A stretch of 58,949 nt of DNA from Blastocatellia bacterium (GTDB lineage: Bacteria > Acidobacteriota > Blastocatellia > Pyrinomonadales > Pyrinomonadaceae), in NCBI GenBank assembly GCA_013697915.1, contig JACCVY010000085.1, positions 1 through 58,949 of the forward strand. The letters are read 5' to 3'. The notes below the pieces were generated by a model. It did not search any database. It saw only the letters and a program-made list of their open reading frames with translations, and was not told the DNA's origin. Made by a program: the position numbers and the translations under genes. Of the stretch, positions 1 through 58,949 are shown one piece after another (the first letter of the stretch is position 1; each line of letters starts with the position of its first letter).

Positions 1-1
1 G

Positions 2-403
2 GTCTTCATTCAGCTCTTTAGAAAAATTGGAAGCTTTCGTGGTGAGTCAGCCTTTACCACCTGGCTGCATCGTCTAACCGTCAATCAGGTCCTGATGCAC
101 TTCCGCAAGCGCGGTGTGAAGATGGAACAGACAACCGACGATGGGGAAACGCCGATACAAATAGTCAAAGGCACTGAGAACCCCAATGCGATGCCGGTCA
201 TGGATCGCATAGCGCTCGATAAAGCTATAGTCCAATTGCCTCCCGGCTACCGCACGGTTTTCACCCTTCACGATATTGAGGGCCACGAACACGAAGAGAT
301 TGCCAGAATGCTGGGTTGCTCGGTTGGGACCTCAAAGTCGCAACTTCATAAGGCAAGAATGAAATTACGCGGACTTTTGAGGCAACAGAAGGTCAAGGAC
401 TAG
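2..403 (+). CDS. ECF-type RNA polymerase sigma factor, 5' truncated by window edge
   Basis: The reading frame is open from base 2, so the start codon lies before the window. The visible 133 residues hold the end of the sigma-2 region ([13 protein letters not shown], the helix that contacts the -10 element and melts DNA) and a complete sigma-4 region with a helix-turn-helix ([20 protein letters not shown], then LHKARMKLR) that would bind the -35 element. Length and motifs fit extracytoplasmic-function sigma factors of the RpoE class. The next gene downstream is a zinc-finger anti-sigma factor, the usual partner. The first visible ATG at 95 is internal, because the conserved region-2 sequence continues upstream of it. 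Confidence 0.9.
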
Positions 404-558
404 CTTCCAAGATAGCTTGCCCGGGTTCGTCCCCGAACCGAGGAAGTTTGAAAGAACAAGATTTTTGCGCAGTCTCCCCTGATTGCTTGAAAACCGAACG
501 CCGGTGAAGGCGACTCGCAAACCAGCGAGCGCGCGGCAGGTTTAGAGGTTGAAAGACA

Positions 559-1266
559 ATGAACTGCGAGAAGTGCCAGGACCTGATCAGCGATTTTCTG
601 GATGGGTCGATAAGTCATCAAGATAAAACAACGCTCAGTTCGCATTTAGAAGAGTGTTTGCATTGCGCCGAGGTGCGCGACGACCTGCAATCGATCGTCG
701 GATTCTGTCGCACCCAGCGAGGTCAATATGCGTCGCCGCCAAACGAAAAAGCGTTGTGGTTGCGCATCCGCAATATGATTGAGGCGGGTGCCAGCGTCGC
801 TGCTTCGGCACCCGCCACTACACGTAAAAGTTTTTTGAACAATTGGACGGCGCGTAGTTGGGAACTTTCTTTTCCGCAGCTGGCGGCGATGGTTGCGGCG
901 ATAGTCTTGATCGTCTCGTTGTCGACGGCGGTTGGTTTGCGCCGCTGGCAGAGTGGTGGTGCGGTGGACGCAAAGTTTCAGACCGGCCAGAATAGTTTGA
1001 GTGTTGGTGCCACTGACGTACGCAAGCGCGTATCTCAGCAACAGCAATTGATCTCTTATTGGAATCAGCGCGTTGAGTACAACAAGGCGCGTTGGAATCC
1101 GCAGATGCGTGAAACTTTTGATCGCAACCTGGCGGTGATCGATCAGGCCGTGAATGATTCGTTTGACAGTTTGAGCAAGAATCCGCAGGACGAAGTTTCA
1201 GAAGAGATGTTGAATACTGCGCTTAACGAGAAACTTTCGCTCCTGAAGGAGTTTGCGGAACTATAA
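559..1266 (+). CDS. Zinc-finger (zf-HC2) membrane anti-sigma factor
   Basis: This 235-residue protein should hold the upstream ECF sigma factor at the membrane until a signal releases it. The N-terminus has the anti-sigma zinc motif: C3, C6 and the H29-x3-C33-x2-C36 block. One hydrophobic segment at about residues 107-126 is a membrane span, leaving a periplasmic tail of about 105 residues rich in Gln, Asn and charged residues with no recognised domain. It starts 155 bases after the sigma gene, with no clear terminator between them. The family assignment rests on motif and neighbourhood. The signal it senses cannot be read from the sequence. Confidence 0.88.
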   Translation: MNCEKCQDLISDFLDGSISHQDKTTLSSHLEECLHCAEVRDDLQSIVGFCRTQRGQYASPPNEKALWLRIRNMIEAGASVAASAPATTRKSFLNNWTARSWELSFPQLAAMVAAIVLIVSLSTAVGLRRWQSGGAVDAKFQTGQNSLSVGATDVRKRVSQQQQLISYWNQRVEYNKARWNPQMRETFDRNLAVIDQAVNDSFDSLSKNPQDEVSEEMLNTALNEKLSLLKEFAEL

Positions 1267-1346
1267 TTGGACCCGGCCCGCGCCGGCACTTGATCCCCTT
1301 TTACTGCTCGGCAGGAATTTGGTTACTGTATAGCCCCACATAGAAA

Positions 1347-2126
1347 ATGATTGGAATATTGCCCACTCTAACCGAAACCTCCCGCACTTCTCTGCTTCGA
1401 AAACCGGCGTTGTTCGCATTTGTTTTGGTTTTCGCGGCGCTGAGCGTCTCTAGCGTGTTTGCCCAGCAGCACCTGTCAAAGCGATATCCCGTAAGAAGCA
1501 ATGTTCGGGTGGAACTGAAAAACATCTCGGGTACGATAACTGTTGAATCCTGGAACCGCGACGAAGTTAAACTGTCTGCGACAATGGAATCGCCGGCAGC
1601 CAACGTGTCTCCGCGCCAGACTGGCGATGGTTTGATTGTAGATGTAATGGCGGACAATCGCGGACGCAGCGACATTGGTGACGTGAACTTCAAACTTCAG
1701 GTGCCTGTCAATTCGTCAGTAGATCTGGAAACAAAGCGTGGCCAGATTACCGTCAGCAACATTCGCGGCGGTTTAGTTCGGGCGCACGTTTCTTCCGAGG
1801 GCGATATCGAGTTGAATGGCATCAGCGCTTCGCAGGTATTTGCGCAAAACCTGATCGGAAACATTTTCTTTGACGGCGAATTTTCCCGCGGTGGCACTTA
1901 CCAATTTCAATCGGGCAAGGGCGAGATAACAATTCGAATTCCTTCTGACTCTGCCTTTAGTCTGGTTGCCGCAACGCCGACGAGAAGGATCGCGCTGGGA
2001 CCGTTTTGGAATGATGGCTTAAAGAGTCTCGGCGACGGACGCAAGTACACTGGAGACGTCGGCGACGGACGCTCGTCGGTGATGGTCACCACGTTCCAGG
2101 GCAGTATTACCTTTATCCGAAAATAG
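1347..2126 (+). CDS. Secreted DUF4097-type beta-strand repeat protein
   Basis: The 259-residue protein has an N-terminal hydrophobic signal segment (about residues 22-38, ending SVFAQQ). The rest is repetitive beta-rich sequence with short motifs such as ISGTITVESWNRDEV, KRGQITVSNIRGG and GKGEITIRIP, the pattern of DUF4097 (putative adhesin-like, beta-helix) proteins. Such proteins often sit next to ECF sigma/anti-sigma genes and are likely envelope-stress-linked, but no biochemical role is established that I can state. A strong hairpin terminator follows at 2152. Confidence 0.7.
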   Translation: MIGILPTLTETSRTSLLRKPALFAFVLVFAALSVSSVFAQQHLSKRYPVRSNVRVELKNISGTITVESWNRDEVKLSATMESPAANVSPRQTGDGLIVDVMADNRGRSDIGDVNFKLQVPVNSSVDLETKRGQITVSNIRGGLVRAHVSSEGDIELNGISASQVFAQNLIGNIFFDGEFSRGGTYQFQSGKGEITIRIPSDSAFSLVAATPTRRIALGPFWNDGLKSLGDGRKYTGDVGDGRSSVMVTTFQGSITFIRK

Positions 2127-2151
2127 AAATCGGAATATTTCAAAAGCAATC

Positions 2152-2192
2152 ATGCGGACGCTGCGATCGGATCGGGCGTCCGCATTAGTTTT
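2152..2192 (+). terminator. Hairpin terminator after the first DUF4097 gene
   Basis: A perfect 9-bp stem ATGCGGACG / CGTCCGCAT (2152-2160 with 2177-2185) is followed by TAGTTTTA. It lies 26 bases after the stop codon and would separate the sigma/anti-sigma/DUF4097 unit from the next gene. Confidence 0.65.
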
Positions 2193-2222
2193 ATGACGGG
2201 TAGGTAGTGTTACTATCGGCTC

Positions 2223-3131
2223 ATGATTTTATTCCAGGATTCGCTGCAACAATCAATGACTAAACCCACAATTAGTTTGCTTATGCCGCTTGCTTTCGCG
2301 GGAGTCTTTCTTTTATCAGCCAACCCCGCAGCGGCCCAGAAGCAAACTAAATCAGTGACGGTTGCGAAGCCCGCGCTGGTGCGCACCACCACGCGGAAAG
2401 AAACTCACCGTTTGGGCTACGGCGGAACGCTGACCCTCATCGGCGCGCCCGACGGTTCAATAACCATTGAAGGCTGGTCTCGAAGTGATGTTGAAGTGCG
2501 CGCAGAGATTCAAATGCGCGCCGACACTGAGCAGGATCTGGATCTGCTGGCAGCCGTTAATGGGTTCGTGCTCGACGAAGATGTGAATCATCTGCGCGTG
2601 TTGACCACCGGTATGCATGACCGCGCTTTCATGAAAGCTCACGCCAAAAACTTTCCCAAAAAACTGCTGGGGCTGCTCTGGAAGATTGACTATCGAATCC
2701 GGGTGCCCATGGCCGTTGACTTGGATATCAACGCCGGGCGCGGGCCCATAAGTTTGTCAAACGTCGAAGGAAACATTCGCATCTCTTCGCCTCAAAGCGA
2801 CGTAAAGTTGGAGTTTGCCGGCGGCACCTTGTCGACCACAATTGCTGCGGGAAAGGTGACTCTGAAAGTACTCGGCAGGAGCTGGCACGGGGTTGGCGCG
2901 GACATAAAAGTTGCTGCGGGTGATATTACTCTTGAGCTTCCGGCAGGATTCAGCGGGGATCTGGATGCAGACATTCTGCGCGCCGGCGAAATCGAAAACA
3001 GCTACGAAGGTCTGGAAGCACGCGACAAGCCCGGCATTACCAAACAGCAGGTTAAGGGACGCATGGGTTCCGGGGGGGCCTTCCTAAAGCTTACTGTCGG
3101 TGATGGGCGCATCTGCATCCAGAAACAGTGA
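2223..3131 (+). CDS. Second secreted DUF4097-like protein
   Basis: This 302-residue protein has a signal peptide (hydrophobic core LLMPLAFAGVFLLSA, cleavage probably near PAAAQ) and a beta-rich body. Motifs such as GYGGTLTLIGAPDGSITIEG, NAGRGPISLSNVEGNIRI and AAGDITLELPAG parallel those of the preceding protein, suggesting a paralogous DUF4097-type pair. Two starts are possible: ATG at 2223, and ATG at 2256, which gives a more standard signal peptide (MTKPTISLL). Neither has a clear Shine-Dalgarno site. The hairpin before it suggests separate transcription from the first DUF4097 gene. Confidence 0.65.
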   Translation: MILFQDSLQQSMTKPTISLLMPLAFAGVFLLSANPAAAQKQTKSVTVAKPALVRTTTRKETHRLGYGGTLTLIGAPDGSITIEGWSRSDVEVRAEIQMRADTEQDLDLLAAVNGFVLDEDVNHLRVLTTGMHDRAFMKAHAKNFPKKLLGLLWKIDYRIRVPMAVDLDINAGRGPISLSNVEGNIRISSPQSDVKLEFAGGTLSTTIAAGKVTLKVLGRSWHGVGADIKVAAGDITLELPAGFSGDLDADILRAGEIENSYEGLEARDKPGITKQQVKGRMGSGGAFLKLTVGDGRICIQKQ

Positions 3132-3256
3132 ACAGTGAACAGTGAACAGCAAACAGCAAACAGCAAACAGTGAACAGCAAACAGCCTACAGCAAATAGCT
3201 GGAAGCGGATATTCTGACGACTACGGCTGTTTGCTGTTAACTGTTTGCTGTTTGCT
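3126..3256 (+). repeat. Short-word repeat array with inverted arms (AACAGC/GCTGTT)
   Basis: Seven-base words of the type GAACAGT, GAACAGC and AAACAGC repeat about ten times at 3126-3196. The reverse-complement words (GCTGTTTGCTGTT, then CTGTTTGCTGTTTGC) occupy 3226-3256. The two arms could form a long imperfect hairpin in the gap between the DUF4097 gene and dcd. This is one of several arrays of different words but similar architecture in this window. Confidence 0.75.
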
Positions 3257-3288
3257 TACTGGCCACGGTATTCTCTCGACTCATTATC

Positions 3289-3855
3289 ATGAGCATAAAA
3301 TCAGATAAATGGATCCGGAAAATGGCGAGCGAGTTCGGAATGATCGATCCGTTTGAACCGGGCCAGGTGAAGGAAGTAAATGGCAGACAAATCGTTTCTT
3401 ACGGCACGTCGAGCTATGGTTACGACATTCGCTGCGCCGATGAATTCAAACTCTTCACCAACATCAACAGCACGATAGTCGATCCGAAGAAATTCGATGA
3501 GAAGAATTTCGTGGATGTTAAAGCCGAATCGGTACTGATTCCGCCAAACAGTTTTGCGCTCGCGCGCACGGTCGAATACTTTCGCATCCCCAGGAACGTT
3601 CTGACTGTTTGCCTCGGCAAGAGTACGTATGCAAGGTGTGGGATCCTGGTAAACGTCACGCCGTTTGAACCTGAATGGGAAGGCTATGTGACGCTCGAGT
3701 TTTCCAACACCACGCCTTTGCCCGCCAAGATTTATGCGAATGAGGGAGTTGCGCAGGTCATATTCTTCGAATCTGATGAGGTCTGCGAAACGTCCTACAA
3801 AGACCGCGGCGGAAAGTATCAAGGCCAACGCGGCGTCACTCTTCCGAAGATGTAA
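3289..3855 (+). CDS. dcd: dCTP deaminase
   Basis: The 188-residue protein deaminates dCTP to dUTP in the pyrimidine deoxynucleotide route to dTMP. The conserved blocks of the trimeric dUTPase/dCTP deaminase fold are present: [13 protein letters not shown] near the N-terminus, [25 protein letters not shown] with the catalytic-region Glu, and [12 protein letters not shown]. Length matches the family (about 185-195 residues). The next gene is dut, whose product hydrolyses dUTP, so the pair supplies dUMP for thymidylate synthesis. The start ATG at 3289 gives [13 protein letters not shown], the usual N-terminus. Confidence 0.95.
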
Positions 3856-3918
3856 GACGAGAAATTCAAAAGATTTCCCATTCATCATTTACCATTTCTC
3901 ATTTTCCATTGAACTGAA

Positions 3919-4365
3919 ATGCAAACTGCTCCCGCTAAAGACGCACCCACGCTGAGTTTCAAAAAACTGGATCAGCTCGCCGTGCTGCCGTCGCGGGGAA
4001 GTTTGCATTCTGCCGGACTGGACCTGTATTCGCTTGAGAACCTGACGATTGCGCCCAAACAACGAATTCTGGCGCGCACTGGCTTGGCGGTCGCGATTCC
4101 CGAAGATCATTACGGCCGCATCGCTCCGCGGTCGGGACTGGCATTGCGAACAGGTCTAGACGTTTTGTCCGGAGTTATCGACGCAGACTATCGCGGCGAG
4201 ATTGGTTGTCTGCTCTACAACACAGGCGACGAAACGATCACGCTGCCCGCGCAAACTAAAATCTGCCAGTTGATTGTCGAAAAGATCATTACGCCCGAAG
4301 CCGTCTGGGCGGATGAGATAAATGAGACAGATCGCGGCAGCGGCGGGTTTGGGTCAACAGGATAA
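3919..4365 (+). CDS. dut: dUTP diphosphatase (dUTPase)
   Basis: The 148-residue protein hydrolyses dUTP to dUMP and pyrophosphate, keeping uracil out of DNA. All five trimeric dUTPase motifs can be read: SAGLDLYS (31-38), PRSGLA (70-75), GVIDADYRGEIG (85-96, with the catalytic Asp), the segment around TKICQLIVEKI (113-123), and the C-terminal glycine-rich arm RGSGGFGSTG (139-148). It lies 63 bases after dcd and is probably cotranscribed. The next gene is convergent. Confidence 0.95.
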   Translation: MQTAPAKDAPTLSFKKLDQLAVLPSRGSLHSAGLDLYSLENLTIAPKQRILARTGLAVAIPEDHYGRIAPRSGLALRTGLDVLSGVIDADYRGEIGCLLYNTGDETITLPAQTKICQLIVEKIITPEAVWADEINETDRGSGGFGSTG

Positions 4366-4368
4366 AGC

Positions 4369-4435
4369 AAAGTGCTGAGTACCAAGTTCTGAGTACTGAG
4401 TAGTGAGTACTGAGTTAGGTATGAGTGATGAATGA
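4369..4435 (+). repeat. GAGTACT short-word repeat between convergent genes
   Basis: Words such as CTGAGTACC, CTGAGTACTGAG and TAGTGAGTACTGAGT repeat between dut and the convergent RND pump gene. Being self-complementary in part (AGTACT), they could fold into hairpins and act as a bidirectional terminator. That function is inference. Confidence 0.55.
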
Positions 4436-4459
4436 GTGGCGTAAGAACTAATATCGCTC

Positions 4460-7400
4460 TTAGCGATTAGGTTCGCGGCTCAACATTGCATACACCGTCG
4501 GCGTCACCACCAACGAAAGCAGTAGGGCAACTGCCAACCCGCCGATAACAGCAATCGCCAACGGCTGCAAAAGTTCAGCGCCGGATCCAAGCGCCAGCGC
4601 CAACGGCAGCATTCCCAGAATTGCAGCGAGCGACGTCATCAACACTGGACGAAAACGCCGGCGGCCGGATCGCAGCAGTGCTTCGCGCAAGGTGTCTCCC
4701 GACGCCAGATGATCTTCCACAGCGTCAAGCATCAAGATACCGTTCTTGGCAACGATGCCGACCACCATGATCATTCCCATCAGCGAAACTATGTTGAGGG
4801 TGCTCCCCGTAATGAAGAGACCCGCGAGCACGCCACCGAGAGCCAACACCGCGCCGGTGACAATCGAGATGGGATGGGCAAACGAGCGAAACTCGATCAG
4901 CAACGTGATGAAGACGAGCACGATCGCGAGGATGAGCGCCTGTAGCAACTCGCGAAAGCTCGCCTGCTGCTCCTGGTAGATTCCGCCGTATTCCAGGGTC
5001 ATGCCCGCAGGCAACTTCACATCTTTGGCTAATTGAACTTTGATCGCGCTAATTGCCGAGCCCAGATCGCTTCCGGAAAGCCTAGCCGTTACCGCCACTG
5101 ATTGCCGCAAGCCATCGCGCTGGATTTCGGTTTGCCCCTTGTCATATTCGACTTGCGCAACCTGATCCAGACGAAACTGCGCGCCGGTAGCCGAACGAAT
5201 AAGCAACCCTTTCAAAGTATCCAGTGACTCACGCGCGGTTGGCGGCAGCAAGACGCGCACAGTAATCAGCCTGCCTTGTTGCAGGATTGAAGAGGCGGCG
5301 TCGCCTGTCATTGCCGTCGTGACCGTGTTCGCGATGTCGGTCGCCGAAACTCCGAAGCGCGCCGCAAGTTGCGGGTCGATCTTGAAAGTGATGGCCGGCC
5401 CGCTGACGACTACACCGCTGAAAGTGTCCACCACTCCGGGAACTTTTTGGATCGACTCTTCAACCAGCGTTGCCTCTTGATCAAGCGCGGTCGTGTCTTC
5501 GCTAAACAATCTGATTTCGATAGGCGCGGGCGAACTGGTGAGATCGCCAATCAAGTCGGAAAGAATGCCCACAAACTCGATCTGCAAGGCCGGCTCCGAG
5601 GATTCGATCTTTGAGCGCAGATCAGCGGTTACTTCTTCAGTGGTCCTTGTGTGTCCCGGTTTCAGCTTGGCAAGAAAGTCGCCGGTGTTTGGCTCGGTGA
5701 TGAAGAGTCCGAGCTGCAGGCCGGTCCGCCGCGAGTAGCTTTCAATGTCCGGATCCTCTTTCATCATCTGTTCGATGTGTTGGAGCATGCGGTCAGTTTC
5801 CGCGAGCGACGTGCCGGGCGGCGCTTTGTAGTCGAGAATGAAGGCGCCCTCGTCGAACGCCGGTAAAAAGTCTGAGCCGAGGTTGCGGTAAAGCAAATAC
5901 GAACCGATTAGAACTACGACGCAGACTGCTATCACTAACCAGTGGTTGTTCAACGCGTGGTCAAGTACCCATTCATAGCGGCGAATAATTGCACCCAGAA
6001 ATGGTCCGGTTTCCTCCTCCTCCTCCTTTTCTTGCGCGCGCATTTCCGCCGCGTCTGCCGGCCACTCCCCTTCGTCCTGAGTGTCAGCATTGGTGCGCTT
6101 ATCACCAGCGCCACGCGTAACTTTGACGAAGCGTTCAGCGAGTACCGGCGTGAAAGAAAGCGCGAGCACCAGCGAGGTCAGCAGCGCGACTGCCATAGTC
6201 AATGCCAGCGAACGGAAAAATACACCGGTGACTCCCGTCAGGAGTGTCAACGGCAGAAAGACTACTACCGGAGTGATGGTCGAGCCGATGATCGGAATCG
6301 TAATCTCGGAAATCGCGCGCTCAACCGCTTCGCGTCGCGATTGTCCTCGCGCCAGGTGCGTGTAAATGTTTTCGACGACCACGATCGCATCGTCAATTAC
6401 CAGGCCGATGGCCGCCGCTACACCGCCAAGCGTCATTAGATCAAACGACAACCCGACCAGATACATCGCGAGAAAGGTCGCCAGCACTGTTACCGGAATA
6501 ACAAGGGTTGCAACGAACGTCGTGCCCCAGTTGCGCAGAAAGGCGTAAAGAATCGCCACCGACAGCAATAAACCGATCAGGATCGAATCGCGGACAGAAT
6601 TCATGGACTCGCGCACCAGCAGCGACTGATCGTAAAAGGGCGCGATCTTCACATCCTTCGGCAGCAGCGGCTGGATGGCCGCCAGCTCAGTCTTCACCTC
6701 GTCGTCTACAGTTACAGTATTGGCGCTTGGCTGGCGGCGGATGTTGAGCAACACCGCTGGGTGTCCATCCGCCGTGACGATCGTATATTGCGGTTCGACG
6801 CCGGCGCCGACAGTTGCGACGTCAGCCACAGTGATGGGAGCATTGTTCACCACCGCGACGACGATGGAATTGAGTTGTTCGGGAGCGGTCGCCTGACCGC
6901 TGACGAGTGTTAGTTCGAGTTGATGGTTCTCTTCGATAAGTCCTGGCGAGGCAACGACGTTAGAGTTACGCACAGCGTCAGCGACCTGCTGCACTGAGAC
7001 GCCGTGAGCGTTGAGGCGATCAGGATCGATTGTTACGTGATACTCGCGAACCTTTCCGCCGGCCACCGACACATCCGCTACGCCGGGCAACCGCGCCAGT
7101 CGCGGTTTGATCGTGTAGTTTCCAATATCGCGCAACGAAGCAGGATCGCGCGTGTCGGAAACCAGGCTATAACCGGCGACAGGAAAGACGGCAAAGGTGA
7201 GCCGGTCGACATTGCGTATCGCGGCCGTCGGCGGCAGGCTCGACGAGAGTTGCGATAGACGAGCCTGCACCAGTTGCAATGACTGAAGCACGTCGACGCT
7301 CCAGTCAAAAAAGAGATTGATCTCGGTGGCGCCGCGGGAGGTCGTTGACTTAATTCGCACGATGCCGGGAATACCGTTCATCGCTTCTTCCAGCGGCCGC

Positions 7401-7591
7401 GTTACGGACGCCAACATCTGCGGCGCCGGCACCACGCCGTTATCGACAATGATAACGATGCGCGGAAAATCTGTTTGCGGGAAGATCGCGGTCGGAAGCT
7501 GGAATGCGGCGTAGAGACCCGCGACCGATAGGAGCAGGATCAAAACTACGACTGCGCGCGACTGCCGTGAGATGATGCGGGCGAGATTCAT
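4460..7591 (-). CDS. RND-family efflux pump inner-membrane permease (AcrB/MdtB-like)
   Basis: The 1043-residue protein is a proton-driven tripartite efflux pump subunit. It has the RND layout: a membrane segment near residues 12-30, a large periplasmic loop, a block of membrane helices with the signature DDAIVVVENIY, a charged cytoplasmic linker (acidic run EKEEEEE), a second periplasmic loop, and a last helix block ending near the C-terminus. An upstream in-frame start at 7717 would add 42 residues that read through a repeat element, so the ATG at 7591 (MNLARIISRQ) is chosen. It is the last gene of a minus-strand run of tolC-like gene, adaptor gene, then this pump. The substrate is unknown. 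A regulator pair lies upstream. Confidence 0.93.
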   Translation of the reverse strand: MNLARIISRQSRAVVVLILLLSVAGLYAAFQLPTAIFPQTDFPRIVIIVDNGVVPAPQMLASVTRPLEEAMNGIPGIVRIKSTTSRGATEINLFFDWSVDVLQSLQLVQARLSQLSSSLPPTAAIRNVDRLTFAVFPVAGYSLVSDTRDPASLRDIGNYTIKPRLARLPGVADVSVAGGKVREYHVTIDPDRLNAHGVSVQQVADAVRNSNVVASPGLIEENHQLELTLVSGQATAPEQLNSIVVAVVNNAPITVADVATVGAGVEPQYTIVTADGHPAVLLNIRRQPSANTVTVDDEVKTELAAIQPLLPKDVKIAPFYDQSLLVRESMNSVRDSILIGLLLSVAILYAFLRNWGTTFVATLVIPVTVLATFLAMYLVGLSFDLMTLGGVAAAIGLVIDDAIVVVENIYTHLARGQSRREAVERAISEITIPIIGSTITPVVVFLPLTLLTGVTGVFFRSLALTMAVALLTSLVLALSFTPVLAERFVKVTRGAGDKRTNADTQDEGEWPADAAEMRAQEKEEEEETGPFLGAIIRRYEWVLDHALNNHWLVIAVCVVVLIGSYLLYRNLGSDFLPAFDEGAFILDYKAPPGTSLAETDRMLQHIEQMMKEDPDIESYSRRTGLQLGLFITEPNTGDFLAKLKPGHTRTTEEVTADLRSKIESSEPALQIEFVGILSDLIGDLTSSPAPIEIRLFSEDTTALDQEATLVEESIQKVPGVVDTFSGVVVSGPAITFKIDPQLAARFGVSATDIANTVTTAMTGDAASSILQQGRLITVRVLLPPTARESLDTLKGLLIRSATGAQFRLDQVAQVEYDKGQTEIQRDGLRQSVAVTARLSGSDLGSAISAIKVQLAKDVKLPAGMTLEYGGIYQEQQASFRELLQALILAIVLVFITLLIEFRSFAHPISIVTGAVLALGGVLAGLFITGSTLNIVSLMGMIMVVGIVAKNGILMLDAVEDHLASGDTLREALLRSGRRRFRPVLMTSLAAILGMLPLALALGSGAELLQPLAIAVIGGLAVALLLSLVVTPTVYAMLSREPNR

Positions 7592-7623
7592 AACATTAAT
7601 TTTGGAGTGAGCCGGCAGAACCC

Positions 7624-7690
7624 AACAAACCCGCGCAGCGGGTGGAAGCATAAAGCCTGGGGTGGAGCGGAGCGGAACCCCAGGATATCC
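7624..7690 (-). repeat. Partial copy of the large palindromic repeat between adaptor and pump genes
   Basis: AACCCGCGCAGCGGGTGG, followed by the segment with GGTGGAGCGGAGCGGAACCCC, matches the left part of the copies at 9126 and 13410. It fills the gap between the adaptor and pump genes and ends at the adaptor stop codon. Only one arm is present. Confidence 0.8.
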
Positions 7691-7691
7691 T

Positions 7692-9098
7692 TCACTTCGC
7701 GGCCGAACTCGTGTCACCTGCAGGCGCTTCTTGAGCCACCTCGACCTTCGTGCCGTCGGGCAGCGCGTAATTACCCTCGATAACGACGGTCTCTCCGCCC
7801 AGCAAGCCCGACGCGATCTCTATTTTTTCCGCGGTGCGAATTCCTATCGTAACTTTCGTTTCATGCGCGACATTTGCTGTGTCCACCACCATCACCGTGC
7901 CCTCATTTCCATCGCTCGCGTCCAGCGTAACGGCGGCGGCAGGAACCACGATCGCGTCGGTTTTCGTTAAAGTTGCAGCCGTGACCTGGGCGGCGCCATT
8001 GGCGCGCAATCGTCCCGCCCCGTTGCCGAGTGTGACCCAGACTTCCACGCTGCGGTTAAGCGGATCACTTGAACGGCTGATGAGCGTCACCTTGCCAGTC
8101 ATCTCTTCACCAGTCGTGTCCGTCGGGATGACCTGTGCCACATCGCCAACTTTGAGTTGGGCGGCTACCGTGTCAGCAAAGGGGGCCTTAACGATCACCT
8201 CGCTGATGTCGGCAATGTTAACCAACTTTCCACCCGACGCTGCAAACTCGCCTTCATACTGAAACTGATCGGTGACGACGCCCGTGATCGGCGCGCGAAT
8301 GGTGGCATAACTCAGTTGGGCGTCGAGCGTGGCGACGCGTTGCTGTGCCGCCTGCACGCGCGCCGCAGCGATAGCGCGATCGTTTGGATTAAGCGACTTG
8401 GCGCGCAGCGCTAGCGTTTGTTCGGTGAGACGCAGCTCGTTTTCCGCGGTCGTCAGATCGAATTGCGAGGTTTCGAGATCTTTTTTCGAGATGCCTCCCT
8501 TTTGATAAAGCACGAGGCGGCGCTCGTAAGTTGCGCGCGCCGCCGCGACTTTTGCTAAGGCATCGCGCAGCGCTTTCTGGTCCTGGGCGTTGGTTTGTGG
8601 AATCGTTCCAGTAGTTACACTGCGTTCGTTTGCGCGCTCCTGGTTCAGGACCGCGATCGCTTCGTTGCGCTGGGCCACCAGGTCGCGCGACTCCAATTCT
8701 GCAATCACTTCTCCGGCGCGCACGACTTTGTTCTTCAAGATGCCCATCCGCTTTATCTGCGCGCTGATCTTTGCGGCCACCGTTGCTTGCTCGCGCGGAA
8801 AGATGGTGCCCACCGCGGATACCGGCACCGCGATCGTCTCCTTGGTAACTTTGGCTACCTTGACGCTGACAACCACCGCCGCGGTTTGATCCGCCGCTGG
8901 AGGGCTTCGCCACTTCCAAATCAGGAAGACCAGGACAAGCAACGCGGCCACCTCGACTGACGCTACGATTATCAAATTGCGCCGTCGCTCACGGGCCAAC
9001 CGTTCACGTCGCACGGCGAGCCACATTTCCTGCTCTTCCTCGGTTTGCGGTGAGCCCTGCTGGCTATCGCTCGCGATGTCGGTTTTGTCCTGTTTCAT
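7692..9098 (-). CDS. RND efflux membrane-fusion (HlyD/AcrA-like) adaptor
   Basis: The 468-residue protein links the RND pump to the outer-membrane channel in the periplasm. A charged cytoplasmic N-terminus is followed by a membrane anchor (about residues 41-62, LIIVASVEVAALLVLVFLI). Then come the biotinyl/lipoyl half-motif (AKISAQIKRMGILKNKVVRAG region), a long alpha-helical hairpin (about residues 140-255, rich in Ala, Glu, Gln and Arg), and the second lipoyl half and beta-barrel (ATIRAPITGVVTDQF onward). It lies between the tolC-like gene and the pump gene on the same strand. Repeat elements occupy both flanking gaps. Confidence 0.92.
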   Translation of the reverse strand: MKQDKTDIASDSQQGSPQTEEEQEMWLAVRRERLARERRRNLIIVASVEVAALLVLVFLIWKWRSPPAADQTAAVVVSVKVAKVTKETIAVPVSAVGTIFPREQATVAAKISAQIKRMGILKNKVVRAGEVIAELESRDLVAQRNEAIAVLNQERANERSVTTGTIPQTNAQDQKALRDALAKVAAARATYERRLVLYQKGGISKKDLETSQFDLTTAENELRLTEQTLALRAKSLNPNDRAIAAARVQAAQQRVATLDAQLSYATIRAPITGVVTDQFQYEGEFAASGGKLVNIADISEVIVKAPFADTVAAQLKVGDVAQVIPTDTTGEEMTGKVTLISRSSDPLNRSVEVWVTLGNGAGRLRANGAAQVTAATLTKTDAIVVPAAAVTLDASDGNEGTVMVVDTANVAHETKVTIGIRTAEKIEIASGLLGGETVVIEGNYALPDGTKVEVAQEAPAGDTSSAAK

Positions 9099-9125
9099 TG
9101 TCGTTCCGCCATTTGCTCTGCAAGT

Positions 9126-9478
9126 CTCCGATAAACTTCAAGAAGCTCTGAACAAGTTGATGTGGACTTGCTTTTCCAAAACCCGCGTAGCGGGTGGAAG
9201 CATAAAGCCCTGGGGTGGAGCGGAGCGGAACCCCAGGATATCAAAGGATAAAAAACCGAGCGCGCGAAGCGTGCGATAGCGCCAAACCTGCGATTTACTC
9301 ATTGATGAATTGCTGTCGCCCACTTCGCGGGCTGGTCCTTCTGTTCTCCAGCGATCCTGGGGTTCCGCTTCGCTTCACCCCAGGTTTTATGCTATCGCCG
9401 CGCTTCGCGGGCTCGTGTAAACTCTTCACCAACTTGGTCACCAAACCTGTTCAGAGGTTCCTTCAGTTTGTCGAACCC
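9126..9478 (-). repeat. Large palindromic repeat element, copy in the tolC-adaptor gap
   Basis: This element of about 350 bp fills nearly all of the gap 9099-9483. It shares with 13410-13815, in the same order: TCCGATAA at the edge, an AAACCCGCGTAGCGGGTGG hairpin, the GGTGGAGCGGAGCGGAACC block, a CGATAGCG block, CGCCCACTTCGCGGGCT, the inverted block GGTTCCGCTTCGCTTCACC, TATCGCCGCGCTTCGCGGGC, and CTTCACCAA. The GGAGCG and CGCTTC blocks are inverted repeats of each other, so the element can fold on itself. No protein is encoded. Confidence 0.85.
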
Positions 9479-9483
9479 TCGTA

Positions 9484-11157
9484 TCATTGCCCCGTTGCCT
9501 GGCGCAGGCGCGCGAGCGCCGTTTGGTAGTCAAAGATTGCCTGGTAGAGGGCAAACCTCTGCGCAGCCAGCGTGGTCAATGCATCCGTAACTTCGATTAT
9601 CTGCGCTTCGCCGGCGCGGTAACGCGCAATAGACGCGTTAAGATTACTTTGCGCTTGAATGACACCCGCTCCCGCCAACCTGATGCGTGTAGCCGCAGAG
9701 GTCACTTGCGCCTGCGCGGCGTAAAACTGCTGCGTGAAGCCGCGCAACGCGATGGTGCGTTCGTTCTCCGCGATCTGAGCGCGCAGTCGGGCCTGTCGTT
9801 CCCTGCTTTTGCTTGCACCCCAATCGAAGATCGGTATGGTCAGACTGAAAGCAGCCGAGACTCCGGTGTGCTCCTTGAGGCGCACTGGTTTAAGTGAATC
9901 GGTATCAAAGCCACCGAGCATAGAATATGAAAGTTGCGGCAACCGATCGGCTCGTGCTATTCGAATTTCCTGTTTGGCTGCGCGGAGCTGCGCTTCAAAC
10001 TGGGCAAATTCGGGTCGACGCGAAATATCGTTAACTTTGAACTGCTGAAATTCAGAATCGACCGGCGCGGCCAAGGCAAGATCGGTCGTGCTAATGGGTT
10101 GCGTAAAATCATAACCGACGAGTACACGCAACGACCCGGCGGCCACTTCTTCATTAGATCGCGCGCGCTCCAATTCGTCGCGGCGTGCAATCGTTTGCAA
10201 TTGCGCGCGTGTCAGATCGACGGAGGCGATTTCCCCACCGCTCAGGAGCAGGGAAGTGATTCGCTCAAACTCTTCCGCTGCCGCCAGATTTAGTTCAGCC
10301 GCGCTGCGCTGCGCAGTCGTTAATGCCAGGCCGTAGTAGGCGTCAATCACTGCCTGGGCCAGCGCTCTTCGCGCCACCTCGGTGCCGGCATGCGCCGCCT
10401 CGAGCAGCGCGCGGTTTTTAGCGAGGGTTGCGCGCAAACGACCGGCAATATCGATGTCGCCGGAAACATTCAGATACGCCTGATATTCGCTGATGGCATT
10501 GTTAGCGATAAAGCTTGGGGCTCGCGGGGTGCCTGGTGGCAGACCAAGGGCCGGCGAAGTGTACAGGTAGCTCAAGGGCGCCGTGACGCGGGGCAGAAAT
10601 GCAGCCTGCGTCTGGCGGACATCCTCTGCAGCTATCTTTTCGTTTAGTCCGCCTTGTTGAAAACTCGACGCCAAGGCGTTGGCCCGGCGCAACGCATCAT
10701 CAAGCGTCAACAGACCTGAGCCTGGGGCACTCTGAGTCGTCAACGAAACGGATGGGGGCGGAGAAACCAACGGGGTCTGCGTACCGGAAGGAACGGGCGA
10801 TGGGCCAACCACACTCGGCACGGCGAAAGGCGTTGATTGCGGCAATGGTGTTGCTTGCGGTGACGCACTCGGCTGCGCGCGCGGAGATGCTGTCGACAAA
10901 GGCGTGTTCACCGGGGATGGACCAGGCACACTTGAAGGCGACGGTGTTGTCGGCGTTGGTTGTGAAGTCGGTGCTGGTTGATTAGTTTGCGCGGGTGAAG
11001 ACGCCGGCGCTGGGTTCTGTGAGGCAGGTGGCGAAGTGGGCTGCTGTGCCCGCGTCCCATACCCGACTGCCAAAACAACCATCAGCCCCAGTGAAACTAG
11101 TAAAGGACTAAATGATTGATGTGGGCCCACACGAGTCAAACAGCTCAGACGTTTCAT
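9484..11157 (-). CDS. TolC-family outer-membrane efflux protein with long Pro/Ser/Thr-rich N-terminal linker
   Basis: This is the outer-membrane channel of the efflux system, about 557 residues from ATG 11157 (a TTG two codons earlier is less likely). A signal segment (about residues 18-36, ending TRAQQ) is followed by a linker of about 115 residues made almost only of Pro, Ser, Thr, Gln and Ala. Then come the two repeated OEP domains, marked by LTLDDALRRANALASSF and by the long coiled-coil helices containing NLAAAEEFERI and RLAGAGVIQAQSNLNASIARY. The linker is unusual for TolC proteins and may span the periplasm or peptidoglycan. It heads the three-gene efflux run. Confidence 0.9.
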   Translation of the reverse strand: MKRLSCLTRVGPHQSFSPLLVSLGLMVVLAVGYGTRAQQPTSPPASQNPAPASSPAQTNQPAPTSQPTPTTPSPSSVPGPSPVNTPLSTASPRAQPSASPQATPLPQSTPFAVPSVVGPSPVPSGTQTPLVSPPPSVSLTTQSAPGSGLLTLDDALRRANALASSFQQGGLNEKIAAEDVRQTQAAFLPRVTAPLSYLYTSPALGLPPGTPRAPSFIANNAISEYQAYLNVSGDIDIAGRLRATLAKNRALLEAAHAGTEVARRALAQAVIDAYYGLALTTAQRSAAELNLAAAEEFERITSLLLSGGEIASVDLTRAQLQTIARRDELERARSNEEVAAGSLRVLVGYDFTQPISTTDLALAAPVDSEFQQFKVNDISRRPEFAQFEAQLRAAKQEIRIARADRLPQLSYSMLGGFDTDSLKPVRLKEHTGVSAAFSLTIPIFDWGASKSRERQARLRAQIAENERTIALRGFTQQFYAAQAQVTSAATRIRLAGAGVIQAQSNLNASIARYRAGEAQIIEVTDALTTLAAQRFALYQAIFDYQTALARLRQATGQ

Positions 11158-11338
11158 CACCAATTTCGCGTCTCAGATTCAGAATTTGACTAAAAGGGGA
11201 GTCGAAGTCTAGCACTCAGGGTCCAGATTCTCTACATTAAGAAGCTGGACGAGGAAAGGACGGGGCGCGTGTTGCCGGCAAACTCCCCGTCCGATCTTAT
11301 TGTTTGACTGAAGCGTAGATGCGCTCTGCCAATTCACT

Positions 11339-11701
11339 CTAGTGCTTCTCTTTGCTTTCTTTTCTCTTCTCAGCTGCTTCCTGCTGCTTGCTTTCGTGCT
11401 CAACTCGCACAACTTTTCCGGTTATCGCGCTAACCTGGACCTCGTCGATCGTGCCCTTAGCATTTCGGATATCAAATGAATAAACGAGCTTGCCATGTTC
11501 CTTCTCGAGTTCGCCGCTCTCAACTGTGCCCGGTGCGCGTTTGAGCGCGGTTTCCTGGGCCTGGTCCTTTGTGATCTTCGCCTGGCGAGCCAGCTTTGCT
11601 TCGTTGGCGTTTTCTTGCGGCCCGCCGGATTTGGCCATGACCAACGAGCCGCCGGTTACGAATGCTGAGATTAAGACTGCCAGCACAAAATTCTTCTTCA
11701 T
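11339..11701 (-). CDS. Secreted PepSY-domain protein
   Basis: A 120-residue protein. The start ATG at 11701 (MKKNFVLAVL) is set by a good AGGAG site 8 bases upstream, and the in-frame extension to 11788 lacks one. A signal peptide of about 24 residues precedes a PepSY domain (KITKDQAQETALKRAPG, then HGKLVYSFDIRNAKGTIDEV, then DAITGKVV-like AITGKVVRVE) and a highly charged Lys/Glu tail. PepSY proteins are often encoded beside two-component systems and can act as periplasmic inhibitors or metal-related sensors. Here the gene lies between a histidine kinase gene and the efflux genes, so a sensory role is plausible but inferred. Confidence 0.85.
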   Translation of the reverse strand: MKKNFVLAVLISAFVTGGSLVMAKSGGPQENANEAKLARQAKITKDQAQETALKRAPGTVESGELEKEHGKLVYSFDIRNAKGTIDEVQVSAITGKVVRVEHESKQQEAAEKRKESKEKH

Positions 11702-11900
11702 AAAACTTTCTCCTTCATTGCTTTGTGTTTGCTGTTTGCGGGCAGATGGCTCTGAACGCCAAAACCCGCTACTCCTTATGACGACCACTGTACAGTTAAG
11801 AAGATTACGGCAGGATTAACTTGCCAGAATAGGCTGGCAGGACCAATTACCATCTGGCACGTGTGACCAGAACCTGCGCGGAATTCGGTAAGCGAAAGGA

Positions 11901-13358
11901 TTATTTAGGGCTCGGCAAGGAAATCACAAACGCAGCGCCTTCACGATTCGTCTTATCCAGAACAATTGTCCCGCCGTGCAGTTCCGCCACCCATTTGGCA
12001 ATTGGAAGGCCCAAGCCGGCACCGCTGCCATTCAGAGATTCGTCGCGCGAGCGCGCCTTATCCACACGGTAAAAGCGTTCAAAAACGTGGGCCTGCGCAT
12101 CGGCAGGAATGCCGGGTCCGGTATCGCTAATGACAATTTCAGATTTGTCCTGATTTTGTCTTACGGTTACTTGTACGCGGCCGTGGGCCGGAGTGTACTT
12201 GATTGCGTTATATACCAGGTTAAGGACCATTCTCTGGATCAGTGCTTCGTCTCCACGAAAGGGAATCTCCTTAGCCGGGGGTTGATAGGAAACTTCCAAC
12301 CCTTTTTGCGTAGCCAGCGAGCGCACTGAGCGCACACATTCGTTGACGCTTTCATCCAGATAGAAGTCCGCTAACACCAGCGGATATTCCCCGGCATCGG
12401 CGCGCGCTAGTGTGAACAGGTCTTCAACCATTCTTGTCAGACGCCGGCCTTCGTCGTTAACGATCGCAAGCGACTCGCGAAGTTCGGCCGGGTCTCGACC
12501 TTCTTGTGAAAGAGTCACCTCCGACTCTCCACAAATGACTGCAACCGGTGTGCGCAATTCATGCGAAGCGTCGGCCATAAAACGTTTCTGCTGAGCAAAC
12601 GATTGATCGAGGCGCGCCAGTAGCTGGTTGAAAATTCCGGCCAGCCGGCCCAGCTCCTGATTGTTTTCCGGTACGGGAATCCGCTGGTCTAAATTCGAAG
12701 CGCCTATTTGCGCAGCTCGTTCGCCCATGACAACCACCGGTGCAAGACTCTTCCGCGCCAGAAAATATCCGCCCAGACTGGCAATCACCAGCGCGATGGG
12801 AATGGCAATATAGAACGCCTCGCGCGCCTGTTCGAGGGCCTGTTCCTGATCTCGTAATGAGTTGGCAAAAACGAAGATGTAATTCTGTCCGCCCACCGGC
12901 ACTGCAACAGCCAGGACGCGGATATTGGTCTTGCCTCCTAAAGAAAGATTTCCGTATGCGCGACCTGAGCGTGAGGCTGAGGCGAAAAGAGCAGTCAGTT
13001 GCGGTTGTAATTCCGATGAAGCAAACCAGTTATTTTCCAAACCCAAATTTTCGGGCTTTTCTGATGCGACTACCACCTGGCGTCGCGCGTCGTAAACAAT
13101 TACTTGCCGATCCCGGGAGCGGAAACCCCGCGCTGTTTCATTAGCCGCATTGTCCTGAGCCTCATCAGTTGATTCAGCATTGAAATTTGAAATGAACGAA
13201 TTGGCTGTTTCTGCCAGAGAGTCGTCAGTGCGTTGGCGAGTTGCGCGCGCGAGATAGTAATAGGTGGTGATGGAAAAGATTAGCAGCACGAAGGCCAGGA
13301 TACCCGTGTACCACAGCGTGAGCTGGATGCGCATAGAACCTAATGGTCTTGTGTTCAT
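11901..13358 (-). CDS. Membrane sensor histidine kinase (HAMP-HisKA-HATPase)
   Basis: A 485-residue kinase of the OmpR-partner type. Two membrane spans (about residues 13-34 and 182-201) enclose a periplasmic sensor of about 145 residues. A HAMP linker (202-255) follows, then HisKA with the phospho-acceptor His at about 266 in ASHELRTPVAV. The ATPase domain shows the N box (NLVYNAIKYTP), the G1 box (DTGPGIP) and the G2 box (GAGLGLPIAKWV). The partner response regulator gene is upstream on the same strand at 13865-14539, but a repeat element of about 400 bp separates them. Likely target: the neighbouring PepSY and efflux genes (inference). Confidence 0.93.
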   Translation of the reverse strand: MNTRPLGSMRIQLTLWYTGILAFVLLIFSITTYYYLARATRQRTDDSLAETANSFISNFNAESTDEAQDNAANETARGFRSRDRQVIVYDARRQVVVASEKPENLGLENNWFASSELQPQLTALFASASRSGRAYGNLSLGGKTNIRVLAVAVPVGGQNYIFVFANSLRDQEQALEQAREAFYIAIPIALVIASLGGYFLARKSLAPVVVMGERAAQIGASNLDQRIPVPENNQELGRLAGIFNQLLARLDQSFAQQKRFMADASHELRTPVAVICGESEVTLSQEGRDPAELRESLAIVNDEGRRLTRMVEDLFTLARADAGEYPLVLADFYLDESVNECVRSVRSLATQKGLEVSYQPPAKEIPFRGDEALIQRMVLNLVYNAIKYTPAHGRVQVTVRQNQDKSEIVISDTGPGIPADAQAHVFERFYRVDKARSRDESLNGSGAGLGLPIAKWVAELHGGTIVLDKTNREGAAFVISLPSPK

Positions 13359-13409
13359 TTTTCGAAGGTTGCTGCGAAGCGGGTTAGAACTCAGCCGTGG
13401 GTAAGTTTG

Positions 13410-13815
13410 ATGTCCGATAAGCTTTAGCTTGTCGAACCCGGCGACAAACTAAAGGAACGTCTGAACAAGCCAATGCAGCTGGCGTTTTCAAACCCGCGTA
13501 GCGGGTGGGAGCATAGAGTCTAGCACCCCAGCCGAGATGCTCGGCTGGGGACCCCGCCCTGAGGTGGAGCGAAGCGGAACCCCAGGACGACGATAGTTAA
13601 AAACCTGGAGCGCGCGGTGCGCGCGATAGCGCAAGCGCTGCGATATGCCTGTCTTAAACCGCTGTCGCCCACTTCGCGGGCTCGTGCATTTTACTTGAAT
13701 GATCCTGGGGTTTCGCTTCGCTACACCCCAGGCTTTATGCTATCGCCGCGCTTCGCGGGCTCACTGCAAGACTTTCACCAATTTGTTCCGAAGACTCCTC
13801 AAGTGTATCGGACAT
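13410..13815 (-). repeat. Large palindromic repeat element, copy between response regulator and kinase genes
   Basis: This is the fullest copy of the element, filling most of the gap 13359-13864. It begins ATGTCCGATA (13410) and ends TATCGGACAT (13806-13815), so it has 10-bp terminal inverted repeats. Internally it carries the same ordered blocks as the copy at 9126, including the two inverted GGAGCGAAGCGGAACC / GGTTTCGCTTCGCTACACC arms. Relative to 9126 it has an extra short hairpin at about 13530-13562. An open frame of about 250 bases in it is not a gene. Confidence 0.85.
13530..13562. repeat. Small hairpin nested within the large repeat
   Basis: The stem CCCCAGCCGAG / CTCGGCTGGGG is a perfect 11-bp palindrome with an ATG loop, preceded by GCA and followed by AC. 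The corresponding place in the copy at 9126 lacks it. The same type of unit, GCACCCCAG...GGGGAC, is present at 20881-20912, where it also looks inserted. Confidence 0.7.
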
Positions 13816-13864
13816 TTGCCGCGAAACTGAACCACTACTTAGCGGTAACTGCATCTGATGAAAA

Positions 13865-14539
13865 CTAATCGGGCGGGGCCAGCATGTAGCCAGCGCCGCG
13901 TCGCGTGTGGATCAGCCTGGTGGAGAACCCACTGTCTACTTTTCTTCTGAGTCGATTGATGTGCACATCGATCAAATTGGTGAGCGGGTCAAAGTTCTCG
14001 TCCCAAACGTGTTCCGCAATCTCGGCGCGGCTGACGACGCGCCCCTGTTCGCGGGCGAGGTACTCCAGCAGCGCATACTCTTTACCAGTAAGCCCTAGCT
14101 CGCGTTCAGCCCGAGTAGCGCGCTGAGCGCGTGTGTCCAGCAGGAGATCTCCAATTTGAATTGTCGCGGGACGGACAACGTGACCACGACGCATTAAAGC
14201 TCGCAGTCGTGCCAGCAGTTCAGTCACCGCAAAAGGTTTGGTCAAATAGTCGTCGGCGCCAATGTCCAGACCTGTAATTCGATCCTGCACTGTATCGCGC
14301 GCGGTGAGCATGATTACCGGCACCACTGAACCGGTCGCCCGCAACTCGCGGCAAACACTAAAGCCGTCGCGACCGGGGATCATCACATCGAGAATTATTG
14401 CGTCGTAGTCGTTAATAGTTGACTTGTAAAGCGCATCTTCGCCATTGCCGGTCACATCGACCGCAAAGGCCTGTTCACGCAAACCCTTCGCGACAAAACG
14501 GGCGATGCCCGGATCATCTTCCACCAACAGAATTCTCAT
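13865..14539 (-). CDS. OmpR/PhoB-family response regulator
   Basis: A 224-residue regulator. The receiver domain has the acidic pocket D8-D9, the phospho-acceptor D51 (AIILDVMIPGRDG), T79 and K101 (LTKPF). The C-terminal winged helix (about 125-222) contains LTGKEYALLEYLAREQGRVV and the recognition region NLIDVHINRLRRKV. It is upstream of the histidine kinase gene on the same strand and should be its partner, although a repeat element now lies between them. Confidence 0.95.
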   Translation of the reverse strand: MRILLVEDDPGIARFVAKGLREQAFAVDVTGNGEDALYKSTINDYDAIILDVMIPGRDGFSVCRELRATGSVVPVIMLTARDTVQDRITGLDIGADDYLTKPFAVTELLARLRALMRRGHVVRPATIQIGDLLLDTRAQRATRAERELGLTGKEYALLEYLAREQGRVVSRAEIAEHVWDENFDPLTNLIDVHINRLRRKVDSGFSTRLIHTRRGAGYMLAPPD

Positions 14540-14627
14540 TGCGTTCGATAAAAGTCGGTGCCACTTGCCTTAACGTGTAAGTAACGATCGTCAATACAAC
14601 ACCTGGAGAGCTGGGTGTAGGTCTAAC

Positions 14628-15539
14628 TCAGAAATTCCATGCGAGCATAGCTCCGTACGCGTGCGATCTGGGGCCATAAAGAGGATTTATCCTGGGAAAC
14701 AGTTTCGATGGGACTCGGCTTGTCTTTTTCCCGTTCAAGAGATCGAGAGCTGGGTCGTGATGCTGATGATAAACGTAGCGCCCAATGCCGTAACCCATGG
14801 CGCTGCCCACCAGCACGTCCGAAAGAAAATGCTTGCGCCCGGTGTAACGAGAAATTCCCACTGCAGTGGCGAGCGCGTATGCGCCATAGCGAACAGCAGG
14901 ATGCCGAGGACCATACTCTTCCGCAACCACCGTCGCGACGGACCAGGCGCTAATAGCATGCCCGGACGGAAACGACGAGCCGCCGTCAAAAAAATCTCCA
15001 CTCGAATGATCGACCGGAGGACGCTGCCGCTGCGAAGCAACCTTTAGCGCCTCCACCACGATGCTGCTGTCGAGCAACGCCTCGGCCGCCAATAGTCCCG
15101 TCTCCTTCGCTCGCTCGTCGTGCTTGAGCCGTCCGGCAAAATAAAAGAGCGCTGCAGTTCCCCCAGTCACGGAAGCCGACCCAAGATAACTTATATCTTT
15201 GCTGATTCGCAGGCGACTAAGGTTGTCGCCGTGCGTGACCAGTGCCCCCGACGTGCGCCGGTCAGTTACAATCAGCGCGCCGGTAGCCAATACGAAAGGC
15301 GCAACCCACCTTGCATCGCTCTGGTGAACATGAAATGGCGCGGTCCAAATGCCTTTTTGATCTTTCAGAATGTTAGCGAAAAAATTCTTTTCCACGGTCG
15401 GTCTCGGCGTCGGTTTTGGCTGTGCGGCAGGCGCTGCTGGTGTAGTTTGCGAAAAGACCTGCAGAGATAGAATGATGATGAAGACAAAACAAAGCGGCCA
15501 GCAAAACGTGACCCTTGCAGTCTTATGACTGAAGTTCAT
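14628..15539 (-). CDS. PAP2-family (phosphatidic acid phosphatase type 2) membrane phosphatase
   Basis: A 303-residue protein with an N-terminal signal or anchor (about 12-30) and a Pro/Thr-rich stretch. The PAP2 motifs are complete: KVASQRQRPPV, the catalytic SFPSGHA, and SRYTGRKHFLSDV, matching the K-x6-RP, PSGH and SR-x5-H-x3-D pattern. Likely role: lipid phosphate or undecaprenyl-pyrophosphate dephosphorylation on the periplasmic side. The start at 15539 is backed by CAGGAG 7 bases upstream. It is divergent from the beta-propeller gene at 15735. Confidence 0.92.
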   Translation of the reverse strand: MNFSHKTARVTFCWPLCFVFIIILSLQVFSQTTPAAPAAQPKPTPRPTVEKNFFANILKDQKGIWTAPFHVHQSDARWVAPFVLATGALIVTDRRTSGALVTHGDNLSRLRISKDISYLGSASVTGGTAALFYFAGRLKHDERAKETGLLAAEALLDSSIVVEALKVASQRQRPPVDHSSGDFFDGGSSFPSGHAISAWSVATVVAEEYGPRHPAVRYGAYALATAVGISRYTGRKHFLSDVLVGSAMGYGIGRYVYHQHHDPALDLLNGKKTSRVPSKLFPRINPLYGPRSHAYGAMLAWNF

Positions 15540-15734
15540 GACTTAACTCCTGATTGTAAAAGAGGGAAACCCGGCTGATTATGATTAGGGGAAACGGGTC
15601 GATTATCTGCCTCCAGGCAATCTTTTGACAACCGCAGAGCGAATCCGACGACGCGGCTGTGAAGCATTTGTTGCAAACGCCACGCGAGGTGTAGGCTGGC
15701 GCGTCATTCGAAAAGGGTGAAGGAGATTATTTTT

Positions 15735-16790
15735 ATGATGTCATTGCGAAAAAGCACTCCAATTGTTTTGTTGATAGTTGTCATCGTGGGGTTGTCGTTC
15801 GCCGGATCCAGCCTGGCTCGCGCTGCGTTTTCATCGACGGACTACAAGGTTGTTAAGACTTTAAAGCTTGGTGGCGATGGTGGCTGGGATTATCTGTTGG
15901 TGGATCCCGAAGCACACCGCCTTTATATCTCGCGCTCGACGCATGTCATGGTTGTTAATTCGGACACAGACCAGGTCGTCGGCGATATTCCCGGCACGAA
16001 CGGAGTGCATGGAATTGCCCTGGTCCGGGAACTGGGCAAAGGATTTACCAGCAACGGCCGCGACAATAGCGTCACGGTATTTGATTTACAAACGTTGAAA
16101 CCATCAAAACAGATTCCGGTGGGCAAAAATCCCGATGCCATTATCTACGATCCAGCGGCAAAGTTGATCTTCACCTGCAACGGCGCGAGCCGCGACGCAA
16201 CCGCAATCGATCCTAAGAGTGAAACTGTAAAAGGAACGGTGGCTTTGGACGGTCGGCCAGAGTTTGCGGTAAGCGATGAGAAGGGCCACGTCTTTATTAA
16301 CCTCGAAGACAAGAGCATGATCGCTGAAATTGATTCGCGCAAACTAATAGTCCTGGCGCGATGGCCCATCGCTCCGGCAGAGGAGCCTTCAGGGCTGGCC
16401 ATAGATCGCCAGCATCACCGGTTGTTTTCCGTGGGCTCAAACAAATTGATGGCCGTGGTGGATTCGGAAACGGGAAAGTTTGTTACGACAGTGCCGATTG
16501 GCGGCGGAGTTGATGCCGCGGGCTTCGATCCGTCAACTGGCCTGATCTTCAGCTCCAATGGCGATGGCACGTTAACTGTTATTCACGAAGACTCGCCTGA
16601 TGAGTTCAGCGTGGTGCAAACCGTGCCCACCCAAAGAGGGGCACGAACGATGACGCTCGATCCTAAGACACACAAAGTGTTTCTCATTACGGCTGAGTTT
16701 GGCCCACCGCCGGCGCCCACAGCCGAACGTCCACATCCGCGGCCAACAATTGTGCCCGGGTCGTTTACGCTTTTGATTGTGGGAAAGTGA
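15735..16790 (+). CDS. Secreted YncE-like beta-propeller protein
   Basis: The start is set at ATG 15735 (a second ATG follows directly), because AGGAG at 15721-15725 is well spaced for it. A GTG at 15717 would overlap that site. The 351-residue product has a signal peptide (VLLIVVIVGLSFAGSSLARA) and seven-bladed-propeller-like repeats of the type VDPEAHRLYISR, VTVFDLQTLKPSKQIPVGKN and IYDPAAKLIFTCNG, typical of YncE/YVTN proteins. The proline-rich segment FGPPPAPTAERPHPRP near the C-terminus is usual in this subfamily. No catalytic role is indicated. Confidence 0.88.
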   Translation: MMSLRKSTPIVLLIVVIVGLSFAGSSLARAAFSSTDYKVVKTLKLGGDGGWDYLLVDPEAHRLYISRSTHVMVVNSDTDQVVGDIPGTNGVHGIALVRELGKGFTSNGRDNSVTVFDLQTLKPSKQIPVGKNPDAIIYDPAAKLIFTCNGASRDATAIDPKSETVKGTVALDGRPEFAVSDEKGHVFINLEDKSMIAEIDSRKLIVLARWPIAPAEEPSGLAIDRQHHRLFSVGSNKLMAVVDSETGKFVTTVPIGGGVDAAGFDPSTGLIFSSNGDGTLTVIHEDSPDEFSVVQTVPTQRGARTMTLDPKTHKVFLITAEFGPPPAPTAERPHPRPTIVPGSFTLLIVGK

Positions 16791-16808
16791 ACTCGTTTGG
16801 CGCAGGGG

Positions 16809-17393
16809 CTAATTGAGCTTGATCTCAATAGGTTGCGGAAGATGATCGACGCGCAAAGTTAGTCCCTGCGGACTGGCGACAGGTTCTTTCTTCGGCGTTT
16901 CGAAAAACAGAAAGCCCTGGCGTCGCGCGTTGGCGCTGGACAACGGATCGGCGAGATCGATTGCGTAGGCGGCAAACTCTTTTTCAAACTGCTTGCGCGA
17001 GTTTGGATTATAAGCGTAGACGTCGTTCGCTTTTAGGATGCGCGCCACGGCGGCTTTCGTTGAGATCAACTTCCATTCCTTGCCGGCAGCGTCGATCAAA
17101 TGAAAGCGCGCTCGCTTCACCGCAACCGGCACGCCGCTCTCAAAAGCAAGCTCCAATCTAACCGGCAATACTCCGCCCAACGGTAAGTTCGCTTCGAACA
17201 AGTCCTGGCTCTCTTCATCAGTCATTAGCGGTGCAACCTTAACGGTAACGCCGCCGGCGCTTGCGCTGCGGACATTCTCAGCGAGCGGCGGCAATTCAAT
17301 CGCGGGCTTTACTCTGAAGAGCGAGCCGGCGCATGACGTGCTCACTAAAAGAAATCCCAGCGGAATGATCGACAAGAGTTGCCAGTTAATCAT
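16809..17393 (-). CDS. Putative lipoprotein, LEA/immunoglobulin-like fold possible
   Basis: A 194-residue protein with a hydrophobic N-terminus ending in VSTSC, a weak lipobox, so probably lipid-anchored. The body has no motif I recognise. It is beta-rich with segments such as LPVRLELAFESGVPVAVKRARFHL and a C-terminal LTLRVDHLPQPIEIKLN. It converges with the beta-propeller gene (stops 18 bases apart). Function unknown. Confidence 0.75.
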   Translation of the reverse strand: MINWQLLSIIPLGFLLVSTSCAGSLFRVKPAIELPPLAENVRSASAGGVTVKVAPLMTDEESQDLFEANLPLGGVLPVRLELAFESGVPVAVKRARFHLIDAAGKEWKLISTKAAVARILKANDVYAYNPNSRKQFEKEFAAYAIDLADPLSSANARRQGFLFFETPKKEPVASPQGLTLRVDHLPQPIEIKLN

Positions 17394-17420
17394 GGTTTCA
17401 ATTTAGCACAGGCCTAATTA

Positions 17421-17510
17421 GTAGCACAGACTTTAAGTCTGTGATGGGACTTGGAATAATTCAGGTCCTAACCTGGATGACCGAAATCACAGACTAAAGT
17501 CTGTGCTACT
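17421..17510. repeat. Inverted repeat pair of the GCACAGACTTTAGTCTGTG family
   Basis: GTAGCACAGACTTTAAGTC (17421 on) and CAGACTAAAGTCTGTGCTAC (17490-17509) are inverted copies. Each is itself a palindrome (CACAGACTT/AAGTCTGTG). They sit between the divergent lipoprotein and carbonic-anhydrase genes. A second locus of the same family is at 54872-54934. Confidence 0.8.
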
Positions 17511-17522
17511 ATTCGAAAAATT

Positions 17523-18032
17523 ATGATTCGACCATTTGGCGGGGTTCATCCGCAGATCCCAGACAGCGCCTACGTGGACCAGAGCGCGCAAATAATTGGC
17601 GACGTGCAGTTGGGCGAACAGGCGTCCGTTTGGTGCAACGCCGTGCTCCGCGGTGACATGTATTACATTCGTGTTGGCAATCGCAGCAACATTCAGGATA
17701 ACTGCGTGGTCCATACGCGTACGGGAGAGAATCCGACTATCCTCGAAGATGAAGTCACGGTCGGCCACAGCGTCACGCTGCACGGTTGCTACATCGAGCA
17801 CGGCGCGCTGATAGGCATTGGCTCGATCGTGCTTGATGATGCTCGCATCGGCGCGCAATCGTTAATTGCTGCCGGCTCGCTGATCTCGCCGGGCACAGTT
17901 ATACCGCAGCGGTCTTTGGTAATGGGCGTTCCGGGGCGAGTAAAGCGACCGCTGACGGACGAAGAAGTTGAAGGACTGAATGCGTTTTGGATGAATTACG
18001 TTACCTACGCGAGAAAGTACAAAAGCGAGTGA
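17523..18032 (+). CDS. Gamma-class carbonic anhydrase-like protein (YrdA/PaaY family)
   Basis: A 169-residue left-handed parallel beta-helix protein made of hexapeptide repeats (for example ADGDVQLG-like IIGDVQLGEQ and LIGIGSIVLDDA). The three zinc-ligand histidines of the gamma-carbonic-anhydrase family are present: H64 in NCVVHTRTG, and H82 and H87 in VGHSVTLHGC. The C-terminal helix (EEVEGLNAFWMNYVTYARKY) packs the trimer in known members. Whether this one hydrates CO2 or has another acyl or thioesterase-linked role cannot be told. It is upstream of hisS with a repeat-filled gap. Confidence 0.9.
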   Translation: MIRPFGGVHPQIPDSAYVDQSAQIIGDVQLGEQASVWCNAVLRGDMYYIRVGNRSNIQDNCVVHTRTGENPTILEDEVTVGHSVTLHGCYIEHGALIGIGSIVLDDARIGAQSLIAAGSLISPGTVIPQRSLVMGVPGRVKRPLTDEEVEGLNAFWMNYVTYARKYKSE

Positions 18033-18036
18033 GCGG

Positions 18037-18103
18037 TGAGCAGAAGGCAGAAGGCAGACGGCAGACGGCTTTGACTAGAAACTAGAAACTCGAAACTCAA
18101 AAC
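18037..18103 (+). repeat. GAAGGCA / AGAAACT short-word repeats before hisS
   Basis: GCAGAAGGCAGAAGGCAGACGGCAG-type words, then ACTAGAAACTAGAAACTCGAAACTC-type words, fill the gap and run to within a few bases of the hisS start. There is no inverted arm, unlike the arrays at 3126, 27068 and 55803. They occupy the place where a ribosome site would be. Confidence 0.7.
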
Positions 18104-18107
18104 TACC

Positions 18108-19499
18108 GTGACCAAGACTCAGCCAGCGCGCGGCATGCGCGATTTTCTTCCCGCGGATGTGCGGCGCCGCCAATACGTCATTAACATCATTAAGGAAGTC
18201 TATGAGCGTTACGGCTTTGAGCCGCTGGAAACGCCCGCTGTCGAAAATATCGAAACGCTGCTGGGCAAGTACGGCGAGGAAGGGAACCAGCTCATCTTCA
18301 AGATTCTCAAGCGTGGCGAGCACGAGAAAACTGGAGAAGCCGACCTCGCTTTGCGATACGACTTGACTGTGCCGCTGGCTCGCGTTGTTGCTCAATATCA
18401 AAACGAGCTGCCGAAATTTTTTAAGCGTTATCAGATTCAACCAGTCTGGCGGGCGGATCGTCCGGCGCGCGGACGGTTTCGCGAGTTCTACCAATGCGAT
18501 GTTGATGTCTTGGGATCGCGATCGATGGTGGTGGAAGCGGAAATCTGTTCCGCCGCGAGCGACGTGCTCACCACGCTCGGCTTCAGCGATTTCACGATCC
18601 GTTTGAATCACCGGCTCGTGCTTACTGGTTTGTTGGAGCAGGCCGGACTTGCGCGCGACAAGCACGCCGACGCTTTAATTGCGCTCGATAAAATGGATAA
18701 AGCCGGCCCCGAGGGCGTCGCGCGTGAATTGAATCAACGCGGCATCATTCCGGAGTCTGCGGTGAAACTGATGCGTTTCTTCGAAGGCGTCAGCGGCGCA
18801 GAACGCGCTGCAAACCTGCTTGATTTGGATGGCGGCGAAACTCGCACCGCGTTCAATGCGGATATTTTGGGCAGACTGGTGGAGTTCATTGGTACGAACG
18901 AAACCGGCGCGAAGGGAGTTGACGATCTGCGTCAGATTTTACAATACTGCCGCGCCAGTGGAGTTGCCGGGCGCATAAAGTTAGATCCAACGCTGGCTCG
19001 CGGTTTGGCTTATTACACGGGCGCTATCATGGAGATCAATGTTAAAGATCTGCCGGGCAGCCTGGGTGGGGGCGGCCGCTACGATGATCTGGTAGGAATG
19101 TTCGCAGGCCAGGACGTCCCGGCGTGTGGTTTTTCGCTCGGCCTGGAACGAATTATTGTCGTGATGGCTGAACGAGAAATGTTTCCGGCTGAGCTGGTTT
19201 CCACCTCGGCCGACATCATGGTCAGCGTTTGGAACAGCGAATCGATAGTTGATTCCATCGCTCTCGCTAACGAGCTGCGTCGCGCCGGTCTGCGCGTCGA
19301 TCTGTATCCTGAGGCTGACAAGGTGGGCAAACAATTTAAGTATGCGTCGGAGCATGGCATTCCGTTCGTCACGGTGGTCGGCGACGACGAGAGCGCGCGC
19401 GGCGAAGTGGCAATCAAAAACATGCGTACCGGAGAGCAGAGTAGCGTAAAGCGCGAAGCAGTCGCCGGGGCGATCCGCGCCGCGTTGAATTCTATCTGA
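18108..19499 (+). CDS. hisS: Histidine-tRNA ligase
   Basis: The 463-residue class II synthetase charges tRNA-His. It has the N-terminal RGMRDFLP motif, motif 2 with FFKRYQIQPVWRADRPARGRFREFYQCDVD, and the His-specific segments LDPTLARGLAYYTGA-like and GGGGRYDDLVGMF. GFSLGLERI is motif 3, followed by an anticodon-binding domain (about 370-460). The start is GTG at 18108. An ATG at 18135 would remove conserved residues before MRDFLP. No Shine-Dalgarno is visible, since the upstream sequence is a word repeat. A DinB-like gene follows 13 bases later. Confidence 0.96.
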   Translation: MTKTQPARGMRDFLPADVRRRQYVINIIKEVYERYGFEPLETPAVENIETLLGKYGEEGNQLIFKILKRGEHEKTGEADLALRYDLTVPLARVVAQYQNELPKFFKRYQIQPVWRADRPARGRFREFYQCDVDVLGSRSMVVEAEICSAASDVLTTLGFSDFTIRLNHRLVLTGLLEQAGLARDKHADALIALDKMDKAGPEGVARELNQRGIIPESAVKLMRFFEGVSGAERAANLLDLDGGETRTAFNADILGRLVEFIGTNETGAKGVDDLRQILQYCRASGVAGRIKLDPTLARGLAYYTGAIMEINVKDLPGSLGGGGRYDDLVGMFAGQDVPACGFSLGLERIIVVMAEREMFPAELVSTSADIMVSVWNSESIVDSIALANELRRAGLRVDLYPEADKVGKQFKYASEHGIPFVTVVGDDESARGEVAIKNMRTGEQSSVKREAVAGAIRAALNSI

Positions 19500-19512
19500 C
19501 AGGTGAAGCCAT

Positions 19513-20082
19513 ATGACCGAAGCTCTGGGACAACATTATCTTGAGGACTCGATCGCGAGTCTGCGCGCCTACCAGAAGATGGCCGAGAAGGCGCTTGATC
19601 AACTCCAGGACGAAGAGTACTTCCGCACGCTTGATGAAGAGGGAAACAGCGTTGCCGTAATCATGAAGCATATGGCCGGAAACATGTTTTCGCGCTGGAC
19701 CGACTTCCTGACCACGGACGGCGAGAAGCCAAATCGCAATCGGGATATGGAGTTTGTGATTGATCCAAAGACTACTGTTAGGGAATTGCGTGAGTACTGG
19801 GAGAAGGGTTGGCAGTGTGTGTTCGCAACGCTGGAGCCGCTTGGCGCAGACGACTTGATGACTAGAGTAATGATTCGCGGCGAAGAACATACTGTCGCGC
19901 AGGCCATCAACCGGCAACTGATGCACTACGCGAACCACATAGGGCAGATAGTGTTTCTGGCGAAACACTTTCATGCGAGCGACTGGAAAACATTGAGCAT
20001 TCCGCGTAATCGTTCCGCAGAGTTCAATATCCGTCTGCAAAACCAACCGGCTGCGAAGGACGCTGAAGGGGCGGTTGAATGA
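19513..20082 (+). CDS. DinB/DUF1572-family protein
   Basis: A 189-residue four-helix-bundle type protein. It matches the DUF1572 pattern with SLRAYQKMAEKALDQL at the start, a His in IMKHMAGNMFSRWTDF (about 53) and the paired histidines MHYANHIGQIVFLAK near residue 137, which could bind a metal. An AGGTGA site precedes the ATG. It is closely spaced after hisS. Members of this superfamily include thiol-dependent transferases, but the substrate here is unknown. Confidence 0.85.
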   Translation: MTEALGQHYLEDSIASLRAYQKMAEKALDQLQDEEYFRTLDEEGNSVAVIMKHMAGNMFSRWTDFLTTDGEKPNRNRDMEFVIDPKTTVRELREYWEKGWQCVFATLEPLGADDLMTRVMIRGEEHTVAQAINRQLMHYANHIGQIVFLAKHFHASDWKTLSIPRNRSAEFNIRLQNQPAAKDAEGAVE

Positions 20083-20285
20083 AGTCTGGCTTTGCACAAA
20101 AAGTCAGATCCCGAGTCGACGCGGAGCGTTCCGATTGGCAAAGCCGCTAACGCGCACGGTGCTAATTAGAACGCTTCGCGTGATGAGCGTTTACGCGACT
20201 GCTGTGAACGGTACTACCCGCGCCAGGCATGGGTGACTTTTTGTGCGAAGCCATGAAGTCTTGAAGTTCACCGAGGAACAAGAGA

Positions 20286-20687
20286 ATGACCAGCGCTAAC
20301 GCTTTAATGAACCTTGTTGAATTCCACGTCGTGAAACTAAGCCACGTTAATGTCACTGTGCCGGCGGAGGTGGAGGCTGCGGCCAAAACTTTCTATGAAA
20401 CGGTGCTGGGACTGAAGGAAATTCCGAAACCGGTTGGGACCAGGCAAAACGTAGGTGCGTGGTTTGAACTCGGCGGCGTTCAGCTTCACTTATCAGTTGA
20501 AGAAAAAGTAACGAACGCGGGGAGTGACCGGCATGTTTGTTATGTCGTCACAGACATCGCGGTGGCGGAGCGCCATATTCGCGATTCCGGCGTGGGGATC
20601 ATTTCCGACCTGCGTCCCATTGCCGGCGTGAAACGGTTTTACGTTCGCGATCCCGGCGGCAATTTGATTGAGATTACGGGGGCTTAA
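20286..20687 (+). CDS. VOC-superfamily (glyoxalase/bleomycin-resistance-like) protein
   Basis: A 133-residue protein with the vicinal-oxygen-chelate layout: LSHVNVTVPAEVEAAAKTFY and FYETVLGLKEI at the N-terminus, WFELGGVQLHLSVEE in the middle, and FYVRDPGGNLIEITG at the end, with metal-ligand His and Glu in the usual places. GAGGAAC lies 8 bases before the ATG. Substrate unknown. Confidence 0.88.
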   Translation: MTSANALMNLVEFHVVKLSHVNVTVPAEVEAAAKTFYETVLGLKEIPKPVGTRQNVGAWFELGGVQLHLSVEEKVTNAGSDRHVCYVVTDIAVAERHIRDSGVGIISDLRPIAGVKRFYVRDPGGNLIEITGA

Positions 20688-20733
20688 AAGGAAGTCTGGT
20701 TAGCTTCTGAGAACGTGGGTCCCTGAAAACTGA

Positions 20734-20927
20734 GCGGGGGCAAGCCACCCTTCCTGACCTGAGAGGTTTTCAACGTTTCAAAATCTTTCTAGATTGAAAC
20801 TTTCTCAATTTCTAGTTTGAAAGGTTCTCAATCTAATTTATCGTACACGTCTGAGCAGCTTCAGTTGGGAAGGGTGGCTTTGGCACCCCAGCGCGGCTGA
20901 CGCGCCGGGGACGTGGCTTGCCCCCGC
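20734..20927. mobile_element. MITE-like element with GCGGGGGCAAGCCACCCTTC terminal inverted repeats (copy 1)
   Basis: The left end GCGGGGGCAAGCCACCCTTC is at 20734-20753. The right end is its reverse complement but is split by a small hairpin insertion at 20881-20912. The interior is AT-richer and includes repeated TTTCTAG/GAAACTTTC words. No protein is encoded. A second element with the same 20-bp ends and a different interior is at 57171-57303. It fills most of the gap 20688-20951 before aspS. Confidence 0.8.
20881..20912. repeat. Small hairpin inserted into the MITE right end, with 7-bp duplication
   Basis: GGTGGCTT is followed by a 32-base unit (TGGCACCCCAGCGCG... to ...CGCCGGGGAC) and then GTGGCTT again, so GTGGCTT flanks it on both sides. 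In copy 2 (57284-57303) the same end reads continuously GAAGGGTGGCTTGCCCCCGC, an empty site. The unit folds as CCCC-AGCGCG / CGCGCC-GGGG and resembles the nested hairpin at 13530. Confidence 0.8.
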
Positions 20928-20951
20928 AGCTTTTGACCATAGAATAGCTTC

Positions 20952-22763
20952 ATGCTTGATCATCTTGGAAATCTCGAGCGTACACATTCGTGCGGCGCTT
21001 TGCGTGCAATTGATGTCGGCGCCAGCGTCATGCTGATGGGCTGGGTTGCGCGGCGGCGCGATTTTGGCGAGCTGACCTTTATCGATCTGCGCGATCGCGA
21101 CGGTATCACTCAAGTCGTCTTCAATTCCGAAGACGCGCCTGAAGCCCATGCAAAAGCAAAAGAGTCCCGCGGTGAGTTCGTAATCGCAGTCACCGGCCAG
21201 GTGGTGCGTCGCGATGAAGCCTCGCGCAATCCAAAATTGCCGACTGGCGAAGTGGAAGTGCAGGCGCGCGAAGTCTGGATTCTCAATGATGCGCGCACGC
21301 TGCCGTTTCAACTCGACTCGTCTGTCGACTCGTTGGCCAGTGAAGATTTGCGTTTGAAGTATCGTTATCTTGATCTGCGGCGGCCGCAGCTCCAGGCGAA
21401 TTTGCGCCTGCGGCATCGCGTGCTGCGAGAGATACGCAGCTACATGGACGAGCAGGGCTTCACGGAAATTGAAACACCGATTCTGATCAAATCCACTCCT
21501 GAAGGCGCGCGCGATTATATTGTTCCGTCGCGCGTGCAACCGGGAAAATTCTTTGCGTTGCCGCAATCGCCGCAGTTGTTCAAACAGCTTTGCATGATCG
21601 CTGGACTGGATAAGTATTTTCAGATCGCGCGCTGCTTTCGCGACGAGGATCTGCGCGCGGATCGCCAGCCAGAGTTTACCCAGCTTGATCTGGAAATGAG
21701 TTTTGCCACGCTGGATCAGATTTATTCCGTGACTGAAGGATTGTTCGCGCGCCTCTTCAAGCTGATTGGAGTTGAGCTGTTGCTGCCCTTCCCGCGCTTT
21801 AGTTATGCAGAAGCGATGCGGCGCTGGGGGTCGGATAAACCCGACCTGCGAATTGAGGGGATGGAGTTGCAGGATCTTTCGCTGGCACTCGAGGGAACCA
21901 CTTTTGCTCCTTACGCGGCGGCGCTTGCTGCCGGCGGAGAAGTAAAGGGGATCGTCGTAAGTGGCGGTGCTGCGCTTTCGCGCAAAACGCTCGACGAATT
22001 ACAGGAATTCGCAAGGCGGTACGGCGCCGCGGCGCTCGCCTGGATAAAACTTGGCGACGAAACCACTTCCTCGCTCATGAAAGTTTTGGGTGAAGTCTTT
22101 GTAAACGGCTTGGCTTCGACCGCTGCTGCTAAGAAAGGCGATGCGGTCCTGATAGTTTCCGGAAAATCAAAAACAGTGGCGGCAAGTCTGGGTGCTTTGC
22201 GAAACGAAGTTGCGCGCCGTGAGAAGTTAATTCCGCCAAACGCGTACGCGCCCTTGTGGGTAACCGAGTTTCCCATGTTTGAGTACCACGAAGACGATGG
22301 CCGCTATTACGCCATGCACCATCCTTTCACTTCGCCGCTCGATGAAGACCTGGAATTACTCGAGCGCGCAGTTGAACGAGGCGAAACGGACTTGTTGGGA
22401 AAACTGCGAACTAAGGCCTACGACCCGGTTATCAACGGTGTCGAACTGGCCAGCGGTTCAATTCGTATCCACCGCCGCGACGTGCAGCGTCTCGTCTTCA
22501 AAGCCCTGGGCCTGACAACAGAAGAAGCGCGTTCACGCTTTGGCTTTTTTCTTGACGCGCTTGAGTATGGCACTCCACCACATGGTGGCATCGCGCCCGG
22601 AATTGATCGTTTGATGATGGTGCTGGCGGGCACGGAAAACATTCGCGACGTGATGGCGTTTCCCAAAACGGCTTCCGCAACCGATCTGATGATTGACGCG
22701 CCGGGCGAAGTTGATCAAAAGCAATTGGAAGAGCTGCATTTGAAGATTGTTGACAAGGAGTAG
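20952..22763 (+). CDS. aspS: Aspartate-tRNA ligase
   Basis: The 603-residue class IIb synthetase is of the bacterial type. An N-terminal OB-fold anticodon domain (1-105) is followed by motif 2 (FQIARCFRDEDLRADRQPEF), the flipping-loop region (GARDYIVPSR, FFALPQSPQLFKQ), the bacterial GAD insertion domain (about 290-410), and motif 3 (GGIAPGIDRLMMVL). FDVIMAFPKT-like RDVMAFPKTASATDLM ends the catalytic core. Whether it is discriminating or also charges tRNA-Asn depends on whether gatCAB and asnS exist elsewhere, which is not visible here. Confidence 0.97.
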   Translation: MLDHLGNLERTHSCGALRAIDVGASVMLMGWVARRRDFGELTFIDLRDRDGITQVVFNSEDAPEAHAKAKESRGEFVIAVTGQVVRRDEASRNPKLPTGEVEVQAREVWILNDARTLPFQLDSSVDSLASEDLRLKYRYLDLRRPQLQANLRLRHRVLREIRSYMDEQGFTEIETPILIKSTPEGARDYIVPSRVQPGKFFALPQSPQLFKQLCMIAGLDKYFQIARCFRDEDLRADRQPEFTQLDLEMSFATLDQIYSVTEGLFARLFKLIGVELLLPFPRFSYAEAMRRWGSDKPDLRIEGMELQDLSLALEGTTFAPYAAALAAGGEVKGIVVSGGAALSRKTLDELQEFARRYGAAALAWIKLGDETTSSLMKVLGEVFVNGLASTAAAKKGDAVLIVSGKSKTVAASLGALRNEVARREKLIPPNAYAPLWVTEFPMFEYHEDDGRYYAMHHPFTSPLDEDLELLERAVERGETDLLGKLRTKAYDPVINGVELASGSIRIHRRDVQRLVFKALGLTTEEARSRFGFFLDALEYGTPPHGGIAPGIDRLMMVLAGTENIRDVMAFPKTASATDLMIDAPGEVDQKQLEELHLKIVDKE

Positions 22764-22777
22764 GCCGCTAAGAAGTA

Positions 22778-22886
22778 ATCCGCAGGGTACGCAGATTACT
22801 CCGATTCATAAAAGGGTGGACCGCCGCCGGTGTTTCGCTATTTCGTTCTGATGCTTCTTTTTGTGAAATCTGCTTAATCTGCGGAT
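22778..22886. repeat. Inverted ATCCGCAG/CTGCGGAT word repeats after aspS
   Basis: TAATCCGCAGGGTACGCAGA (22778 on) faces AAATCTGCTTAATCTGCGGA (22865 on). The arms are inverted copies of a TAATC(C/T)GC word and could form a hairpin between aspS and the JAMM gene. Confidence 0.6.
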
Positions 22887-22917
22887 GTGTCTTCGAGTTT
22901 CCTGACCCGCTTAGCCG

Positions 22918-23331
22918 ATGCTCACTCTTAACAGCAATCAACGCCAGCAGATTTTTGCATATGCTAGACGAGCCGTCCCGGCCGAGTGTTGCGGCCTGAT
23001 AGGCGGCGACGGCGAGCGCGCAACCAGTCTATATCCGATGCGCAATGTGGCTGCGAACGCAGACTCGGCGTACGAAGCGGCGCCGGAAGATTTGTTTGCG
23101 GCACAGCGCCAGATGCGCGAACGCGGCGAACAACTCCTTGCCATCTATCATTCGCATCCGCGCGCGACCCAGCCACAGCCGTCCGAAACCGACGTGCGTC
23201 TGGCCTACTATCCGCAGGCGATCTATTTCATTGTTGGTTTGGCAGCGGAACAACCAGTGATGCGTGCTTTTAAGATTTCCGAGGCCGAGTGCCGCTGGGA
23301 AGAAGTTGAGTATGCGCTCGCAGGCGAGTAA
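22918..23331 (+). CDS. JAMM/MPN-domain (M67-type) metallopeptidase
   Basis: A 137-residue single-domain JAMM protein. The zinc site can be read in full: E23 in PAECCGLIGG, the HSHP motif with H78 and H80, S89 and D92 (PSETD). Bacterial members cleave ubiquitin-like or sulfur-carrier fusions, or peptides, but no ThiS/MoaD-like partner is adjacent, so the substrate is unknown. It may be cotranscribed with the downstream membrane protein gene (39 bases apart). Confidence 0.9.
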   Translation: MLTLNSNQRQQIFAYARRAVPAECCGLIGGDGERATSLYPMRNVAANADSAYEAAPEDLFAAQRQMRERGEQLLAIYHSHPRATQPQPSETDVRLAYYPQAIYFIVGLAAEQPVMRAFKISEAECRWEEVEYALAGE

Positions 23332-23370
23332 GATTGAACCATCTTAGCTACCACATCGTAGAGACTGTCG

Positions 23371-24051
23371 ATGGAGAGAAAAAGTAGTAAATACGATACC
23401 AACCCCCTCGACCCTGAGTATGCAAAGAACGCGGAAAAAGGGCAGGGCGAAGGCGGCAATGGACCAGTAACGCAGCCGGTGCAGGGCGCAACGCGCGAGG
23501 TTGGTTCCGCGGCTAACGAAGAAGCACGCGCCAACGTTTACTCCGAAGCTCCTACACGCCGTTACGACAAGGCCTCGTTGGAAGCATCGTATCCTTCAGT
23601 TTTCGTGCCGCCAACTTACTCCCCCCCGGCGCCCTATCAAGCGGCGCAATTCACGGCTCCGCAAGTAACACAAAAACCAGGTTCGAGATCCGTCGCCGGT
23701 ATCGGTTTGTCGGAAAAGTGGGCCATGGTCCTGCCGTATACGCCATTTTATATAGGGGTCGTAGTCTCGCTTTTGGAACTCTTTTTAGTGCCCAAACGTG
23801 AGGCCAAGGTGCGCTTTCATGCTGCTCAGGGTTTGGCGCTGCATGTGGCGATTTTGGTGTTGCAAACTGCCTTTGCGCTTGTAGGTGCGATCACTGGTAC
23901 AAGCGCCGGAAGTTCGCTGTTCAAAATAGCCGCTTTCGTGTTTCTGATTATCTCCATGGTTCGCGTGGCCAAAGGCAAACCTCATCACATAAGTGCCCTG
24001 ACAGAACCCGGACAATGGTTCAACGATCATATCGAATTAAAGAAGTCCTAG
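23371..24051 (+). CDS. DUF4870/Tic20-like membrane protein
   Basis: A 226-residue protein. The first 110 residues are hydrophilic and disordered-looking (Pro, Gln, Ser, Ala). Then come about three hydrophobic spans: VLPYTPFYIGVVVSLLELFLV, the segment after RFHAAQGLALHVAILV, and FKIAAFVFLIISMVRVA. The KVRFHAAQGLALH motif is typical of the DUF4870 group of small membrane proteins. Function unknown. Confidence 0.75.
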   Translation: MERKSSKYDTNPLDPEYAKNAEKGQGEGGNGPVTQPVQGATREVGSAANEEARANVYSEAPTRRYDKASLEASYPSVFVPPTYSPPAPYQAAQFTAPQVTQKPGSRSVAGIGLSEKWAMVLPYTPFYIGVVVSLLELFLVPKREAKVRFHAAQGLALHVAILVLQTAFALVGAITGTSAGSSLFKIAAFVFLIISMVRVAKGKPHHISALTEPGQWFNDHIELKKS

Positions 24052-24066
24052 GCCGACCTGGGCATC

Positions 24067-24082
24067 TGGCACTGGCTTTGCA
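24067..24082 (+). promoter_or_regulatory. Sigma-54 (-24/-12) type promoter
   Basis: TGGCACTGGCTTTGCA has the invariant GG and GC 10 bases apart (68-69 and 80-81) and matches TGGCAC-N5-TTGCA, with a pyrimidine before it. It points toward the small frame at 24115 and the M48 protease gene at 24420. A sigma-54-dependent NtrC-type activator gene is present in the window at 47755. No activator binding site was identified, so this is a sequence match only. Confidence 0.6.
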
Positions 24083-24114
24083 GTGAATCCGCGCGGAGGC
24101 GTTGCCAGAACAGC

Positions 24115-24423
24115 TTGTTGAATCTTCGAACTGAAATCGTTCTAAAAGACGCTAATGATGTTGCGTTTTGGTTCAGCTTTAGCTCGCGCCTCGCAACATT
24201 TTGGCAACAAAAAGCGGGCAAACGCCGGCTTGCGGTAACTCATCAAACAGAAGCCAGGCCAAAGGCTCTCTTCCCTAAATGGCGTGAATACGGTGAGTGC
24301 ACTTATTCCGGGAAGGTTGGGCCAGAAGACATTAGAGCGGCACAATCTCAGGATTGGCCGCTTTATTTTTTGGCTCGATTTGATTTTGAGTTTCGGCATC
24401 GCCGATATGGAGAAAACAAATGA
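24115..24423 (+). CDS. Small open frame overlapping the M48 gene start, doubtful
   Basis: A 102-codon frame begins with TTG about 32 bases after the sigma-54-like promoter and ends with TGA overlapping the ATG of the protease gene (ATGA). That arrangement is typical of translational coupling. Against it: the amino-acid composition (many Trp, Phe and Arg, no recognisable motif) looks like non-coding sequence, and GGAGG lies 15 bases upstream, too far for a good site. If it is not a gene, the whole stretch 24052-24419 is a long leader with no other feature I can see. Confidence 0.22.
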   Translation: MLNLRTEIVLKDANDVAFWFSFSSRLATFWQQKAGKRRLAVTHQTEARPKALFPKWREYGECTYSGKVGPEDIRAAQSQDWPLYFLARFDFEFRHRRYGENK

Positions 24424-25856
24424 TTAGAAAAAACAATTACAGCGTGAATCGGATGCTGGCAATGCTGGCGGCCTTTGCGATTTTTGCAATGCCCGTTTCC
24501 GTTTTCACCCAGACAAAAATCAGTTATCACAGCAACAAATACAAACTGGCGGATGACGTAAAAGTCGGTCGCCAGGCGGCGTCGGAAGTTGAGCAACAGA
24601 TGCCAATTCTGAACGACGCGCAAACTACGAACTACATTTCGCGGGTGGGCATGCGGCTGGTGTCGGCCATTCCACCAGAATTTCAGCATCCCGAGTTTCA
24701 ATACTATTTCAAGGTTGTAAACGCCAGCGACATCAACGCCTTTGCCTTGCCCGGTGGTCCAATGTACGTAAACCGCGGCATGATCGAGGCAGCGCGCAAC
24801 GAGGGTGAGATGGCTGGTGTTATGGCCCACGAGCTTAGTCACGTCGCTTTGCGTCACGGCACCGCGCAGGCATCCAAAGCACAGAAGTATGGTTTGTTGG
24901 CCGGCATCCTCGGCATCGGTGGACAGATTATTGGTGGACCCGCAGGAGCGGCGGCGCAGGTTGCGGGACAAGGTGTCGGCGTTTACTTTCTAAAGTTCAG
25001 TCGCGAATATGAAACTGAAGCCGACATACTTGGCGCACAGATCATGGCGCGTGCCGGCTATGACCCGCGCGATTTGGCAAACATGTTTCAGACTATCGAA
25101 CGTCAAAGCGGCGGTGGCGGTGGCGGGTTTATGAGTAGTCACCCCAGTCCGGCCAATCGTTATGCGCGGATAAATCAGGAAGCGCAGTACCTGCGGATAG
25201 TAAATCCGGTGCGCGACTCGCGCGAGTTTGCGCAGGTCCAGGCGCGCTTGCGAGGCATGGGCCGAGCGCCATCAATGCAGGAGATTGCACGCAGCGGTCA
25301 ACGCAATCCAAACGGCGAAACTACCGGCAACACAGGAAACTATCCTAATAATCCGCCGGGTGGCCGCGTTGGATATCCCTCAACTCAGTATCAGAACTAT
25401 TCTGAGTTTGGCGGGGCGTTGCGTGTCAGCGTGCCCAGCAATTGGCGCGAGCTCGGGGGAAACAATGATGTCTGGTTTTCTCCCGAAGGCGCTTATGGTC
25501 AATTCCAGAATCAGGTGGTCTACACGCACGGCGTAAACTTTGGCGTGTTCCAGCCGCAAAGCAACAATCTGCAACAGGCGACTAATGAGTTTCTCAGCAG
25601 CCTGGGTCAGGGCAATGGAAATCTGCGCCAGCAAAGTGGCTACCAGCGCACCACGATTTCGGGAAGGCCCGGCTTATCAACGACACTCAACAACGTCAAT
25701 GAAGCAACCGGCCAGGCGGAAATCATAACTGTCGTCACGACGCAACTGCGCAACGGCCAAGTCTTTTACATGATTGCGGTCGCGCCAAGTAACGATTTCA
25801 ATTCGTTCCAAGCCGCTTTCCGCAACATCCTTCGTTCAGTGCAATTGAACGACTAG
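24420..25856 (+). CDS. M48-family metalloprotease with C-terminal extension (BepA/YfgC-like)
   Basis: A 478-residue periplasmic protease. After a signal peptide (MLAMLAAFAIFAMPVSVF), the M48 domain carries the zinc motif H137-E138-L-S-H141 (MAHELSHVALRHG) and the third-ligand region EYETEADILGAQIMARAGY (about 196-213), then the SSHPSPANRYARI motif usual in the family. The C-terminal 170 residues, after a Gly/Asn-rich linker, have no recognised domain (SNWRELGGNNDVWFSP region). Likely role: quality control of outer-membrane or envelope proteins. A clear terminator follows. Confidence 0.92.
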   Translation: MIRKNNYSVNRMLAMLAAFAIFAMPVSVFTQTKISYHSNKYKLADDVKVGRQAASEVEQQMPILNDAQTTNYISRVGMRLVSAIPPEFQHPEFQYYFKVVNASDINAFALPGGPMYVNRGMIEAARNEGEMAGVMAHELSHVALRHGTAQASKAQKYGLLAGILGIGGQIIGGPAGAAAQVAGQGVGVYFLKFSREYETEADILGAQIMARAGYDPRDLANMFQTIERQSGGGGGGFMSSHPSPANRYARINQEAQYLRIVNPVRDSREFAQVQARLRGMGRAPSMQEIARSGQRNPNGETTGNTGNYPNNPPGGRVGYPSTQYQNYSEFGGALRVSVPSNWRELGGNNDVWFSPEGAYGQFQNQVVYTHGVNFGVFQPQSNNLQQATNEFLSSLGQGNGNLRQQSGYQRTTISGRPGLSTTLNNVNEATGQAEIITVVTTQLRNGQVFYMIAVAPSNDFNSFQAAFRNILRSVQLND

Positions 25857-25885
25857 TTCGTCAACTTAACCAACAGTCAATGGCA

Positions 25886-25915
25886 AAAGGCCCGCTTCCA
25901 GAGCGGGCCTTTCCT
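25886..25915 (+). terminator. Rho-independent-type terminator after the M48 gene
   Basis: AAAGGCCCGC (25886-25895) pairs perfectly with GCGGGCCTTT (25903-25912) across a 7-base loop, and is followed by CCTTT. It lies 30 bases after the stop codon. Confidence 0.85.
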
Positions 25916-25939
25916 TTGAAGCATAAAACTTTGCGCAAA

Positions 25940-26165
25940 ACTTATCACGTGCTTAGTCCGCGTTAGCGGACGACTGCCAATAGCCCGGCAGTTCACTGCT
26001 GGGATGAGCGGCAAAAGAAGTGTAGTCCGTGCAACGGACGATTGAAAGATGTCAAATAACAAACACTTCAGCCGTCCGTTTCACGGACTTTTTTGTGAAT
26101 CCTCTCTTCCCAGCGATGAATCGCTGGGCTATTGGCATTCGTCCGCTATCGCGGACTGGTCTCTT
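25940..26165. repeat. Multi-hairpin composite repeat (AGTCCG...CGGACT / CCCAGC...GCTGGG units)
   Basis: The gap 25857-26243 holds, after the terminator, a series of short palindromes: AGTCCGCGTTAGCGGAC, CCCGGCAGTTCACTGCTGGG, AGTCCGTGCAACGGAC, CCGTCCGTTTCACGGACTT, CCCAGCGATGAATCGCTGGG and GTCCGCTATCGCGGAC. Left and right halves mirror each other, giving an overall inverted arrangement. No gene is visible; small frames in it are by-products of the palindromes. Confidence 0.75.
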
Positions 26166-26243
26166 ACTCTTTGTGCAAAGTGCAAAACTTCGAGGATCGT
26201 CAACGAATGGTTTCGTAATGGTTTCCGGGAACCAACCAACAGG

Positions 26244-27065
26244 TCACGATTCACTTGCTTTAGCTTGCTGCCACAACGCTTCCAGTTCGTCTAGTGTCAC
26301 CGCTTCAAACGATCGATTACCTTCCTGCAGAGTTTTTTCGATATAGCCAAACCGACGGCGAAACTTCCGATTCGTCAACTTCAGCGCCGCCTCAGGCTCA
26401 ACCTGCAGGTGGCGCGCAATGTTCGTGGCCGCGAACAGCAGATCGCCGATTTCCTCGCGCACGCGCATGTGATCGGCCTCGCTGTTCGAACTTGCGTGAT
26501 TTGAAATGGCGTTACGCAGTTCTTCCAATTCTTCTTCCAGCTTGGCGAAAATGTCTTCGATGCGTTTCCAGTCAAACCCAACGCGCGCAGCCTTGGTCGA
26601 AAGCTGATGGGCTTCCATCAGCGCCGGCGCTTTCGCCGAAACACCGTCGAGCAGAGACTCTTCGCGCTCGCTTTTTCCCGCTGCGCGCCGCTCCTCGGCC
26701 TTCATCACTTCCCAATTGCGCAACACTGTAGCTGAGTCGTTTGCCTCGGTATCGGCGAAAACGTGCGGATGACGGTGCACCATCTTTTTATGAATTGCGT
26801 TAGTCACATCGTTGATTGAGAAGTCGCCACGTTCGCGCGCCACCTGTGCATAAAAGACGATCTGAAACAATAGATCGCCCAGCTCATCACGGAGTTCTTC
26901 CGGACGTCCTTCGCGAGCTTCCTCGACCGCTTCAAATGCTTCATACGCTTCTTCCAAAAGCATAGGCGCCAGCGTTGCGTAAGTTTGTTCCCGATCCCAG
27001 GGACAACCTTCCGGCGATCGCAACTTTTCCATTAGCTTGATTAGGTCATCAAAGGTGGCAGGCAT
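26244..27065 (-). CDS. mazG: Nucleoside triphosphate pyrophosphohydrolase
   Basis: A 273-residue tandem MazG protein that cleaves (d)NTPs to monophosphates and pyrophosphate. The N-terminal domain shows LRSPEGCPWDREQTY and EEAYEAFEAVEE with the EExxE and ExxD metal-binding motifs (ELRDELGDLLFQIV). The second domain repeats them (LEEELEELRNAI, REEIGDLLFAATNIAR). The C-terminal LTNRKFRRRFGYIE is typical of the long form. The start ATG at 27065 gives the standard N-terminus. A word-repeat array lies upstream. Confidence 0.96.
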   Translation of the reverse strand: MPATFDDLIKLMEKLRSPEGCPWDREQTYATLAPMLLEEAYEAFEAVEEAREGRPEELRDELGDLLFQIVFYAQVARERGDFSINDVTNAIHKKMVHRHPHVFADTEANDSATVLRNWEVMKAEERRAAGKSEREESLLDGVSAKAPALMEAHQLSTKAARVGFDWKRIEDIFAKLEEELEELRNAISNHASSNSEADHMRVREEIGDLLFAATNIARHLQVEPEAALKLTNRKFRRRFGYIEKTLQEGNRSFEAVTLDELEALWQQAKASES

Positions 27066-27067
27066 GG

Positions 27068-27263
27068 CTTAGTTTTGAGTACCGAGTACCGAGTACCGAG
27101 TACCGAGTACCGAGTACTGAGTTTGACGTTTCTAGTTTCGGATTTCGCGTTCCAAGTAATTGAGTTTAAGACGAAGACATTGGTATGCCAAACGTCGAAA
27201 GACGGTCTCAGTACGCAGCCTCGGTACTTAGCACTCAGTACTCAGCCCTCAGCACTCAGCACT
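27068..27263. repeat. GAGTACC short-word array with inverted CTCAGTACT arm
   Basis: At 27074-27122 the seven-base word GAGTACC repeats about six times, ending GAGTACTGAG. At 27205-27263 the complementary words (CTCGGTACTTAGC, ACTCAGTACTCAGC, CTCAGCACTCAGC) follow. The array lies in the gap 27066-27377 between mazG and the divergent DUF1844 gene. The rest of that gap holds nothing I recognise. Confidence 0.75.
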
Positions 27264-27377
27264 GCGAGGGCTCGGTCCTTGTTTGCGACCGTCGAATGCG
27301 GATGCTACCATCGATAGCAAATAGAAAAATCAATTGCTGCGGGCACGGTGCTTATCAAGTGCTCTTGAGGTTTAGAT

Positions 27378-27926
27378 ATGAGCGAGGAACAAACAAATTT
27401 CAAAGTTACTGATCGCCGGCTTTTCAATGCCGACGGCAGCCCCAGAGAATTGAGTCCGGAAGAAACGGTGGAGATAAAGGCCGAAGCAAAACCGGTAACA
27501 AACGAACCACCTCAACCCAGTGCTTCACCCGCCGAAACTCAAGCAGCTCCGCCGAGCGAGAGCGCCCGCCCTCTGGAGCAGCCACATGCTGAAGCGCAGG
27601 ACGAGATCGAAATACCAGGCGCCGATGATCCCGCGAGCTTTGCTAACTTTCTGATGTCGATCGCTTCGAACGCGGCATCGTCACTGGGAATGATGGAACA
27701 TCCGGTTACGCGCAAGCGCGAAGTGGACCTGGAGCTGGGCAAGCATTGGATTGATGTGCTCGGCATGCTGCAAGACAAGACGCGCAATAATCTTTCGCCC
27801 CAGGAACAACAGATTTTTGAAGGACTGCTTGCCGACCTGCGCATGCAGTATGTTTCACTCGCCAATGCAACCACGCAAAAAGCGCCGCACGCGTTCTCCA
27901 GCAGCGATATCACCGGCGGCAGATGA
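27378..27926 (+). CDS. DUF1844-domain protein
   Basis: A 182-residue soluble protein. The first 85 residues are low-complexity, rich in Pro, Glu and Ala. The C-terminal DUF1844 domain is recognisable from SFANFLMSIASNAASSLGMM and the helical stretch DLELGKHWIDVLGMLQDKTRNNLSPQEQ. GAGG lies 8 bases before the ATG. Function unknown. The family is common in Acidobacteriota and Deltaproteobacteria, often near metabolic or housekeeping genes. Confidence 0.85.
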   Translation: MSEEQTNFKVTDRRLFNADGSPRELSPEETVEIKAEAKPVTNEPPQPSASPAETQAAPPSESARPLEQPHAEAQDEIEIPGADDPASFANFLMSIASNAASSLGMMEHPVTRKREVDLELGKHWIDVLGMLQDKTRNNLSPQEQQIFEGLLADLRMQYVSLANATTQKAPHAFSSSDITGGR

Positions 27927-27927
27927 G

Positions 27928-28008
27928 TCCAAAGTCCATCGTCCAAGGTCCAAAGTCACGCCGTTGATTCAATTTGACTTTGGACGTTGGACGATGGACA
28001 TTGGACTC
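27928..28008. repeat. GTCCAAAGTCCA short-word inverted repeat
   Basis: GTCCAAAGTCCATCGTCC-type words (27928-27959) face GACTTTGGACGTTGGACG-type words (27976-28008), forming a hairpin-capable pair. The same words appear inside the CoA-ligase gene at 51650-51680. The array abuts the next gene's ATG. Confidence 0.8.
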
Positions 28009-28012
28009 GATC

Positions 28013-28780
28013 ATGAGATTGACCTTCCTCGGCACCGGCACATCCACAGGCGTCCCTTCCATCGGCTGTGAGTGCGAGACCTGCAGCTCAAACGATCCCC
28101 GCGACAAACGATTACGAGTCTCCGTTCTCGTGGAGCACGCCGGTCAATCGGTTTTGATCGACACCTCGTCCGACTTTCGCCAACAAGCATTGCGCTTTGG
28201 CCTGAAGCGTCTTGATGCCGTCCTGGTTACTCATTGTCATGCGGATCACATTTTTGGTCTTGACGATATTCGCCCGTTGAATTTTCGCTATGGCGCGTTG
28301 GGACTTTACGCCAACGAGCGCGCGTGGGTCGATATTCGTCGCATCTTCAGATACATCTTCGAACCTTCGCATTTTGGTGGCGGCCTGCCGCAGGTTATCC
28401 CGCACACGGTCGAGCCCGGCGCGCAGTTTTGTTTGGAAAAGGATTTGCTTATTGCGCCGCTCGAGGTAATCCACGGCCGGCTGCCGGTAATGGCGTATCG
28501 TCTCAACGATTTTGCGTATGCAACTGATCTCAGCGAAATTCCACCAGCCACGATGGACCAAATGCGCGACCTCGATGCGCTGGTGCTGGACTGTTTGCGA
28601 TTCAAGGAACATCCGACCCATTTGTGGTTAGACAAAGCGCTCGAATACATCGAGAAGATTCGGCCACGCCGCGCGTTTTTGACGCACATCGCGCACGACG
28701 TAATGCATGCGCGCGATTCAGCGCGACTGCCGGACGGTGTCGCGTGGGCGTTTGATGGGTTGGTTGTGAGTGACGAGTAA
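28013..28780 (+). CDS. Metallo-beta-lactamase-fold hydrolase (PhnP/RNase Z-like)
   Basis: A 255-residue MBL-fold protein. It begins MRLTFLGTGTSTGVP, followed by a CECETC cysteine cluster, as in PhnP-type phosphodiesterases. The metal site is THCHADHIFGLDD (HxHxDH), with later ligands in VIHGRLPV, ATDLSEIP and LTHIAHD. The ATG at 28013 is chosen, since an upstream in-frame start at 27974 would read through the repeat array. Likely phosphodiesterase; the substrate is unknown. Confidence 0.9.
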   Translation: MRLTFLGTGTSTGVPSIGCECETCSSNDPRDKRLRVSVLVEHAGQSVLIDTSSDFRQQALRFGLKRLDAVLVTHCHADHIFGLDDIRPLNFRYGALGLYANERAWVDIRRIFRYIFEPSHFGGGLPQVIPHTVEPGAQFCLEKDLLIAPLEVIHGRLPVMAYRLNDFAYATDLSEIPPATMDQMRDLDALVLDCLRFKEHPTHLWLDKALEYIEKIRPRRAFLTHIAHDVMHARDSARLPDGVAWAFDGLVVSDE

Positions 28781-28837
28781 CGAGTGGGGATCAACGAGCG
28801 ATGAGTGCACGAAGACAACCCAAGCAGTTCAGAATAC

Positions 28838-28881
28838 AAGCTTTAGCTTGCTCTTTCCGAAAGTACGCAAGCTAAAGCTTG
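28838..28881. repeat. AAGCTTTAGCTTGC inverted repeat upstream of ribF
   Basis: CAAGCTTTAGCTTGC is followed by GCAAGCTAAAGCTTG about 15 bases later, so two palindromes are arranged as inverted copies. Similar AGCTTTAGCTT words occur at the ends of the elements at 13410 and 49211. It lies immediately before the ribF start. Confidence 0.7.
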
Positions 28882-28893
28882 ATTCTAAACTAC

Positions 28894-29847
28894 ATGAGAC
28901 TATTCCACGGAACCGACAACGCTGAGATTCAACGACCGACTGTCCTGACGCTTGGCGTTTTTGACGGGCTGCACCTGGGCCACCAGTTAATCGTGCGCAC
29001 CGTGGTTGAAAGGGCGCGGGCAACTGGCGCAGTACCGACCGTAATCACCTTCGATCCCCATCCGCGCGCGGTGTTGCATCCTGAATCGTCTCCCCCTCTG
29101 CTGCAAACTCTCGATCAAAAAGTAGAAGGCTTCGGTGCGCTTGGAATTGAGCAAACGATAGTCATTCGCTTTGATGAGAAGTTTTCCCAAATTCGGGCTG
29201 AGGATTTTCTGCGCGATGTCGTGAAGGAGCGGCTGCAGGCAAAGGAAGTTTACCTTGGCTGCGGTTTTGCCTTTGGCCACAATCGCGAGGGCAACATTGA
29301 ACTACTCAAGCGCGTCAGCGAGGGGCTCGGTTTTGTCGCCGACGAAGTTCCCGAAGTCCAGATACGCAGCCAAAGGGTTAGTTCCAGTAAAGTTCGCCGT
29401 TTGCTGGGTGAGGGCAAAGTGAATCTCGCCCGGCGGCTACTGGGCCGTCCCTATGGCGTTGAAGGTCCAGTCGAAAGAGGCGCCGAGCGCGGCCGCGGGC
29501 TGGGATTTCCGACAGCCAACCTGCACCCACACAACCGCGTCATACCCCGCAATGGCGTCTATGTGACCGGAACCCTGATCGCTGGCCAATGGCGACGTAG
29601 TATTACGAATGTGGGGGTGCGGCCGACTTTTGGGACCGATGCGGAACCTTCGGTGGAGACATTCGTAATGGATTGGGCGGGCGATTTGTACGGTGATGTG
29701 GTGCGGGTTCGCTTTCTGCACCGCTTGCGTGACGAGCAAAAGTTTAATTCAATTGAGGAGTTGACAGCACAGATTCAAAAGGACGTGCGACAAGCGCAAG
29801 GTTATTTTGCGCGACAACCAGTGAAGCGTTCGTTATCGATGGTTTAG
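28894..29847 (+). CDS. ribF: Bifunctional riboflavin kinase / FAD synthetase
   Basis: A 317-residue enzyme making FMN and FAD from riboflavin. The N-terminal adenylyltransferase domain shows [12 protein letters not shown] and FDPHPRAVL. The C-terminal flavokinase domain shows [11 protein letters not shown] (PTAN motif), then YVTGTL and the catalytic region SVETFVMDW. The ATG at 28894 (MRLFHGTDN) is chosen over an upstream TTG inside the palindromic repeat. The UbiB-like gene follows 32 bases later, so they may be cotranscribed. Confidence 0.95.
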
Positions 29848-29879
29848 CAAAGTACGAGAACTCAACGTCAAGAAGTTTT

Positions 29880-31574
29880 ATGAAGAATGAGCAAGCATTA
29901 GTTCCGGGGACAAGTTTGGCGAAGCGGTCGAATGGAAATTCGGCTGAGCGTGACGCTGCGAATTCCGCGACCGCCGCTCCGCTTACCGATGAGCTGGTGG
30001 CCGGCATTCTTGCGGGCCGCGGTTTGCGTGGCTGGTTGCGCGCCGCGCGAGTCGCCAGGGTTCTGGGCTTGTTTGCGCTCTACCTGTTTCTCGACACCTA
30101 CCATATCCGCGCCGACTTTAACCGGCGCATGGCTGAACGGCTGCGCGCCGACGCGAAAGAAAAACAAGCGTGGGCGCGATTAAAAGCGCGTTCGCATGAA
30201 TTTCTATTGATGGCTTTCGACAAGTTGGTTCGCGCTGCGCGCCTGCTCATTTTTCGCGGTCGCGAAGGCTCCGAAAACAAAGCCGCGCGGCTTGAGAAGC
30301 AAGCTGAATGGCTGCGCAGGAGTTTGATCGACCTCGGTCCAACTTTCATCAAGATCGGACAAACGCTCGGCACGCGCGCCGACCTTCTGCCGCTTGCTTA
30401 TGTGAAGGAGCTGGCGACACTTCAGGACAACGTGCCTGCGTTTCCCACCGCCGAAGCTTTTGCGCGCATTGAAGCAGAGCTGGGGAAAAGTCTGGCCGAG
30501 TGTTATGCAGAAATCGATAACGAACCAATCGCGTCCGCTTCGCTGGGCCAGGTTTATCGCGCCCGCTTGTTATCAGGTGAAGAGGTTGCGGTCAAAGTTC
30601 AACGGCCAAACCTCGATCGCATTATCGGTTTCGACGTCGCCATCCTTCACCGGCTTATCAAATTGGTAAACCGCTTCTTTCCCAAAGCGAACGAAAACGC
30701 TGACTGGGAAGGCATGTTAGGCGAGTTTCACGCGACTGTTTTTGAGGAGATGGACTACGTCAAGGAAGGGCGCAACGCCGATCGCTTTCGCTATAACTTC
30801 CGCACCTGGCGAGCAGTTCGCGTTCCGAAGATTTACTGGACGCACACTCGCGCCAAAGTGTTGACGCTCGAATTCATCCGCGGCACGAAGGTAGTCGATA
30901 TCGAAGCGTTGCGTGCGCGCCGCATCTCGCCCGTAAAAGTGAATCGACTGCTGGTGCGCACCTATTTGAAGCAATTGCTGGAAGATGGATTCTTTCATGC
31001 CGATCCGCACCCGGGAAATTTGTTGGTGATGGATTCGGGCCATCTCGCTTTTTTTGATTTTGGCATGGTGGGCCGCATTGACGTGAGGCTGCAAGCGCAA
31101 ATGATCGACGCCTTCTTTCATGTGGTAGAAAAAAATGTGCACGGGTTGGGTCAGGACATTATCAACTTGAACTTCCTGAAGCCGGGAGTTGATCCCGAGA
31201 CAGTGCGGCCCGTAGTTGAACGACTTTTCAAAGTTTATCTAAACCTGAAGCTTGGCGAAGTAAATTTCAAGGAACTCACTTACGATCTGGCTGAGGTGGT
31301 CTATGAGTACCCCTTCCGGCTGCCGGCAAATTTCACCTACATCATGCGGGCGCTGATGACGCTGGAAGGCATCGGCATTGTTACCGACCCCGCCTTTAGC
31401 TTTTTTGAGACGGCAAAACCTTACGCGAAGGAATTCATGCTGCGGCGAGAAGGACGAAAGTTCGGAAAGCTCATCTTCGATACGATTGCCGGCCGCGAAA
31501 ACGGCAACAGTGGCCTTGAATGGTCGCGCGTCTGGAAACTCACCAAGATGGCCGCGCAGTTGTATCTTCAGTAA
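29880..31574 (+). CDS. ABC1/UbiB/ADCK-family atypical protein kinase-like
   Basis: A 564-residue protein of the UbiB family, which supports ubiquinone or other isoprenoid-lipid metabolism through an ATP-binding kinase-like fold. The family signatures are visible: the KxGQ region [16 protein letters not shown] (about 155-170), the Ala-rich loop [21 protein letters not shown], the catalytic-loop HADPHPGN (about 373-380) and FFDFGMVG. The first 60 residues add a variable, weakly hydrophobic segment ([18 protein letters not shown]). Whether this organism uses it for quinone synthesis is inference. Confidence 0.92.
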
Positions 31575-31594
31575 GGATCACTCAAGCAAATTAC

Positions 31595-31637
31595 TGGGAC
31601 CGCGGGCGGGACGCCCGCACTGAGCGCGAAGCGCGAA
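31595..31637. repeat. REP sequence, left of RAYT
   Basis: TGGGACCGCGGGCGGGACG then CCCGCACTGAGCGCGAAGCG forms the REP core (GCGGGC/GCCCGC stem) plus a GCGCGAAGCGCGAA tail. It is inverted relative to the copy at 32358, and the two bracket the transposase gene. Confidence 0.88.
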
Positions 31638-31661
31638 ACAGTCTTTTGTTAAAGAACTTCC

Positions 31662-32276
31662 TCACTTCTGTTTCTTGAACCAAGCACTCCCATATGGCCA
31701 ATCTTCCGGTCGCCGACACAATCCGGCCTTTACCGGATTGTTTTCTATGTATTTAACAGTCTTTTCAAAATGCTGTTCGTTGCGAATGTAGCGGTCGAAA
31801 TAATCTTCGATCCAAAACTGCCCAGAGCGATGCAGAATTTTGTTGGCCTCATGCGAAGTAAAAGATTTGAGCGAATGCAAAATATCGCTCAACTCGTATT
31901 GCTCAAAACGTGTCAGCAAGGAATGAACATGGTTGGGCATCACCACCCATGAGAAAAGACGATATCTGATGCAGTCGAACTTGAGCAGCGAATTCTGAAC
32001 CATCCTGGCCACGTTAGGAACTTTCAGAAAAGCGTTGCCATATCCCTGATCCAAATACTTTTCGATACGGCCCTGCAGGACTATTCTTTCCTGCTCGTAC
32101 TTCAGCGACTTTAACTCTTCCCGCCGACCCTGGATAACTTTTTTGGGGATTGAACCGCCAAGATGAAAGGTAATGAACTGAGGCATCGCGCGACCGTCGA
32201 AGTGCGGTAAGTAGCCGCGACTATGCCAACCGGTTTCTCGGAGTTCCTTTTGATGGGGATTATCAAACAGCGTCAT
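31662..32276 (-). CDS. REP-associated tyrosine transposase (RAYT, Y1_Tnp family)
   Basis: A 204-residue single-strand DNA transposase-like enzyme of the HUH superfamily. The two-His motif is MPNHVH (H116 and H118), preceded by a hydrophobic strand (RLFSWVV). The candidate nucleophile tyrosine is in WIEDYFDRYIRNEQHFEKTV, followed by the family hallmark YIENNPVKAGL. Inverted REPs lie 25 bases after its stop and about 80 bases before its start. Members are thought to have spread REP/REPIN elements in the host genome. The gene looks intact. Confidence 0.93.
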   Translation of the reverse strand: MTLFDNPHQKELRETGWHSRGYLPHFDGRAMPQFITFHLGGSIPKKVIQGRREELKSLKYEQERIVLQGRIEKYLDQGYGNAFLKVPNVARMVQNSLLKFDCIRYRLFSWVVMPNHVHSLLTRFEQYELSDILHSLKSFTSHEANKILHRSGQFWIEDYFDRYIRNEQHFEKTVKYIENNPVKAGLCRRPEDWPYGSAWFKKQK

Positions 32277-32357
32277 GCGCGCAATGTTACGGCAGGCTCT
32301 GCGCGTATCCGAGACGGCGCAACTATCGTGAGTTTCAATTCATTGCAAGAATTCTTG

Positions 32358-32403
32358 TTCGCGCTTCGCGCTCATTGCGGGCGGGACGCCCGCGGTCCCA
32401 GTA
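32358..32403. repeat. REP sequence, right of RAYT
   Basis: TTCGCGCTTCGCGCTCATTG, then CGGGCGGGACGCCCGCGGTC and CCA, is the reverse complement of the REP at 31595. The pair makes a REPIN-like arrangement around the RAYT gene. Confidence 0.88.
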
Positions 32404-32416
32404 TTCGCGTTTGAGT

Positions 32417-34822
32417 TTATTTACCTCGAATTGCGTTGAAGAAGAGGGGATAAGTGGCCAGCGATTGGCCGCGATATTGTGGGCGGAAGCCGAAAAGAAT
32501 GATGCGGCCCTTGCCCATTGTTACCTCAACCAGCGCGGCCTTTCCCTTAATTCGATCGCCGCCTAATAACCAACCAGAAAGCAAAGGATTTTTGTTAGTT
32601 GGATAGCGAGCGATAATGCGCACGCTTACTGGTGAGATCGTCGGCACCGTGTCTGCCGCTTCGCGCAGCGCGCTCACTGCGGGCGGGACGCCCGCGGTCC
32701 CAGGGAAAACTTCAAACACGGGCGAGTCTTCCACCCAGGCAATTGATTCTTTCGGCATATCTCCAGCAATGGGATCTAAAGTGTCCAATTCGATCTGCAA
32801 GATCGAGCCAGGCACGAAAAATTCTTTTTCCGACCAATCGCCCGCGACATCACGCAGCGGAAGTTTGAATTGCTCGATCGCAAATGCCGAGGCGCGATTG
32901 AAACACACCAACGTGCCACCCTGCTCGACAAACTCGCGCAATGCCGTCACTCCCGCTTGTCCAAGGCCGCCAGTGTATTCGCGAGGCATCGTGCCTAGTG
33001 TGTAGCCATTGAGAATTGTTTCCGGCTTCTGATCGGGGATCACGATTGAATTGTATTTGGCATTCAAGCTGCCCGCTCGAATCTCTGCGTCTTCAGGCGA
33101 CGAGTACTTGTAGTGTTGCTGGTCCAGAACCCAGCGGGTCCAACCTTCATCGATGGCCGCAACGTGGGATTTGTATAGACCGAGCTTTTCCTCGATCTCG
33201 CCAAACCCGGTGCAACTGTTCATTCCGCCTTCTGTCGGCAAGCGGTAACGAAAGGGCTGCCGAATCTCGAGTACATTCACTCCCATCAAGAGGGATAGCG
33301 TGTGCGCTGTAACGTCGTAAGGCGAGATTGGATGGCCGCTCGAGTCGCGCAAATCCGGGTAGTGTTGTCTTTCCAAAATCGCTTTCGCAAAGTTGCCGTA
33401 TGGTTGGTCTATGCGAATAACTGCGGTGCCTTCAGGGTAGCTACTCCCCGCCGCGGTGAACGGCAAGGGAAAGTCGACATCTACACCCGCACGGTCCAAT
33501 ACCTGGACGAGATCCGCCCGGTGTCGAGCTTTTGGAATGACGAAGGCATACGGTTCATGTCGTTTCCTTGGTCGCACCGCGTCTTTACCAGTCTCATAAA
33601 ATCGCTGCAGCCATTGTGAACGATTCTCCGAAGCATGTTTGAGCAGCAGAAACGCCGCCGTTGTCATGTAGTTTGTGATATCGCGCAAATGCCACTCGCC
33701 GCCGCGCCAGAGCGGACCAAAGGTCGCGGATTCCTTCTTCGAATCGTAGCCTTCGCCTTTGCGCAACTGCTCAAACTTGACTGAAACGGGCGTGGCAATT
33801 TTGCAGGATGCCGTTTCTGAAAGGATCCGGACGCCGCCGTGGTAATGCGAATAAGCACGCGACGGTGACCAGGCGTCATAGGTCGAATTGGTAGTAATCC
33901 CTTTGAAACCCGCTGCGCGCATCTCGCGCGCCATGTAGTTTCCGAGTTCTGTATATCCCGCCACTATTTGTTGCGGCACATTCGGCTCGACCGGCGGCAT
34001 GTAAGGCGGCAGAAACATTCGCGGGCCGTATTCGCCCTGTTGATGTATGTCGTGGACTATCTGCGGATGCCAGGCGTTGTGAATCTTTTCAACAGCGATC
34101 TGCGTCTCGACCTGGGTAAAGGCATACCAATCGCGGTTGTCATCATGGCCGGTATACTTGTGATAAAGCTCGGTCGGGTTTGTGCCTTCGTAGGGCGTGC
34201 CTAATGTTTTGTCATACCAGTTTTTAACAATATCCACACCGTCAGGATTTAGCGAGGGCACCAGCAAAATGATTGTGTTCTGCAGAATGTCATTTATCTC
34301 GGGCTCATTAGATGACGCCAGGCGGTGCGCAATGAGCATGCTCGAAAGATATGAACCCACCTCGGTCGAATGGATGCCGCAAGTCACAAGCACGATCGTC
34401 TTGCCGCGCGCAATCAGCTCAGCAGCTTTGCGATCGCGCGAGCCCGGTGAACCAAGCTGGCGCGGATCGGCCAGCAATTCCTGAATCTTCTTGTATTCAT
34501 CAAGCCGCGCCAGATTTTCAGGCGCACTAATCGTCGCCATCACAAATGGTTGGCCCATGGTTGACTTGCCCAGCTCTTCAAACTTCACTCGATCGCTGGT
34601 TTTAGAGAGCGCTTCAAAATATGTAGTTACCTGATTCCAACTCGCGAGTTTGCGATCGTCGCCGGGTACAAATCCGAGAATTTCTTCAGGGACGGGAATG
34701 TGCGCTAGAACTGGCGTTGGACTTCCAATGTTTACGACGGAATGCGCGCCGGCGCGTGAAAATGAATTGAGTTGGAAGAGAACCGCGGTGGTTAGGACGA
34801 GAAGAACTATTCTTTTTCGCAT
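32417..34822 (-). CDS. Secreted M14-family zinc carboxypeptidase with C-terminal extension
   Basis: An 801-residue secreted peptidase. After a signal segment (residues 4-24), the M14 domain has the zinc motif H151-S-T-E154, NRDWY (about 229-233), and the third zinc His and substrate-binding region in IVHDIHQQGEYGPRMF (257-272). The catalytic-Glu region is RILSETAS. The C-terminal half (about 430-801) is a family-specific extension ending in a glutamine-amidotransferase-like or beta-rich part (GKGRIILFGFRPQYRG). Residues about 706-722 (PGTAGVPPAVSALREAAD) come from a REP inserted in frame. The frame stays open, so the protein may still be active. Confidence 0.88.
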   Translation of the reverse strand: MRKRIVLLVLTTAVLFQLNSFSRAGAHSVVNIGSPTPVLAHIPVPEEILGFVPGDDRKLASWNQVTTYFEALSKTSDRVKFEELGKSTMGQPFVMATISAPENLARLDEYKKIQELLADPRQLGSPGSRDRKAAELIARGKTIVLVTCGIHSTEVGSYLSSMLIAHRLASSNEPEINDILQNTIILLVPSLNPDGVDIVKNWYDKTLGTPYEGTNPTELYHKYTGHDDNRDWYAFTQVETQIAVEKIHNAWHPQIVHDIHQQGEYGPRMFLPPYMPPVEPNVPQQIVAGYTELGNYMAREMRAAGFKGITTNSTYDAWSPSRAYSHYHGGVRILSETASCKIATPVSVKFEQLRKGEGYDSKKESATFGPLWRGGEWHLRDITNYMTTAAFLLLKHASENRSQWLQRFYETGKDAVRPRKRHEPYAFVIPKARHRADLVQVLDRAGVDVDFPLPFTAAGSSYPEGTAVIRIDQPYGNFAKAILERQHYPDLRDSSGHPISPYDVTAHTLSLLMGVNVLEIRQPFRYRLPTEGGMNSCTGFGEIEEKLGLYKSHVAAIDEGWTRWVLDQQHYKYSSPEDAEIRAGSLNAKYNSIVIPDQKPETILNGYTLGTMPREYTGGLGQAGVTALREFVEQGGTLVCFNRASAFAIEQFKLPLRDVAGDWSEKEFFVPGSILQIELDTLDPIAGDMPKESIAWVEDSPVFEVFPGTAGVPPAVSALREAADTVPTISPVSVRIIARYPTNKNPLLSGWLLGGDRIKGKAALVEVTMGKGRIILFGFRPQYRGQSLATYPLFFNAIRGK
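32655..32703. repeat. REP inside the M14 peptidase coding sequence
   Basis: CGCTTCGCGCAGCGCGCTCA, then CTGCGGGCGGGACGCCCGCG, then GTCCCAG matches the intergenic REP. Read on the minus strand in the gene's frame it gives GTAGVPPAVSA, so it is an in-frame insertion. Confidence 0.9.
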
Positions 34823-34910
34823 GGAGTTACGTTGATTGCATCTCTCGCTCGACTGAAAAGACAGAGGAAGTGTAATCCAAAATGTGCTGAAGGAAGAAGA
34901 ACGTTATTGC

Positions 34911-35031
34911 TGGGACCGCGGCGTCTCGCCCGCAATGAGCGCGAAGCGCGAACGTCTTGGCCTGGGATTTCCCTTCATCTACGAAACACTTGGCGGATTA
35001 CTGCGGCGAGACGCCCGCGATCTCAGCAATA
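34911..35031. repeat. REP pair in the M14-OPT gap
   Basis: A forward REP (TGGGACCGCGGCGTCTCGCC with the GAGCGCGAAGCGCGAAC tail, 34911-34952) and an inverted, degraded partner (GCGGCGAGACGCCCGCGATC, 35003-35022) form a REPIN-like unit. They lie in the 353-base gap 34823-35175 between two divergent genes. No small gene is convincing there. Confidence 0.8.
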
Positions 35032-35175
35032 GCGTTGAGCTTTCATTCGTATTAGGCAGCTCGCACTTTAGCGGCGAATCAGCTTGCCCAAGCGCGGGTG
35101 GCCCGTGTAAAGTAGCGCACGAACTACCCCCTACGCACTCCCCGTTTTACAAACTGAATCGGAGGTCAACTTCAG

Positions 35176-37746
35176 ATGTCTTCTGAAAGCATTCCTGCGA
35201 ACGAGTTCCCGGATCGAGTTGGTTTCAAGCCGGATAATCCTTATCTGGAAAATTTCCAACCATACATTCCAGCCGGCGTGCGCATGCCCGAGTTGACAGC
35301 CCTGCCGCTGATCATCGGCACGCTGTTGGGCATGGTCTTTGGCGCATCTTCGCTTTACCTCGTTCTCAAAGTCGGACTAACCGTCAGCGCTTCGATTCCG
35401 GTTGCGGTGATCTCTATCACCATCTTTCGCATGCTTTCAAAACTCGGTATGCGCGACGCGACGATTCTCGAAAACAATATTGTGCAGACGGCCGGGTCAG
35501 CAGGCGAGTCGATCGCGTTCGGCGTCGGCGTAACGATGCCGGCCATCATGATTCTTGGATTTGATCTCGAATTTACGCGAGTGATGTTGGTAGCGATGCT
35601 CGGCGGATTGCTGGGCATCCTGATGATGATTCCGCTGCGACGTGCTTTGATTGTGGCCCAGCATGGTTACTTGAAGTATCCGGAAGGCACGGCCTGCGCG
35701 GAAGTTTTGAAAGCGGGCGCTTCCGATGAGTCACGCGCGGCGGCGGCAGCGGGTGCCGATCCAAACGCCAGGACTGAAGTGTCAACGCAAACTGGGGCCA
35801 AAACAATTTTTGGGGGCTTGGGAATTGGGTTCCTTTACCAGGTGTTGATGACCGGCCTCAAAGGCTGGAAAGACGTGCCGGAAAAAGTCTTTGGCGCGCC
35901 CTTTAAAGCTGGCTCAATCTCGGCGGAAATATCGCCGGCGCTGCTGGGTGTTGGTTACATCATTGGCCCGCGCATCGCCTCGATTATGTGCGCCGGGGGT
36001 GTGTTGGCGTATCTGGTTCTGATTCCGGCGATCAAATTCTTTGGTGAAGGCATGACGACAGTGTTGCCTCCCGGAACAGTGCCGATTAGCGAAATGAGTC
36101 CCGGTCAGATTCGCGGCGCCTACGTGCTTTACATCGGCGCCGGCGCGGTCGCGGCCGGCGGCATCATCAGCCTGTTTCGCTCGCTGCCGACGATCTGGCA
36201 CGGTCTAAAGGGTGGGCTGGCGGATCTTCGCGGAGGTCAGGCGGCAACTGCGAATGCGCCACGCACCGATCAGGATATTTCGATGAAGTTTGTGATCGGG
36301 GGCATCATCGCTTTAATCGGAATGATTATGGCGTTCCCGCAACTGGGTTTGCAGGTGAATATTTTTGTCGCCTTCCTGGGAGCCGTCTTGATAATCGCAT
36401 TCGGTTTCCTGTTCGTCACCGTTTCATCTCGCTTGACCGGCGAAATCGGGTCGTCATCGAATCCAATTTCGGGGATGACCGTAGCGACCTTGCTGCTGAC
36501 GTGCTTGATATTTTTGATCATTGGCTGGACTGGCCCAACTTACTACATCACGGCACTCTCGATTGGCGGCATTGTTTGCATTGCTTCTTCAAATGGCGGC
36601 ACCACGTCACAGGATTTGAAAACTGGATTCCTGGTTGGCTCGACTCCGCGGCTACAGCAGATTGCAATCCTCGTTGGCGCGTTTGCTTCCGCTTTGGTTC
36701 TTGGGCCAATTCTTTTGCTGCTCAACGATTCGGCTACGGTCTATGTCCCGCGCGTGAGTTTTGAACCGGCGACCAGTAGCATCGTTCTCGATCCAACCAA
36801 ATCGAGTTCCTTACCGGCTTACACTGACGAGCTAAAACCGACTGCTCCCGGCAATTACCGCGTATTGAAAAATGAAGCGGGCGCTGGTGCGGTAGCCGGT
36901 CTCGATCCTGGCGAATACCTGGTCGATGGTTCAGGTAGAGTAGTTTATAAAGTCGAAGAAAACTTCCCGGCGACGCTAAAGATTGATGCATCACAAGCCG
37001 GCGCGCCGGAGCAATTGAAGGGGCCGCAAGCCAACACGGACAAGAACAGCTACCGGCCATTTCATAAGACCGACACCAGCGGTGGACCAGCCGGACGTTA
37101 CATGGTTAACGATCAGGGCGTTCCTGTTTACCTCTCCGATCCCGGCATCAACGGTATTCACAAAGTGAGACCCGACGGTTCGGCCGTAACAAAGTATGAC
37201 GCGCCCAAGGCAACGTTGATGTCCTACATCATCAAGGGAATTCTGAACCGGCAGTTGCCCTGGGGACTGGTGCTGTTGGGCGTGATGATTGCCATCGTGC
37301 TCGAGATGAGCGGCATTCCTTCGCTGGCCTTCGCGGTTGGGGTCTACTTGCCACTATCGTCTTCGAGCCCGATTTTCATCGGTGGCATGATTCGCTGGGG
37401 CGTCGACAAATACCTGCGCAAGAAACTACAGGACAAACAGCTAACTGAAGACGAGCTGGTCGCCGAGACGGACAAGAGTCCCGGGGTGCTAATGGCTTCG
37501 GGTTATATTGCCGGCGGCGCCTTGGCGGCGATAGTGATCGCCATACTTCAAGGCGTGCCGCGACCGGCGCTGGCAAACTTTAACAAGTCGGTGGAAGATT
37601 GGGCCACGCTCCACAATCCACTCTTTGCCGGTGCCAACTCCGACATGTTGTCGATGATTCCGTTCATAATCCTGATGCTGTTGCTTTATCTCGTTGGGCG
37701 TGAGGTCATTCTGACAACCCGGCCCGAGGCAGTAAAGCGACGTTAA
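35176..37746 (+). CDS. OPT-family oligopeptide transporter with large inserted soluble loop
   Basis: An 856-residue, multi-helix transporter of the OPT family (PF03169), presumably proton-coupled. The family-type segments include LTALPLIIGTLLGMVFGASS, NNIVQTAGSAGESIAFG (the conserved NIVQT region) and YLKYPEGTACAEVL. Between about residues 517 and 680 lies a hydrophilic insertion of roughly 160 residues (from ATVYVPRVSFEP to KYDAPKATLM) interrupting the helices. GGAGG lies 10 bases before the ATG. A related subset of bacterial OPT proteins may share the insertion, which I cannot check. Confidence 0.9.
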   Translation: MSSESIPANEFPDRVGFKPDNPYLENFQPYIPAGVRMPELTALPLIIGTLLGMVFGASSLYLVLKVGLTVSASIPVAVISITIFRMLSKLGMRDATILENNIVQTAGSAGESIAFGVGVTMPAIMILGFDLEFTRVMLVAMLGGLLGILMMIPLRRALIVAQHGYLKYPEGTACAEVLKAGASDESRAAAAAGADPNARTEVSTQTGAKTIFGGLGIGFLYQVLMTGLKGWKDVPEKVFGAPFKAGSISAEISPALLGVGYIIGPRIASIMCAGGVLAYLVLIPAIKFFGEGMTTVLPPGTVPISEMSPGQIRGAYVLYIGAGAVAAGGIISLFRSLPTIWHGLKGGLADLRGGQAATANAPRTDQDISMKFVIGGIIALIGMIMAFPQLGLQVNIFVAFLGAVLIIAFGFLFVTVSSRLTGEIGSSSNPISGMTVATLLLTCLIFLIIGWTGPTYYITALSIGGIVCIASSNGGTTSQDLKTGFLVGSTPRLQQIAILVGAFASALVLGPILLLLNDSATVYVPRVSFEPATSSIVLDPTKSSSLPAYTDELKPTAPGNYRVLKNEAGAGAVAGLDPGEYLVDGSGRVVYKVEENFPATLKIDASQAGAPEQLKGPQANTDKNSYRPFHKTDTSGGPAGRYMVNDQGVPVYLSDPGINGIHKVRPDGSAVTKYDAPKATLMSYIIKGILNRQLPWGLVLLGVMIAIVLEMSGIPSLAFAVGVYLPLSSSSPIFIGGMIRWGVDKYLRKKLQDKQLTEDELVAETDKSPGVLMASGYIAGGALAAIVIAILQGVPRPALANFNKSVEDWATLHNPLFAGANSDMLSMIPFIILMLLLYLVGREVILTTRPEAVKRR

Positions 37747-37791
37747 TTCTGTTTGTCTGCGTTTTATAGTTTATACTTTTCAGGCGCGCTG

Positions 37792-37815
37792 CTTAGCACG
37801 GGGCGCGCCTTAAGT
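37792..37815 (+). terminator. Hairpin after the OPT gene
   Basis: AGGCGCGC (37792-37799) pairs with GCGCGCCT (37803-37810), but the annotated loop is very short because the palindromes overlap around GCTTAGCACGG; the U-run TTAAGTTT is weak. It probably acts as a terminator. Confidence 0.4.
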
Positions 37816-37838
37816 TTGAGCGGAAGGATTTGTTATTA

Positions 37839-38624
37839 ATGCGCGTCCCAGTTGCACATTTACGATCGTTCCAAAGCGTCGTCCTCATCGGCTTGCTAAT
37901 GTTCTCATCAGCCGTCTTAGTTGTGTCGCAGCAGCCGCAGCGATCACCTTCCGACACAGTGCGCGAGTTTTACAAGGAGATGCGCGAGAAAAACTTTCGC
38001 GAGGCGTTTGACTTATCGATCTACAAATCTGCCATCGATGGTTTGAAGCCTCAGGAGTTTGAAGATCTGCGTCCTGACTTTGAAAGAATAGCCCTGGCCG
38101 TCAAAGAGAAGATGCCCACCGACGTGAACATTACTGGCCAGCAAATAAGCGGGGATGATGCCACCGTTTTCATTAAAATACTGGACACGGAGGGCAAGGA
38201 GCAATTGGAGCCAACTACGCTTATCAAACTCGATGGTGGTTGGGTGGTCGGGGATCGAGACAGCTTACAACTCGTGAAGAAAGCCGGCAAAGAATTCTTC
38301 TTCAATGCCCGCATTGATGCTCACCACAGTGATGTGCAGGACATGTTGACGCGCATCTCGCTGGGCCAGCTTCTCTACAGTCAACAGCACAATGGGCTGT
38401 TTGGCGACTTGGCAACTTTGATCACCGCCGGCCTGGTGCCGAAAGATCTCGAAGGCACTGAGTCAACCGGATATCGTTTTCACATCAACAGCGTTGACGC
38501 CGGTAAGAGCTGGAACGCAGCAGCCGAGCCGGCGCAGTACGGGCGCACCGGGAAGCTTTCGTTCTACATGGACGCCGCCGGCGTGCGCAGCGGCGACAAG
38601 GGTGGCAAGCCATTAACGCCTTGA
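37839..38624 (+). CDS. Secreted protein with NTF2-like region and pilin-like C-terminal tail
   Basis: A 261-residue protein from ATG 37839 (GGAAGGA lies upstream; a TTG at 37830 is less likely). After a signal peptide (VVLIGLLMFSSAVLVVS), residues 35-150 resemble the DUF4878/NTF2-like pattern (TVREFYKEMREKNFREAFD, then VFIKILDTEGKEQLE, then LIKLDGGWVVGD). The last 95 residues (RISLGQLLYSQQHNGLFGDL to YMDAAGVRSGD) resemble the globular domain of acidobacterial type IV pilin-like proteins, but without the N-terminal pilin helix. The function is unknown and the comparison is from memory. Confidence 0.7.
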   Translation: MRVPVAHLRSFQSVVLIGLLMFSSAVLVVSQQPQRSPSDTVREFYKEMREKNFREAFDLSIYKSAIDGLKPQEFEDLRPDFERIALAVKEKMPTDVNITGQQISGDDATVFIKILDTEGKEQLEPTTLIKLDGGWVVGDRDSLQLVKKAGKEFFFNARIDAHHSDVQDMLTRISLGQLLYSQQHNGLFGDLATLITAGLVPKDLEGTESTGYRFHINSVDAGKSWNAAAEPAQYGRTGKLSFYMDAAGVRSGDKGGKPLTP

Positions 38625-38859
38625 AAAAAACCGGTCCAGGCGCGGTGTGACTGTCAAAGTCGTTTGGTCCCCGGCACAGTTTCCCGTCAAAGCGTCCTTA
38701 TTCCTACGAGAAAGCCGAGTTTTAAAGTTTCTATTGCTTCCCAAGTGCCGGCTGCCTAGAATGGACCTGCGATTTTCCCCGACGCTCGCTTCTTGATTTG
38801 CTCCTCCTCTAACTGCGGCAACTTACATTTCAGCAGAACTGATGCCGCCCAATGTGTCT

Positions 38860-38887
38860 TCACAAACAATCCGCGAATTGTTTGTGA
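38860..38887. promoter_or_regulatory. Dyad symmetry upstream of PilZ gene
   Basis: TCACAAACAA (38860-38869) and TTGTTTGTGA (38878-38887) are perfect 10-bp inverted repeats 8 bases apart, 34 bases before the PilZ start. It could be an operator or an mRNA hairpin. The rest of the gap 38625-38921 shows nothing I recognise. Confidence 0.45.
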
Positions 38888-38921
38888 TCACCCACAGCAG
38901 CATTGAAGGGCGCTAAAAAAA

Positions 38922-39350
38922 ATGCCGGAACTAGCCCGTTCTTTAGTTTCGCAGTTGCGACGCTTCGTCGGCGATCGCCGTCGGGCGAAGCGCCAAAAGG
39001 CTCGGCTCGCTTTTACCCTTTCACTTGGCGCCGCGGCAATCAAGCTTAATGGATCGCGACAAAGTTCCATTCTCAAGGGACACACGCTGGATGTCAGCAT
39101 CACTGGAGTCGCGCTCATTGTACCGACCATACTGCTCGGCGAACACCATCTCGTGGGAGAGAACCGCAAACTGAATGTGCAACTGGAATTGCCGCAAGGA
39201 ATGGTCGAGATGAAAGTCGTGCCGATTCGCTACGAGAGTCTTGAAGATCACGAAACAGAAACAGGTTATTTGATCGGCACGAAGATCGTTGAGATGAGTG
39301 AAACTGATCGCGAGCGGTTCACGCAGTACGTGACTGGATTACTAGGTTGA
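38922..39350 (+). CDS. PilZ-domain protein
   Basis: A 142-residue protein. The cyclic-di-GMP-binding motifs are present: a basic stretch RRRAKRQKARLAF (about 19-31, RxxxR-like) and DVSITGVAL (about 57-65, matching D/N-x-S-x-x-G). An iron-binding or enzymatic role is not indicated. It likely binds c-di-GMP and controls some motility or export process. An HD-GYP/GGDEF enzyme is encoded 4 kb away. No Shine-Dalgarno site is visible before the ATG. Confidence 0.85.
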   Translation: MPELARSLVSQLRRFVGDRRRAKRQKARLAFTLSLGAAAIKLNGSRQSSILKGHTLDVSITGVALIVPTILLGEHHLVGENRKLNVQLELPQGMVEMKVVPIRYESLEDHETETGYLIGTKIVEMSETDRERFTQYVTGLLG

Positions 39351-39380
39351 TCCACGCGAGAGCTGTTGCTCACGAGTGTT

Positions 39381-40019
39381 CTAGACAAATTCGAGTCGTC
39401 CAAAAGCTTCCGGTACATGGAAGTTGGGTTGCAGTGTCCCGGTCGGTTGCCACGCGAGATAGCGCTCATCGCCGAGTCCGACGCAACGAAAAAGGTTTGC
39501 GCGCCAGACACTGCCGACTTGCGGCTGCGTAAGTGACTCACTCCACGGCAGGCGCATGCCGATCATAACTTGCTCACCAGCGACGCGCGTCGCCGCTGTC
39601 ATTCCCGAATGAAATTCCCAATCCGTATGGCGTACGCCATGAATTAACTCAATTGCGAGGTCAAGCCATTCGCCGGTTGGGGCAATTTCAAATTCCAGAT
39701 AACGATTTGGCCGGGCTGAGTCGGGCGCAACAAAAAATTCGCACACATCTCTTTCCCAAAGACCGGTTGTCTTTTCTTTGAGTTGAGGACGGGGATTAAC
39801 CAGCAGAGGTTCGGTTTGTTCGCATTCAAAGCGCACTGTTAACGCGTCGGCCGACCAGATGATGCGCGCTTCAGCGTGGCGTGACGGCGGCGCATCCGTG
39901 CCCGACCAGTAACGATGAATGTAAGCGGGTTGCGCGGTTGCCCAGGCAGCATGCTCGAAATCTCCGACAGAAACATCAGTTTTCGTAAATGGCGCAACGA
40001 TCGTCGAGCGGTTCGGCAT
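39381..40019 (-). CDS. CBM9-like / DOMON-type carbohydrate-binding protein
   Basis: A 212-residue protein with the pattern of family-9 carbohydrate-binding-like domains (ARIIWSADALTVRFECEQTE, DVCEFFVAPDSARPNRYLEFEI, WRANLFRC). No signal peptide is evident from the ATG at 40019. This ATG overlaps the stop of the upstream SDR gene (TAATG), which indicates translational coupling. A longer frame to 40163 exists but runs through the SDR gene. Role unknown. Confidence 0.8.
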   Translation of the reverse strand: MPNRSTIVAPFTKTDVSVGDFEHAAWATAQPAYIHRYWSGTDAPPSRHAEARIIWSADALTVRFECEQTEPLLVNPRPQLKEKTTGLWERDVCEFFVAPDSARPNRYLEFEIAPTGEWLDLAIELIHGVRHTDWEFHSGMTAATRVAGEQVMIGMRLPWSESLTQPQVGSVWRANLFRCVGLGDERYLAWQPTGTLQPNFHVPEAFGRLEFV

Positions 40020-40810
40020 TACAACAGACTCCGCACCCAACCTCCATCCACTTGCAGGGTGACGCCGGTGATGTATGACGCGCGTTCCGAAGCCAGGAAT
40101 GCCACCGCTGCGCCAATCTCTTCCGGGCTCGCCAACCGGCGCATCGGCACTTGCGCCGCCCACAATCCAATCATCTCCTCTTTTGGCTTGCCTGTGGCAG
40201 CGGCGCGAGCTGTTGCCAATTCCTCCTGACGTTCGGTTAACGTGTAGCCGGGAGCAACGTTATTGACAGTGACATTGTCCACTGCAACTTCGCTCGAAAC
40301 AGTTTTGGCCCATCCAGTCAAACCAGCGCGCACCGTATTCGACAACAACAAGCCGTCGATTGGCTGCTTCACAGAAACTGAAGTGATGTTTACGATGCGA
40401 CCCCACTTCTGCGCTCGCATGCCGGGCAGCACCATTTTCGCCAGACGAATCGCCGACAGCGCATTCAACTCAAATGCTTTGCGAAACATCTCGAGGTCCG
40501 TATCGGCAAAAGTAGTAGACGGTGGACCACCGGCGTTGTTTACAAGAATATCGATGCGTCCGGCGCGTTCACGCGCGAGGTTAACGAAACGTTCCATCGA
40601 CTCGTTGTCGGTGACATCAGCGCCAATGCCTGCGACGGCGGCGCCCGTTTCATCATGAAGTTTTTGCGCGGCCTCGCTCGCGCGCTTTTCGTCGCGTGAA
40701 CAAAGAAAGACGCGGGCGCCCTCTTTGGCGAGTTCACGCGCCGCCGCAAAACCGATTCCCTTGCTGGCGGCGGCAACCAGTGCAACGCGATCTTTTATTC
40801 CTAAATCCAT
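40019..40810 (-). CDS. Short-chain dehydrogenase/reductase-fold protein lacking the usual catalytic Tyr/Lys
   Basis: A 263-residue SDR. The cofactor motif is AAASKGIGFAAARELA (TGxxxGIG-like), then LVNNAGG, the Ser of NITSVSV, and a C-terminal VDGGWV. At the catalytic YxxxK position the sequence reads SNTVR (in GLLLSNTVRAGLTGWAKT), so both Tyr and Lys are replaced. GAGGAA lies upstream of the start. It is the third gene of a minus-strand run (MFS, LOG, SDR, CBM9-like). It may be a non-classical reductase or a binding protein. Confidence 0.9.
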   Translation of the reverse strand: MDLGIKDRVALVAAASKGIGFAAARELAKEGARVFLCSRDEKRASEAAQKLHDETGAAVAGIGADVTDNESMERFVNLARERAGRIDILVNNAGGPPSTTFADTDLEMFRKAFELNALSAIRLAKMVLPGMRAQKWGRIVNITSVSVKQPIDGLLLSNTVRAGLTGWAKTVSSEVAVDNVTVNNVAPGYTLTERQEELATARAAATGKPKEEMIGLWAAQVPMRRLASPEEIGAAVAFLASERASYITGVTLQVDGGWVRSLL

Positions 40811-40830
40811 GGTTCCTCTCTTCCAATCAG

Positions 40831-41373
40831 CTAACTCTTAAGACTCTCCAAACATGCCTCAAGCAGTTTGTCCGCATCGTGATTCTGAAAAACGCGCGCC
40901 CCAGTATCCTTCGAGAACTTCTGCAGAAGATAATCTGCTGTATCCGCGACGCCGCCCGTGCCACTCAAACACCCGATGACTTTGCCTTCATCGTGCGCAA
41001 TAGTGAATTCATTTAGTGAGCCCATGGCCCCGGCAATAAACAAAACGATGTCACACGATCTGACCAGCACAACATTCCGGCCCTTCAAGCCAAACCCGGT
41101 GTAGACAATCAGATCACAGGCGTCGAGCGGTAGTTTGTACTTTTCAACATGCTCTTTGCTGTTTTCCGCCGGCGAGATGCCTAGATGAAAGACGCCTGCA
41201 TCGTGTGCCACCTTGCCGACGACATAAACGATGCCGGTGGTTGCGCCGGTCAAGAGCAGTAGCGGGCGCGATGCAATAGCCCGCGCCAAGCCTTGCGCTT
41301 TTTCCACCAGCGCACCTTTCGTATCTGACGAGGCATCGCCGGCCGAGCCCATCACTCCGATTTTGACCTTCAT
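40831..41373 (-). CDS. LOG-family (SLOG-fold) protein
   Basis: A 180-residue Rossmann-like protein with the N-terminal IGVMGSAGDAS and LLLTGATTGIVYVVGKVAHDAG. Its C-terminal half contains GAMGSLNEFTIAHDEGKVIGCLSG, in the place of the PGGxGTxxE site of lysine-decarboxylase-like (LOG) nucleotide hydrolases. The site here reads GAMGSLNE, related but not identical. It may bind or hydrolyse a nucleotide. It lies 20 bases before the SDR gene and 85 bases after the MFS stop. Confidence 0.8.
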   Translation of the reverse strand: MKVKIGVMGSAGDASSDTKGALVEKAQGLARAIASRPLLLLTGATTGIVYVVGKVAHDAGVFHLGISPAENSKEHVEKYKLPLDACDLIVYTGFGLKGRNVVLVRSCDIVLFIAGAMGSLNEFTIAHDEGKVIGCLSGTGGVADTADYLLQKFSKDTGARVFQNHDADKLLEACLESLKS

Positions 41374-41458
41374 ACCTTTTTAGAATGCGGCCGCTTGACG
41401 CTGTTTTTCTTCATCTTGCGTCCGATTAAGTTCATTCATGGAATGGATTTGAGTGTCT

Positions 41459-42847
41459 TTAGAGTTTCAACTCGTCCAAGCTTTCCGCTGAAGCTGCCGG
41501 CGGAACAAGTTCGGCAGTCAGACTTGGCTCTATCATACTCAGGCCGCTGATTGCTTCGACCGGCTCGTATTTGTCCTTGTCCCACCAGCGTTGTGTAACA
41601 AACCACGCCAGGCCGGGCAGCAGAAAAAATGCACCAATGCCTATCGATACCACCCGCGGCGAAAGGCCGATCGGATCGAGCAAAGCCCCGGTGGCATAGT
41701 TTGAAACAGCCATGGTCAGCGTCAACAAAGCCAGCTCGGCTGCAAACACTCTCCCGCGAAAATTGTCTTCGACGCCGCGTTGCAGCAACACAGTGGAAAA
41801 GACCCACAGAATGCTTCCGCCCGTGTGGGCGACACCCAAAACGATCAACGCAACCACAAAACTGGTCGCTGCTCCAAATGCCATATAGAAAACGCCGCCG
41901 ATCAAGAAGGCGATGCCAATCGAAAACTGCATGCGCTTCTTGCCTTCGCCCGCAATGCGTCTCGCCACAATCGGCCCAACGGCGGTGCCAATGCCGCGGG
42001 CTGCAAATAAAACACCGATGCCGGTAGCGGCGCTATGGCCCACCGGAAAAATCTTTTCGCCAAAAACAGCCAGCAAAGTCAGGATGCCACCACCCATCCC
42101 CCAGGCAGGTTTAACCAATAGCAGGGCCAATACGCGCGGCCGGCGTTTCACGTAACGGGCGCCTTCAATAGTTTCTGTGATACCGAGCGCGCGGTTCATT
42201 GTTAACTTTTGTTTCTGACGCGGCGGCCGTTTGGGAATGCGAACACTCGCAATCAAGGCCGCAGAGAGTAGAAACGATAAGGCATCGAGGATGAACGAAA
42301 CGTCGGTCCCAAACAGGCCGGTAACTACGCCGCCGATCGCGGCACCCAGCGTAAGCATGGCGGACCAGGTGACAGAAGAAATCGCGTTGGCGGCTAATAA
42401 CTCTCGATCGGCAACGATCGAGGGAATGGCCGCTGTCTTTGCCGGCTCGAAGAAAGTAGAGAAAGCGAGTTGCAGCACGGTCAGAAAATAGATGATCCAT
42501 AACTGATCGGCGCGCCGCACGAAAAGAAACCCAAGGACGACCACGGCCCGCAGCAGATCGGACACGATCATGATGGTGCGACGGTTAAAGCGGTCCGCGA
42601 CCACGCCCGACAACGATCCAAAAACGAAGCTGGGAACAAAGCGCGCAACCATGAGCAATCCGATATGGCGGCCGGAACCGGTCAGATTGAGGATGATCGT
42701 GTAAAGAGCGATCGTGTCAAACCAGTCTCCCATCTGGCTGACAACCTGCCCCAGCCACAGCTGGCGAAAATTTCGATTGCCGCGCAGCAGCTCGATATAA
42801 CCGGCAGGCTTTGTCAGGGCTATTCTTTTGCTGACGGATTTCGCCAA
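41459..42847 (-). CDS. MFS transporter (MFS_3 / enterobactin-exporter-like)
   Basis: A 462-residue, 12-helix transporter. The MFS loop motif is GVVADRFNRRTIM (GxxxDRxxRR), and the N-terminus reads GNRNFRQLWLGQVVSQMGDW, as in the MFS_3 group. The C-terminal tail after the last helix is acidic. The start is uncertain: TTG at 42847 has CGAGGAACACGC ahead of it (a good ribosome site). A longer frame from TTG 42898 lacks one. Confidence 0.85.
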   Translation of the reverse strand: MAKSVSKRIALTKPAGYIELLRGNRNFRQLWLGQVVSQMGDWFDTIALYTIILNLTGSGRHIGLLMVARFVPSFVFGSLSGVVADRFNRRTIMIVSDLLRAVVVLGFLFVRRADQLWIIYFLTVLQLAFSTFFEPAKTAAIPSIVADRELLAANAISSVTWSAMLTLGAAIGGVVTGLFGTDVSFILDALSFLLSAALIASVRIPKRPPRQKQKLTMNRALGITETIEGARYVKRRPRVLALLLVKPAWGMGGGILTLLAVFGEKIFPVGHSAATGIGVLFAARGIGTAVGPIVARRIAGEGKKRMQFSIGIAFLIGGVFYMAFGAATSFVVALIVLGVAHTGGSILWVFSTVLLQRGVEDNFRGRVFAAELALLTLTMAVSNYATGALLDPIGLSPRVVSIGIGAFFLLPGLAWFVTQRWWDKDKYEPVEAISGLSMIEPSLTAELVPPAASAESLDELKL

Positions 42848-43249
42848 GCGTGTTCCTCGTGCGAGATCAAAAAAAGCGAGGCCTGAAACGGTCACCAAAA
42901 ACCACTTTCACTTCAAGCCATTCGCTCAGATTGGTGTAACTCACGAAGGTTGCCCTGTCGTTTAGACGTTTGTCAACCAATCGATTACGCAGTCTGACCG
43001 AAGCCATCACTCTGACCTGTCAATTTGAATCCTGAGAGGAAACGCAAAAAGTTCTTCGACAATTCTGGGGAAAAAAGCTCGACAAGTCGAACATTAGTCG
43101 CAAGATCGCATTTCGCTACTTACGGCACAACAATTGAGAAAGGGAATCGCGCGGCTGAGAAGCTCAGGGCTTCACGGGCTCTCCGCACGGAGTCCGAGCC
43201 GGCAAAATTTGAAACGGCGCGTGCTGGAGAAATCGCAGCGCTTCTTTGA

Positions 43250-43366
43250 CAACCTCTCACCCAGCAAGGCGAGCCCGAATGCTCGCCCGCTTGCCCCAAT
43301 CACGGCCAAAGCAAGTTGAGTTGCTCCCAACTTGCTTTGGCCAATGAACTCAAGGTGAGGGTTTGC
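43250..43366 (+). other. Cluster of strong hairpins upstream of the HD-GYP/GGDEF gene
   Basis: Within the gene-free gap 42848-43431, two stems follow each other: CAAGGCGAGC / GCTCGCCCGCTTG (43265-43290, hexamer stem plus flanks), and GGCCAAAGCAAGTTG / CCAACTTGCTTTGGCC (43307-43344, about 15 bp). CTCACC (43254) and GGTGAGG (43355) can enclose both. This could be a structured leader, a terminator pair or another mobile hairpin. Earlier in the gap (42900-43240) I see no gene; a short frame at 43025-43249 is not convincing. Confidence 0.5.
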
Positions 43367-43431
43367 CTGGTCATGAAATCAAGGCTTGATGTTTTTGCAG
43401 TTAAAAGAATCTAGAAACAACAGGAGCGTGG

Positions 43432-45387
43432 ATGACTCAGCTCGAACAGATTGATCGGAACTTCTTTGCAAAGCGTTACCGGCTTTTCATGATTGCCGGT
43501 GGCGCTTTCATCGCGGCCTGGGCTATTCATCAGATGCTGTCGCTTGTCTTTCTCAGCATCACACTGTTTGCCGGTGCTCAGGTGCTTTATCTTGTCTGGA
43601 CTCGCCTTACCGCCAAGACGCGTGAAACAGAAGAGCTGAGCCGCATGCACTTTGCGACCGCGGAAGCGCTGGCAACAGCTATCGATGCGAAAGATCAGAC
43701 CACGCATTGTCACGTGCGTCGCGTACAGGTTTACGCCGCCGGTCTGGGCAAGGTGCTGGGACTTGGCACGCCCGAGATCGCCGCGCTTAAAGCCGGAGCG
43801 TTGCTTCACGATGTAGGCAAGCTCGCCGTCCCGGCTCACATCATCAATAAACCTGGTCGGTTAACGCCGGCTGAGTTTGAAAAAATGAAGATCCATACGA
43901 CGGTGGGTGCGCAGATTCTCAGTCGCATTGATTTTCCCTATCCCGTTACGCCAATTGTGCGTCACCATCACGAGCAATGGGACGGACATGGTTATCCTGA
44001 TGGTTTGAAAGGCGACCAGATTCCGATCACCGCGCGGATTATCTCCGTTGTCGATTGTTTTGATTCAGTCAGAGAAGATCGTCCATTCAGGCGTGGTATG
44101 ACGCGCGACGAAGCGCTCGCTTTTCTACTGCGCGGCTCTGGAACGCATTTTGATCCTAACGTCGTTGAGTTGTTCATCAAGCATCTGCCCCGTTTTGAAT
44201 CGCAAATTGCGGCGCTAGGATTGCCGCAGCAATTGCCGCCGACTGACGTTCATGAACCCCTCGCGCTAAGCGAAGTCGATATGACCCAAACGCGCGAGCG
44301 CGGCTGTTACATGGCTTACGATCAGATCAAGAGCGCGCACCAGGAAGTCTACGCGCTGTACGAGATTGCGCGGACATTCGGCTCCTCGCTCGACGTAAAG
44401 AATACGGTCGAAATACTGGTCGACAAGGTCGGGCACGTGGTGCCCTTTGATACCTGCGTTGTTTATCTTTATGACGAATTGAAAGGCTATGCGACCACCG
44501 CGCACGTTGCGGGTAGAAATGCCAAATGTCTCGCCGCCAGATGCGTCAAGCCGGGCGAAGGTGTCACTGGTTTTGCGCTGGCCAATCGCAGTCCTATTAA
44601 TCAACTTCATCCGAGTCTTGATTTCGCCGGACTGGAAATCGAACGCGAATACCGCGCGATGGCATCGCTGCCGCTCTTTAAAGACGAGATTTTACTGGGT
44701 GCCGTTTCTGTCTACTCAGTAGAGCTCGACGCGTACACTGACGATCACATGAGACTGCTGGAAACGGTAACGCGGTTAGCTTCCGACGCATTGTCAAACG
44801 CAATGCATCATGCTGTAGCTGAATCTAACGCGCTTACTGATCCGCTTACCGGGTTGCCAAACGCGCGTTATATTGCTCTTCGTTTTGACGAAGAAGCTTC
44901 GCGCGCGCGTCGCACGGATCGGCCCTTCCAGGTGGTCATGCTCGATCTGGACGACTTCAAGATCGTCAACGACACGTTTGGGCACAAGGTTGGCGACAAG
45001 ATGCTGCGCGAGATGGGACGGATCATTCAGGGCCAGTTGCGCGAGTATGACTTTTTGGCGCGATATGCCGGCGATGAGTTCGTCGCGATCGTTCAGGAGT
45101 TGGTTGGCAATCAGGTAGAGGATCTGCGCAATCGCATCGAGACGGCAGTTTCCGGGTTCTCGTTGAAGATTCGTGGGAATGGCGAGGCTCGGGTCGGCAT
45201 CAGCATTGGCACCGCAACGTTTGGCATTGAAGGAGAAACGTTGGACCAGTTGTTGGTTGCAGCCGACCAAGCCATGTATCGTGCTAAGTCGAGCCATAAG
45301 CTCGAGAAGGTGACGCGCGAAATCGCAGCAACCGAAAGCATGGTCGAACTCGAGAGCGACAACCTGGCGTCAGTTTCCGTGAATTGA
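43432..45387 (+). CDS. HD-GYP / GAF / GGDEF cyclic-di-GMP signalling protein
   Basis: A 651-residue protein with two N-terminal membrane spans (about 17-33 and 36-56). The HD-GYP phosphodiesterase domain is next (H126-D127 in LLHDVGKLAVP, HHHEQWDGHGYPDGLKGD at 178-195), then a GAF domain (about 310-450) and a GGDEF domain. The cyclase motif reads AGDEF (546-550), and an RxxD inhibitory site (REYD, 537-540) sits exactly 5 residues before it. Both a c-di-GMP-degrading and a c-di-GMP-making domain are thus present, and the AGDEF form is often still active. AGGAG precedes the ATG. A terminator follows. Confidence 0.93.
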   Translation: MTQLEQIDRNFFAKRYRLFMIAGGAFIAAWAIHQMLSLVFLSITLFAGAQVLYLVWTRLTAKTRETEELSRMHFATAEALATAIDAKDQTTHCHVRRVQVYAAGLGKVLGLGTPEIAALKAGALLHDVGKLAVPAHIINKPGRLTPAEFEKMKIHTTVGAQILSRIDFPYPVTPIVRHHHEQWDGHGYPDGLKGDQIPITARIISVVDCFDSVREDRPFRRGMTRDEALAFLLRGSGTHFDPNVVELFIKHLPRFESQIAALGLPQQLPPTDVHEPLALSEVDMTQTRERGCYMAYDQIKSAHQEVYALYEIARTFGSSLDVKNTVEILVDKVGHVVPFDTCVVYLYDELKGYATTAHVAGRNAKCLAARCVKPGEGVTGFALANRSPINQLHPSLDFAGLEIEREYRAMASLPLFKDEILLGAVSVYSVELDAYTDDHMRLLETVTRLASDALSNAMHHAVAESNALTDPLTGLPNARYIALRFDEEASRARRTDRPFQVVMLDLDDFKIVNDTFGHKVGDKMLREMGRIIQGQLREYDFLARYAGDEFVAIVQELVGNQVEDLRNRIETAVSGFSLKIRGNGEARVGISIGTATFGIEGETLDQLLVAADQAMYRAKSSHKLEKVTREIAATESMVELESDNLASVSVN

Positions 45388-45410
45388 TTTGCACGGCACC
45401 GATTAGTTTG

Positions 45411-45436
45411 AGGGCGGGATTGTCCCTGCCCTTTTT
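45411..45436 (+). terminator. Terminator after the HD-GYP/GGDEF gene
   Basis: The hairpin AGGGCGGGATTGTCCCTGCCC is followed by a run of five T. The rest of the gap to 45718 holds only an imperfect repeat (GACATGTAGGAATGCCTGTC at 45534-45553 with its neighbour TCCTAC) and no gene I can support. Confidence 0.75.
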
Positions 45437-45718
45437 CATTGCCGAGCTCTATTCGTAGCCGCGTACCCCTGAGAAATTCATTCCGGCCTGTCCATTTGTA
45501 GTGACCGACCTCGACAGTCCCCAAGTCAGACGGGACATGTAGGAATGCCTGTCCTACTTGCGCGCGCCTTTTCAACATTCTTGACATTACCGTACTGCTT
45601 CGCTTCCAATCGCATAAGGAGTTGGGATCGAAGTGTTTCAGGCGACTGAATCCTTTCACCCGGCTCATGCGGCTATGACGGTCACAGCTGACCAGCCATT
45701 CTCGTCCTGGATTGAAGC

Positions 45719-47758
45719 ATGCCGGCTGCCATTAACCCCGAAAAAAATCCGACTGTCCTGGTAGTTGACGACGATGCCGAAGCGCGCGAGCGCTTGCGCA
45801 GTGCTTTCGCCGAAGCAGGTTATCGTTCGTTGAGTGCCGACGCTTCACCGTCAGCGCTGCAATTACTGCGCGACGATGTTTGCGATCTGGCCGTGCTCAA
45901 TTTTGCTTTAGAGAACGGCGGCGGAGCGCAATTATGCAAACTCCTACGCGCGCAACCAGCCACCAGCAAGATGCCTATCATCGCGTTGACAAGTGACGAG
46001 GATCCGGGCCAGCGCATCGAGGCCCTGGCGGCGGGTGCAGACGAGTCGCTATCACGTTCAGCGTCAACGGCCGAGGTTGTTTCGCGCGCGAATGCGCATC
46101 TGCGAGCTACACAACGCGAGTGGGCACTTATCGGCAGCAATCGCGAATTGAGTTTTCTCGCCGATCTCGGGCGTGGTTTGCTGAAGGCGCTCGAACCGGA
46201 ACAATTGGTGCGGCGTGTTGCCGGCGCGACCTACGAAGGTACGGGCGCGGCGATGTGTGCGGCGTTTGTCAAACTCAACGAAACGCGCGAGGCCGGCTGT
46301 GTCTTTGATCGGGAAGGCAGCGCCGAAGATGCATCGCTGCTGGAAGTCGATCGGTTGCGGAGTTGGCTTGAGCCGGCCTCAGTTTCGTCGTTGTTAACTG
46401 ACAAGAATGCCTTCTTCATTCGCGACGAAAAACATGAAGTGGAGTATGCAGCGCCGCTTAAGTTCGGAGGCCGCGCCAAAGGCGCGCTCATCGTGGCCTT
46501 TGATAAGCGCGAAGACTGCGATGAAACAGAGCGGCGGCTGATCGACGCTGCGGCTCAGCAAGCGGCGCTGGCTGCGCACATCTCTTCGCTATACCAGTCG
46601 GCGCGTGATGCTTCGACAAGTTTGGCTGCTGAAGTCGAGCGGCGCACCGCCGAAGTCGAAGCGCAGCGCCGCTTCATCGAAGCCATCATCGACAACCTGC
46701 CGCTGTCGCTCTATGCAATCAATCGCGACTACCGGGTCGTTGCCTGGAACCGTAATCGCGAGTTAGGCGAGCTTGGCATACCGCGCGGTTTCGCTTTAGG
46801 TAAAAATATTTTCAATGTCTTGACACGGCAACGACGCGACTTGCTTCAAATCGAGTTCGCGCGAGTTTTTGAAACCGGACAGATCGAACGTATTGAGCAT
46901 GAAACCTCGACGGCCAACGGCGAGGTCAAGCATTGGTTGATCAGCAAGATACCGATGTGGATTGATCCAAAGAAACCGGTTTCCCACGTCATTACAGTGG
47001 GCGAGGACATCACCGCGCGTGTTGAGGCCAACCGTGCTGTGGCGCGCACCGAGAAGATCGCCGCCATCGGCCGGCTGGCCGCGGGTGTGGTCCACGAAAT
47101 TAATAATCCGCTGGCAACAATTGCTGCCTGCGCTGAAGCGTTGGAGTCACGTGTAAACGACGGAGAATTCAACGAGTCGCCAGCGGCCGATGACCTGCGC
47201 GAATACCTGGGATTGATTCGGAGCGAAGCCTTCCGCTGCAAAACGATTACGAACGGCTTGCTTGATTTCAGCCGGACGCGCCCCGCCGCGCATGCGCCGG
47301 TCAGTCTTGGCGACATCATCTCGTCGGCCATACGCCTGCTGGCCCACCAGCAACGCGCGAACAACATCAAGTTTCAGATCGAAACGGCGAGCGATCTGCC
47401 GCTGGTTTCCGGAGACGAGGGGCAATTGCAGCAGGCAATAATTGCCTTGGGTACGAATGCGATTGATGCGATGCCCGTCGGCGGCCAGTTAAGAATTGTT
47501 AGTTCAAAGAACGGCGAGAATGTCTGTGTCGAAGTGAGCGATAACGGGGCCGGCATTCCCGCGGAGAATGTTGCCAAGATCTTCGAGCCCTTTTTTACTA
47601 CCAAAGAAGTGGGCAAAGGCACCGGTCTCGGCCTGGCAGTTTGTTATGGTATCTTAACCGAGCACGGCGGCAGTCTCGACGTGCAATCCACAGTGAGTGT
47701 TGGCACTACTTTCACGATTTCACTCCCGGCAATAATCCCCGACGGAGAGCAGGATTGA
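45719..47758 (+). CDS. Histidine kinase with degenerate N-terminal receiver and PAS domain (NtrB-like)
   Basis: A 679-residue soluble kinase. The N-terminal receiver-like domain (about 12-130) keeps the acidic pocket (VVDDD, 15-19) and T91. However, it has N61 where the phospho-acceptor Asp should be (VLNFAL) and Arg/Ser (about 113) where Lys should be. A GAF-like region (about 140-300), a PAS domain (about 320-430), HisKA with H459 in VVHEINNPL, and HATPase ([28 protein letters not shown]) follow. The last bases overlap the next gene's start (TTGA). The partner is the sigma-54 regulator downstream. Confidence 0.92.
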
Positions 47759-49164
47759 GCGAGCAAAAATCAGCGCGCATTTTGATTGCCGAAGACGAAG
47801 CGAATCTTCGTCTCGTTTTGCAGAAAGAATTGGAGCGCCTCGGTTATCGCGTGCAGGTCGCACCCGATGGCGAAGCAGCGCTGCGCAAATTGGAAGAAAG
47901 CAACGTTGATGTTTTGCTTTGCGACATCAACATGCCGCGCATTGACGGCATGGAGGTTTTGCGGCGCGTCCATGAAAGGCCAAACCCGCCGGAAGTGATC
48001 ATGCTCACCGGTCAGGCAACGGTTGAAACGGCAGTCGAGGCCATGAAACTTGGCGCTTATGACTATCTCACCAAGCCCTACCACATAACAGAGCTCGACA
48101 TTCGTGTGAAGCAAGCGGCGGAGAAGCGTCGTTTGCGCGTGGACAATCTGCGGCTGCGCGAACAACTCGCGCGGCAGTCGGGCTTGCCGGACATTGTCTC
48201 GGTCTCCGAAGCAATGAAGGAAGCAGTGCGTTTGGTTGAGCGCGTTGCGCCTTCCGACGCATCGGTTTTGATTACCGGCGAGTCAGGTACCGGAAAAGAA
48301 TTGATCGCGCATGCCATCCATCGGTTGTCTAACCGCGCGGATGGATCGTTCATCGACATTAACTGCGCCGCGTTTCAGGAGTCGTTGTTGGAATCGGAAC
48401 TGTTTGGTTACGAAGCCGGCGCCTTTTCGGGCGCCAAAGGTCGTAAGCTGGGACTTATCGAACTCGCCGATGGCGGTACACTGTTTTTGGATGAAGTGAC
48501 TGAATTACCGGCGCAGCTTCAGGCCAAGTTATTGCGCGCGATTGAGACGCGAACGTTTTTCCGTGTCGGCGGCGTGCGCAAAGTTGAAGTTAACGTGCGT
48601 ATCGTGGCTGCGACCAATCGCAATCTCGATTCAGTGGTGGCCGATGGATCCTTTCGTTCGGATCTGCTTTATCGCATCAATGGTTTTCAAATCGAACTGA
48701 CGCCGCTGCGCGAACGGTCTGAAGATATTGAGCCGCTTACTCGCTATCTGCTGAACGATGTTGGCGGCCCGAACAGCCCGGAACTTGATCCGGCGGCGCT
48801 TGAAGCGTTGCGGACTTATAGTTGGCCGGGCAACGTGCGGCAGTTGAAAAATTGTCTCGAGCGCGCCGTGATTCTTTCCAACAACGGACGCATTACAGTT
48901 AATGAATTGCCGCCGGAAGTAGCGCGACCAACAGCTTTCATCCCTGCGGCGCAAACGCCGGCGCAGCCAGGCGCCACGCCCGATTATTCATCAGCAGCTA
49001 ACGTCTCGCCTGCATCACTCCGCGACGTTGAACGTCAACAGATTCTGGCCGCGCTGGAACAAACCGGCTGGCATCGCGGCAAGACCGCCGAGATTCTCGG
49101 CATCTCATCTTCAACGCTCTATCGCCGCCTGCGCGACTACAACCTCGACCGCCGCAACAACTAG
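47755..49164 (+). CDS. NtrC-family sigma-54-dependent response regulator
   Basis: A 469-residue regulator. The receiver has D57 (LLCDINMPRIDG), T in MLTGQA and K in LTKPYH. The AAA+ domain has Walker A GESGTGKE (175-182) and the loop that touches sigma-54, here GAFSGA (222-227) instead of the usual GAFTGA. The C-terminal Fis-type helix-turn-helix is GKTAEILGISSSTLYRRLRD. The start is TTG 47755, overlapping the kinase stop TGA. A longer frame from 47641 would lie within the kinase gene. It likely acts with the upstream kinase. Confidence 0.93.
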   Translation: MSEQKSARILIAEDEANLRLVLQKELERLGYRVQVAPDGEAALRKLEESNVDVLLCDINMPRIDGMEVLRRVHERPNPPEVIMLTGQATVETAVEAMKLGAYDYLTKPYHITELDIRVKQAAEKRRLRVDNLRLREQLARQSGLPDIVSVSEAMKEAVRLVERVAPSDASVLITGESGTGKELIAHAIHRLSNRADGSFIDINCAAFQESLLESELFGYEAGAFSGAKGRKLGLIELADGGTLFLDEVTELPAQLQAKLLRAIETRTFFRVGGVRKVEVNVRIVAATNRNLDSVVADGSFRSDLLYRINGFQIELTPLRERSEDIEPLTRYLLNDVGGPNSPELDPAALEALRTYSWPGNVRQLKNCLERAVILSNNGRITVNELPPEVARPTAFIPAAQTPAQPGATPDYSSAANVSPASLRDVERQQILAALEQTGWHRGKTAEILGISSSTLYRRLRDYNLDRRNN

Positions 49165-49210
49165 TCTCCCCTCATTTAATTTGTACGATGTTAGGTCGGT
49201 TGCGATGTAA

Positions 49211-49268
49211 ATGTCCGATAAACTTTGGTTTGTCGCGCCGTCACGACAAGCTAAAGCTTTTCGGACAT
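49211..49268. repeat. Minimal hairpin with the ends of the large palindromic repeat
   Basis: ATGTCCGATAAACTTTGGTT (49211-49230) through CAAGCTAAAGCTTTTCGGAC and AT (49268) is a 58-base hairpin. Its terminal ATGTCCGATAA / TTCGGACAT and inner TTTGTCG / CGACAAG match the left end of the element at 13410. It has no interior and looks like a deletion derivative or a solo end. Confidence 0.7.
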
Positions 49269-49299
49269 CGAACTGGACCCAACCATTTTCGGGAGGTTA

Positions 49300-49329
49300 T
49301 TGACTTTCCTTGAAAAGGAGGAGTATTCT
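49300..49329 (+). promoter_or_regulatory. Candidate sigma-70-type promoter
   Basis: TTGACT (49300-49305) and TATTCT (49324-49329) are separated by 18 bases and lie 110 bases before the next gene. The elements match the -35/-10 consensus at 5 of 6 and 4 of 6 positions. Not tested. Confidence 0.35.
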
Positions 49330-49438
49330 GCGCGCGTCCTCGTTCCCGGGCTGCATTCTCACGAGCCGCTGCTAACCTTGCATACTCGCATAATTCAGCC
49401 TTTAACATTGAACGGAATAATGACTTCGGTGTTTTTGT

Positions 49439-50722
49439 ATGACCCTCACACCCTATCGCAGTTTTCTTAGATTGTTATCGTTGGGACTTCTGCTTGTCCC
49501 TGTCACGACCGCGCCGGCCCAGAACGGCAATGAAATACATCCGGATGAACAGGTAGAGGGCGACTGGGTCAACGATGTGCCTTGCAGTAAAGAAAGCCAG
49601 GGATTGGGTTTCATCAAAGGCCACGAGTTCCGGCTGTGCTTCAAATTTTCCGCCAACGAACTACAGCCAAAGCCGGGAGGCGGCACAAGCTGGCCCACCC
49701 TTCGTTTCGAAAGTTATACAAAACGGACAAGCCCGAATCTGACGGGTGTTGACCTCAAGGTTGACCATGTCGAAGATCACCCCGGCCTAATCATCGACAA
49801 GGTCGAGCCAATCGGGCCAGAACGCAATTTTGGCAGACTAAGTTCCATACAGGAATTTGTTACCAAGATTGGCGTTCGCAGTGAAGCCCAATCGGACGAT
49901 TATCCGCTTACTTTGTCTATAACGTCGGGCACTGAAACCGGCGATCGGAAGATAGAGTTTCGCTTACCACTGCTGGTTCCTGACAAGCGTCCCATCGCTG
50001 TTCAAAGAAGCACACGCACTGAAATTGATTGTTGGGCGGGTTCCAAATGCTCCGACCTGCAACTCCACTTTCAGAATTCACTTCCTTACAAACTGACCAT
50101 TACAAACGTCACCATTAACTCAGATGATCTGCTGGAACCTAAACCCGCTTTCATCGAAGCAAACTCGCTGGACGCGAATTCAGAAAACGACATTACAATT
50201 GGTCTGAAAGCCAAACCGATGACGTTTACCAGGGTCTTCAGTGGTTTTGGTAAACCTCAAATGACGATAAAGATTGATTACAAAGACGACTACGATCGGG
50301 TGCTTCATTCCCAGGCCGAAATGGGTTTTCAGATCAGGCCAAACATTTTGGTTCTGGCAATTTTCCTGGTCCTGGGTGCCGTTGTCGGCACGCTCGTTCG
50401 CATAGATTTGGGCAGGCTCCAGAAGGCCGGCGTAATTTCCCGGCGAGAACGGTTCGTTTTTGCGGGGACGACGTTTGCGAGCGGTATTCTGGTTTGTCTT
50501 ATTGCGCTGTTCGCAAACATCAAGCTCGTTGTGCTTAACGATCAGAACTCCTACTCCGCGTGGGATCCAAAAGTTCTTTTCTTTACGGCATTGATAGCTA
50601 CAGTAAGCGGCCTGCCGATACTTTATGCTTATTTGAAAGTGCCCCGTCCGGCCGACGCGAACGTAGGCGGCGAGCAGCAAATGGCGCTCGCGAAAGACCT
50701 CAAACCCCCGGGACAGCCATAG
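49439..50722 (+). CDS. Unrecognised secreted protein with C-terminal membrane helices
   Basis: A 427-residue protein. A signal peptide (FLRLLSLGLLLVPVTTAPAQ) is followed by about 275 extracytoplasmic residues in beta-rich segments, including a Cys-containing GDWVNDVPCSKESQG, LCFKF and DCWAGSKCSD (four Cys that could form disulfides). Three hydrophobic spans follow (about 304-325, 345-365 and 378-398). I do not recognise the family. The gene is followed 33 bases later by the TPR-like gene at 50756, suggesting a two-gene unit. Function unknown. Confidence 0.8.
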   Translation: MTLTPYRSFLRLLSLGLLLVPVTTAPAQNGNEIHPDEQVEGDWVNDVPCSKESQGLGFIKGHEFRLCFKFSANELQPKPGGGTSWPTLRFESYTKRTSPNLTGVDLKVDHVEDHPGLIIDKVEPIGPERNFGRLSSIQEFVTKIGVRSEAQSDDYPLTLSITSGTETGDRKIEFRLPLLVPDKRPIAVQRSTRTEIDCWAGSKCSDLQLHFQNSLPYKLTITNVTINSDDLLEPKPAFIEANSLDANSENDITIGLKAKPMTFTRVFSGFGKPQMTIKIDYKDDYDRVLHSQAEMGFQIRPNILVLAIFLVLGAVVGTLVRIDLGRLQKAGVISRRERFVFAGTTFASGILVCLIALFANIKLVVLNDQNSYSAWDPKVLFFTALIATVSGLPILYAYLKVPRPADANVGGEQQMALAKDLKPPGQP

Positions 50723-50755
50723 GTATTTCCGAACTCTATTCGAAAGGGTGCGCGT

Positions 50756-51430
50756 ATGCTGAAGTCGTTACCAATCCAACTAAGGAAGACACTCCTGGCT
50801 TTTGGAGTCGCGATTGTGCTGTCGTCAGGATTAGTGATAGTGGGAAGAAGTCAGGGCAACGCGGAGCAAAGAACTCAGGGTACCGCAGTGCAGTTGTTAA
50901 ATGAAGGAAGCGCGTATCAGACTGCTGATGATACGAACGATCGTCCCGCCATAGCCTATCGACTGGTGATCCAAAAATATCCCAAATCACTTCAGGCTGA
51001 GCAGGCCCAGTATTTCCTGGGAACTTACTATGAGAAAAAATTCTTCCTGCTCGAGGGTCAAAGCAAGCTGGAGGATTGGTCCTCGTTCAATGAAGCCGAA
51101 AAAGCGCTTTATGGGTACGTGGGAAAGTACAAATCGACAGGCACCAAATCCTATCTAGCCGATTCATACTACACGCTGGCGATAATTGCTCTACGCAGAG
51201 GCTACCTCGACGCGGCAGAAAAGTTACTAACCCAGATGAGCGATTCTGCAAGACAAGACAACAAAGTTTACCTGTCGAAAGTCGCACCACGCCGCTCTGA
51301 TGAGGTCATTAAGAAATATTGCGATACGAAATCGCTGGCTGCGGCCACCTTGAACGCCCTAAATAACTCCTCCTCATTCGATGGGGCGATAAATAACTTA
51401 ACTGGTTGGATCCGGACCAATTGCAGATAG
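50756..51430 (+). CDS. Secreted TPR-like protein
   Basis: A 224-residue protein with a signal peptide (LLAFGVAIVLSSGLVIVG). Helical tetratricopeptide-like stretches follow (AIAYRLVIQKYPKSLQAEQAQYFLG, NEAEKALYGYV, SYYTLAIIALRRGYLDAAEKLL), resembling BamD/YbgF-type outer-membrane-associated repeats but not assignable. It follows the membrane protein at 49439 and converges with the CoA-ligase gene (1 base between stops). Function unknown. Confidence 0.78.
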   Translation: MLKSLPIQLRKTLLAFGVAIVLSSGLVIVGRSQGNAEQRTQGTAVQLLNEGSAYQTADDTNDRPAIAYRLVIQKYPKSLQAEQAQYFLGTYYEKKFFLLEGQSKLEDWSSFNEAEKALYGYVGKYKSTGTKSYLADSYYTLAIIALRRGYLDAAEKLLTQMSDSARQDNKVYLSKVAPRRSDEVIKKYCDTKSLAAATLNALNNSSSFDGAINNLTGWIRTNCR

Positions 51431-51431
51431 A

Positions 51432-53105
51432 TCAACTCTGCTTCAGTTTCCGGCGATCGATTTTGCCGCGATCATTTTTGGGAAGGGCATCAACGAATTC
51501 GATCCAACGTGGGTATTTGTAAACTGCGAGGTGGGATTTGACGAACGCTTTTAGTTCTTCTGCGAGTTGATCGTTTCTTGTGCCCCCTCCTCCAGTTGAG
51601 CTACCGCCGCGATCGGCGGGCGAGACGCCCGCGGTCCCAGTATCAAGTTGACTTTGGTCATTGGACATTGGACTTTGGACAAACTCTTCTCTTAGCACGA
51701 TGAACGCTTTTGGTTTGATCAAGCCGTTGCCGGCTTCGGCGCCGATGATGGCACACTCGAGCACTGCCTCATGTTGCAGCAGGCAGTTTTCAATCTCGGA
51801 CGGTGCGACGAAGATGCCGGAAACTTTCAACATGTCGTCCGTGCGACCGTGGTACCAGTAGTAACAATCCTTGTCGACATGGAATTGATCACCTGTCGTG
51901 CACCAGTCGCCTGCAAAAGTTTCTTTTGATTTCTCGTGCGCGTTCCAATAGCACAGCGCTGCGGAGTCGCCCTTGATCTTGAGCGTGCCCATCTCGCCAA
52001 CTGTAACTTTTTTGTCCTCAGCATCGACAATTCTCGCTTCGTAACCCTCGACAACACGGCCGAGGCTGCCGGGCTTCACATCGCCTGGTCTGTTCGTGAT
52101 GTAGATATGAAACATCTCCGCCGAGCCGATGCCGTCATAGATTTCCACGCCGAAAGTTTGTTGCCAGCGCTGGTAAAGCTCGGGCGGCAAAGCCTCGCCA
52201 GCTGAATAACAAAAACGCAAACTGGAGAGATCGCGTCGCGCCGCTTCACCAGCGTTGAGCATGGAATTGATCATCGTGGGCACGGTCGTCAAAATTGTCG
52301 GCTGATAGCGCGCGATGATTTCAAAAAGTTTTTCCGGCGTTGAGCGTTCAGAAAACAACGCGGTGGCGCCGCCAACTGCAAAAGGGAAAAGCAGGTTGGT
52401 GCCAGTCGCGTAACCAAAAAACAGTTTGGGAACAGAGACCGTCAAATCGTCTTCGTTGACCCCAATCGTGTGCTTAGCGAAAACCTCGGTGTTGAAAGGC
52501 AGATCGTGTTGGAGGTGTACTGCGCCTTTTGGATGACCAGTGGAGCCGGAGGTAAACAACCAAATTGCGATGTCGTCTCGACGGGTATCCGCAGCCATGC
52601 ACTCGTCCGTCTCGCCAAGCACCGCGCCATCAAATGATTCCCAAAGCAACCCCTCATTAGTGAAGTCAACATCCTCATGCTCGTGGCCGCCAACAACCAA
52701 AACAGCGCGCAGATGTGTCGCGTCAGCGGTCGCTTCGTTAAAAGTTTTCAGCTGCGATTCATGAATGACGGCGACGCGCGCGCGGGTGTAGTCGAGATAG
52801 TATTTGTAATCCTCTGCCGGCAGCAGTGGATTGACCATCGTGATCACTGCACCGATACGAGCCGCGCCAAACCACGTCCAAACAAACTCCGGACAATCAG
52901 GCAAGACAAGCAGCACCCGATCTTCCATCTCGACGCCTAGCTCGCGCAAAGCATTGCCGACGCGGTTAGACATACGCGCCGTGTCGCCGTAACTGAACGT
53001 CTGATCTTCGTAATAAAGACAGATCTTGTTTTCGCGGCCTTCCTCCAGATTGCGATAGAGGAAGTAGTCGGCCATGTTGAAGCGTTCAGGGAATTGCGGC
53101 GGCAT
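51432..53105 (-). CDS. Benzoate-CoA-ligase-family acyl-CoA synthetase (candidate anthranilate-CoA ligase)
   Basis: A 557-residue adenylate-forming enzyme. The AMP-binding motif is LFTSGSTGHPKGAVH, and the core has IGSAEMFHIYITNRPGDVKPG, typical of the benzoate/2-aminobenzoate-CoA ligase family. The hinge reads YWYHGRTDDMLKVSG, and the catalytic Lys is in KNDRGKIDRRKLKQS near the C-terminus. Residues about 473-507 (VQSPMSNDQSQL, then GTAGVSPADRGG) are foreign: two repeat elements translated in frame. The neighbouring tryptophan dioxygenase and kynureninase genes suggest anthranilate as substrate; this is inference. Confidence 0.85.
   Translation of the reverse strand: MPPQFPERFNMADYFLYRNLEEGRENKICLYYEDQTFSYGDTARMSNRVGNALRELGVEMEDRVLLVLPDCPEFVWTWFGAARIGAVITMVNPLLPAEDYKYYLDYTRARVAVIHESQLKTFNEATADATHLRAVLVVGGHEHEDVDFTNEGLLWESFDGAVLGETDECMAADTRRDDIAIWLFTSGSTGHPKGAVHLQHDLPFNTEVFAKHTIGVNEDDLTVSVPKLFFGYATGTNLLFPFAVGGATALFSERSTPEKLFEIIARYQPTILTTVPTMINSMLNAGEAARRDLSSLRFCYSAGEALPPELYQRWQQTFGVEIYDGIGSAEMFHIYITNRPGDVKPGSLGRVVEGYEARIVDAEDKKVTVGEMGTLKIKGDSAALCYWNAHEKSKETFAGDWCTTGDQFHVDKDCYYWYHGRTDDMLKVSGIFVAPSEIENCLLQHEAVLECAIIGAEAGNGLIKPKAFIVLREEFVQSPMSNDQSQLDTGTAGVSPADRGGSSTGGGGTRNDQLAEELKAFVKSHLAVYKYPRWIEFVDALPKNDRGKIDRRKLKQS
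51611..51680. repeat. REP and GTCCAAAG-word insertions inside the CoA-ligase gene
   Basis: CGGGCGAGACGCCCGCGGTC (51616-51635, REP core) is followed by GACTTTGGTCATTGGACATT (51650-51669), the words of the array at 27976. Both are in frame with the gene and add about 35 residues in the C-terminal domain. Confidence 0.85.
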
Positions 53106-53106
53106 G

Positions 53107-53916
53107 CTACCCCCCCAACGTTATTGCGTCGGGCGATTGGAAGTATTTGCAGAATGAATCCACACAATTCTGAACTAGACCCTTCGAGTCATTCCAGCCG
53201 TAATGTTCGATAGCCAGTTCTAGAAGGCGAAGAAGAAAGAAAATTGCTTGAACAACCGCGATGTCAGCCATGCTTCTTTCTTTCGGGTTGTTGGAGTCTA
53301 CCGGTGTGAATCTTCCGTTCGCGTCCTGCTCGAGCGCGAACATAATCTCCGCGAGCGAATTGTGAATGAATAGATTCGGGAGGTAGTAGGCGTGTTTGAG
53401 ATGGTCACCCAATGCTACATCTTTTGCCATTTTGACCAGACTGTCATTTGCCCATCTGGGTTGGGTACGCAAGCCTCTCTTTCCCTCTTTCTTGAACCTC
53501 CGCACGATGTCAGCCCAATTCGGATCGTATTTGTTTGCGATGTCCGTATATCCGAGTTTCTCTAACTGGACAAAATGGTAATCCCAGAAAGCATCAATCT
53601 GGTCGGTGTGCTTGTGCAGGCAAGTCGCATCCACGAGCTTTTCGAACATGCTTCTCAGCACGCTGAGCGCGGGAAAACCATAGCCATTCGATGCCAACAG
53701 AAGAATTTCAGCGAAATCGTTCGAACATCGTCTGCTCAACATGGAAATTGTCAATCCTTGGCGATCCGCGTTGACCCTATGCCTAAGGACGCTGTCCATC
53801 GCATCGTTAATATCGGGCAGTAGGGACAATAATTCAGCGTTTCTCTCACTGAAGATACGTTCCTCTTCGGGTTGCGAGAAATTAAATACTCTGAAATTAC
53901 TAAGCTGTTCAGTCAT
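53107..53916 (-). CDS. DUF5677-like protein overlapping the toxin gene
   Basis: A 269-residue soluble protein, helical, with SLLPDINDAMDSVLRHRVNADRQ and a run of His and Asp residues (ATCLHKHTDQIDAFWDYHF, PNLFIHNSLAEIMF), as in the DUF5677 family. The function is unknown. It overlaps the toxin gene's end by 8 bases and is 1 base from the CoA-ligase start, so it could be read from the toxin-antitoxin promoter. Family call by pattern memory. Confidence 0.7.
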   Translation of the reverse strand: MTEQLSNFRVFNFSQPEEERIFSERNAELLSLLPDINDAMDSVLRHRVNADRQGLTISMLSRRCSNDFAEILLLASNGYGFPALSVLRSMFEKLVDATCLHKHTDQIDAFWDYHFVQLEKLGYTDIANKYDPNWADIVRRFKKEGKRGLRTQPRWANDSLVKMAKDVALGDHLKHAYYLPNLFIHNSLAEIMFALEQDANGRFTPVDSNNPKERSMADIAVVQAIFFLLRLLELAIEHYGWNDSKGLVQNCVDSFCKYFQSPDAITLGG

Positions 53917-54163
53917 AGAATTCGCTGCGATGACCGATCGTGATAATCCTTACTTGGCGAAAGGTATCATCTATCTCATAACCAACCCGCCAATCGCCAA
54001 CGCGAATGCGCCATAGAGATTTGGTTGCTTTTACCTTAAGACATCCGGAAGGGCGTGGATCGTCGGCAAGACTGAGGGCAGCAATGATGGTTCTGTTTTT
54101 TACGCTCCTATCGAGTCGCTTCAGCTCGCGTTCAGCCCGTGAGGTGATAATTACGCTATACAT
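53909..54163 (-). CDS. RelE/ParE-family toxin
   Basis: An 84-residue toxin starting at ATG 54163 (MYSVIITSRAEREL). The family pattern is clear: N-terminal SRAERELKRL, central LSLADDPRPSGCLKVKATKSLWRIRVGDWRVGYEI, and C-terminal VRIITIGHRSEFYD. Such toxins cleave mRNA on ribosomes or act on gyrase, which cannot be told apart here. It overlaps the antitoxin stop by 8 bases. Confidence 0.92.
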   Translation of the reverse strand: MYSVIITSRAERELKRLDRSVKNRTIIAALSLADDPRPSGCLKVKATKSLWRIRVGDWRVGYEIDDTFRQVRIITIGHRSEFYD

Positions 54164-54356
54164 CAATCTCGCCGGCGGCGCGTAACTCTTCGAGGACTTT
54201 GTTCAAAGGGCGGCCTGGGTCGTCTTTTGTCTCTTGGGCTGCACGGGTAACGTGCAGGTCTTCCAAGAGTTCTTCGTACTCATCGAGTGGGAGGATTACA
54301 GCCGTTCTCTGTCCCGTGGCGTCTGTAACGTATTGAACATTTCTGGACATTCGCAC
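54156..54356 (-). CDS. Phd/YefM-like antitoxin
   Basis: A 66-residue protein with TDATGQRTAVILPLDEYEELLEDL, typical of prevent-host-death or YefM-type antitoxins, and a charged C-terminal tail that would wrap the toxin. It precedes and overlaps the toxin gene, the usual type II order. Such pairs autoregulate by the antitoxin binding their promoter. Confidence 0.88.
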   Translation of the reverse strand: MRMSRNVQYVTDATGQRTAVILPLDEYEELLEDLHVTRAAQETKDDPGRPLNKVLEELRAAGEIDV

Positions 54357-54459
54357 AACTCCTGTTTAGTGGTCTGCTCTCATTCTAACACGCAGCTTCG
54401 TCAGAATTCCCGCAAGCAAACTGTCGGTTCGCGGGTGTGATTTGAGCCAGGCTCGCGTT

Positions 54460-54777
54460 TTACGGCTTTTCGAGTGAGGCGATTATGAAACGACCCAGGC
54501 GCAGCTCATCATCGTCAGTCATCGAGGTAAAGCGCACTGCAAAGCCAATCTCGAAAGCTGCTTCGACGACCTCGGCCCATAAAACAAAAGGCTCGCCTTC
54601 GGGAGCTTCGATTTCCAGGCGCACCAGTTCCTTTGGCTCAACCTTGCCGCCTGTCAGCACGAAACAACCAGTCTTGCTTAGATCGGTAATGGTCGCTTCC
54701 TGCTGCAAAAGCACGCCTTCCCAGCGCGCCTGCAGATTAACTTTTACTCGTGGAGAGCGTCGTCGTTCGTCTGTCAT
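54460..54777 (-). CDS. Small PilZ-domain protein
   Basis: A 105-residue single-domain protein: N-terminal RRRSPRVKVNLQARW (RxxxR) and DLSKTGCFV (DxSxxG) are the c-di-GMP-binding motifs. It is separate from its neighbours and may be a c-di-GMP effector. Repeats lie upstream of its start. Confidence 0.85.
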   Translation of the reverse strand: MTDERRRSPRVKVNLQARWEGVLLQQEATITDLSKTGCFVLTGGKVEPKELVRLEIEAPEGEPFVLWAEVVEAAFEIGFAVRFTSMTDDDELRLGRFIIASLEKP

Positions 54778-54818
54778 GAGGGCCTTTGTTCATCGAACGA
54801 ATTCTTAATTCATCGATC

Positions 54819-54934
54819 GCAAACTAACAGTTTGCTTTACAACAAAGCGCAAACTGATAGTTTGGCTTACTGGTAGCACAGACTTTATTTTGTGTAATGT
54901 GCGCCGAAACAAGCACAGACTAAAGTCTGTGCCA
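54819..54934. repeat. GCAAACT..AGTTTGC palindromes and CACAGACTT-family repeat
   Basis: GCAAACTAACAGTTTGC and GCGCAAACTGATAGTTTGG are tandem similar palindromes (54819-54865). They are followed by GTAGCACAGACTTTATTTTG (54872 on) and CACAGACTAAAGTCTGTGCC (54915 on), the same inverted pair as at 17421. They fill the gap between the PilZ gene and the tryptophan dioxygenase stop. Confidence 0.75.
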
Positions 54935-54944
54935 CTTAATGTTC

Positions 54945-55802
54945 TCACTCTTTTGCGAAGGGACAACCGCCGGCGCCGTGTTTTGTGTCGAGATAGGTGC
55001 GCGCCTCCCACAGTTCCGGGAAGAATTTCTTGTTAAGCGTGGTGCGCAGATAACCAACGCCTTCGGAACCGCCGGTGCCGCGCTTCGTGCCGACCATGCG
55101 CTCGACCATCTTGATGTGGTGCGAACGCCAAAGCGAAAAATATTCATCGTGCTCCAGCAAAGCTTCGCCCAATTGAAACTCTTCCGGGCGTTCCTCGAAG
55201 TGAGTGAGCACCTCCAACACAGCCTGCGTCCGTCTGCCATAGCGCCGTTTGCTCTCGGCCTCATCGGAAGCAATTTCATTGGCAGGCGCATCGAGACCGC
55301 GGGCGCGCAAGGCGGAGTAAAAAGCTTCGCCCAAATCCGGCCCAGCGAAGCGCTTGTGCAAGCGCTCATGCGCAAATTCATCGTCGCGAAACTCATTCAA
55401 AATGTTTTCCTGCTTCAGTCCCGATGCGAATTCAATCTCGCGAAACTGCATTGATTGAAAACCGCTGGCCGGATTGAGCTCATCGCGAAAGCCCAGGAAA
55501 CTGATTGGCGTCATCGTCTCCAGGATGTGAATTTGATTGATCAGGAGCTTTTCAATTTCTACTACCCGACGCAACGAGCGCGCGGCGGCCGTCAAACGAT
55601 TCTCATTTGTTTGGCTGATTACCGCATCGATCTCGTGAAGGATTTGCTTGAACCAAAGCTCGTAGGCCTGGTGAACGGTAATAAAAAGGAGCTCGTCGTG
55701 ATGCGCCGGATCCGACAAACAATTCTGCAAGCCAATCAAATCTGCCACGCGCAGGTATTTGTTGTAGGAAAGCGGGGCGTTGCTGCCGTAATCGTTTGGC
55801 AT
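54945..55802 (-). CDS. kynA: Tryptophan 2,3-dioxygenase
   Basis: A 285-residue heme dioxygenase converting tryptophan to N-formylkynurenine. The family motifs are complete: FITVHQAYELWFKQILHE, FRDELNPASGFQSMQFREIE, SHHIKMVERMVGTKRGTGGS and EGVGYLRTTL, which include the heme and substrate contacts. The length is normal. The kynureninase-like gene is 105 bases upstream on the same strand; only a repeat lies between. Confidence 0.96.
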   Translation of the reverse strand: MPNDYGSNAPLSYNKYLRVADLIGLQNCLSDPAHHDELLFITVHQAYELWFKQILHEIDAVISQTNENRLTAAARSLRRVVEIEKLLINQIHILETMTPISFLGFRDELNPASGFQSMQFREIEFASGLKQENILNEFRDDEFAHERLHKRFAGPDLGEAFYSALRARGLDAPANEIASDEAESKRRYGRRTQAVLEVLTHFEERPEEFQLGEALLEHDEYFSLWRSHHIKMVERMVGTKRGTGGSEGVGYLRTTLNKKFFPELWEARTYLDTKHGAGGCPFAKE

Positions 55803-55903
55803 TGGTCAGTGGTTAGTAGTAGTGGTCAGTGGTCAGTAGTCAGTTGTCGGTAGTAGGTTGTCAGTGGAAACGAATTCCTACAACTGACAACGGACTACTG
55901 ACG
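55803..55903. repeat. GTCAGTGGT short-word inverted array between kynA and the kynureninase gene
   Basis: GTCAGTGGTTAGTAGTAGTG-type words (55807-55868) are followed by the complementary CCTACAACTGACAACGGACT (55878-55897) and ACTGAC. The array occupies almost the whole intergenic space and could fold as a hairpin within the mRNA. Confidence 0.75.
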
Positions 55904-55907
55904 AATT

Positions 55908-57095
55908 TCAGAACGCCGCCCCCGCACTCTCATGAACTGAGTACGCGCGAGCGTCTTTGATTTTCTTCATCTCATTAATAACCAACTCGAGCTCTTCGTC
56001 CTTCGTGTAAAAGTGCGGCGAAATGCGCACGCCGGCGCCGGGGCGATAATCAACAATAAACTCTCGCCGAATCAATTCGCTGGTCAAAGCTGCGGCTTCC
56101 TCGTGTCCGATCGTGATTGTGCCCCCTCGATTGCCAGAATTCTGCGGACTGGTTACTGCGAATCCCGCTTCCTGCGCCAGCTCAATCAGACGCGTCGTTT
56201 GTCGCACACTCTTTTCGCGAATTTTCTCGACGCCGATTTCATTAATTATTTTGTAGCCGGATTGCGCCGCATAGAGAGCCGGAATCGCCGGCGAGCCGTG
56301 CAGAAAGCGCCTGATGTTTGGCGCGTAGTGCAACTCAGTCTCGAATGCAAACGGATGTTCATGGGCCATCCAGCCGGTGGTTTTGGGCTCAAGCTGATTT
56401 TGCAAATCAGGGCGGACATAAAGATAACCTGCGCCCGGACCGCCGCAGAGCCACTTCACTGAACCCCCGGTCGCAAAGTCAACATTGAGTTCTTTTACGT
56501 TAAGCGGAACTGTGCCTGCTGATTGATAAGCATCAAGCACAACCATAGCTCCGACTTCGTGCGCGCGGTCGGTGATCGCTTTCGCGTTTTGCAGAAACCC
56601 GCTTTTGAACAAGACGTGCGAGAAGGGAACCAGCAAAGTCTCTTCATCAATAGCCGCGAGAAAGCGTTCGAGCGAAACCGTTATCCCGTCGTCCGACTTC
56701 ACAGTTTCAATACGCAGTTTGCCGTCGCGCGCGTGCGCTTCGTAGACATACATTACTGAAGGGAAGTTAAGTTCCGAATAGACGATCTTGTTTCTTTTGG
56801 GCGTCGGCTCGAGGCAGGACAGAATCAACGATTGGCAGATGGATACGTTTTGATGCATCACGACGGTGCCAGGCTCGGCGCCAATGATGCGAGCGACATC
56901 GTCCCCGACAGTTACCGGCATCTCCCACCAGCCTTCCGCCCAGGCGCGCACGCCGCGCGTGGCCCACACCTCAGCATACTCGTGCAAACGATCGTAGGCG
57001 CCTTTCGGCATCGCGCCCAGACTGTGCGAGATCAAATAGACAGTCTGGTCGAGAATGGGAAATTCACCGCGCCACTTGAGAAGTTCGTCAACCAA
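55908..57095 (-). CDS. kynU: Kynureninase-like class-V aminotransferase-fold PLP enzyme
   Basis: A 395-residue PLP enzyme. The N-terminus LNLISHSLGAMP-like (YLISHSLGAMPKG), the PLP Lys region GGSVKWLCGGPGAGYLYVRP (about 210-229) and the C-terminal IVDYRPGAGVRISPHFYT are kynureninase-type. It cleaves kynurenine to anthranilate and alanine. The start is TTG 57095, supported by CCGGAGG 9 bases upstream. It lies next to kynA. A cysteine-desulfurase-like role is possible but less likely given the neighbour. Confidence 0.88.
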   Translation of the reverse strand: MVDELLKWRGEFPILDQTVYLISHSLGAMPKGAYDRLHEYAEVWATRGVRAWAEGWWEMPVTVGDDVARIIGAEPGTVVMHQNVSICQSLILSCLEPTPKRNKIVYSELNFPSVMYVYEAHARDGKLRIETVKSDDGITVSLERFLAAIDEETLLVPFSHVLFKSGFLQNAKAITDRAHEVGAMVVLDAYQSAGTVPLNVKELNVDFATGGSVKWLCGGPGAGYLYVRPDLQNQLEPKTTGWMAHEHPFAFETELHYAPNIRRFLHGSPAIPALYAAQSGYKIINEIGVEKIREKSVRQTTRLIELAQEAGFAVTSPQNSGNRGGTITIGHEEAAALTSELIRREFIVDYRPGAGVRISPHFYTKDEELELVINEMKKIKDARAYSVHESAGAAF

Positions 57096-57170
57096 CGAGA
57101 AATACCTCCGGAAATAATGATCTAATTTATCACAGGAAAGTTAGTTAAGGCAGGCGTCCATTCGACGAGT

Positions 57171-57303
57171 GCGGGGGCAAGCCACCCTTCCCAACTTGGA
57201 GCTGATCTGACTTGAACCTGATCCGTCAGATTGCGAAGCGGTCAAGATTAACTGCAAACAGAATGATCCAGAGGCTCAAGGTCGAAGGGTGGCTTGCCCC
57301 CGC
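57171..57303. mobile_element. MITE-like element with GCGGGGGCAAGCCACCCTTC ends (copy 2)
   Basis: Both 20-bp terminal repeats are perfect (57171-57190 and 57284-57303), the element is 133 bases long, and the interior differs entirely from copy 1. The right end is intact, an uninterrupted version of the end that is split at 20881. It lies upstream of the OYE-like gene. Confidence 0.85.
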
Positions 57304-57336
57304 TTAGTTTTTCTTGTAGTGATACAGTTAATAAAG

Positions 57337-58809
57337 ATGTGGAAGTTTAAGAATCCAATTCGTCACGCAATTCCTGAAACGCGCTGGCCCAGTGCGGATG
57401 AGGTCGAGCGTTCACTCCTTTTTAAGCCGATCAAGGTCGGCCAGCTCACTCTCGAAAGTCGCACCTGGGTGCCAGCCATGGTGCCGTGGCGCGCGACCGA
57501 TGACGGCTTTGTAACTCAGGACAACCTCGATTGGTATCGACGTTTTGCGGCCGGGCGACCTGGCGCGCTGGTGGTCGAAGCGACCGGCGTGCGCGACATT
57601 CCCAGTGGTCCATTGCTGCGCATCGGTCACGATCGCTTTCTGCCGGGTCTGAAGCAGTTAGTGCAAACGGTAATGGAAGCAAGCGATGGCCACAGCAAGC
57701 TATTCATTCAAATCATTGACTTTCTCAGCGTGAAGCGCCGCCCCGAGCGCGAGAAGTACTTCGGACGTTTTCTGGAACCAGGTGAACGCCACCGGCGCGC
57801 TCTTGCTGAGGTTACAAACGACAACCGCTGGTTTAGCGCCGCGGAAAAGGAAGTGCGAAGTTACCTGAACGCAGCGACGGACGAAATAATTGATCACGTA
57901 CTCAGCAAGCGCGAGTTGGAATCGCTGCGGTTTGGTTATCGCGAGAGTGTGACGGACGTTGATTTGCCACACGTTCGCGAATTGCCGCAAGTGCTGCCAG
58001 ATATTTTCGCATCCGCTGCCAGTCGCGCGCGCGAAGCAGGTTTTGATGGCGTTGAGTTGCACTACGCGCATGCCTACACCATGGCTGGTTTCCTTAGCGC
58101 GTTGAATGACCGCGCCGACGGCTATGGTGGACCACGAGAGAATCGCGCGCGTCTGCCCTTGGAAGTTTATCGCGCAGTGCGCCAGGGAGTTGGCGATGAT
58201 TATGTAGTTGGCGTGCGCTTTCTTGGCGATGAAGTGATTGCTGGCGGCAACCGCGTCGACGAGGCGACGTATTTTGGAATTGAGTTTGCGCGCGCGGGCT
58301 TTGATTTCTTGTCAATCTCAAAAGGGGGAAAGTTTGAAGACGCACAACAGCCGAAAGTTGGCCAGGCGGTCTATCCTTACACCGGCCAGAGCGGCTACGA
58401 ATGCATGCCGACGGTGCTCTCGGACGAGGTGGGACCTTTCGGACGCAGCGTTCCCCTGGTTGCGGCCATCAAGCAGGCTGTGAACAAAGCTGGGTTCAAC
58501 ACGCCGGTCGTGGCGACGGGCGGCATCAGCACTTTCGAACAAGCCGAGTCTATTTTGCAGCACGGGCAGGCGGATATTGTTGGCTTCGCGCGCCAGGCGC
58601 TTGCCGATCCTGATTGGTTTGTGAAGGTGAGACTCGGACGCGGCGCAGAAGTCAGACGCTGCACTTATACCAACTACTGTGAGGCGTTGGATCAGGCCCA
58701 CCGGCCGGTAACCTGCAAGCTGTGGGATCGAGTTGAGCTCGATGAACCAGGAATTGCGGCGGTTGACGATGGGCGGCGACGTTTGCTCGCCCCCGTGTGG
58801 AAAGCGTGA
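57337..58809 (+). CDS. Old-Yellow-Enzyme-like NADH:flavin oxidoreductase
   Basis: A 490-residue FMN-dependent TIM-barrel protein. The OYE-type segments are SLLFKPIKVGQLTLESRTWV, GFDGVELHYAHAYTMAGFLS, NDRADGYGGPRENR, VGVRFLGDE and VVATGGISTFEQAESIL, with GFARQALADP. An insertion (about residues 130-205) lengthens it. A Cys cluster near the C-terminus (CTYTNYCEALDQ, then VTCKLWD) resembles the Fe-S motif of larger OYE members but lacks one Cys. The ATG at 57337 is chosen over an upstream GTG in the MITE end. Its neighbours suggest a role in anthraniloyl-CoA breakdown (inference). Confidence 0.88.
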   Translation: MWKFKNPIRHAIPETRWPSADEVERSLLFKPIKVGQLTLESRTWVPAMVPWRATDDGFVTQDNLDWYRRFAAGRPGALVVEATGVRDIPSGPLLRIGHDRFLPGLKQLVQTVMEASDGHSKLFIQIIDFLSVKRRPEREKYFGRFLEPGERHRRALAEVTNDNRWFSAAEKEVRSYLNAATDEIIDHVLSKRELESLRFGYRESVTDVDLPHVRELPQVLPDIFASAASRAREAGFDGVELHYAHAYTMAGFLSALNDRADGYGGPRENRARLPLEVYRAVRQGVGDDYVVGVRFLGDEVIAGGNRVDEATYFGIEFARAGFDFLSISKGGKFEDAQQPKVGQAVYPYTGQSGYECMPTVLSDEVGPFGRSVPLVAAIKQAVNKAGFNTPVVATGGISTFEQAESILQHGQADIVGFARQALADPDWFVKVRLGRGAEVRRCTYTNYCEALDQAHRPVTCKLWDRVELDEPGIAAVDDGRRRLLAPVWKA

Positions 58810-58815
58810 GTTGAT

Positions 58816-58949
58816 ACTGGGACCGCGGGCGTCCCGCCCGCCTTGCAGCGTAGCAAGGCCTCACGCAGGGAAGAGATCGAGCAAGAAGACCATTATTCCG
58901 GCATCAATGTGATCGGGTGCCATTTGCGGGCGGGACGCCCGCGGTCCCA
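58816..58949. repeat. REP pair cut by the window end
   Basis: ACTGGGACCGCGGGCGTCCC (58816-58835) and its inverted partner GCGGGCGGGACGCCCGCGGT (58927-58946) form a REPIN-like unit about 135 bases long. It is the last feature; the second REP reaches the final base. Confidence 0.85.

Follow-up and report, generated by a model that had tools for sequence, protein, structure and literature searches.

At the right end of a repeat in a Blastocatellia bacterium contig (JACCVY010000085.1, assembly GCA_013697915.1), a short palindrome, TGGCACCCCAGCGCGGCTGACGCGCCGGGGAC (20881-20912), stands between two copies of GTGGCTT (20874-20880 and 20913-20919). The window, the whole stretch of DNA that was analysed (58,949 nucleotides), also holds a related repeat end, at 57284-57303, that is not interrupted. 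The locus raises the questions of whether such a small hairpin moves as a discrete element, what it duplicates on insertion, and what moves it.

The hairpin of the window and its host repeat

A sequence-only reading had proposed that a hairpin unit of 32 bases was inserted here with a 7-bp target duplication. The flanking heptamers are present as it described, and 57284-57303 is, as it said, an empty site. Because a 32-nt block bracketed by 7-bp direct repeats seldom arises by chance (5 of 58,749 window positions), inferring a duplication was reasonable. The 7-bp duplication itself did not survive comparison with the sister copies. These copies (L019, L020, L021 and L143) read ..GGNGGCTT TGG-unit-CCCG CTTGCCCCC, and in them only CTT, or the triple TTT/TTG if the register is kept, is repeated. 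At this host-repeat site the four sister copies have CCCGC where the window has GTGGC. The window copy appears to have acquired its extra GTGG secondarily, so that the 7-bp repeat is peculiar to it. GTGGC as a general right end of the unit was ruled out, as other copies end in CCCGC or CCCGG. The features are as follows.

20734..20927, + strand: host repeat, 194 bp, REPIN/MITE-like, with inverted GCGGGGGCAAGCCACCC ends and the unit in its right end (inverted repeat and genome matches)
20879..20917, + strand: whole 39-nt insertion, consisting of the left 3-nt copy TTT, GG, the core and GTGGC (compared with sister copies L019-L021 and L143 and with 28 empty ends)
20884..20912, + strand: hairpin core CACCCC..GGGGAC, with an 11-bp stem and a CTG loop (covariance-model match C184:20879-20918, E 7e-11)
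20918..20920, + strand: host target triple TTG, directly after the insertion (TTT/TTG in 5/5 occupied copies)
57171..57303, + strand: host repeat of the same kind without the unit, its right end GAAGGGTGGCTTGCCCCCGC unbroken (sequence read)

The hairpin unit is GCACCCCAGCGCGGCTGACGCGCCGGGGAC (20883-20912), and its host repeat has 48 matches in its own genome. The host "MITE" (20734-20927 and 57171-57303) is REPIN-like, with two inverted hairpin-forming ends (GGAAGGGTGGCTTGCCCCCGC) and a variable middle. One REPIN-type host end is found in frame in a GlpD-like gene of G004 (L137).

A second hairpin unit, GCACCCCAGCCGAGATGCTCGGCTGGGGAC (13523-13552), lies in a different host repeat.

13519..13557, + strand: second unit, 39-nt insertion TCT-AG-CACCCC..GGGGAC-CCCGC (pattern and covariance-model match)
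9200..9241, + strand: the second unit's host repeat in its empty state, GCATAAAGCCCTGGGGTGGAGCG..CCCCAGG (elsewhere an empty copy usually reads AAAGCCTGGGG)

Here too the pair of repeats that had been pointed out, one at 13410 with the hairpin (CACCCCAGCCGAGATGCTCGGCTGGGGAC) and its relative at 9126 without it, is a valid example. When the loci were read, 19 empty repeats had the form AAAG-CCT-GGGG, and most of the 19 occupied ones had the form AAAG-TCT-NG-unit-CCCGC-CCT-GGGG.

Anatomy and copy number of the element

We collected 165 copies with their flanks, which represent about 70 distinct contexts (62 to 72 used). The element is 36 nt long, N[G/C]-CACCCC-stem-CTG-stem-GGGGAC-CCCG[C/G], and each insertion adds 39 nt, that is, the element and a 3-nt near-copy of the target. 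The hairpin has an 11-bp stem and a 3-nt loop, and the stem is conserved through compensatory changes. In nearly all copies, one strand of the foot reads GCA or CCA and the other CGGGGT. The base before CACCCC pairs with the last base of the element (p0:q4) in 58/62 gp4 and 15/19 gp6 contexts, as either G..C or C..G. Such complementary end bases suggest that the element is recognised in a folded form, in which they would close the structure outside an internal loop. A guide sequence that covaries with the target triple was sought and rejected, the only strong correlations being p0:q4 and p2:q7. We also rejected a stop-free design: 65% of the elements are stop-free in six frames vs 49% when shuffled, so that the scarcity of stops largely reflects base composition.

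That the unit has other copies was confirmed by a search of its own 4.5-Mb genome with the pattern GCACCCCAG..GGGGAC, which found 17 copies and none with the reversed control. The pattern occurs twice in the window and in none of 100 shuffles. A covariance model built from 14 copies gave 40 to 52 matches in the same genome, i.e. at least 40 copies. In the genus it matched 131 times in G006, 44 in G001, 42 in G002, 48 in G010, 24 in G004, 11 in G009 and 6 in G012, and five further genomes of the genus and seven from other families gave no match; these counts come from 150 scored candidates, so that weak copies may be missed, and a few are one hairpin counted on both strands. Across Acidobacteriota the unit was present in 11 of 297 sampled genomes (E<=1e-6). 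Among the matches listed for a 25-base pattern in named genomes were Pyrinomonadaceae/gp4, Blastocatellia, gp6/Luteitalea and one Myxococcales MAG. In the latter (nzgw250) an exact unit lies at L254 76-108, where a binning error or a transfer is possible; a similar context is found in L201 and L271. Viral contigs gave no matches to the unit, Rfam gave none at the gathering score for three test loci, and no description of it was found in the literature searched.

Occupied and empty sites

The proposal that the small palindrome is a discrete mobile element that nests in other repeats was upheld by empty and occupied forms of host repeats and of orthologous genes. Beyond what had been claimed, we found units within units and in-frame insertions in genes whose orthologues are empty. 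In addition to the hosts described above, the palindrome CGCAAACTA-ACA-GTTTGCG is empty eight times and occupied three times, and further empty/occupied pairs are provided by two REPIN ends and by REPc. REPc (GCGGGCGGGACGCCCGCGGTCCCAG) is empty on both flanks of a Y1 transposase gene in the window and occupied in L004, L012, RecQ L342 and others. Units nested inside units occur in L173, L165, L103 and L089. Around the units, strong host-palindrome stems number 7, vs 1.5 by permutation. In a gp6-type Acidobacteria MAG, two tandem units with a period of exactly 39 nt lie at L221 4199-4270.

Insertions within genes

Many units are in frame within long reading frames, and about 17-18 of 20 unit-bearing proteins that were scanned have Pfam domains (E<=1e-5). 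The genes include those for PEP carboxylase, RecQ, a GlpD-like DAO, a response regulator, a protein kinase, a UvrD-type protein, an FGE-sulfatase and an enoyl-CoA hydratase, among others. MoCoBD xanthine dehydrogenase and Lhr contain two units each, and two unit-bearing DUF885 orthologues were among the scanned proteins. In Pfam-supported genes, antisense units outnumber sense ones at about 14 to 4. Orthologues of PEP carboxylase and of xanthine dehydrogenase that have no insert are present in the genus. The peptides encoded by the unit in the PEP carboxylase and DUF885 cases are RGPQRGSPAGV and AGSPAGQPRWGA.

The DUF885 site is empty in G009 (CAGGAC-GTCGC), G012 (CAGGAT-GCTGC) and G021, contains one unit in G010, and in G002 contains a second unit nested within the first. 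The G002 and G010 DUF885 DNAs are 93-97% identical. This series from empty to single to nested establishes which way the site changed, and indicates movement of the element after the G010 and G002 lineages split.

In RecQ, a bare REPc is in frame in G000, G004 and G021, and in G006 a unit in the REPc loop adds 39 nt. Since REPc is in frame in RecQ of several species, REPc enters genes as well. The bare copies (L344, L345 and L343, respectively) are all at one position and encode the peptide GTAGVSPAA. In a membrane protein found in both G000 and G001 (L004 and L178), units lie at different spots of one variable loop, suggesting that they may be independent insertions into a tolerant loop.

The target triple

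The repeat around the unit is 3 nt long, in a fixed register, and often imperfect (62 to 72 distinct contexts). Of 72 contexts, 10 agree at all three positions (2.6 expected) and 36 at two or more (20.4 expected); in each case none of 2000 permutations was as high. Most of the signal comes from the third position, which matches in 60% vs 34%. Among gp6 contexts (n = 19) the two triples agree weakly, possibly due to old copies. The triple that follows the element is often NCT.

In nine hosts whose empty sequence is known and whose triples differ on one side, the right copy is the host triple and the deviating copy is the one on the CACCCC side. The left/right triples are TCT/CCT in REP, TCT/GCT in the unit loop, ACT/GCT in L173, TTT/GCT in L165, ATT/CTT and TTT/TTG in the REPIN ends (REPIN-a and REPIN-w), TAC/GAC in REPc, TCA/ACG in REPc2 and TCA/ACA in the CGCAAACTA palindrome. 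For this one-sidedness a two-sided sign test, calculated by hand, yields about 0.004. The nine hosts were chosen for their known empty form, some of them are amplified families, and two REPc copies deviate on both sides, so that the count overstates both the number and the cleanness of the events. Neutral decay of a true duplication should affect both sides; the one-sided deviation therefore argues against it, pointing to an end that would be carried by the element, as in IS200/IS605-like systems, or to template switching, rather than to a plain staggered-cut duplication. A cut between C and T within the triple was considered and rejected. It misfits the known empty sites, in which the first base of the left triple is not that of the host.

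Perfect matches occur as well (ACA/ACA, GCA/GCA, GCT/GCT), the unrelated triples being TCT, TCC, GCA, ACA and GCT, and single copies of two of the nine one-sided hosts match perfectly (CTT/CTT and ACA/ACA). With matching triples such as ACA/ACA, GCA/GCA and GCT/GCT, a true target duplication fits better than an element-borne end. The unit could then be the smallest possible MITE, two back-to-back inverted ends that a DDE transposase mobilises in trans, leaving a 3-bp target site duplication to decay afterwards. Perfect 3-bp repeats above chance are what such a MITE would leave, the matches extend over unrelated triples, and at the outer DUF885 unit GGA/GGA has decayed to AGA in a sister genome. 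However, decay should affect both copies equally and the deviations are mostly on the CACCCC side. The ends are also asymmetric, with CA on one side and ACCCCG on the other, and among the loci read no transposon with such ends turned up. On balance we consider a decaying MITE unlikely, though it is the strongest competitor to movement as a single strand.

The other process to which the one-sided deviation points is replication template switching, in which a fork stalled at a palindrome loop pairs over 1-3 nt with sequence flanking a donor unit, copies that unit and then switches back, no dedicated enzyme being required. This would agree with the preference for palindrome loops, with the tandem 39-nt array in L221, and with a donor-like left flank, TCT(A/C)G, that travels with one stem type into different hosts (REP and the unit loop). 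Yet template switching predicts ragged ends and variable donor flanks, whereas the ends are very constant (39 nt, p0:q4) over tens of sites in two acidobacterial lineages, and we hold it to be improbable.

Candidate enzymes

The window contains one gene that could supply a single-strand activity.

31662..32276, - strand: RAYT-like Y1 (HUH) transposase ORF, 204 aa (PF01797, E 4e-9), candidate single-strand enzyme for the unit
31594..31618, - strand: REP copy CTGGGACCGCGGGCGGGACGCCCGC flanking the Y1 gene; it hosts units elsewhere (L004, L012, RecQ L342) (sequence read)
32377..32401, + strand: REP copy GCGGGCGGGACGCCCGCGGTCCCAG on the other flank of the Y1 gene, empty (sequence read)

The segment 31594-32401, with the Y1 gene between inverted REP copies (CTGGGACCGCGGGCGGGACGCCCGC), is REPtron-like with an untagged REP, and a further copy of the flanking REP begins near 32679. 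Y1 genes are common in the genus. A RAYT gene flanked by the unit was looked for and not found: 0 of 34 Y1 loci of the genus, from incomplete genomes, have the unit on both sides, and 4 of 34 contain one anywhere, a density close to background. All 34 loci were searched for units; the Y1 ORF itself was picked up by the motif scan in some of them. Where the flanks of Y1 genes were readable, they carry other palindromes (REPc in the window, GGACAGACAGGAATGTCTGTCC, and others) and not the unit. Y1 genes flanked by GGACAGACAGGAATGTCTGTCC repeats are found in L384 and L386, in tandem in the latter. Across genomes, the Y1 gene count does not follow the unit count.

Discussion

The comparisons presented here allow us to address how the unit moves. 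We read it as a non-autonomous, REP-like mobile hairpin that is putatively moved as a single strand by a Y1-like enzyme acting in trans, and give this reading a probability of about 0.5. The unit would fold as a single strand where replication, or the loop of another palindrome, exposes it. An HUH/Y1-type (RAYT-like) enzyme, provided in trans, would then cut and join the folded unit, the cuts falling at short CT/CA-like sites, of which one would be in the host and one carried by the element at its CACCCC-side end. The TnpA_REP enzymes cut between C and T, and one also between C and A, beside hairpins of this size (PMC8266576). Against movement by a Y1-like enzyme stand the absence of a unit-flanked transposase, the absence of a GTAG-like guide, and Y1 counts that do not track unit counts. 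As 39 nt is a multiple of three and most frames are free of stops, many intragenic copies would survive. No host benefit was found, and the unit is read as selfish DNA, small enough to be tolerated in genes.

A bolder version is more tentative. An untagged 36-nt hairpin family, present in separate Acidobacteriota lineages, might be moved by an unrecognised single-strand machinery that is aimed at palindrome loops and brings a copy of the target triple with it; through its length in multiples of three, the family might have come to supply housekeeping proteins regularly with 13-residue insertions.

Two further explanations carry little weight. RNA-mediated spread, in which a hairpin RNA is reverse-transcribed into its targets, would draw on the stable RNA that the hairpin and its closing pair could form and on the many copies in genes, but the three loci compared with Rfam had no match, insertion occurs on both gene strands, and we consider it very improbable. 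A functional hairpin under selection with many origins (a terminator, protein-binding site or RNA processing signal) would explain the conserved stem and loop with their compensatory changes and the copies that are intergenic, but it is hardly credible given the units in coding sequence on either strand, the self-nesting and the empty orthologues in close relatives, and is largely refuted by the DUF885 and xanthine dehydrogenase series.

Several known systems resemble the unit in part. The unit would resemble the cyanobacterial small dispersed repeats of Elhai et al. (2008), which reportedly are very small, mobile and nested in other repeats; the sequence and phylum differ. REPs with GTAG or CGTC tags have already been described in frame in genes and nested in palindromes (Di Nocera et al. 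2013, PMC3733652). Like these tagged REPs (PMC3733652), the unit is one of the 20-40 nt high-copy hairpins, some inside palindromes and some in frame, including in DNA-repair genes. Unlike them, it has no GTAG/CGTC, has a 3-nt target copy and complementary end bases, and is mostly single. The GTAG type differs in that the unit has no GT[AG]G at its 5' foot. The CGTC type (CGTC end, 8-9 bp stem, 4-5 nt loop, CCA tail) differs in that the unit has no CGTC, an 11-bp stem and a 3-nt loop. REPIN/RAYT systems (PMC3116915, PMC8266576) share the hairpin units, and RAYT genes are present here, one of them in the window; in contrast to those systems, it is other palindromes, not the unit, that stand beside the RAYT genes. 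Rickettsia palindromic elements (RPE) are about 150 bp long and lie in frame in unrelated protein genes (PMC10969869, PMC3733652). The unit behaves in the same way, here with empty orthologues; compared by description, it differs in being 36 nt vs about 150 bp, in a distant phylum, and heavily nested in other repeats. The GC42 clusters of yeast mitochondria are mobile, 42 nt long and flanked by AG or ACT direct repeats, their mechanism being unknown (PMC4478555). Also by description, these share with the unit a GC-rich mobile hairpin of about 40 nt with 2-3 nt direct repeats, but reside in a eukaryotic organelle.

For a mobile DNA unit of a bacterium it is one of the smallest seen. Its empty and occupied sites are clean, one gene records nested insertion in three steps, and enzymes have tolerated many in-frame copies. 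The unit makes testable how orphan palindromic repeats such as RPE, the CGTC REPs and the yeast GC clusters move, and how often small mobile inserts enlarge proteins.
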